From: a virus
Reading direction: 5' to 3' (one strand)
IMG/VR virus record: IMGVR_UViG_3300042691_011083
Coordinates: 1 to 30,067 of that record
Length of the DNA stretch: 30,067 nucleotides
Below, piece after piece: positions 1 through 30,067 of the stretch; positions within the stretch are counted from its first letter, which is position 1; every line of letters starts with the position of its first letter. The notes under the pieces are model-generated. The model did not search any database and was not told where the DNA came from. It worked only from the letters and a program-made list of their open reading frames with translations. Both the position numbers and the translations under genes were made by a program.

Positions 1-286
1 AGTACTCACGTTTAATCCAGCATGGCATGATACTTAACTTAGGTAACATTACTTTCAACACTTCATCGTGGTTGTACGTAATTCGTTGATTTTTGTTATT
101 AACGAAAGTTATGATTTGATTACGACCTAGCCAAGATTTTCGTACTACAAAGTTAGCACGTTCGATCGGTGGATAGATAGCAGCTAATTCTTCAGGACTT
201 AGCTTAGCTATTGCTTGAGCGATTAATTCTTTACTTGACAATGTAGTTTCTACAACTTCAACTTGAGTTTCTTTAACTTTTTTCAT
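1..286 (-). CDS. Hypothetical protein, C-terminus cut by window edge
   Basis: An open minus-strand frame starts at ATG 286-284 and runs off the left edge, giving about 95 residues without a stop. The protein begins MKKVKETQVEVVETT, has a helical stretch with LSPEELAAIYPP, then a part rich in aromatic and basic residues (VVRKSWLGRNQIITFV) and ends in the window near MPCWIKREY. I do not recognise a family. The start is supported by a 40-nt A/T-rich leader separating it from a conserved promoter-like element at 327-358, the same arrangement as for the next minus-strand gene. Its opposite orientation to the structural genes suggests an early or middle gene of the replication side of the genome; that is inference. 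Confidence 0.6.
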   Translation of the reverse strand, partial: MKKVKETQVEVVETTLSSKELIAQAIAKLSPEELAAIYPPIERANFVVRKSWLGRNQIITFVNNKNQRITYNHDEVLKVMLPKLSIMPCWIKREY

Positions 287-326
287 AATTATTATATTTA
301 TATTGTTATTATTTATTTACATTATT

Positions 327-358
327 ATTATCAATTTAACTTCGTATTTGTTTTGTAA
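327..358 (-). promoter_or_regulatory. 32-bp promoter-like element, copy 1
   Basis: Read on the minus strand this is TTACA, a variable stretch, then ACGAAGTTAAATTGATAAT. Copies 1 and 2 match at 26 or more of 32 positions, and copy 3 has the same length. It ends 40 nt before the start codon of the minus-strand gene at 286. It does not match the Bacteroidota TAnnTTTG promoter, so a phage-specific promoter or regulator site is inferred. Confidence 0.5.
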
Positions 359-413
359 GTTATTTTATTTTTATTTATTTATTTTATTATTTATTTATTT
401 TACTTACATTTAT

Positions 414-445
414 ATTATCAATTTAACTTCGTATCCAGACTGTAA
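414..445 (-). promoter_or_regulatory. 32-bp promoter-like element, copy 2
   Basis: This is the second copy of the TTACA-N-ACGAAGTTAAATTGATAAT element on the minus strand. The 22 bp at its GATAAT side (414-435) are identical to copy 1. No gene lies between copies 1 and 2, only about 55 nt of A/T-rich DNA, so the two look like tandem promoters of the same gene or a local duplication. Confidence 0.5.
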
Positions 446-446
446 A

Positions 447-485
447 TGCTATACGCTTCGCTCCGCTCGCTAGCTCGCACAGCTC
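447..485. repeat. GC-rich repeat block next to promoter element 2
   Basis: The sequence TGCTATACGCTTCGC (447-461) is followed by short CGCTC/GCTCGC units. The same 15-mer occurs exactly at 804-818, again just beyond a promoter-like element. Its GC content stands out sharply from the flanking AT-rich DNA. Its function is unknown; it could be a protein-binding site or an RNA hairpin. Confidence 0.5.
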
Positions 486-552
486 CGCCTGTCAATTCCC
501 CCTAGAGAGAGTATTAGAGCCTACTACTAGACCCTAGGTTTGTTGAGTTGGA

Positions 553-723
553 TTATATTAACCCAGACTCAAATTCTATGTAGTCAATCACTTGATCTTC
601 ATCATAATCATCATACGTGCCTTCAACTACTATTTCATAATTTGTGTTACGTTCGTAACCGCGATTAATTAACTCTATATATCCATATCCATAGTCGCAA
701 TCAAAGTTTTGTTTAGTTATCAT
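553..723 (-). CDS. Small acidic hypothetical protein (56 aa)
   Basis: The frame could start at 768, but that would place the conserved promoter-like element (755-786) across the start codon. The ATG at 723-721 gives a 31-nt A/T-rich leader after the element, matching the first minus-strand gene, so I choose it. The product begins MITKQNFDCDYGYGYIE and is acidic, with a Tyr/Asp/Glu-rich second half (VEGTYDDYDEDQVIDYIEF). It has no membrane segment or motif I recognise. Small acidic early phage proteins sometimes act as inhibitors or DNA mimics, but nothing here proves that. Confidence 0.5.
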   Translation of the reverse strand: MITKQNFDCDYGYGYIELINRGYERNTNYEIVVEGTYDDYDEDQVIDYIEFESGLI

Positions 724-754
724 AATATTTATATTTAATTTGTTATTCATATAT

Positions 755-786
755 ATTATCATTTTCACTTCGTGTTCGTCTTGTAA
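755..786 (-). promoter_or_regulatory. 32-bp promoter-like element, copy 3
   Basis: This is the third copy, on the minus strand: TTACAAGACGAACACGAAGT followed by GAAAATGATAAT. It has the same 32-nt length as the other two, with changes mostly in the middle spacer. It lies directly upstream of the small acidic gene ending at 553. Confidence 0.5.
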
Positions 787-790
787 GCAA

Positions 791-834
791 TGCTATACGC
801 GTATGCTATACGCTTCGCGCTACGCGCTCCGCTT
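791..834. repeat. GC-rich repeat block with palindrome
   Basis: It contains TGCTATACGC at 791-800, a perfect palindrome ATACGCGTAT at 795-804, and TGCTATACGCTTCGC at 804-818, the last identical to 447-461. GCGCTACGCGCTCCGC follows. The block lies just beyond promoter element 3, as the first block lies just beyond element 2. Confidence 0.5.
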
Positions 835-1172
835 GTATCATATACATATCATCACAATCACACAGGCCGGCTATATCGCAACGAATTCACACCAGCTAAA
901 CAAACGCATACCGGAATAACTAGATCGTTTAAATAGCTAGTAATTGTGCACACGTACGCATCAAACCGAAAAGGTAAATCCTTTTTTCACAATCCAAAAT
1001 CGAGTCGGGGGCTGGGCTTTTTCAAAGTCATTTCCGTTGGGCTATGACGGTTTCAGAATGTGTATATAACCCTTTACCTATATATTTGCAATAAAAAATA
1101 TCCTAAAATGCGACATTAGGTACTTAAATATAAAAATAGTAGGCTAACGTCACACTGTAAAAATGGTATACT
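835..1172. other. Gene-free divergent intergenic region
   Basis: No convincing gene was seen on either strand. The stretch separates minus-strand genes from the plus-strand late genes, so both leftward and rightward promoters are expected near it. It contains a small hairpin AAAAGG-TAAAT-CCTTTT followed by TT (969-987) that could act as a weak terminator in either direction. It also holds an inverted repeat AGTCAT/ATGAC around 1026-1048 and a Bacteroidota-like -7 hexamer context at 1081. An origin or operator here is possible but unproven. Confidence 0.4.
1056..1088 (+). promoter_or_regulatory. Possible Bacteroidota-type promoter for the late genes
   Basis: TATATTTG at 1081-1088 matches the flavobacterial -7 consensus TAnnTTTG. 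The expected -33 TTTG is only partly matched (TGTG near 1059-1062). It is the best candidate upstream of the long plus-strand run, but chance matches are common in AT-rich DNA. Confidence 0.25.
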
Positions 1173-1487
1173 ATGCGTAATAGTATAAACTATAACTTAA
1201 AATGCTTTATTATGAGAATGTCTGGAACAAAACCGATTAAAAATACAATGAGAAAACAATCGCCTGTTAAGATGGTGAATGCGGCTGGCGCTGCAATGGG
1301 GGCTGCTAAAAAAGGATTAGAGAAAGCTACAGAAGCAGCTACTAAAAAAGTTGCTAAAAAAGAAGCTACAACAACTAAATCTACACCTACTACAAAATCT
1401 AGTAGACCTACTGTTAAAGGTAAAGCTACTATGGAAAAAACCCCGGCAATGCAACTGAAGAAAGCTGGTAAGTCTAGTTGTAAATAA
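1173..1487 (+). CDS. Ala/Lys-rich histone H1-like basic protein with SPVK motif
   Basis: First gene of the plus-strand run. The central and C-terminal parts are almost entirely Ala, Lys, Thr and Ser (GLEKATEAATKKVAKK, then repeated TTKS and PT units), like the disordered tail of eukaryotic H1 and bacterial Hc1-type proteins. A short motif RKQSPVKM lies near residue 28 and resembles SPLK motifs in other small proteins here. The longest frame is listed; in-frame ATGs at 1212 and 1218 give an N-terminus (MSGTKPIKN) more like its neighbours, so the true start may be there. A DNA-binding or internal virion role is inferred from composition only. Confidence 0.6.
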   Translation: MRNSINYNLKCFIMRMSGTKPIKNTMRKQSPVKMVNAAGAAMGAAKKGLEKATEAATKKVAKKEATTTKSTPTTKSSRPTVKGKATMEKTPAMQLKKAGKSSCK

Positions 1488-1493
1488 TATATT

Positions 1494-1772
1494 ATGCCTG
1501 GTACTCCTGTTAAAAAATCTCCCTTGTTAAAGCAAAAGTTATCGCCTTTGGCTGCTAAGAAGAAAGCTGAGAGAGATCTTGCTTATGCTAAGACTGACGA
1601 TAGGAGAAAAAAGAAGGCCCATGCGCAGAGGATGCATCGTAGTAACCCTGGTAATAATGGTAAAGACTACGATCACAAAGATGGTAAGTTTAAAAGTGTT
1701 AAAAGCAATAGGGGAAATGATGGTGAGGGCACTAAGAAAGAGGGTGGTAAAAAATATAAGATAACTAACTAA
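1494..1772 (+). CDS. Small Lys-rich phage protein with SPLLKQ motif
   Basis: A 92-residue, strongly basic protein lying 6 bp after the previous gene. The N-terminus has two SPL motifs (VKKSPLLKQ and KLSPLAAKKK, residues 6-24). The middle is DRRKKKAHAQRMHRSNPG, and the C-terminal half is Gly/Asp/Lys-rich (DYDHKDGKFKSVKSNRGNDG). I recall the YDHKDGKF and SNRGNDG strings from uncharacterised marine phage proteins, but cannot name a family. The protein is probably disordered and may be a minor virion or DNA-associated component. A 61-aa frame inside it at 1579 is a shadow. Confidence 0.65.
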   Translation: MPGTPVKKSPLLKQKLSPLAAKKKAERDLAYAKTDDRRKKKAHAQRMHRSNPGNNGKDYDHKDGKFKSVKSNRGNDGEGTKKEGGKKYKITN

Positions 1773-1773
1773 T

Positions 1774-2031
1774 ATGGCTACGCAAAGATTTATGGGTAGA
1801 GGTCAACTAGTTGATAGGTTGATGGCTCAAGTTGGTAGTAGATCGTTGGCTATTGGTATATTAAAGAAAAGGGGTGATATGACTGCATCTGGTGAATTAA
1901 CTGCTAAAGGTATGAAGAGAAATAATATGACAGCAGAAGAAAGAGCTAAGGATCGTGCTTCAAAAGCAACGGGTAAATCACCTAGTAGTTTTAATTATAA
2001 TCCAGCAACTAATAGAACAAAATTAAAATGA
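1774..2031 (+). CDS. Small conserved marine-phage-type hypothetical protein
   Basis: An 85-residue basic protein one base after the previous stop; its last 4 bp overlap the next gene in an ATGA junction, so translation is probably coupled. It starts with MGRGQLVDRLMAQVG, followed by SLAIGILKKRGDMTASGELT and AEERAKDRASKATG, and ends with YNPATNRTKLK. The predicted helices in the first half and the AEERAKDRA segment recall a family often seen in uncultured marine phages; no function is known to me. Confidence 0.7.
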   Translation: MATQRFMGRGQLVDRLMAQVGSRSLAIGILKKRGDMTASGELTAKGMKRNNMTAEERAKDRASKATGKSPSSFNYNPATNRTKLK

Positions 2032-2393
2032 ACACAAAAGGTATAGGACCTCAAAGGTTAGGAACAAGTAAAAACAATGGTTATACTATTGGCGAAGGTA
2101 AAGGTTGCGGATGTAGTCCTTTGCATAAAACTGCTGCATGGACACGCAAAGAAGGTAAAGATCCTAAAGGCGGATTGAATGCGAAAGGTGTTGCAAGTTA
2201 CAGAAGGGAGAATCCAGGAAGTAAATTGCAAACAGCAGTAACAAAAAAGCCATCGGAATTGAAACCTGGTAGTAAAGATGCGAAGCGTAGAAAGTCTTTC
2301 TGTGCTAGAATGTCTGGTATGCCAGGGCCTATGAAAAAACCAAATGGTGAACCAACTAGAAAAAAATTAGCATTAGACAAATGGAATTGCTAG
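2028..2393 (+). CDS. DUF6321-like small basic protein
   Basis: A 121-residue basic protein. Its second half carries hallmark strings that I associate with the DUF6321-type domain of phages and giant viruses: AAWTRKEGKDPKGGLNAKG, ASYRRENPGSKLQTAVT, KRRKSFCARMSGM, and a C-terminal LALDKWNC. The Cys residues (GCGC near residue 27, the Cys of SFCARM, and the last residue) are notable in an otherwise Cys-poor gene set. Its role is unknown; position among other small basic late proteins suggests a virion or DNA-associated part. The family name rests on memory of the motif, not a search. Confidence 0.7.
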   Translation: MNTKGIGPQRLGTSKNNGYTIGEGKGCGCSPLHKTAAWTRKEGKDPKGGLNAKGVASYRRENPGSKLQTAVTKKPSELKPGSKDAKRRKSFCARMSGMPGPMKKPNGEPTRKKLALDKWNC

Positions 2394-2402
2394 AATATTA
2401 TT

Positions 2403-2657
2403 ATGAAAACAATTAAAAAGAAAGTTCAACCTACAATGGTTAAAAAATCCCCGTTAAAGAAACTTACGGATCTTAGTGGGGATGGGAAAGTTACACAAAA
2501 GGATGTTTTAATTGGGAAAGGAGTTATTAAGTCTCCATTAAAGCAAACAGTTAAGGATTCTTGTTATAAAAAAGTTAAGGCTACTTATAAGGTTTTTCCA
2601 TCTGCGTATGCTAGTGGAGCTATAGCTAAATGTAGAAAAAACAAAGGTAACAAGTAA
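2403..2657 (+). CDS. Small basic protein with EF-hand-like loop and two SPLK motifs
   Basis: An 84-residue basic protein. SPLKK lies at 16-20 and SPLKQ at 44-48. Between them residues 23-34 (DLSGDGKVTQKD) fit a calcium-binding EF-hand or dockerin loop: Asp at positions 1, 5 and 12, Ser at 3, Gly at 6, Val at 8. The C-terminus has CYKKVKATYKVFPSAYASG and AKCRKNKG, a pattern I recall from many marine phage hypothetical proteins. Calcium binding is inferred from the loop only. The last base of the stop codon is shared with the next start (TAATG), so translation is likely coupled. Confidence 0.65.
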   Translation: MKTIKKKVQPTMVKKSPLKKLTDLSGDGKVTQKDVLIGKGVIKSPLKQTVKDSCYKKVKATYKVFPSAYASGAIAKCRKNKGNK

Positions 2658-2911
2658 TGGCTGTCCGTAAAACAGAAAAGGGGGCATCGTTAAAAAGATG
2701 GTTTAAAGAAAAGTGGACTGATGAAAAGGGTAATGTATGTGGCTCTCCTAAAAGAAAGGGTACTAAAGCCTGCCGTCCTTCTGTTAGAGTAAACGCATCT
2801 TCGCCAAAACCGTGGAGCGAGATGTCTAGTGCAGAAAAATCAAAAGTAGTAAGAGCTAAAAAGCAAGTGGGTATGGGAGCCAGAAGATCTAGTAAAAGCA
2901 ATGTTTCATAA
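2657..2911 (+). CDS. DUF5872-like small basic protein
   Basis: An 84-residue basic protein sharing one base with the previous stop. It has SLKRWFKEKWTDEKGNVCG, then KGTKACRPSVRV, PKPWSEMSSAEKSK and KKQVGMGARRSS. These blocks match my memory of the DUF5872 domain of giant viruses and phages, which includes a paired Cys pattern (VCG and ACRPS here). Function unknown; it is the last of six small mostly basic proteins at the head of the late region. Confidence 0.7.
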   Translation: MAVRKTEKGASLKRWFKEKWTDEKGNVCGSPKRKGTKACRPSVRVNASSPKPWSEMSSAEKSKVVRAKKQVGMGARRSSKSNVS

Positions 2912-2931
2912 AATAAATATAAAAGTAAATA

Positions 2932-3600
2932 ATGGCAATAGCTTATAGTTACCCTAAAGGGACACCTGCATTAAATGATACTATTATTGGCATACAATAT
3001 GAGGAAAATAAAGAGCCCGCTGTAAAACAATTTAGTATAGATGAAGTTTTAGACTTAGTCCCCGTTGTTAATACAGAATTACCCTATAAAGTATACACAG
3101 CTCTATTAACACAGATTGGTGAGAGTAGTCAACAAATATTAACAAGTGGAAACTCTTTAACAATAGGTGTAACATATGTAATTACTGACGATGGACCTGG
3201 GTATGTGCTTGGGGATTTTACAAATGTAGGGGCACCAAATAATGAACTAGGTACATCGTTTGTAGCAACAGGTACAACACCTAATGATTGGGGTACTGAT
3301 ATAATACTTCTTTACGACACAGGAGTTCCAGTAGTAACAGTGTTAGAAAACACTATTGGGAATATATGGTTTACATATATTAGCGCAGGTGAATACTCCA
3401 TTAATTCTAATGAGTTATTCACTACAGATAAAACTTTTGTTATTATAGTAGCTGGATCAGTTGGTAGACCTGACATCTTGGCAACTTATACAGACATTAC
3501 TGATTCTAATATATCATTATTATCATATCGAATAGCCGAGGATGATTTACAAGATGACCTATTATTAAATGCTTCAATTGAAATAAGAGTATATAAGTAA
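2932..3600 (+). CDS. Fibre-associated virion protein, N-terminus shared with the main fibre
   Basis: A 222-residue protein with low Lys and many Thr, Ile and Asp, unlike the genes before it. The N-terminus MAIAYSYPKGTP-x-L-x-D-T-I-I-G aligns with that of the next, much larger protein (MAISNAYPKGIP-x-x-D-F-D-L-F-V-G), including a following hydrophobic V/I-D-I-type segment. This suggests a common virion anchor or assembly domain with different C-terminal parts. The rest (residues 60-222) reads as beta-rich. A short accessory fibre or baseplate-proximal protein is most likely; receptor binding is unproven. Confidence 0.6.
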   Translation: MAIAYSYPKGTPALNDTIIGIQYEENKEPAVKQFSIDEVLDLVPVVNTELPYKVYTALLTQIGESSQQILTSGNSLTIGVTYVITDDGPGYVLGDFTNVGAPNNELGTSFVATGTTPNDWGTDIILLYDTGVPVVTVLENTIGNIWFTYISAGEYSINSNELFTTDKTFVIIVAGSVGRPDILATYTDITDSNISLLSYRIAEDDLQDDLLLNASIEIRVYK

Positions 3601-3618
3601 TAAACATAAAATAAATAA

Positions 3619-6213
3619 ATGGCAATATCTAATGCATATCCAAAGGGTATACCTGTTGAGGATTTCGACTTATTTGTAGGAACAAAAGCTTATAATAATA
3701 GGACAGTGAATTATACTGGCCAAGATATTGCTGATTATTTAAATATAAATGCAAAAATAGCAATAGGGGGACAGTTATCATTTAAATTTAGCGTTGTTCC
3801 TAATATACCCAAGACAATAGCTTTTGAAGGAGGGTTGGGCGACAATACAGCGTTTTCAGCTATAACTAAACTAATTGTATCCGCTATTGATTTATCTAGT
3901 TCCAATATAACAATATTCTTGAACTATTTAAATAATAGTCAAATATTATTGTCGCAACAAAACCAACCAAACTTTTTTGGTCATTATAAAATAACCGGAT
4001 ATACGCAAATAGGTACAACAGATTTTTATGAATTAGATCTGGAATTTATTGGTGGCAACGGTACTATTGGTGATGATCAGTATTATGATATTGTTTCATT
4101 TGTATTAACGTCAGGAGGTCCAACTACAACTCCAACACTTCAAGAGGTAATGGAAGTAGGTAGAAGTTATATTGAAACTATCGGTGATTTTACATATACA
4201 TTAGATTTTTTTAGCGACACACTTTTTCTTAATGTAGCAGACAGCACTTTAAACACAATTTATGGCATTCAACTTTCACAAGAAGCACAATTATATTTTC
4301 ATAGTCAAGATGACAATAAATACTCTTCCGTAAATACAAATCTAGATGGTGCTTTTTTACAAGCATACGAAACAGATAATTTAGGCACAATTATTAAATC
4401 TAATATTTTAAAAGTTCCTTTTAAAACAAGCGGGTCTGGTTCGGCTATTTTTCAAGTTCAAAACAATCTACCTGCTGGAACTTATGAATTAGCTACATTA
4501 GACGACATTCCAACTACAAGCGGAATACCTCACGCTACTGCATCAGGAACCGACACATATACCGCTACAATTACAGGGGTTGCTGCGTATAATGATGCTG
4601 ACGCTTATTTAATAAGATTTACAAATGGAAACACCACGAGTGCTACATTAAATATAAATGGATTAGGCGCAATACCACTGTATAGAAATAATGATGGGGC
4701 TTTAATTGGTGGTGATATAGTTAGCAATGGAGAAATGCTTTGTGTGTATAACTCCACCCTTAATGTTTTTCAGACTATTGGCACAGCTCCAAACACTTTA
4801 TTGTCGTATGTTACAAACGCAGATAGTGTCACAATAACTAAAGGACAAGTTGTATATGCCTTCGGCGGTCAAGGAGATAGAATGACAGTAAAGCTAGCGT
4901 CTAATACATCTGATGCTACATCTGCAAGAACTGTAGGTGTTGTATTGTCTGCATCTATAGCCGCAAATCAAAAAGGGTTAATAATGATGCAGGGGCTCTT
5001 GGATGGTCTTAATATTCTTCCAACCTCAACATTTGCTGATGGAGATCCTATATACCTTGGGGTTACGCCAGGTTCTATTACTAAAGTAAAACCATACGCT
5101 CCAAATCATTTGGTTTATATTGCTACAGTTACTACAGCAAGTAATGGGTCTGCAGGCAGGATGTATGTAAATATACAAAACGGATATGAGCTAGATGAGC
5201 TTCATAATGTGCAGGCACAGAACCCATCGCTTAAAGATACACTGTGGTACGATAACACTGTTTCTCCAGCACAGTGGAAGACAGCATCTATATCTACTAT
5301 TTTAGGATACACTCCTTTAAGTTCTGCTATAATATCTTTAGGTGGATTGACAGGGACTACGCAGACATTTGCAACAGGAACAACGGGGACTGATTTTGGA
5401 ATATCGTCAGCAGGAACAACACATACGTTTAATCTTCCTACTGCATCAGCTACAAATAGAGGTGCTTTATCTTCATCTGACTGGAGTACGTTTAACGGAA
5501 AACAAAGAGATTTATTTGAGTTTAACGCTAAGGAAGGCGTTTATCTGTATGAAAACTTTTTAGGAGCTGGATTAATTGCTAGTAGTTTGTCGGGGTGGTC
5601 TGGAGAAAGTTCAGGCGCAGGTTCGTCTATTGTAACGGTAAATAATTACCCTAATAGAACAAATCAGCAAGGAGTTTTAAGACTTGCTACTGGAACAGCA
5701 ACTACTGGATTAGCACAAGGGAGATTAGGGGATAATAACGCTGGTTCTCATTTTCTTGGAAATGGTGTTTATACTTTACAGTTTTTTGTAAATATTGAAA
5801 CGCTTTCAGATGTAACCAATAGATTTTATTCGATATTTGGAGCAACCACAAATGCAAACTTTGCCAATACTAGCGGAATGTTTTTTATTTATGATGAAGG
5901 AGTAGGAACTTATGGTGCAGCAAGTCCAAATTGGAAGTGCATAACTCGTAATGGAGGCACAATTACATCAACTATTACAAGTGTTGCCGTTACGGCTTCA
6001 CAATGGTATGTTTTGAGAATAGTTGTAAATGCTGGGGGAACAAGTATAGAATTTTTTATTGATGGAGTTTCAGTAGCTACTCACACAACAAACTTACCAA
6101 CGCTAATTACACCAAGAATAGCAAACGTTAAAACAACAGGAACAACAAACAGAAATGCTTTTATTGACTATGCGTTATTGCAACAAGTATTTACAACTCC
6201 TAGACCTAATTAA
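3619..6213 (+). CDS. Tail fibre / receptor-binding protein with C-terminal lectin-like domain
   Basis: An 864-residue beta-rich protein. Residues 1-45 form a YPKG-type anchor shared with the preceding protein. The middle contains phage fibre-type segments (YVTNADSVTITKGQVVYAFGG near 396, GLIMMQGLLDGL, LWYDNTVSPAQWKTASI near 540, LGYTPLSS and SSDWSTFNGKQ near 560-635). From about 640 to the end lies a segment that reads like a LamG/concanavalin-type jelly roll (YTLQFFVNIETLSD, SQWYVLRIVVNAGG, IEFFIDGVSVATHTT). That type of domain usually binds sugars. A role in host recognition is inferred from architecture and the genes beside it. Confidence 0.8.
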   Translation: MAISNAYPKGIPVEDFDLFVGTKAYNNRTVNYTGQDIADYLNINAKIAIGGQLSFKFSVVPNIPKTIAFEGGLGDNTAFSAITKLIVSAIDLSSSNITIFLNYLNNSQILLSQQNQPNFFGHYKITGYTQIGTTDFYELDLEFIGGNGTIGDDQYYDIVSFVLTSGGPTTTPTLQEVMEVGRSYIETIGDFTYTLDFFSDTLFLNVADSTLNTIYGIQLSQEAQLYFHSQDDNKYSSVNTNLDGAFLQAYETDNLGTIIKSNILKVPFKTSGSGSAIFQVQNNLPAGTYELATLDDIPTTSGIPHATASGTDTYTATITGVAAYNDADAYLIRFTNGNTTSATLNINGLGAIPLYRNNDGALIGGDIVSNGEMLCVYNSTLNVFQTIGTAPNTLLSYVTNADSVTITKGQVVYAFGGQGDRMTVKLASNTSDATSARTVGVVLSASIAANQKGLIMMQGLLDGLNILPTSTFADGDPIYLGVTPGSITKVKPYAPNHLVYIATVTTASNGSAGRMYVNIQNGYELDELHNVQAQNPSLKDTLWYDNTVSPAQWKTASISTILGYTPLSSAIISLGGLTGTTQTFATGTTGTDFGISSAGTTHTFNLPTASATNRGALSSSDWSTFNGKQRDLFEFNAKEGVYLYENFLGAGLIASSLSGWSGESSGAGSSIVTVNNYPNRTNQQGVLRLATGTATTGLAQGRLGDNNAGSHFLGNGVYTLQFFVNIETLSDVTNRFYSIFGATTNANFANTSGMFFIYDEGVGTYGAASPNWKCITRNGGTITSTITSVAVTASQWYVLRIVVNAGGTSIEFFIDGVSVATHTTNLPTLITPRIANVKTTGTTNRNAFIDYALLQQVFTTPRPN

Positions 6214-6215
6214 TT

Positions 6216-6449
6216 ATGATAGCATATAGATATACAATCGGTAATACAAGTATTGAAACATTAGATTTAACTACTATTCCAAATGGTGTAGATTATGAAA
6301 CTTTTGAGGTATTATTAGAGGAGGTTGCACTTATAAATCAACAATTAACAAATGAACAGTTACTTTTAAAAGTTCAGTTATTAGAAACAGAAATTAATCA
6401 AATAAAACAACAATTAAATGAAAATCAAACTACCGAACCCGAAATTTAA
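6216..6449 (+). CDS. Small coiled-coil protein after the tail fibre
   Basis: A 77-residue acidic protein two bases after the fibre stop. The first 35 residues look beta-like (MIAYRYTIGNTSIETLDL). Residues 40-72 have a heptad-like pattern of Leu and Ile (LINQQLTNEQLLLKVQLLE, then INQIKQQLNENQ) typical of a coiled coil. Phages often place a small fibre chaperone or trimerisation partner here, so that role is possible. Its last 32 bp overlap the next gene. Confidence 0.6.
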   Translation: MIAYRYTIGNTSIETLDLTTIPNGVDYETFEVLLEEVALINQQLTNEQLLLKVQLLETEINQIKQQLNENQTTEPEI

Positions 6450-6810
6450 TTTAGCTTATTTTAAAGACAAGCGAAATTGGTATCACGCAGTAGTAGCAAC
6501 GCCGATTAGTATGATACTAATATTGTTTTTTGGCTTTAACAATAGAGAGGAATACCCTCTTAGTTGGAATGATTTAAGAACATTATTAGCACCAACTGTA
6601 GCAGCAATTATAGTTGGAATATTTGCTAAATTATGGGAGAAAAGACAAGACAAAATAAGAGAAAATTCCTCCGATATGAGAGATGTGTACTTTACTATGA
6701 TAGCGTCTTTTGGAGCGGGGTTGCTAACTTTATTTTGGCATAATTGGTATTTAATTATATCTTTATTATTAATGTCATTTTATTTATTAATATTTAAACA
6801 TAAAAAATAG
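6418..6810 (+). CDS. Four-helix membrane protein, holin candidate
   Basis: A 130-residue protein with a basic N-terminus and four hydrophobic segments near 24-42, 55-72, 90-107 and 109-126, ending in KHKK. It opens the run of membrane proteins before the endolysin candidate. The start overlaps the previous gene by 32 bp; a later Met at residue 32 would remove most of the first hydrophobic segment, so the longer form is kept. A holin role is inferred from context. It could also be an accessory membrane protein such as an antiholin. Confidence 0.55.
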   Translation: MKIKLPNPKFNLAYFKDKRNWYHAVVATPISMILILFFGFNNREEYPLSWNDLRTLLAPTVAAIIVGIFAKLWEKRQDKIRENSSDMRDVYFTMIASFGAGLLTLFWHNWYLIISLLLMSFYLLIFKHKK

Positions 6811-6816
6811 ATAACT

Positions 6817-7035
6817 ATGAGTAAAAAAAATTTAGACTCCTTAATAAATAAATGGATAAGCAGAAAACTCTTTGTTTTTTTAGTAGCTAGTGGGTTATTA
6901 ATGTTTGCTGATTTAGAATCATCTGATTGGGCATTAATAGCAGTAACATATCTAAGTAGTCAAACAATACTAGACTCTGTTACAGTATATTCTAAAATGA
7001 AAGGAAATAACAACAACGATAATGAATTACTTTAA
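6817..7035 (+). CDS. Small two-helix membrane protein, holin candidate
   Basis: A 72-residue protein: basic N-terminus (MSKKNLDSLINKWISRK), hydrophobic helices near 17-31 and 36-55, and a hydrophilic Asn-rich end (KGNNNNDNE). Size and topology fit class II holins. It sits 6 bp after one membrane protein and 9 bp before another, upstream of the endolysin candidate and spanin. Which of the three membrane proteins forms the lethal hole cannot be decided from sequence. Confidence 0.6.
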   Translation: MSKKNLDSLINKWISRKLFVFLVASGLLMFADLESSDWALIAVTYLSSQTILDSVTVYSKMKGNNNNDNELL

Positions 7036-7044
7036 CTGTTAATC

Positions 7045-7347
7045 ATGAGTGAAGATAGCGAAAGATTAGATCGTCTTGAACATCATATAAGATTATATAA
7101 ACAAGACGTAGAAGATATTAAAGATAGCGTTAAAGAAATTAAAATGTTATTAGGTGGTTCCGCATTAAATGGCAATAAAGGATTTGTATATTTAATGAAT
7201 TTAAATGAAAAAAAAATAGAAGCAATAGAATTGGAGCTTAACAAAATAAAAAATGATTTTGAAACCGCTAAGTTTTGGGGACGCGGAGCAACAGGTGTGG
7301 CTTTCGTAACATTAGGTTTAATTATTAAGAAAATATTAAGTTTATAA
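7045..7347 (+). CDS. XhlA-like coiled coil with C-terminal membrane helix
   Basis: A 100-residue protein. Residues 1-35 and 55-75 are charged and helical (SERLDRLEHHIRLYKQDVED; NEKKIEAIELELNKIKNDF). A single hydrophobic segment lies near 77-94 (FWGRGATGVAFVTLGLII), followed by KK. This layout resembles XhlA-type haemolysin/holin partners, which have an N-terminal coiled coil and one C-terminal transmembrane helix. It lies between the holin candidates and the endolysin candidate, so a lysis role is likely. A minus-strand open frame over it is a shadow. Confidence 0.55.
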   Translation: MSEDSERLDRLEHHIRLYKQDVEDIKDSVKEIKMLLGGSALNGNKGFVYLMNLNEKKIEAIELELNKIKNDFETAKFWGRGATGVAFVTLGLIIKKILSL

Positions 7348-7350
7348 ATT

Positions 7351-7737
7351 ATGTTGATAACTGTAAAAAGACTATATAAAGGAGAAAACTCTATAATAGG
7401 AGAGTTAAGTATTGATGGCGTTTTTGAATGTTTTACATTAGAAGATTTAGAAAGACCTGTTAAAATAAAAGGAGAAACAGCTATCCCTAAAGGAACATAC
7501 AAAGTAATAATAAATCAATCTAGAAGATTTAAAAGATTATTACCTTTATTATTGAATGTACCCAATTTCGAAGGGGTTCGCATACATCCAGGTAATACCA
7601 ACCATGATACTGAAGGATGCATACTTGTTGGCAAAACAAGAAGTAAAGAATATATAGGGCAGTCTAGAAAAGCTTTTGACAAATTATTTAAAAAAATGCA
7701 AAAAGCTAAAGATATAACATTAGTAATACAATCATAA
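7351..7737 (+). CDS. DUF5675-type cell-wall enzyme, endolysin candidate
   Basis: A 128-residue protein. Residues 43-53 read TAIPKGTYKVI, 59-75 RFKRLLPLLLNVPNFEG, and 77-94 RIHPGNTNHDTEGCILVG, with invariant-looking His79, Asp86 and Cys90. I recognise these as hallmarks of DUF5675, whose H...C arrangement resembles L,D-transpeptidase-like catalytic folds and which often occupies the endolysin position in phages of Bacteroidota. The flanking holin candidates and spanin support a lysis role. Whether it cleaves or remodels peptidoglycan is not shown. Stop and next start share one base. Confidence 0.75.
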   Translation: MLITVKRLYKGENSIIGELSIDGVFECFTLEDLERPVKIKGETAIPKGTYKVIINQSRRFKRLLPLLLNVPNFEGVRIHPGNTNHDTEGCILVGKTRSKEYIGQSRKAFDKLFKKMQKAKDITLVIQS

Positions 7738-8204
7738 TGAGAGCATTAGCAATAATACTAGCGATAATTTTCGTATCATGCGGCGCTAAAAAAATTAAAG
7801 TAGATAAATTAGAAACAAAAAAAGACAGTACCGCTCAGACAGAGGTGGTTACTAGCACCATAGTTAAAAACGATAAAGCAGATTCTACCAGTGTTACCAC
7901 AAACACTATAATAGAAGAACTTACTATAGTACCATTTGATTCTACAAAAACAATATATGTAAATAACATTCCTTATAAAAATGCTATTTTAAATCTTAAA
8001 AAAGCAGAAATAAAAAGCTCATATAATAATAAAAATAAAGAGTTAAATATTGCGGTTAAAGATTCTTTAAACAAAAAAACAACACAAGCATCAGAAATTG
8101 TAATAGATGACAATACCGTGTCAGAAGATAAGGATAAAGGTTTGTCTTATTTTTGGATTATTTTAATATTAATCATAATAATAATATGGCTAAGCAGACG
8201 TTAA
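7737..8204 (+). CDS. Unimolecular spanin (u-spanin) candidate
   Basis: A 155-residue protein with a lipoprotein signal peptide (MRALAIILAIIFVSCG, lipidation Cys15) and a C-terminal hydrophobic helix (about 138-152, YFWIILILIIIIIW) ending in LSRR. A central Lys/Asp/Thr-rich periplasmic region joins them. A lipid anchor for the outer membrane at one end and an inner-membrane helix at the other is the defining topology of u-spanins such as phage T1 gp11, which fuse the two membranes in the last step of lysis. Its position directly after the endolysin candidate agrees. The identification rests on topology; sequence families of spanins are very diverse. Confidence 0.75.
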   Translation: MRALAIILAIIFVSCGAKKIKVDKLETKKDSTAQTEVVTSTIVKNDKADSTSVTTNTIIEELTIVPFDSTKTIYVNNIPYKNAILNLKKAEIKSSYNNKNKELNIAVKDSLNKKTTQASEIVIDDNTVSEDKDKGLSYFWIILILIIIIIWLSRR

Positions 8205-8317
8205 CTATTAAAAAACAGACAAAGAATATATCTAGACCCGGTATTCATTCTAAGAGTAAAACATCTAGCTTAAAAACATCGAAGAACTACAAGAAAGCAT
8301 ATAGAGGCCAAGGCTAA
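8186..8317 (+). CDS. 43-aa Lys/Ser-rich protein, overlapping the spanin end
   Basis: A short frame starting at ATG 8186 and overlapping the spanin gene by 19 bp. The protein begins MAKQTLTIKKQTKN and contains SRPGIHSKSKTSSLK, then SKNYKKAYRGQG at its end. I recall PG-V/I-HSK-x-K-S and KKYRGQG-type ends in small proteins of many phages, including crAss-like relatives, which supports a real gene; I know no function. Being basic and about 40 residues it fits the other small late proteins of this phage. Confidence 0.6.
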   Translation: MAKQTLTIKKQTKNISRPGIHSKSKTSSLKTSKNYKKAYRGQG

Positions 8318-8375
8318 GTAAAAATACCAAAAAATAGGTAATATATAAGTTATATCAATTTAATCAAATAAAATT

Positions 8376-9920
8376 ATGTCAGACGCTATAGTCAAAAACT
8401 TAAGTTTCGGAAAAGAAGCCAGCGATAAAGTATTTGCTGGAATAGAGAAACTAGCCAAAGCGGTTAGTTCTACATTAGGAGCAAGTGGTAAATGTGTTCT
8501 TTTAGAGGACTCAACAGGCAGACCTGTAATTACAAAAGATGGTGTAACAGTTGCGGATTCTATTATATTGTTAGATCCTGTAGAAAATATGGGGGCTACA
8601 TTATTAAAAGAAGCAGCAAGAAAGACTGTTAGAGAAGCGGGTGATGGAACAACAACGGCAACAGTATTAGCTCACGCTATTTTAAAGAATGCTTATGCTG
8701 TTGAAAATCCAAATGAAAGAAAAATAAAAGAAGGAATAAATTCAGCAGTAAATAAAGTAATAGATTATTTAGAAAAAATAAGTATAACTGTTGATGATAA
8801 TATGTTAGATCAAATTGCTACAATATCAACAAATAATGATACTGAGTTAGGTAGGCTGGTTGGTGATGCTTTTAGATCAGTAGGGAATACTGGAGTTGTT
8901 ATGATGGAAACAACATCAAATCCTGAATGTAGTTTAGAATTAGTTGAAGGTATTCAATTTGATAAGGGATTAAAGAACATGCATTTTGTAACTAATCCCA
9001 AAATGAAAACAGCAGAATTAGATAATCCATTAGTATTATTAGTTGAATCGCAAATAGACAACATAAGACAAATACAATCAATATTAGAATACGTTATAAA
9101 GAATAACAAGTCATTACTTATAATTGGAGATATGGAAGCAATACCATTATCTACATTAGCAATGAACAAGTTAAAAGGTAACATAAAAATAAATGTTATT
9201 GATGCTCCTACGTTCGGAATAAATAGAAAAGAAATATTTGATGATCTAGCATTACTTACAGGAGCAACTGTAATCAATGAAGATCTTGGGGATGATCTAG
9301 ATTTAATACAACCAGAATTACTTGGTACTTGTGTTAAAAGTATCACTAGTCAAGAAGAAACAATATTGCATATAAGCGAAACCCCAGATAGGGTATTGGA
9401 AATAATAGATGATATTAAAAAATCTTTATTAGAAAATCCTCCAGCAACGAAAGTAATAAAATTAGAAAAAAGATTAGCAAGGTTAACAGGCAGAATTGCT
9501 TTAGTTAAAGTTGGTGCTAACTCAGAGATTGAATTAAAAGAAAAAGCAGATAGAATTGAAGACGCTATTTGTGCAACCAAGGCGGCGATTAAAGAAGGTA
9601 TTGTGCCGGGAGGAGGAATTGCTTTATTAAATGCTTCTCACAACATAGATACTTTCTCACTTGGTGAAGAAATATTATTAGATTCTATTAGAGCACCTTT
9701 TAAAACTATATTAGATAATGCAGGTATAGAAAATGCACCTTTAGAGGCAATATCAAAAGTAGGGTACGGTTTAAATGTTGTAACAGGTGAAACTGTTAAT
9801 ATGATTGAGGCTGGCATAATAGATCCATTGCTTGTCACTAAAAGTGCGTTAAAAAACGCTGCTTCTGTAGCAACTACTATATTATCAACTGATTGTGTAA
9901 TTAATAATTTACGAGCATAA
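8376..9920 (+). CDS. groEL: Phage-encoded chaperonin GroEL (Hsp60)
   Basis: A 514-residue type I chaperonin subunit, colinear with bacterial GroEL. ATPase residues are kept: ITKDGVTVA with Asp55 (E. coli D52), AGDGTTTATVLA with Asp90 (D87), and IEDAICATKAAIKEGIVPGGG with Asp396 (D398). The usual TLGPKGR loop reads TLGASGK. The protein stops after TDCVINNLRA, so the Gly-Gly-Met tail of bacterial GroEL (548 aa) is missing. The apical domain (about 190-375) is the most divergent part. A groES-like gene follows with a one-base overlap. It probably folds phage proteins such as the capsid subunit; that is inference. Chaperonins of some phages work as single rings. Confidence 0.95.
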   Translation: MSDAIVKNLSFGKEASDKVFAGIEKLAKAVSSTLGASGKCVLLEDSTGRPVITKDGVTVADSIILLDPVENMGATLLKEAARKTVREAGDGTTTATVLAHAILKNAYAVENPNERKIKEGINSAVNKVIDYLEKISITVDDNMLDQIATISTNNDTELGRLVGDAFRSVGNTGVVMMETTSNPECSLELVEGIQFDKGLKNMHFVTNPKMKTAELDNPLVLLVESQIDNIRQIQSILEYVIKNNKSLLIIGDMEAIPLSTLAMNKLKGNIKINVIDAPTFGINRKEIFDDLALLTGATVINEDLGDDLDLIQPELLGTCVKSITSQEETILHISETPDRVLEIIDDIKKSLLENPPATKVIKLEKRLARLTGRIALVKVGANSEIELKEKADRIEDAICATKAAIKEGIVPGGGIALLNASHNIDTFSLGEEILLDSIRAPFKTILDNAGIENAPLEAISKVGYGLNVVTGETVNMIEAGIIDPLLVTKSALKNAASVATTILSTDCVINNLRA

Positions 9921-10180
9921 TGAAAGCAGTTGGTAAAAGATTAATTATAGAAAAGGTAAAAGAAGGCACTACTGAAACAAAAGGGGGTCTTCTATTGGCT
10001 AAAAAACATAGGGAAGATATTAGATATATAGAAGCTAAAGTCATTAGTGTTGGCGATGAAGTATTGGGAGTTAAAGAAGGCGATAATATATTTTATGATA
10101 GGCATAACGGGCATAAAATAGAGTCCGGTAAAGAAACTTATTATGTTATACGCCTAGATGATGTTGTGGTTGTATTATGA
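9920..10180 (+). CDS. groES: Phage-encoded co-chaperonin GroES
   Basis: An 86-residue GroES. It begins MKAVGKRLIIEKVKEG, has the mobile loop TETKGGLLLAKKHRE (GGLLL for the usual GGIVL that binds the GroEL apical domain), then AKVISVGDEVLG, VKEGDNIFYDRHNG and a C-terminal YYVIRLDDVVVVL. The length is slightly less than the bacterial 95-97 aa. It overlaps the groEL stop by one base and the next gene by 4 bp, so all three are probably translated together. It would cap the chamber of the phage or host GroEL. Confidence 0.9.
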   Translation: MKAVGKRLIIEKVKEGTTETKGGLLLAKKHREDIRYIEAKVISVGDEVLGVKEGDNIFYDRHNGHKIESGKETYYVIRLDDVVVVL

Positions 10181-10626
10181 GTCGTTTAGAGCCATCTGAT
10201 ATTAAAGAATTAGGTTTGCTAAAACATTATAGAATAATACGTAGATGGGCGTGTAGAAATAATGATTTAACCGATGCAGATTTGGAATTACTTATTTATT
10301 TCGATTGCCTTGAGTTTTTTACAAAACAAGATTATAAAATAGGTACTTATGCTTACAGTTGGGACAATAAGCGCTGGAACAATTTATTAAAAGAAGGGTG
10401 GATAGTGGTTTGGAGAAACAGAAACCATACAACCCAAAAATACAATATATATAAAGTTTCATTTAAGTGTAAACAACTAATAAGTAGAATGTACCGTATA
10501 ATGCTTGGAAAAGAAGATATACCAACAAGTCATAGGAATTCAATAATGAATGGTAAAACCTATATGGATAATCTTATGATAACAGCAATAAACAATGTTA
10601 ATAAAGATAACACAAGGAAAAGATGA
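10177..10626 (+). CDS. Winged-helix-like protein linked to groES
   Basis: A 149-residue basic protein overlapping groES and the next gene by 4 bp each (ATGA). Residues 30-105 suggest a winged helix: LTDADLELLIYFDCLEFF, then WDNKRWNNLLKEGWIVVWR as a possible recognition part, and NIYKVSFKCKQLISRMYRIM as a wing and last helix similar in layout to MarR-type proteins. Trp and Cys content is high for this phage. DNA binding and regulation are plausible but inferred from pattern only. It may equally be a structural protein that borrowed the fold. Confidence 0.55.
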   Translation: MSRLEPSDIKELGLLKHYRIIRRWACRNNDLTDADLELLIYFDCLEFFTKQDYKIGTYAYSWDNKRWNNLLKEGWIVVWRNRNHTTQKYNIYKVSFKCKQLISRMYRIMLGKEDIPTSHRNSIMNGKTYMDNLMITAINNVNKDNTRKR

Positions 10627-11192
10627 GTAATAAAAAAAATAGTCCTGCAAAACAAATAGGATTTAGTGGTTTTGGATTAGGAAATACATTTGGAGGACCT
10701 GGCTTGAATATAGGTTTTCAAAATCAAAACAGAAATTTTCAAAATCAAAATAGAGGTGGCTTTTTTGGTAATTTACCTAATTTTACATCTGATATTACTG
10801 GCTTAATGGATCAATTCAAACTTGCAAAAAATAGAAAAATGCAAGAGCAAGATAGAATAAAAGCAGCAAATATTAGGAACCAATCTTTGCAAAAGCGAGG
10901 GTTATTACCTCCAACTGCTCAACCACAAACACCTTTAGTTCAAACAAATAAAAATAGCATGGAGTACAATAATATAAGCCAAAAAGCTTTTACTAATACG
11001 GACAATATAAAAGGTATGATGGGTGAAATAGTGCCAAATACTTTTAATAGAAAAGTAGGAAGCAGTCCATTAAAGCAGGAAATGGATCCTATAATGGACC
11101 CTATGATTGACCCTATGATGGACGCTCCATTAACACCTCCAAATAGAATTAAAACACCAATAACGCCACCTTACGATTTAAACAACTATTAA
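10623..11192 (+). CDS. Low-complexity Gly/Asn/Phe-rich protein with SPLKQ motif
   Basis: A 189-residue protein. It begins with MSNKKNSPAKQIGFSGFGLG, continues with Gly/Phe and Asn/Gln repeats (residues 12-55, with FQNQNR twice), a short charged helix (63-92), and a Pro-rich end. SPLKQ at 148-152 precedes a tandem Met-Asp-Pro repeat (MDPIMDPMIDPMMD, 154-167). The composition argues for a disordered virion-associated or internal protein. I recognise no enzyme signature. Confidence 0.6.
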   Translation: MSNKKNSPAKQIGFSGFGLGNTFGGPGLNIGFQNQNRNFQNQNRGGFFGNLPNFTSDITGLMDQFKLAKNRKMQEQDRIKAANIRNQSLQKRGLLPPTAQPQTPLVQTNKNSMEYNNISQKAFTNTDNIKGMMGEIVPNTFNRKVGSSPLKQEMDPIMDPMIDPMMDAPLTPPNRIKTPITPPYDLNNY

Positions 11193-11194
11193 TT

Positions 11195-11413
11195 ATGAAT
11201 TTAAACACTAGAAAACATCCAATGACAGTTCACGACAGAGAAGCTAAATTATCCGGAGTCGGAGCTAATGCAATATGGAATGGCCCATTTGATACTACCG
11301 CATTGCCAAAAGGCAAGGGGGTCAGTTCAGGTAAAGATGGCATTATATTTAATAACGTTAAACCTGTTTGTGATCCAAGAGCAATTACACAGCGAGCTAA
11401 AGGAAGATACTAA
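11195..11413 (+). CDS. Small hypothetical protein (72 aa)
   Basis: It follows the previous stop after 2 bp. The protein begins MNLNTRKHPMTVHDREAK, then GVGANAIWNGPFDTTALPKG, and ends KPVCDPRAITQRAKGRY. It has no membrane segment, no long hydrophobic region and a single Cys. I do not recognise the family. Size and neighbours suggest a minor structural or head-associated protein. It is followed by a 50-bp A-rich leader before the next gene. Confidence 0.6.
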   Translation: MNLNTRKHPMTVHDREAKLSGVGANAIWNGPFDTTALPKGKGVSSGKDGIIFNNVKPVCDPRAITQRAKGRY

Positions 11414-11463
11414 AATAAAAAAAATATTAAAATAAACAATAACCAAACCTAAAACTAAAAACA

Positions 11464-11751
11464 ATGTTCAAATTTATCTCAATTGCTACTACAGTTAGTG
11501 GCGCACAACCAATTCTTTTTAATGTAGCAGATATAACAGCGGTATCTTGGCTTACTGCAACTACTTTTGCTATTTACACAGGTCCAATAAGATACGTATT
11601 TACTACAAGTGCCGGCGGTGCATCCAGCACTGTTGCTGCTGTAAATACCGCTATTTTTACTCAAGGTCCAACTTTAGTTTCTGTTGCAATTCCTACCGGA
11701 GTTACTATTTCTGCTTTACCAGTAGTAGCAGCTATCCCGGTTCCAGCATAA
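11464..11751 (+). CDS. Probable abundant small virion protein, host-like codons
   Basis: A 95-residue hydrophobic, Ala/Thr/Val-rich protein beginning MFKFISIATTVSGAQPIL and ending in PVVAAIPVPA; beta structure is likely. It differs from its neighbours in codon choice: of ten Ile codons only two are ATA, with ATT and ATC used for the rest, a pattern otherwise seen in the major capsid gene. It has an A-rich leader before it and a strong hairpin after it. Together these signs suggest high expression, for example a decoration, cement or fibre subunit. Function is inferred, not recognised. Confidence 0.6.
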   Translation: MFKFISIATTVSGAQPILFNVADITAVSWLTATTFAIYTGPIRYVFTTSAGGASSTVAAVNTAIFTQGPTLVSVAIPTGVTISALPVVAAIPVPA

Positions 11752-11758
11752 TATTAAT

Positions 11759-11796
11759 TTAAATTCCCTATAGATGTATTTTTATAGGGAATTTAA
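11759..11796 (+). terminator. Hairpin terminator after the 95-aa virion-type gene
   Basis: AAATTCCCTATA (11761-11772) pairs perfectly with TATAGGGAATTT (11783-11794) around a 10-nt loop, and two more A-T pairs extend the stem to 14 bp. There is no long T run after it, but it lies directly behind a gene that appears highly expressed. The stem is almost symmetric, so it may also act on the minus strand. Confidence 0.7.
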
Positions 11797-11813
11797 TAAT
11801 ACTTACTGTTTAT

Positions 11814-12128
11814 ATGTCTTTTAAGATGAAAGGATTTCCATATAATGTGGATAATACCCCTATTTATAGTACCGATATGGACGATAATATTTTAGGTATG
11901 GCGCAATCTAATGGAACTATACTAGTGAATAAAAATATATCTCCCTTAGAATTAAAAAAGAATAAAACTATATCACATGAAAAAGTACATATAGATCAAA
12001 TGAAACGAGGAGATTTGGATTATACTGACTTACATGTTATTTGGAAAGGCAAAAAATATCCCCGCTCTAAAATGAAAGAAGGAGCAAAAAATCTTCCTTG
12101 GGAAAAGGAGGCTTATAAAAAGCAATAA
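11814..12128 (+). CDS. Mini zinc metallopeptidase-like protein (HExxHxxQ)
   Basis: A 104-residue protein. Residues 54-62 read SHEKVHIDQ, an HExxH zinc motif (His55, Glu56, His59) inside a probable helix. A C-terminal LPWEKEAYKK (94-103) could supply the third ligand through Glu97 or Glu99, as in HExxH...E peptidases. The N-terminal part is beta-rich (PIYSTDMDDNILGMA; ISPLELKKNK). There is no signal peptide, so a cytoplasmic or virion-internal role is likely. I recall similar small HExxHxxQ proteins in marine phages. Activity and substrate are unknown; capsid maturation, tail assembly or host takeover are all open. Confidence 0.65.
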   Translation: MSFKMKGFPYNVDNTPIYSTDMDDNILGMAQSNGTILVNKNISPLELKKNKTISHEKVHIDQMKRGDLDYTDLHVIWKGKKYPRSKMKEGAKNLPWEKEAYKKQ

Positions 12129-12171
12129 ATACGCGTAATAATAATAATATATAACTTTAATTTAATATATT

Positions 12172-12531
12172 ATGAAAAAAGTAATCTGTATTATCGTATT
12201 TTTAGTTTTTAATTCTTATGTTCAAGCTCAAAAACTTACTAAGGATTTTCTTGTAGGAACGTGGGCTTCTGAAACTGTGCAAATAGATTTTTCTATCATA
12301 AACAATAATGAACTTAATGTTGTGTCATTTTCTTATTTAACTGGGAATTACTTTAAAATATTAGGTTACCAATTTGATAAAAATAATTTTTATTTAAACA
12401 CATTACACGAACCTAATAATTGGGAGGCTTTAGGTAAATTTATAATTGTGGATCAAGATACAATGGTTGCTAACTATGTTAGCGATGCTCCCGGTACCGT
12501 AATTTATAAAAGACTAATAAATAAAAAATAA
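12172..12531 (+). CDS. Secreted lipocalin-like protein with Sec signal peptide
   Basis: A 119-residue protein with a classic signal peptide (MKKVICIIVFLVFNSYVQA, cleavage before Gln20). The mature part starts QKLTKDFLVGTWASETVQID; the GTW string and following beta-strand pattern resemble the first strand of lipocalin-like domains of flavobacteria. It has no lipobox. A secreted soluble protein is unusual between virion genes, and it has its own A/T-rich upstream gap of 43 bp. It may be a cargo gene gained from a host. The domain call is tentative; the signal peptide is clear. Confidence 0.7.
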   Translation: MKKVICIIVFLVFNSYVQAQKLTKDFLVGTWASETVQIDFSIINNNELNVVSFSYLTGNYFKILGYQFDKNNFYLNTLHEPNNWEALGKFIIVDQDTMVANYVSDAPGTVIYKRLINKK

Positions 12532-12536
12532 ACAAA

Positions 12537-13016
12537 ATGGCATATAAACAAAAACCTGGCAGAGGTAATAGTTCAAAAACGGGTAATGGATTACCTAGCC
12601 CACTAAGACAAGATGGAGGTATCGAACTTACTGAAAAATACACTAAAGGTGTAAAAAATTTAAAAAAGAAAAGAGAAGAAGGTAAAACAGATACAGGTTT
12701 AAATATTGATAAAACAACTGGGGTTGCTACAGCTAAACCTTATGAAAAAAAGTTTGTTCCAAATAAAGTAACAAAAGGAGCTAGCATTATAAGTGGTGAC
12801 AATAAAACTGTTGCTACTGCTACGTCTTACGGACAAGGTAAAGAAGTTGAAAATTTGCGTAAAAAATTTGTTAGTGATAGCGCCTATACTATGAGTAGAA
12901 GAAATAAAAGTGCTGAATTATATAATGCTACAAGTGGCGGTACAAAACCTGATAATTTAAATTCTAGACAAATTTCTTCTTTGGTAAAACTTAATAAAGC
13001 TAAAAGAACTAGATAA
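12537..13016 (+). CDS. Lys-rich hypothetical protein with SPLRQDGG motif
   Basis: A 159-residue basic protein starting 5 bp after the previous stop. The N-terminus is disordered and carries LPSPLRQDGG (19-28). Then follow charged helix (TEKYTKGVKNLKKKREEG), a Lys/Thr/Gly-rich middle, and a C-terminal helix (NLNSRQISSLVKLNKAKRTR). I recognise no family. The shared SPL-K/R motif links it to the other small late proteins, so a virion-associated role is possible. The next gene starts directly after its stop. Confidence 0.55.
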   Translation: MAYKQKPGRGNSSKTGNGLPSPLRQDGGIELTEKYTKGVKNLKKKREEGKTDTGLNIDKTTGVATAKPYEKKFVPNKVTKGASIISGDNKTVATATSYGQGKEVENLRKKFVSDSAYTMSRRNKSAELYNATSGGTKPDNLNSRQISSLVKLNKAKRTR

Positions 13017-13256
13017 ATGAAAAATCTATCTCTAAAAGGTTATAAAAAAAATAGCCCTGATAAAGATAGACCTTATAATGTAATACCTAGCGGGGAAATT
13101 ACCATGGAAAATGTGGAGTTTCCCGTTTTAGGTATAGATAATAGAGGTAATTCAAAAGTAATGAAACCAGGTAAATATTATAGTTTTCCAGGTAATATTG
13201 TATTAGAGATACCTATGAAGAAATCAACAATATATAATAGAATATTTAAAAAATAA
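13017..13256 (+). CDS. Small basic hypothetical protein with NSPDK motif
   Basis: A 79-residue protein abutting the previous gene. It begins MKNLSLKGYKKNSPDKDRP, with NSPDK at 12-16 as a variant of the recurring S-P-x-K motif. The remainder alternates hydrophobic and polar residues (FPVLGIDNRGNSKVMKPG, then GKYYSFPGNIVLEIPMKK), as in a small beta protein. No function is recognised. Confidence 0.55.
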   Translation: MKNLSLKGYKKNSPDKDRPYNVIPSGEITMENVEFPVLGIDNRGNSKVMKPGKYYSFPGNIVLEIPMKKSTIYNRIFKK

Positions 13257-13259
13257 ATT

Positions 13260-13526
13260 ATGGGACAATATGGTAATCAGCCAGACTTTGGAACAATATC
13301 ACAAACATTAAGTGCCTTTCCAACAAATGCAGACGCTCCTTCGGCAGTATATATTGGTGCATTCACAGATTCAGGCACTGCTGCTTCTATTACTGTTAGA
13401 TTAGTAGGGAATAGTACTGATACTACATTTTCTGGACTTAATGAAGGCACATTTTTACCAATAGTGGTAACAAGAGTTACAAGTGCTGTAAATATACCAG
13501 CAGCAAGTATAATATTGTATAGATAA
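13260..13526 (+). CDS. Small beta-rich virion protein, decoration-like
   Basis: An 88-residue protein with few charged residues and many Thr, Ser, Ala and Gly (APSAVYIGAFTDSGTAASIT, then FLPIVVTRVTSAVNIP). The pattern of strands, the FLPIVVTRV segment and the ending ASIILYR resemble short proteins common in marine phages that I associate with capsid decoration or fibre bases. It has no enzyme motif. The identification is by resemblance only. Confidence 0.55.
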   Translation: MGQYGNQPDFGTISQTLSAFPTNADAPSAVYIGAFTDSGTAASITVRLVGNSTDTTFSGLNEGTFLPIVVTRVTSAVNIPAASIILYR

Positions 13527-13548
13527 ATAAATAATTAAATTAAATTAA

Positions 13549-13809
13549 ATGGAAAACAAAATCACAAAAGAACAATTAGAGACTATTGTTAATCAACAAA
13601 AAGATATGAGTACGCTGTTATCTAATATAGGGCTACTTGAATCGCAAAAGCATGGATTTTTGCACCAAATTGCAGAAGTAAATAAAAGGGTGGAGGAATT
13701 TAAAACGGAATTACAAGCACAATACGGAGATATTAATATTAATATTGAAGACGGGTCTTATACTTATATAGATAAATCTGAAAAGGTTAAATTAGAAAAA
13801 GTTGAATAA
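13549..13809 (+). CDS. Coiled-coil hypothetical protein (86 aa)
   Basis: Residues 5-58 are predicted helix with spaced Leu, Ile and Val (EQLETIVNQQKDMSTLLSNI, then QIAEVNKRVEEFKTELQAQ), followed by a short acidic beta tail (NINIEDGSYTYIDKSE). It could be an oligomerisation or assembly factor for head or tail proteins. Its stop shares one base with the next start. I do not recognise a family. Confidence 0.55.
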   Translation: MENKITKEQLETIVNQQKDMSTLLSNIGLLESQKHGFLHQIAEVNKRVEEFKTELQAQYGDININIEDGSYTYIDKSEKVKLEKVE

Positions 13810-14036
13810 TGAATTCTATTATTAGAAAAATAAGTATAGGTACAGACTATAAAAACGAAGCAATGCATTACTCTGTAGGCCAAAACGTTTATGGAGGTCA
13901 TGCAATATGTAATATTATATTCGATGATAGCGATACTTCGTATAATATATATATTAAAAAAGAAGATGAAGTTATGCCATGGAAAAAGTTTAACTCTAAT
14001 ATGGCTATTTCAGTTGAATATGATTTAGAATATTAA
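13809..14036 (+). CDS. Small hypothetical protein (75 aa)
   Basis: It overlaps both neighbours by one base (TAATG), which suggests coupled translation from the coiled-coil gene through to the terminase genes. The protein has strand-like stretches (SIIRKISIGTDYKNEAMHYS, then NIIFDDSDTSYNIYIKKED), an acidic loop and ends AISVEYDLEY. No motif is recognised. Confidence 0.55.
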   Translation: MNSIIRKISIGTDYKNEAMHYSVGQNVYGGHAICNIIFDDSDTSYNIYIKKEDEVMPWKKFNSNMAISVEYDLEY

Positions 14037-14644
14037 TGAGAAGTATATTTAGTTTTATTGTAAAGCCTTTAGGCGAAAGATATAACAATAAGGTTAAGAT
14101 TGCAGATAAAGAATTAATAACTAATACTAAAATTGAAAATTTTAAATCTGTAAATAATTTAGCAGAGGTTATCGCAACCCCTTTAGCTTATTCAACAGAT
14201 ATTAAAGTTGGTGATATAGTTGTAATTCATCATAACGTTTTTAGAGTATTTTACGATATAAGAGGTAATAAAAAAAATAGTAGGTCCTATTTTATGGATA
14301 ATTTATATTTTTGTGATATAGATCAAATATACTTATATAAGAATACAGGTAAATGGAAAGCATTTGGAGACAGATGCTTTATTAAACCAATTAAAAATAA
14401 AGATCATTTAAGCGCAGCTAAAGAGCAAAAGCTTATTGGTATATTAAAATACGGAAATAGTTCCTTAGAAGCGCTTAAAATACACGAGGGAGATCTTGTT
14501 GGATATACTCCTTATGGGGAATTTGACTTTGTTATTGATGGGCAAAGACTTTATTGTATGAAATCTAATGATATTGTAATTAAATATGGACATAAAGGAG
14601 ACGAAACAGAATATAATCCAAGCTGGGCACAAAGCGGTTATTGA
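14036..14644 (+). CDS. Tandem GroES-like protein (202 aa)
   Basis: Two halves read like GroES. Half 1 (7-101): FIVKPLGERYNN matches the GroES N-terminal strand (I-R-P-L-x-D-R-V), AEVIATPLAYSTDIKVGDIV matches the GroES strand plus VKVGDIV, and DIDQIYLY matches the SESDILAIV end. Half 2 (108-184): AFGDRCFIKPIKN, LIGILKYGNSS, KIHEGDLVGYTPYGEF and CMKSNDIVIKYG. The usual Gly-hydrophobic mobile loop is short or altered. A classic single-domain GroES is already present 4 kb upstream. The tail (185-202) is hydrophilic. Fold similarity is inferred by eye, so a structure prediction is the decisive check. It may be a dedicated co-chaperonin or an unrelated beta protein. Confidence 0.55.
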   Translation: MRSIFSFIVKPLGERYNNKVKIADKELITNTKIENFKSVNNLAEVIATPLAYSTDIKVGDIVVIHHNVFRVFYDIRGNKKNSRSYFMDNLYFCDIDQIYLYKNTGKWKAFGDRCFIKPIKNKDHLSAAKEQKLIGILKYGNSSLEALKIHEGDLVGYTPYGEFDFVIDGQRLYCMKSNDIVIKYGHKGDETEYNPSWAQSGY

Positions 14645-14861
14645 ATTAATTAAAGTTGCAGAGGAAGCTATATTAGATAATGGAGATGATGATTTATCCG
14701 CAGATAAATTAAAAAATGCCGCGGCAACAAAAAAATTAGCAATATTTGATGCTTTTGAAATTCTAAGCAGAATACAGGATGAAACCCGCATGTTAGAAGA
14801 AGAAGATAAAGACACTACAATAAAGACTTTTAAAGGTTTTGCGGAAGGGAGGTCTAAATAA
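14586..14861 (+). CDS. terS: Putative small terminase subunit
   Basis: A 91-residue, helix-rich, acidic protein directly before TerL, with its stop overlapping the TerL start by one base. Its first 59 bp overlap the tandem GroES-like gene; no later suitable start exists in frame. Sequence: IIQAGHKAVIELIKVAEEAI, DLSADKLKNAAATKKLAIFDAF and EILSRIQDETRMLEEED. Position and helical size fit a TerS oligomerisation domain that helps recognise phage DNA, though it lacks a visible DNA-binding motif. The call rests mainly on location. Confidence 0.55.
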   Translation: MDIKETKQNIIQAGHKAVIELIKVAEEAILDNGDDDLSADKLKNAAATKKLAIFDAFEILSRIQDETRMLEEEDKDTTIKTFKGFAEGRSK

Positions 14862-17083
14862 TGTACGAACAAACACTTTATAAAATACTTCCTAACTATA
14901 TAAAGCCCTCGGTTATTAAACAACAAAACCGATATAATAGATGGAAATATGGCTATAACAAGGAGCATGATTTAGTTATTATAAGTAAAACGGGTAAGAT
15001 TGGAGAAATTTACGAGATACAAAATTTAAAGATAGCTTTACCTTTAATTGACGAATCTTATAAAAGAGCTACAAAAAAAGAAGAGCAGTATTGGGAACAA
15101 TTAAAAATACCAAAAGAAATTGAAAAAATAAAAAGTGTATTTGATTGGAACAAATATCCAGATTATTTCAAGGAAAAATGGTATGATTATATAGATAACG
15201 AGTTTAAATACAGAGAAGAAGGTTTTTCTTTTTATAATAATGGAGTTCCAACATATATTACTGGCTCACATTATATGTACTTACAATGGAGCAAGATTGA
15301 TGTTGGTGCTCCAGACTTTAGGGAATCAAATAGATTATTTTTTATATTTTGGGAAGCTTGTAAAGCAGATCCAAGATGTTATGGAATGTGTTATTTAAAG
15401 AATAGACGTTCTGGATTTTCCTTTATGTCATCTGCTGAATTAGTTAATCAAGCTACTATATCAAGTGACTCACGATTTGGAATTTTATCAAAAGCTGGAG
15501 CAGACGCTAAAACAATGTTTACCGATAAAGTTGTTCCAATCTCTCTTAATTATCCTTTTTTCTTTAAACCCATACAGGATGGTATGGATAGACCAAAAAC
15601 AGAACTTGCTTATAGAGTACCTGCTTCAAAGTTTACAAGAAGAAAGTTAGATAGTCAAGAAAATCCTGAAGAACTTGAGGGTCTTGATACAACAATAGAT
15701 TGGAAGAATACAGGGGATAACTCCTATGATGGTGAAAAACTTAAATTACTAGTTCATGACGAAAGTGGTAAATGGTTAAAACCTGATAACATATTAAATA
15801 ACTGGAGGGTTACTAAAACTTGTTTAAGATTAGGTAGTCGGATTATTGGTAAGTGTATGATGGGTTCAACATCAAATGCTTTAGATAAAGGAGGAGACAA
15901 TTTTAAAAAACTATATTATGATTCAGACGTCACGAAAAGAAACCGCAATGGACAGACTAATTCAGGATTATATAGTTTGTTCATACCTATGGAATGGTCG
16001 TACGAAGGATTCATTGATACTTATGGCTTACCTGTCTTCGACACTCCAAAAACCCCAATTAAAGGAATCGATGGAAACGAAATAGATTACGGCGTTATTG
16101 AGCACTGGCAAAATGAGGTTGATGGTTTAAAGAATGATTCTGATGGATTAAACGAATATTATAGACAATTTCCAAGATCAGAACAACATGCCTTTAGAGA
16201 TGAAACAAAACAATCTTTGTTTAATCTTACAAAAATATATGAACAAATTGATTATAATAATGACCTAAGAAATACTAATGTATTAACCAGAGGTAATTTT
16301 CAATGGGAAGGTGGTATACAAGATACAAAAGTTATATTTTATCCAAGTAAAGATGGTAGATTTTTAGTGTCGTGGATTCCTCCTTATCATATGCAAAATA
16401 ATGTTATATTAAAAAACAATATGAAATGGCCTGGTAATGAACATATTGGAGCATTTGGATGTGACCCTTATGACATATCAGGAACAACAGATGGTAAAGG
16501 TTCTAAGGGGGCTTTGCATGGTAGAACAAAGTTTTCAATGGACGATGCTCCCAGTAATACCTTTTTTTTAGAATATATATCAAGGCCTCAAACTGCTGAA
16601 ATATTTTTTGAAGATGTATTAAAGGCTTGTGTATTTTATGGTATGCCAATCTTAGCAGAGAATAATAAACCAAGATTATTATATCATTTTAAAAGAAGAG
16701 GATATAGAGGATTTTCAATGAATAGACCAGATAGGCCTTTTACTAAATTGTCGCCTACAGAAAGAGAAATCGGAGGAATACCTAATTCATCTCAAGATAT
16801 AATACAAGCACATGCCGCGGCAATAGAAACAGAAATAGAAGACTATATTGGATTAACCGAGAACGGTTATGGCACAATGTATTTTCAAAACACATTAGAA
16901 GATTGGGCAAGATTTGATATAAATAAAAGAACTAGCCATGATGCCTCTATTAGTTCAGGTCTAGCAATAATGGCTTGTAATAAAAACAAATATACGCCAA
17001 CTGAAAAAAGAGAAATAGTGTCTGTTCCATTAGGTTTTAAAAAATATAACAATCAAGGAACTACGTCAAAAATTATTAAGTAA
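14861..17083 (+). CDS. terL: Terminase large subunit (packaging ATPase and nuclease)
   Basis: A 740-residue protein. ATPase part: KNRRSGFSF at 180-188 in the Walker A place, with no Lys before the Ser as in lambda gpA (KSARVGYS), where an upstream Lys takes over; Walker B LKLLVHDE (294-301); motif III GSTSNAL (335-341). The nuclease part begins near 529 with GAFGCDPYDISG, whose Asp is a metal ligand candidate, and continues to a late Asp/Glu region (SSQDIIQAHAAAIETEIEDY, about 643-662). The large size, the conserved order terS-terL-portal and length fit crAss-like and related Bacteroidota phages. It drives DNA into the prohead through the portal. Confidence 0.85.
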   Translation: MYEQTLYKILPNYIKPSVIKQQNRYNRWKYGYNKEHDLVIISKTGKIGEIYEIQNLKIALPLIDESYKRATKKEEQYWEQLKIPKEIEKIKSVFDWNKYPDYFKEKWYDYIDNEFKYREEGFSFYNNGVPTYITGSHYMYLQWSKIDVGAPDFRESNRLFFIFWEACKADPRCYGMCYLKNRRSGFSFMSSAELVNQATISSDSRFGILSKAGADAKTMFTDKVVPISLNYPFFFKPIQDGMDRPKTELAYRVPASKFTRRKLDSQENPEELEGLDTTIDWKNTGDNSYDGEKLKLLVHDESGKWLKPDNILNNWRVTKTCLRLGSRIIGKCMMGSTSNALDKGGDNFKKLYYDSDVTKRNRNGQTNSGLYSLFIPMEWSYEGFIDTYGLPVFDTPKTPIKGIDGNEIDYGVIEHWQNEVDGLKNDSDGLNEYYRQFPRSEQHAFRDETKQSLFNLTKIYEQIDYNNDLRNTNVLTRGNFQWEGGIQDTKVIFYPSKDGRFLVSWIPPYHMQNNVILKNNMKWPGNEHIGAFGCDPYDISGTTDGKGSKGALHGRTKFSMDDAPSNTFFLEYISRPQTAEIFFEDVLKACVFYGMPILAENNKPRLLYHFKRRGYRGFSMNRPDRPFTKLSPTEREIGGIPNSSQDIIQAHAAAIETEIEDYIGLTENGYGTMYFQNTLEDWARFDINKRTSHDASISSGLAIMACNKNKYTPTEKREIVSVPLGFKKYNNQGTTSKIIK

Positions 17084-19492
17084 ATGAATATATACACAAA
17101 TCCAAATAGCGCTTTCCCTAGTCAGGTTGTAGATGATGCTACTAAGGCTTCTGTAGAGTATGGATTACAAGTATCCCGAGCTATAGAGCAGGAATGGTTT
17201 AATCAGGGAAGAACTAGTGGAAATAGATATTTAACACATTGGAATAATTTTAATAGGTTAAGATTATATGCCAGAGGTGAGCAGTCTGTGCAAAAATATA
17301 AAGATGAATTATCAATTAATGGTGATTTATCTTATTTAAATTTAGATTGGACACCAGTACCTATACTGTCAAAGTTTGTTGATATAGTTGCTAACGGTAT
17401 TTCTCAAAAAACTTACGATGTAAAGGCTTTTGCTCAAGATCCAGAATCCCTTAAAAAGAAAATGGATTATGCTTCTTCTATACAGTTTGATATGATCAAC
17501 CAACCGTTGATACAGGATATATTACAAAAAACAGGAACTAGTATAGCTAAGTCTAATGTGCCTGCAAAAGATCTACCTGAAACACAGGAGGAATTAGAGC
17601 TACACATGCAATTATCCTATAAGCAATCCATAGAAATAGCTGAAGAGGAAGCAATCAATACTATATTAAAAACAAATAAATATGATCTTACTAGAAAGAG
17701 ATTAAATTATGATTTAACAACTATAGGGATTGCAGCGGTTAAAACATCGTTTAATAAATCAGAGGGAATAGTTGTTGATTATGTAGACCCTGCTTATCTA
17801 GTTTATTCATATACAGAAGATCCTAACTTTGAGGATATTTACTACGTTGGAGAAGTTAAAGCAGTAACAATCCCGGAATTAAAAAAAGAATTCCCTCATA
17901 TATCAGAAGAAGAACTTCTAAAAATACAGCAGATGCCTGGTAATAGGCAGTATATTCAGGGATGGGGTAATTATGACGAAAATACAGTACAAGTATTATA
18001 TTTTGAATATAAGACTTATATGAACCAAGTGTTCAAAATAAAAAATAATGAAAACGGATTAGAAAAAGTTATTGAAAAAACTGATTCGTTTAATCCGCCT
18101 CCAAATGATAATTTTGAAAGAGTATCAAGAACAATAGAGGTATTATATACTGGTGCTAAAATTATAGGGACAGATATGATGTTAGAATGGAAGTTATCTA
18201 ACGATATGACTCGCCCTAAAGCAGATACTACAAGGGTAAAAATGAATTATAGTATTGTTGCTCCTAGAATATATAAAGGTAGAATTGACTCTATTGTTGC
18301 TAAATGTGTTTCTTTTGCGGATATGATCCAATTAACACATTTGAAGCTACAGCAAGTTATGTCAAAATTAGTGCCTGATGGTGTATTTTTAGATGTAGAT
18401 GGCTTAATGGAAGTTGATCTAGGCAATGGAACAAAATACAATCCAGCAGAAGCATTAAATATGTATTTCCAAACTGGTAGTATTGTTGGTAGATCACTAA
18501 CACAAGATGGTGAAATAAATAGAGGTAAAGTACCTATTCAAGAATTAACAACATCAAGTGGGCAAGGTAAAATACAAAGTTTAATACAAACTTATCAGTA
18601 TTACCTTCAAATGATTAGAGATGTTACAGGTCTTAATGAAGCTGTAGATGGAAGTAAGCCAGATTCAAATGCTTTAGTTGGGTTACAAAAGATCGCTGCA
18701 AACGCATCTAACGTTGCTACTCGTCATATAAAGGATGCTAGCATATACTTAACAACAAGAATATGCGAAAATATATCCTTACGAGTGGCCGACTGCTTAG
18801 ATAACCCTTTAACAGCAAATTCTTTAAAGCAAAGTATATCTACATATAATGTTGAAGTATTGAAGGAAATAGAGCAATTAAACCTGCATGACTTTGGTAT
18901 ATTTCTAGAGATTGAACCAGATGAAGAAGAAAAAGCACAATTAGAACAAAATATACAAGTTTCCTTACAAAACCAAGGTATTGATTTAGAAGATGCAATA
19001 GATATAAGACAAGTAAAAAATCTTAAATTAGCAAATCAATTATTAAAGTTAAAAAGAAAAAAGAAACAAGCTCAAATACAACAGCAACAACTAGCAAATA
19101 TACAAGCGCAGGCAGATGCTAACTCGCAAAATGCTGAAAAAGCAGCAATGTTTGAGGTGCAAAAACAAGAGGCTTTAACTCAAACTCAAATACAAATAGA
19201 GCAAGCTAAATCTCAATTTGAAATTCAAAGATTACAAACAGAAGCTCAAATTAAAAAACAACTAATGGCGGAGCAATTTAATTACGATATGCAACTAGCC
19301 CAATTAAAAGTACAAGCAGACACAAATAAGTTCAATCAATTAGAAGATAGAAAAGACGAAAGAACTAAAATACAAGCTACTCAGCAATCAGAATTAATAG
19401 ATCAACGTAAAAATGATTCTTTACCAAAAGATTTTCAAAATGATGCGGAAAATCTAATGAATGATTTAGGAGGCATGTTACAAATGGAATAG
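17084..19492 (+). CDS. Portal protein
   Basis: An 802-residue protein starting next to the TerL stop. Early residues include a charged helical part (about 50-75, RLRLYARGEQSVQKYKDELS). A long central region resembles the clip, stem and crown parts of large portals (VDYVDPAYLVYSYTEDP, then GKIQSLIQTYQYYLQMIRDVT and GLNEAVDGSKPDSNALVGLQ near 521-545). The last 160 residues are a Gln/Ala-rich helix. A GLNxAxDG-S-x-P-type segment is typical of portal proteins. Twelve copies should form the vertex channel through which DNA enters. Confidence 0.8.
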   Translation: MNIYTNPNSAFPSQVVDDATKASVEYGLQVSRAIEQEWFNQGRTSGNRYLTHWNNFNRLRLYARGEQSVQKYKDELSINGDLSYLNLDWTPVPILSKFVDIVANGISQKTYDVKAFAQDPESLKKKMDYASSIQFDMINQPLIQDILQKTGTSIAKSNVPAKDLPETQEELELHMQLSYKQSIEIAEEEAINTILKTNKYDLTRKRLNYDLTTIGIAAVKTSFNKSEGIVVDYVDPAYLVYSYTEDPNFEDIYYVGEVKAVTIPELKKEFPHISEEELLKIQQMPGNRQYIQGWGNYDENTVQVLYFEYKTYMNQVFKIKNNENGLEKVIEKTDSFNPPPNDNFERVSRTIEVLYTGAKIIGTDMMLEWKLSNDMTRPKADTTRVKMNYSIVAPRIYKGRIDSIVAKCVSFADMIQLTHLKLQQVMSKLVPDGVFLDVDGLMEVDLGNGTKYNPAEALNMYFQTGSIVGRSLTQDGEINRGKVPIQELTTSSGQGKIQSLIQTYQYYLQMIRDVTGLNEAVDGSKPDSNALVGLQKIAANASNVATRHIKDASIYLTTRICENISLRVADCLDNPLTANSLKQSISTYNVEVLKEIEQLNLHDFGIFLEIEPDEEEKAQLEQNIQVSLQNQGIDLEDAIDIRQVKNLKLANQLLKLKRKKKQAQIQQQQLANIQAQADANSQNAEKAAMFEVQKQEALTQTQIQIEQAKSQFEIQRLQTEAQIKKQLMAEQFNYDMQLAQLKVQADTNKFNQLEDRKDERTKIQATQQSELIDQRKNDSLPKDFQNDAENLMNDLGGMLQME

Positions 19493-19522
19493 CCTTATTA
19501 ACCAATTTTATATTATTATATT

Positions 19523-20695
19523 ATGTCACAAGAAGTAAAACAAGAAGGAGAATTTAAATTAAAAACAAAAAAACCTTCAGTAAAAAAACTAAACAAAACA
19601 GATGAACCTATTAAGGTTGATTTGACTCAAAAGCAAGAAGAACCAATAAAAGTAGTAATCCCTAAAGAAGAAACAGATGCCATTCAAGAGCAAAGCACAG
19701 ATGAAAGCATGTTACGCAATGAACAGTCCGAAGTGGGATTGCAAGAAGTGGGCGAAGGAAACCAAGAGTCCTCTGAAAATGTTATTGAAGAAATCTTTGA
19801 GCAAGAAATAAAGCAAGAGGCCGCTGGCATTAAAGAGGAATTGCAATTTCATATTCAAGAGCAAAAAGAAAATAATGTCGAACTACCTGAAAATATAGAA
19901 AAGCTAATTTCTTTTATGCAAGAAACTGGTGGGACTATTGAAGATTATGTTAGATTAAATGCAGATTATTCGAATATAAATAATGTTGCTCTATTAAAAG
20001 AATATTACAAAAGTACCAAACCACATTTGGACTCTGAAGAAGTAGAATTTTTATTAGAAGATAAATTCTTTTTTGATGAGGACATTGATGATGAAAGAGA
20101 AATTAAGCTAAAAAAATTAGCTTTTAAGGAAGAGATTTCTAAAGCAAGAAATTTTTTAGAAGAGGCTAAGAAAAAATATTATGCAGAAATTAAGGTTAGA
20201 CCTGGAATTAATGCAGAACAACAAAAAGCTATTGATTTTTTCAATAGATATAACACCGAGCAAAACAAAGTGGCTCAACAACAAGAGGCGTTTAAAAAAC
20301 AAACATTTAATCTTTTTAACAATGAATTCAAAGGTTTTGAATATAATTTAGGTGAAAAAAGATTTAGATACAATGTTCAAAATCCAAATCAAGTTGCAGA
20401 AACTCAGTCAAATATACATACCTTCATCGGAAAGTTTCTAGATAAAGAAGGTAATGTAACAGATGTACCGGGTTACCATAAGGCTTTGTATTCAGCAATG
20501 AATGCTGACAAAATAGCTGCTCATTTTTATGAACAAGGAAAAGCGGACGCTGTTAAACAAGTTGTTAGCAATTCCAAAAATCCAAGTATGGATGCTCCTA
20601 GAACCGCTAGCGAGCCATTTATTAATGGATTTAAAGTTAAATCTATAAGCAGTGAGGATACCTCTAAATTAAGGATCCAAACAAAAAAATTTTAA
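19523..20695 (+). CDS. Scaffold-like acidic protein before the capsid gene
   Basis: A 390-residue protein. The first 100 residues are Lys/Glu-rich and disordered. The middle is helical and strongly acidic (DLTQKQEEPIK; SENVIEEIFEQEIKQEA; ENIEKLISFMQETGG). Residues 200-290 form a long charged helix. The place between portal and major capsid and the charge pattern fit a prohead scaffolding protein. I see no protease motif. Late head-core proteins of some podoviruses look similar, so the role is likely but not certain. Confidence 0.6.
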   Translation: MSQEVKQEGEFKLKTKKPSVKKLNKTDEPIKVDLTQKQEEPIKVVIPKEETDAIQEQSTDESMLRNEQSEVGLQEVGEGNQESSENVIEEIFEQEIKQEAAGIKEELQFHIQEQKENNVELPENIEKLISFMQETGGTIEDYVRLNADYSNINNVALLKEYYKSTKPHLDSEEVEFLLEDKFFFDEDIDDEREIKLKKLAFKEEISKARNFLEEAKKKYYAEIKVRPGINAEQQKAIDFFNRYNTEQNKVAQQQEAFKKQTFNLFNNEFKGFEYNLGEKRFRYNVQNPNQVAETQSNIHTFIGKFLDKEGNVTDVPGYHKALYSAMNADKIAAHFYEQGKADAVKQVVSNSKNPSMDAPRTASEPFINGFKVKSISSEDTSKLRIQTKKF

Positions 20696-20714
20696 CAATT
20701 AAAAATTAAAAACT

Positions 20715-22178
20715 ATGGCAAATGTAACGCCCTCATTCGGTTCAATTAAACCGTCTCAAAAACAGCAAGCATTAGAAACAAACTATTTAAACTTTACAAA
20801 TGGTAGCGGTAATGACTTTGCACAACAATATTTACCAGAAATCTACGAGCAAGAAGTAGAGAGATATGGTAATAGAACTTTATCTGGTTTCTTACGTATG
20901 GTAGGAGCTGAAATGCCAATGTCTTCTGATCAAGTTGTTTGGTCTGAGCAAAACAGATTACACATTGCATATAACAATGTAACTTGTGCTTCTGCTACAA
21001 CATTAACTTTTGTTACTGGTGGTACAGGTGCTAACTTTGTAAACAACGTTATTTCTGTTGGGCAAACTTTAGTAGTTATGAGTCCTTCTACAGGAAAAGA
21101 ACTTAAGGTTTATGTTACTGCATCTACTGCTGATGCGGCTACAGGGACAGGTGGTGCTACAAACCCTGCTGTTATTACAGTTAAACCATATACTCAGTTA
21201 GATTTAACCACTGGAGCTGGTAATACTGTAAACTTTGCAGGAGCAACAGATCTTAAAATCTTTGTATATGGTTCTGAATTCAAAAAAGGAACAACTGATG
21301 CTACAATTAACTCAGTAACACCTTCTTTCACTCAGTACAGTAATTCACCAATTATTGTTAGAGAAAAATACCAAATCTCTGGTTCTGACACTGCTCAAAT
21401 TGGATGGGTAGAGGTTGCTACTGAAGATGGTGCTTCTGGATACTTATGGTATTTGAAAGCAGAATCTGAAACAAGATTGCGTTTTGAAGATTACCTAGAG
21501 ATGTCTGTAATCGAGGGTGAATTAGTATCTGGAGGTTCTACATTAGGATCTAATCAAATCAAAGGTACTCAGGGTCTTTTCTCTGCTGTTAAAGAAAGAG
21601 GTAATGTTGTAAATAACTTCTCTGCTGCTAGTGGGCTTAATGATTTTGATTCTATTTTGAAAAACTTAGACACTCAAGGAGCTATTGAAGAGAATATGTT
21701 ATTCTTAAATCGTGCAACTGCTCTTGATTTTGATGACATGCTTGCTTCCCTATCTTCCGGAGCGGCTGGTGGAGTAGCTTATGGTTTATTTGAAAACTCT
21801 GAGCAAATGGCATTGAACTTAGGATTTTCTGGTTTCCGTCGTGGGTCTTATGATTTCTACAAAACTGACTGGAAATACTTGAATGATGCATCTACTCGTG
21901 GGGGAGTTGCAACTTCATCTATTGATGGTATTCTTGTTCCTGCTGGTACATCAACTGTATATGACCAACAATTAGGTACAAATATCCGCAGACCATTCTT
22001 ACACGTTCGTTATAGAGCTAACCAAGCTGACGATAGAAGAATGAAATCTTGGATTACTGGATCTGTTGGAGGCGCTTATACTTCTGACCTTGATGCAATG
22101 CAAGTACACTTCTTATCTGAAAGATGTTTAGTTACTCAAGGAGCTAATAACTTTGTGTTATTTACTGCATCAGTGTAA
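20715..22178 (+). CDS. Major capsid protein
   Basis: A 487-residue protein after a short A-rich leader. It has the size and location of the HK97-fold major capsid protein of crAss-like and related phages. The N-terminal arm (about 1-50, FAQQYLPEIYEQEVERYGNRT) is followed by a beta-rich part with Thr/Gly repeats (80-180) and a helical to mixed second half (EMSVIEGELVSGG; SILKNLDTQGAIEENMLFLN). The codons differ from all neighbours: not one Ile codon is ATA and eight of the Arg codons are CGT or CGC. A strong hairpin follows. This is probably the most expressed gene here and a natural client of the phage GroEL. Confidence 0.85.
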   Translation: MANVTPSFGSIKPSQKQQALETNYLNFTNGSGNDFAQQYLPEIYEQEVERYGNRTLSGFLRMVGAEMPMSSDQVVWSEQNRLHIAYNNVTCASATTLTFVTGGTGANFVNNVISVGQTLVVMSPSTGKELKVYVTASTADAATGTGGATNPAVITVKPYTQLDLTTGAGNTVNFAGATDLKIFVYGSEFKKGTTDATINSVTPSFTQYSNSPIIVREKYQISGSDTAQIGWVEVATEDGASGYLWYLKAESETRLRFEDYLEMSVIEGELVSGGSTLGSNQIKGTQGLFSAVKERGNVVNNFSAASGLNDFDSILKNLDTQGAIEENMLFLNRATALDFDDMLASLSSGAAGGVAYGLFENSEQMALNLGFSGFRRGSYDFYKTDWKYLNDASTRGGVATSSIDGILVPAGTSTVYDQQLGTNIRRPFLHVRYRANQADDRRMKSWITGSVGGAYTSDLDAMQVHFLSERCLVTQGANNFVLFTASV

Positions 22179-22184
22179 AAATAT

Positions 22185-22230
22185 GGTAATATTACCCTCG
22201 TTGAATTTACGGGGGTAATTATTACCTTTT
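22185..22230 (+). terminator. Rho-independent-type terminator after the capsid gene
   Basis: GGTAATATTACCCTCG (22185-22200) pairs with CGGGGGTAATTATTACC (22210-22226) around a 9-nt loop, with one T-G wobble and one bulged base, and is followed by TTTT. The 7-bp distance from the capsid stop and the T run fit an intrinsic terminator. Confidence 0.8.
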
Positions 22231-22256
22231 AAAAATTTATTAAATTATATTATATT

Positions 22257-23108
22257 ATGGCAACAAAACCAACAACAAAAAAAGAATTAGAGTCAAATGA
22301 ATTTGATGTAGATACAATTACTATGGAAGAAACAATTGTACCTAAAGAAACAAAACCAAAACCATTAAAAGATACTTGGGTAATTAAAGATAGAACTTAT
22401 ATTATAGCGGATAGTCATTCTCCATTAACATATACTATACAAAGTAGACACTCGTCTAGGTATCCTTTATTATGGTTTAATAAAGAAACAGGAGAGCAGG
22501 AAGAATTAAGATATGCGACTAATCAAAACTCTCCATTAGTTTCACAGCAAAAAGGGCAAGTAACCTTAGGGCATATTGTATTTGAAAACGGTGTACTAAA
22601 TGTTCCTAAAGAAAAACAAAACCTACAAAAATTATTATCACTTTATCATCCCGCTCTAAATATTAAATATACAGAATTTGATCCAACATTAGAGGCTGAA
22701 GACGAATTAGAAGATATTGAATTAGAAATAATGGCAATGAACGCAGCTTTAGAGATGGATATTGATCAAGCAGAATCTATTGTTAGGGTAGAGGTTGGAT
22801 CTAGAGTAAATAAGATGAGCTCTAAAGAAATAAAAAGAGACTTGTTGTTACTAGCAAAAAATAATCCTTCTTTATTTATAGAACTAGCAAATGATGATAA
22901 TGTACAACTTAGGAATATAGCTATTAGAGCTGTTGAAGCAAACATTATAAAATTATCACCAGACAATAGAACCTTCCATTGGGGTGAAAATAATAGAAAG
23001 TTAATGACAGTGCCTTTTGATGAAAATCCATACTCAGCTATGGCAGCATTTTTCAAAACAGATGAAGGTATAGATGTTCTTAAGTCTATAGAGAAAAAAT
23101 TAAAATAA
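22257..23108 (+). CDS. Conserved post-capsid virion protein (283 aa)
   Basis: An acidic protein just downstream of the capsid gene. Residues 42-110 are beta-rich (DTWVIKDRTYIIAD; YTIQSRHSSRYPLLWF; LRYATNQNSPLVSQQKGQV), then GHIVFENGVLNVPKEKQNLQ and KLLSLYHPA. The part from 150 on is helical and acidic. I recall the LSLYHP and PLLWF strings in structural proteins of marine T4-like and crAss-related phages. A capsid vertex or portal-associated role is plausible. No enzyme motif is visible. Confidence 0.65.
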   Translation: MATKPTTKKELESNEFDVDTITMEETIVPKETKPKPLKDTWVIKDRTYIIADSHSPLTYTIQSRHSSRYPLLWFNKETGEQEELRYATNQNSPLVSQQKGQVTLGHIVFENGVLNVPKEKQNLQKLLSLYHPALNIKYTEFDPTLEAEDELEDIELEIMAMNAALEMDIDQAESIVRVEVGSRVNKMSSKEIKRDLLLLAKNNPSLFIELANDDNVQLRNIAIRAVEANIIKLSPDNRTFHWGENNRKLMTVPFDENPYSAMAAFFKTDEGIDVLKSIEKKLK

Positions 23109-23112
23109 TACG

Positions 23113-23158
23113 TAATATTAATATATAGGCGGTGGCTTTGGTTACCGCCTTAATATTA
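23113..23158 (+). terminator. Hairpin between the 283-aa and 235-aa genes
   Basis: GGCGGT (23128-23133) pairs with ACCGCC (23144-23149) around a 10-nt loop. A lower AT stem (TAATATTAA at 23113-23121 with TTAATATTA at 23150-23158) may extend it across a 6-base bulge. A T run is absent, so it might instead be an RNA processing or regulatory hairpin. Confidence 0.5.
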
Positions 23159-23173
23159 TAATAAATATATAGT

Positions 23174-23881
23174 ATGGCGGTAAATGTAAATACAGTTTAT
23201 AGAACTGTTTTATTAATTATTAATAAAGAACAAAGAGGGTATTTAACTCCAGACGAATTTAATAGAACAGCAGCTCAAGTTCAACTTGATATATTTAATG
23301 AATATTTTGAGGATCTTAACCAGCAACTTAGAGTACCCGGCAATGATAGTGAGTATAGTGATAGAATAAAAAATCTAGAAGAAAAAATAGCAATATTTCA
23401 AGAAATAGGAAACTGCACATATTCTAGCGGGAAATTTAGTTTGCCTACATTAACCTCTCCATATGAATTTTATAAATTAGGAACCGTTATATATAATAAT
23501 GAAAAAGAAGTTCAATATGTTCAGCCAAACGAATTATTAGAGCTTAATTTATCACCTATAACAAAGCCATCGGTATATTGGCCTGTTTATTCATATAATA
23601 ATTTTAAAATAACAGTATACCCAAATACTATACAAAGCAATATATCTTGTACATTTGTAAGAAAACCATTAAACCCAATATGGAACTTTACAACAGCTGC
23701 TCCAGGATTTCAGTATGTATATAATCCAATAGGATCGCAAGATTTTGAGTTACATCCAACAGAACAAGTAAACTTAATAATTAGAATATTGCTTTATTCG
23801 GGCATAGTTATTAAAGACCCGCAAATAGTACAAGCTGCAGCACAACAAGTGCAAGCAGAAAATATTAATTCAAAAAGTTAA
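23174..23881 (+). CDS. Head-tail connector / ring protein candidate (235 aa)
   Basis: It has helical N-terminal residues (VNTVYRTVLLIINKEQRGYL; TAAQVQLDIFNEYFEDLNQQ), a beta middle (GNCTYSSGKFSLPTLTSPYE; KFTVY-type strands) and a helical end (IVQAAAQQVQAENI). Order after the capsid protein and size match the first ring or P22 gp4-like adaptor of short-tailed phages and of crAss-like virions. That correspondence is positional. Confidence 0.55.
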   Translation: MAVNVNTVYRTVLLIINKEQRGYLTPDEFNRTAAQVQLDIFNEYFEDLNQQLRVPGNDSEYSDRIKNLEEKIAIFQEIGNCTYSSGKFSLPTLTSPYEFYKLGTVIYNNEKEVQYVQPNELLELNLSPITKPSVYWPVYSYNNFKITVYPNTIQSNISCTFVRKPLNPIWNFTTAAPGFQYVYNPIGSQDFELHPTEQVNLIIRILLYSGIVIKDPQIVQAAAQQVQAENINSKS

Positions 23882-23887
23882 TAAAAA

Positions 23888-25105
23888 ATGCCTACACCTA
23901 ACAACGGTTTAATTACAGAAACCAATAGACAATACTACGAAGGGGCTCAAGGTTTTATAGCTCAAATAGGAACAACTCAATTTACAACTACATTCAATAC
24001 AGACTTAGTCTTTGGAAGTTGGGATCCAAATGAGATCGACTATGCTTTAAATAACTTTAAATTATATACTAGCCCTACCGGACTCCCTGGCACTTTTGAA
24101 GAATATATATTAGAATATACCGTAGTCAATAATACCATAACACTTGATACTCCATTAGCAGAAGGTACTTATGTAGTGGTACAATTAAAAATATTAGATG
24201 GTGGTAATTACGGCGATAAAGATGCATTTGGAACAACTGTAGAGCAAAATTATGGTAGTTACTCTTATATTTCCTTAAATGACATTATAAATAACTTTAT
24301 GGTAGCTTATGTAGGTACAGGGAAACTTATTGGAGCTGTAAAAAGAACAGATGTAATATTCCATGCAAAAAGGGGTATGCAAGAATTTAGTTATGATACA
24401 CTAAAGAGTATTAAATCTCAAGAATTAAATATCCCACATAACTTAAGCGTAGCAATACCACAAGATTACGTTAACTATGTTAAAATATCTTGGATTGACC
24501 ATTACGGTATAAAACATCCTATATATCCAGTTAACTCTTTAACTACAAATCCTTATGAAACACCAATACAAGATCAGCGAGGGTTACCAATACAAGATAA
24601 TTTTAATGCTAATATTGAAGGTGATTCTTTAACAGAAGAAAGATGGAATGCTAACCATATATTTCCAATTATAGATGATAATACAAATTTAAATAATATT
24701 TGGTATAACGAGGATAATTGGGTGCAAGATAGATTTTTCGGTAGATTATATGGATTAGATCCTCAATATGCAAATATCAATGGTTATTTTTCTATAAATA
24801 ATAGAGAAAATAAAATATCATTTAGCAGCAATTTAATTGGGAAATTAATTGTATTAGAATATATATCAGATGGGTTAGCTTATGATATGGATTCAAGAAT
24901 ACCAAAAATGGCGGAGGAAGCAATGTATGCATATATATTACATGCCATTATATCCCATCGCTCTACATCTCCTGAATATCTTGTTAGAAGATTACAACAA
25001 GACAAGTCTGCAAAGTTACGTAATGCTAAAATAAGACTTTCAAATATTAAATTAGAAGAAATAACACAAGTGTTTAGAGGTAAATCTAAATGGATTAAAC
25101 ATTAA
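23888..25105 (+). CDS. Tail tube / second ring protein candidate (405 aa)
   Basis: A beta-rich protein starting 6 bp after the previous gene. Residues 1-130 show strand patterns with Asn/Thr/Tyr (TNRQYYEGAQGFIAQIG; LEYTVVNNTITLDTPLAEGT). The middle has IPHNLSVAIPQDYVNYVKIS and HYGIKHPIYPVN. The C-terminal 80 residues are helical (PKMAEEAMYAYILHAIISHR; LVRRLQQDKSAKLRNAKIRL). By place it corresponds to the second ring or tail tubular protein of crAss-like and podoviral tails. No known motif allows a firmer name. Confidence 0.55.
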   Translation: MPTPNNGLITETNRQYYEGAQGFIAQIGTTQFTTTFNTDLVFGSWDPNEIDYALNNFKLYTSPTGLPGTFEEYILEYTVVNNTITLDTPLAEGTYVVVQLKILDGGNYGDKDAFGTTVEQNYGSYSYISLNDIINNFMVAYVGTGKLIGAVKRTDVIFHAKRGMQEFSYDTLKSIKSQELNIPHNLSVAIPQDYVNYVKISWIDHYGIKHPIYPVNSLTTNPYETPIQDQRGLPIQDNFNANIEGDSLTEERWNANHIFPIIDDNTNLNNIWYNEDNWVQDRFFGRLYGLDPQYANINGYFSINNRENKISFSSNLIGKLIVLEYISDGLAYDMDSRIPKMAEEAMYAYILHAIISHRSTSPEYLVRRLQQDKSAKLRNAKIRLSNIKLEEITQVFRGKSKWIKH

Positions 25106-25108
25106 GAA

Positions 25109-28100
25109 ATGGCAGAATCAAAAAATGTTTTTTTAAAAAGTAAAATGAATAAAGATATTGATGATCGTCTTTTAAGTGAAGGTGAATATCGAGATGCTTT
25201 AAATATATCTGTTGGAAAATCTGAAAGTAAAAATGTAGGGTCATTACAAAATATATTAGGCAATGAGTTGCTTATAAAGCCAACCTCAAGTGGCAGTGTA
25301 CCTTTTGAGTCTAATGAAAATTTAGTTTGTATAGGTTATGTTGTTGATAATGAGCGCAATAGAGTTTATCAGTTTTTAACAGATTATGCTGACCCATCCC
25401 CCTCTTTAATAAATATACCATCTACTTCAAAAGAAATGAAGGTAACAGTATATGATCCAACTAATACTGGTAATCCATATTTAACATTAGTGCAAGGTTC
25501 ATTTCTTAATTTTTCTACAACAAATTTAATAACAGGTGTAAACTTAGTTGAAAATTTATTATTTTGGACAGACAATAGAAATCAACCTAGAAAAATAAAT
25601 GTAGACACAGCTATTGCAAATTCCGTTGAATCTGGTAATCCATATTATACAAATGCAGAACAAATAGCTGTTGCAAAATATGCACCATTTACTGCTCCAA
25701 CATTATATTCTATATCCCCTAACATAGAGACCGATTTACATTTTAATTTAACTGGACCTGGTGGATTTACAATTATAATTATTTCTAATACAGATATTAC
25801 AAATTATAATATAACCGTAGGAGACCAAATAATAAGCGATCCAAATATAGATCAAGCTGATAATGTTATAGTTACAAAAATTTTAGATAATGGTGATGGC
25901 ACATCTAATGTTTATATAACCGGTAATTGGCCTATTCTAGCTGATAATAAAGTTAAATTTTATAAATGCACCATGGGAACCTCTTTAGGTTCATCTAATA
26001 TAAACGGCAATGATAATTTTTTACAAGATAAATTTGTAAGATTTAGTTATAGATTTAAATTTGATGACAACGAGTATTCTTTAATGGCCCCATTTACACA
26101 GCCTACCTTTATACCAAATCAAAAAGGTTATTTTGTAAACGGAGACGAAGACGCAGCTTATAGATCTACTGTATTGGAATGGATGGAGAATTCGGTAAAT
26201 GAAGTTAAGTTATTAATAGAATTGCCGGATACTGGCAATAATATAGCTACTACATACAAAATAAAAAGCATTGATATACTTTATAAGGAATCAGATTCAT
26301 TAGCTATAAAGGTTGTAGATACTATAACAACAACCAATTTACAGCAATCATCTCCTAATACAAACATATATACTTATACATACCAGTCACAAAAGCCAAA
26401 GAAAACTTTAGCAGAAGCAGAAACACTAAGAGTTAGCGATAAAATCCCTGTAAGAGCATTATCTCAGGAAAGCGTTGGTAATAGAATTATATATGGTAAC
26501 TTTATAAATCAAAATACTCCACCCGCAGCTTTAAATTACAACGTAACCTCTGTAGAAAAAGGTGAGGCATTTACTCCTTTTGTAAGTTGGGTAGAATATC
26601 CGAATCATAATTTAAAGCAAAACAGAACATACCAAGTAGGTATTGTATTAAGTGATAAATTTGGTAGACAATCATCAGTAATATTGTCATCAGCTAATCC
26701 GTATATAGAAGACGGTGGGAGTGTATTTGGGGCATCCTCTATATTTATACCATATAAAAGTGAAACATGGGCTACCGACGTTAGAGGCTGGTTTGGAGAC
26801 GAACTAGTTGTTATTTTCAACCAAACAATAGATTCTACTAGAAACGAAGGCGCGGGTACCCCTGGGTTATACGCTACGGTCTCAGGCGTAATTCCTAATA
26901 GCCAAGTTGGATTTGAAATAACAGCAGGTACTGTTAATAATACAGGTCCATATACCTATACATATACATTACAAACAACAGGGACTCCTCAATTAAATAG
27001 ACCTAAGGCAGGTAATTATTTAAGAGGTAAATATAAAGACTACGTAAAAGTATTAACTGCTTCAGCTGGATCATTAACTGCTGATGGTCCAATAAATGAT
27101 ATATACAATTTTAATGAAGCAAGCATAGCAGGTGATTTTCCTGATATAAAATATTCTTATGCAATAAACGAATTAGGGTGGTACTCATATAAAATAGTTG
27201 TAAAACAACAAGAGCAAGATTATTATAATGTTTATGTACCTGGAATGCTTGCCGGATATCCTGTTGGTCAAACTAGCAGTACATTCCCTTTAAACGAGGA
27301 CAATAATACCTGTCACTTTGTTTCTATAAACGATAATATAAATAAAGTACCTAGGGATTTATCAGAAGTTGGTCCTAATCAAAGACAATATAGAAGTAGT
27401 GTGCAGTTATGGCCTAGAGTTGAAAACGCTTTATTTGAGGCAGTTACTTCAAATAGACAATATTTTCCGGGTACTGTGCCAACTGTGGTAAATACTATTG
27501 CTCCTTCTACAGATTTAAATTTCGCATTAAACAGTGGTTCTGCTGTTGATAATATATATCAATTAGATACATCTCCTTTAATTAACAGAGCATCTACTCC
27601 AAATATTATAGGGGTTACGGGAACAGATATGGAACCTTTCTTAGGTATATTTGAAACTGATCCATTAACATCGGCATTAGATATTTTTTGGGAAACATCG
27701 ACAAGCGGGTATATTTCAGATCTAAATGCAGATGTATTAACAGGATCTAATGCAATTGTTTCTTTTTCAGATTTAGATTTTATATATAGAGAAAATCAAG
27801 ATTACGAAGGGTCTGATCCAAATCAAGGTGAGCCTTCATCCCCGTTTATAACAGAATGGTTTTATTTTAAAAATGCTTTTGGAGTTGAAGTAACGAGTAT
27901 AGATAATATTATATTATCTGTTGTAGATTTATCAGGTGAATCAGGTGAAATTGTTTCTAATAGATTTGCGTTAGTAAGTGGGATAGACCCTAGTAGTGGC
28001 ACATTAAGATACAGAATAAAAATAACACAAAGTAATTATTATTATGGCACTAATGTTGAAACAAAAGGAAGTTTTATATTTACATTTAATATTACCCATA

Positions 28101-29254
28101 CAGTTAGTGGCACTGTTTACAATCCCATACTAAGCACTCAAACTAGTGGATTAAGAATAACAAATGTTGTTCCTCAAATATCACTACCTGTTGAGGATTC
28201 AGTTTATTATTTAACAAACGACCCGCTAGTAGGCCCAATAGTAAATGGGGTTGGTACTAATGGCAATGTTAGTACTGCTGATTTAACAGCTCCTTTAGCT
28301 GATCTTTATTGGACATTGCCTGTTAACGAATCAGAGTATTTTAGCATTAATAACTCAGCTGGAGATATAAGTATACTTACAAGTGAAATTCCTCCCGGTG
28401 AATATACTGTTAAAATGAAATTGCAAGATTCTACGTTTTCAACAGGAGCCCCTTTCCCTATACTTGGGTCATTATCAACAGAGAGAGAAGTAATTTTTTC
28501 ATCTCCGCTTTTAACAGGTTGTTCAGAATGGGAAAGTGTGGCTAATACTGTAGTAGCAGAGGGGCCTTATGAATATACTGTATTTGCAACTGGATATATA
28601 AATTTATGGAAATTTTTAAGGGAGGGAGAGATAATATTAGATACGTCTGAGGTTGAATTATACCAATTTGTACAATATGATCCTTTGCTTACAACATTTG
28701 TATTAAACGGAAGTGAAGTACCTGGAAAAGGTGTAACACGAGATCCTTTAGCTATTAATTTTTATCCAAACGGAATATATAATGGCAATGGTTATTTTAA
28801 TGGACCTATGCTATTGGGTTACAACCTTGTAGAAATGTACCCAGCAAAAACTTTATATTTTAAGGGCTGGGTTCGTACTAATTTAAGACCTTTAGGATTT
28901 TATGTTGACTTTGAGATTGATGGGGAAATTACTAATGTAACAACCAACGAAGTTACATCAGAGAGTTTTAGTTGCACCCTACCACTTGAAGGTGAAGAAG
29001 TGGCTTATGTGCCAAGTGTATGTAAAGAATGGACAATACAGAATACCTCTATTTTTCCTATTAGATGGAATGGTTTGCATGGCAATGGTAAAACTATAAT
29101 TGGAGGTATTATACAACCAGGGCAATTTGCTAAAAGTACGGGAGAAGGGGGTATTTATCCACCAGCTAGAGACTTAAGTCTATCAGCAATGGGGTCAAGT
29201 ACAGATGGAGGTTTAATTACATATACTACTTCTGTAACTTGTCCTTTAACGTAG
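25109..29254 (+). CDS. Large tail / muzzle-type virion protein (1381 aa)
   Basis: The largest gene in the window, 3 bp after the previous stop. The N-terminus has KMNKDIDDRLLSEGEYRDAL followed by GSLQNILGNELL, strings I recall from large tail proteins of crAss-like and other marine phages. The body is beta-rich, with an internal YRFKFDDNEYSLMAPFTQP segment typical of this group. Residues about 1020-1130 resemble a cadherin or Ig-like repeat (EYFSINNSAGDISILTSEIP; EYTVKMKLQDS). A tail-tip, muzzle or hub role is probable. The Cys-containing end (GCSEWES, SVCKEWT, VTCPL) may hold disulfides. Confidence 0.7.
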   Translation: MAESKNVFLKSKMNKDIDDRLLSEGEYRDALNISVGKSESKNVGSLQNILGNELLIKPTSSGSVPFESNENLVCIGYVVDNERNRVYQFLTDYADPSPSLINIPSTSKEMKVTVYDPTNTGNPYLTLVQGSFLNFSTTNLITGVNLVENLLFWTDNRNQPRKINVDTAIANSVESGNPYYTNAEQIAVAKYAPFTAPTLYSISPNIETDLHFNLTGPGGFTIIIISNTDITNYNITVGDQIISDPNIDQADNVIVTKILDNGDGTSNVYITGNWPILADNKVKFYKCTMGTSLGSSNINGNDNFLQDKFVRFSYRFKFDDNEYSLMAPFTQPTFIPNQKGYFVNGDEDAAYRSTVLEWMENSVNEVKLLIELPDTGNNIATTYKIKSIDILYKESDSLAIKVVDTITTTNLQQSSPNTNIYTYTYQSQKPKKTLAEAETLRVSDKIPVRALSQESVGNRIIYGNFINQNTPPAALNYNVTSVEKGEAFTPFVSWVEYPNHNLKQNRTYQVGIVLSDKFGRQSSVILSSANPYIEDGGSVFGASSIFIPYKSETWATDVRGWFGDELVVIFNQTIDSTRNEGAGTPGLYATVSGVIPNSQVGFEITAGTVNNTGPYTYTYTLQTTGTPQLNRPKAGNYLRGKYKDYVKVLTASAGSLTADGPINDIYNFNEASIAGDFPDIKYSYAINELGWYSYKIVVKQQEQDYYNVYVPGMLAGYPVGQTSSTFPLNEDNNTCHFVSINDNINKVPRDLSEVGPNQRQYRSSVQLWPRVENALFEAVTSNRQYFPGTVPTVVNTIAPSTDLNFALNSGSAVDNIYQLDTSPLINRASTPNIIGVTGTDMEPFLGIFETDPLTSALDIFWETSTSGYISDLNADVLTGSNAIVSFSDLDFIYRENQDYEGSDPNQGEPSSPFITEWFYFKNAFGVEVTSIDNIILSVVDLSGESGEIVSNRFALVSGIDPSSGTLRYRIKITQSNYYYGTNVETKGSFIFTFNITHTVSGTVYNPILSTQTSGLRITNVVPQISLPVEDSVYYLTNDPLVGPIVNGVGTNGNVSTADLTAPLADLYWTLPVNESEYFSINNSAGDISILTSEIPPGEYTVKMKLQDSTFSTGAPFPILGSLSTEREVIFSSPLLTGCSEWESVANTVVAEGPYEYTVFATGYINLWKFLREGEIILDTSEVELYQFVQYDPLLTTFVLNGSEVPGKGVTRDPLAINFYPNGIYNGNGYFNGPMLLGYNLVEMYPAKTLYFKGWVRTNLRPLGFYVDFEIDGEITNVTTNEVTSESFSCTLPLEGEEVAYVPSVCKEWTIQNTSIFPIRWNGLHGNGKTIIGGIIQPGQFAKSTGEGGIYPPARDLSLSAMGSSTDGGLITYTTSVTCPLT

Positions 29255-29283
29255 TAATTTAAAAAAATAAGTGATTATTAATT

Positions 29284-30067
29284 ATGTCAGCAACAATAGA
29301 GGTTAAATACTTTAATTCGTATTGGTTAAAAAAAATAAAATCAATACAGGCAGTTAAGCCAGAGACTACCGTAGAAGGAGATGATTATGAATTTAGTTTT
29401 GAGACTGATGATAGCTTTTTTAAATTTAAAGATACAAGTCTAGCCCCTGGGGTTCTTCCTTCATTTATAGGGGCGGGCCAAAAATTATCTTATACATTTT
29501 CATCAAATAATTATACATTTATAATAATAGGGTGGGAATACGATGCGATAGATGACCTATTTATAATATATTTAGATAATCAGATAACTTCTCCTAATTT
29601 TGATGAAACAAGCTCACCATATATTCCAATATCATTTGGTAATATAATGGATTTTAACTATATCCCTGGAGCATCTAAATATGTGGCTGATGAGAATGAT
29701 AGAGCAGAAGACTGGTATATTGAAGAATCTAGAATTAGAGGTGGATATAATAATGTTTCAACTGATTTAGGGATTAGAGCTTATATTGTAGAAGATACGC
29801 CAAATAGACAAAGCAGAAGTAGTTCATTAATTTATTCTGGAATATTTAACTCTAGAACAGGTATAAATAATACAAATCAATTTTCTGTAGCTGAAGACAT
29901 AACTAGATCAATGGATCCTGCTCAAGGAACTATACAAAAGTTATATGCTGAAGATACAAATTTAATAATATTTCAAGAATTAAAAGTAACTAGAGCTCTT
30001 ATAGATAAAAATGCGGTATATTCTGCGGAGGGGGAACCTTTAACAACAGCAGGTAATACTGTTATAG
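29284..30067 (+). CDS. Tail stabilisation / muzzle-related protein, cut by window edge
   Basis: The frame starts at ATG 29284 after a 29-bp A/T-rich gap and is open to the window end, giving 261 residues. It begins MSATIEVKYFNSYWLKK, has beta segments (YEFSFETDDSFFKF; YTFIIIGWEYDAIDDLF) and then GTIQKLYAEDTNLIIFQE, KVTRALIDKNAVYSAEG. The TIQKLYAED, LIIFQE and DKNAVYSAEG strings recall a large tail protein of crAss-like phages. No stop or C-terminal domain is visible. A structural tail role is inferred from these features and its neighbour. Confidence 0.65.
   Translation, partial: MSATIEVKYFNSYWLKKIKSIQAVKPETTVEGDDYEFSFETDDSFFKFKDTSLAPGVLPSFIGAGQKLSYTFSSNNYTFIIIGWEYDAIDDLFIIYLDNQITSPNFDETSSPYIPISFGNIMDFNYIPGASKYVADENDRAEDWYIEESRIRGGYNNVSTDLGIRAYIVEDTPNRQSRSSSLIYSGIFNSRTGINNTNQFSVAEDITRSMDPAQGTIQKLYAEDTNLIIFQELKVTRALIDKNAVYSAEGEPLTTAGNTVI

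Follow-up and report, generated by a model that had tools for sequence, protein, structure and literature searches.

Phage-encoded sigma factors with promoters of their own are well known, an example being gp28 of SPO1 and the middle promoters of that phage. The middle promoters of T4 carry a MotA box at -30 together with a -10 box and are used with the host sigma70, and its late promoters, which depend on gp55, carry a -10 element only. Promoters of the Bacteroidota consist of a TAnnTTTG motif at -7 and a TTTG motif at -33, and in these bacteria the promoters of most other Gram-negative species work poorly (PMC2483708). Some Cellulophaga phages have been placed in the Pachyviridae, in a paper on flavophage families that makes no mention of sigma factors, promoters or RNA polymerase (PMC8776804). 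A literature search of partial coverage found no report of a phage sigma factor or of a promoter switch in Bacteroidota phages.

The window analysed here, a virus fragment of 30 kb taken as a whole, carries the genes for GroEL, the large terminase (TerL) and the portal along with the structural genes on its plus strand. Among annotated phages it is closest to Manatee Spring podovirus MW202828, Maribacter phage Panino, Flavobacterium phages elemo and Cellulophaga phages, and its TerL is 80-82% identical to those of two relatives designated G001 and G010. The non-structural arm runs in the opposite direction; it begins with the minus-strand genes at the left edge and is cut off by the end of the contig. 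A sequence-only reading of this DNA had pointed to three copies of a promoter-like element on the minus strand only, and these are indeed present as the 32-mers TTACAAAACAAATACGAAGTTAAATTGATAAT (358-327, copy 1), TTACAGTCTGGATACGAAGTTAAATTGATAAT (445-414, copy 2) and TTACAAGACGAACACGAAGTGAAAATGATAAT (786-755, copy 3). A 21-base IUPAC core with up to three mismatches matches just these three places across the window, and the opposite strand and the reversed control give no match; a 25-base pattern, which caught two of the three copies, is expected to match 0.00 times at three mismatches (100 shuffles). Two copies were said to precede start codons by 31-40 nt and do so, position 327 lying 40 nt from the ATG at 286 and position 755 lying 31 nt from the ATG at 723. 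No gene belongs to copy 2 itself; it forms a tandem with copy 1, 87 bp away, and relatives keep this arrangement at 86 bp (L004, L005) and 79 bp (G001).

The length of 32 bp first given for the unit has to be revised to about 43 bp, because ATATAAnTGTAAC adjoins the 32-mer on its downstream side. In full length, element 1 is TTACAAAACAAATACGAAGTTAAATTGATAATAATAATGTAAA (316..358, minus strand; score 47.8 against a 43-column profile), the predicted proximal promoter of the gene that starts at 286; element 2 is TTACAGTCTGGATACGAAGTTAAATTGATAATATAAATGTAAG (403..445, minus strand; score 49.1), the predicted distal promoter in tandem with it; and element 3 is TTACAAGACGAACACGAAGTGAAAATGATAATATATATGAATA (744..786, minus strand; score 46.2), the predicted promoter of a small gene that starts at 723. 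Transcription would start near 319-320, 406-407 and 747-748, respectively. The gene behind elements 1 and 2 (2..286, minus strand) is seen in translation for 95 aa before it runs off the contig, and its homologue in G001 (55904-56314) is likewise preceded by the element. The gene behind element 3 (553..723, minus strand), as judged from the sequence, the ORF list and the translation, encodes a small acidic protein of 56 aa from the ATG at 723; a longer ORF call, to 768, would place the start within element 3. Elements 2 and 3 are each bordered upstream by GC-rich GCTATACGC/GCGTATAGC repeats (window 446-475 and 789-830), in relatives as well.

Exact copies of the core were found in eight other viral contigs, where some lie by chance inside unrelated genes and the rest extend the unit to 43 bp, and a looser family pattern occurs in at least 120 IMG/VR stretches, a single phage carrying as many as 16 copies. 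A profile built from 512 sites stands 38 bits above an AT-rich background and yields the consensus YTTACAR-N4-AAYACGA-N5-AATTGATAATATAA-N-TGTAAC, in which the four blocks TTACAR (1-6), AAYACGA (11-17), AATTGATAATATAA (23-36) and TGTAAC (38-43) keep a fixed register. In the layout TTACA-N-ACGAAGT-K-AAA-W-TGATAAT proposed earlier, the AGTKAAA part does not hold as a feature of the family, in which positions 18-22 are nearly free and 23-26 partly conserved. Blocks 1 and 2 are separated by a gap of 6 in 327 cases, against 4-6 cases at gaps of 5 or 7, block 2 and GATAAT by a gap of 9 in 414 cases (1-2 at 8 or 10), blocks 1 and 3 by a gap of 21 in 291 cases (0-3 at other gaps) and GATAATA and TGTAA by a gap of 4 in 230 cases (9 at a gap of 5), in material that was partly recovered through the motif and that includes 80 loci chosen without it by a sigma protein described below. 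GATAAT follows in register after 235 of 243 TTACAN6AYACGA strings. TTACAR and AYACGA both fit WYACRR and form a direct repeat 11 bp apart, both members being present in 392 of the 512 sites, and TGTAA at the far end mirrors TTACA. In 257 Gb of bacterial genomes the element turned up in only six stretches, of which five are on metagenome contigs from Bacteroidota, and this near-absence indicates that it is no host promoter class. A blastn search with the element consensus against isolate phages returned matches at chance level and nothing more.

A scan of whole phage genomes, which the sequence-only reading had proposed, strongly upheld the placement of the sites near gene starts and on one strand. 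In 12 near-complete phages, 145 of the 146 sites lie on the strand that does not encode the structural genes; 120 of the 146 are intergenic, with intergenic DNA making up 5.6%, and nine lie deep in an ORF. Each of the 38 phage contigs searched has 1-16 copies, nearly all on one strand, and the reversed control gave none; since these contigs were recovered through the motif, the weight rests on copy number, strand and control. This single-strand placement in relatives bears out the earlier proposal that the minus-strand, non-structural genes alone are served.

A sigma-70 factor was found by scanning the proteins of G001, one near-complete relative, and is present in 32 of the 45 records holding the earlier loci, most of the misses being short fragments or chance matches. 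Nearly all near-complete carriers of the element encode this divergent sigma70-family factor beside a helix-turn-helix (HTH) protein. The sigma protein, of about 254 aa, has sigma regions 2 and 4; sigma-70 models match it in all 26 members, and PDB sigma factors match it by sequence and by fold. Its structure model is of moderate confidence (pLDDT 75, pTM 0.53) and supports the domain folds alone, the TM value of about 0.3 arising because the domains are not placed relative to one another. The phage sigma was matched by 443 IMG/VR stretches. None of the isolate phages in the collection carries it, S-CBS1 at 33% being the sole match. The HTH protein is about 206 aa long, has its helix-turn-helix at the C terminus and matches HTH_11 weakly; it lies just upstream of sigma in 71 of 72 loci (for example G001 1358-1978, L173). 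One contig of 129.5 kb (G035, L193-L199) holds two sigma genes and two separate element clusters and is either chimeric or a doubled genome.

Loci picked by the sigma protein alone gave 393 same-strand sites, with none on the opposite strand and none for the reversed control, and 71 of the 80 loci contained sites. An independent repeat with 50 further sigma loci gave 215 same-strand and 5 opposite sites and none for the control, sites being present in 34 of the 38 loci with at least 4 kb upstream of sigma. The next open-frame ATG follows the 43-mer at a median of 15 nt and falls within 40 nt for 333 of the 393 sites, compared with 136 random points. Measured from the sigma gene, most sites are 0.5-10 kb further upstream, before a block of small unknown early-type genes, and the pattern is one element per gene or operon, in a single orientation and at a fixed short distance from the start codon. 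The rigid block spacing, the near-absence from bacterial genomes and this placement together point to a promoter class and not to chance, and the element is almost certainly a promoter.

Twelve genomes with both the sigma gene and the element were compared with eight sister genomes with neither; 12 sister contigs of 36-65 kb also carry neither sigma nor motif. The HTH protein is present in 12 of the 12 sigma-bearing genomes and in none of the eight sisters, and the family of the window gene 2..286 in 11 of the 12 and again in none of the eight. At 3-60 nt before genes, each of the eight sisters has 5-14 copies of TAnnTTTG, in both arms, and each of the twelve sigma-bearing genomes has 0-2, about as few as for the reversed control; the counts do not overlap (U=0, p=1.5e-4), with the clade members not being independent, and the association of sigma and element may therefore represent one evolutionary event. 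The element itself contains no TAnnTTTG, as had been noted from the window, and no recognised host-type promoter was seen for the genes behind it. The full TTG-N17-21-TAnnTTTG arrangement was found before genes in none of 10 genomes or fragments. The element was also considered as a Bacteroidota host promoter (-7 TAnnTTTG, -33 TTTG) and rejected, such motifs being absent from it and such pairs not being intergenic before genes. Host-type promoters thus appear to have been replaced by a private promoter across the clade.

The sigma region is missing from the window contig. The kinship of its TerL to G001 and G010 and the clade-confined family of gene 2..286 suggest that the window phage carries the sigma/HTH cassette. 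Some contigs of 50-57 kb (G019, G023, G031), which may be incomplete, have the element while no sigma was found in them, in a search without positive control; this counts against sigma as the reader of the element.

The late strand of the sigma-bearing phages has a short element of another kind. The class SGTAATANTA precedes late genes in 19 intergenic copies in the 12 sigma-bearing genomes and in none in the eight sisters, and is a candidate late promoter; the window example is CGTAATAGTA (1176..1185, plus strand), 26 nt before the ATG at 1212. This motif or a close variant is seen in the window at 1176-1185, at about 8337, at 12134 and at 23111, 25-65 nt before late-strand genes. Outside the element family, comparison with G001, G002 and G003 revealed a dyad, GCGACATTAG...CTAACGTCAC (1110..1153, plus strand), before the structural operon. 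Its consensus, GTGACRTTAG...CTAAYGTCAC (the GTGACATTAG dyad), recurs in G001 (54778-54820), again before the structural operon, and in G010 (30579-30623), within the non-structural block, and it is likely the operator of a phage regulator. A long conserved intergenic stretch at about 956-1046 of the window, CCGAAAAGGTAAATCCTTTTTTCAC...CCGGGGGCTGGG...TTTCCGTTG, is common to G002 and G003; an Rfam search with it gave no family and only a weak sub-threshold match. The structural arm ends with giant proteins of roughly 3,000 aa (G010 48380-57190, G021 21116-30145), which show a weak polynucleotide-kinase-like domain (phrog_415).

The preferred reading, to which we assign a probability of about 0.6, is that the host core RNA polymerase equipped with the phage sigma factor reads the element. 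GATAAT (positions 27-32) would be the -10 box, sigma region 2 would read the GATAATAT box, and recognition of the upstream WYACRR repeat (1-6 and 12-17, one helical turn apart) would fall to sigma region 4, to the HTH protein or to both. Transcription starting near position 39-40 would leave short leaders before the ATG. The element class would then represent the private promoters of the non-structural arm in an uncultured clade of Bacteroidota podoviruses, with early or middle timing, the clade having a sigma and HTH pair that its sisters lack and having lost nearly all host-type promoters. Promoter-like placement, a rigid register, conservation across the family, co-occurrence with the sigma/HTH cassette, the scarcity of host-type promoters and the retention of GATAATAT in lineages with altered upstream blocks all favour sigma as the reader. 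Against it, spacing without any tolerance and a conserved block lying between -35 and -10 are atypical of sigma70-type promoters. Promoters of that family typically, though not by strict definition, pair -35 with -10 at about 17 bp and tolerate some variation; the element has a gap of 20-21 bp from TTACAR/TTACA to GATAAT, with no deviation tolerated. Motif variation also tracks sigma distance (rank r 0.35) no better than that of the linked primase (0.48), and co-variation with sigma, HTH, Erf, exonuclease and primase does not discriminate among these proteins. Three sigma-bearing lineages (L530, L541, L567) keep GATAATAT with altered upstream blocks (TCACC/AAATAAT, CCCCY/ATTACWA, WCACGGACTTAT), and in these neither sigma region 4 nor the HTH recognition helix changes consistently; the lineages are natural variants for tracing the reader of the upstream blocks. 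Since the sigma gene comes after most of the sites, the first sigma must have another source; in some genomes (G021, L541) the element also precedes the sigma gene itself, which suggests feedback. A bolder form of the sigma reading, which we regard as doubtful, would have the clade wholly free of host promoter specificity from time zero, its first genes also lacking host-type promoters, through a two-protein sigma and HTH system, virion-delivered or self-bootstrapping, that reads a rigid four-block promoter, the HTH partner sitting on the tandem WYACRR repeat beside the GATAATAT -10 box.

The lone sigma factor could instead serve the late-strand class, a point against its reading the element. 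The element would then be an immediate-early promoter used by host RNA polymerase with a primary or alternative host sigma, and the phage sigma and HTH protein would act later on SGTAATANTA. The location of the sites before early-type genes and mostly ahead of sigma, the need of the sigma gene for prior transcription and the restriction of the short late element to sigma-bearing phages agree with such a scheme, which nevertheless seems unlikely given an element that lacks TAnnTTTG and is almost absent from bacterial genomes, and given that the sisters, whose hosts are of the same kind, use TAnnTTTG on both arms. The element could also be one contiguous site read by a phage RNA polymerase that has escaped recognition, either carried in the virion or made of a single subunit. 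Spacing that is absolute across all 43 bp, base conservation around the presumed start, an AATACGA core resembling the T7 promoter TAATACGACTC and giant virion proteins of 2.6-3.9 kaa with largely unknown function are compatible with this; however, no RNA polymerase family was recognised among the G001 proteins or the giant proteins and no cellular-type DxDGD motif in a convincing context, and the sister phages too have giant proteins yet use host-type promoters, making it quite improbable. A genome search with PF00940 (T7-type polymerase) left its controls also without a match. The suggestion of a phage-encoded or phage-modified RNA polymerase thus fares better in its second half, because no phage RNA polymerase was found among the proteins searched and the sigma factor with its adjoining HTH protein is the candidate reader.

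It is more improbable still that the element is no promoter at all and serves as a regulator's operator, a replication site or a loxP-like recombination site. The direct repeat, the mirrored TGTAA and TTACA ends and a partial resemblance of the window copies to half a loxP arm could be read in that sense, but a single orientation and strand, one copy per gene or operon, the fixed short distance to start codons and genes otherwise devoid of a recognised host-type promoter speak against it. The loxP-like arm was dismissed as a coincidence, its letters falling mostly on the non-conserved positions 18-22. For the element as a whole, the early-gene operator that was also suggested from the window is unnecessary; an activator could nevertheless bind the TTACAR/AYACGA direct repeat.

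With the sigma reading preferred, a large uncultured group of phages appears to have exchanged Bacteroidota-type promoters for its own, which the sister phages did not do, and the two groups offer a natural before-and-after pair for the evolution of viral RNA polymerase takeover. The 38-bit motif marks the clade and its non-structural genes in metagenomes, and the sigma factor and element are a candidate orthogonal sigma/promoter pair for Bacteroidota.

Among known systems, the clade shares with SPO1 gp28 a phage sigma70-family protein and phage-only promoters repeated before many genes, presumably used with the host core polymerase. It differs in the four blocks held rigid over 43 bp, in a sigma unrelated at the level of named families, in the near-disappearance of host-type promoters genome-wide and in belonging to Bacteroidota phages. 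The upstream blocks would centre near -30, as in T4 middle promoters, if GATAAT corresponds to -12 to -7; the T4 class, however, uses the host sigma70. The late element is short and -10-like, as in T4 late promoters, and, as in T4, a DNA-binding protein, here the HTH protein, accompanies sigma. The Flavobacterium-type TTTG (-33)/TAnnTTTG (-7) promoters are used by the sisters elemo, Panino and MW202828 at the same start distance, whereas TAnnTTTG is missing from the element and very scarce in the sigma-bearing genomes. T7-type promoters share the AATACGA core, the contiguous rigid recognition and the conserved bases around the start; in contrast, the element has 43 bp in separated blocks, and no T7-type polymerase gene was found among the G001 proteins. 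The terminase, portal and structural genes resemble those of Pachyviridae-type flavophages (elemo, Cellulophaga and Maribacter phages), whereas the sigma factor, the HTH protein and the element are absent from the isolates checked. What is new here is the apparent clade-wide replacement of host-type promoters together with the rigid four-block layout.
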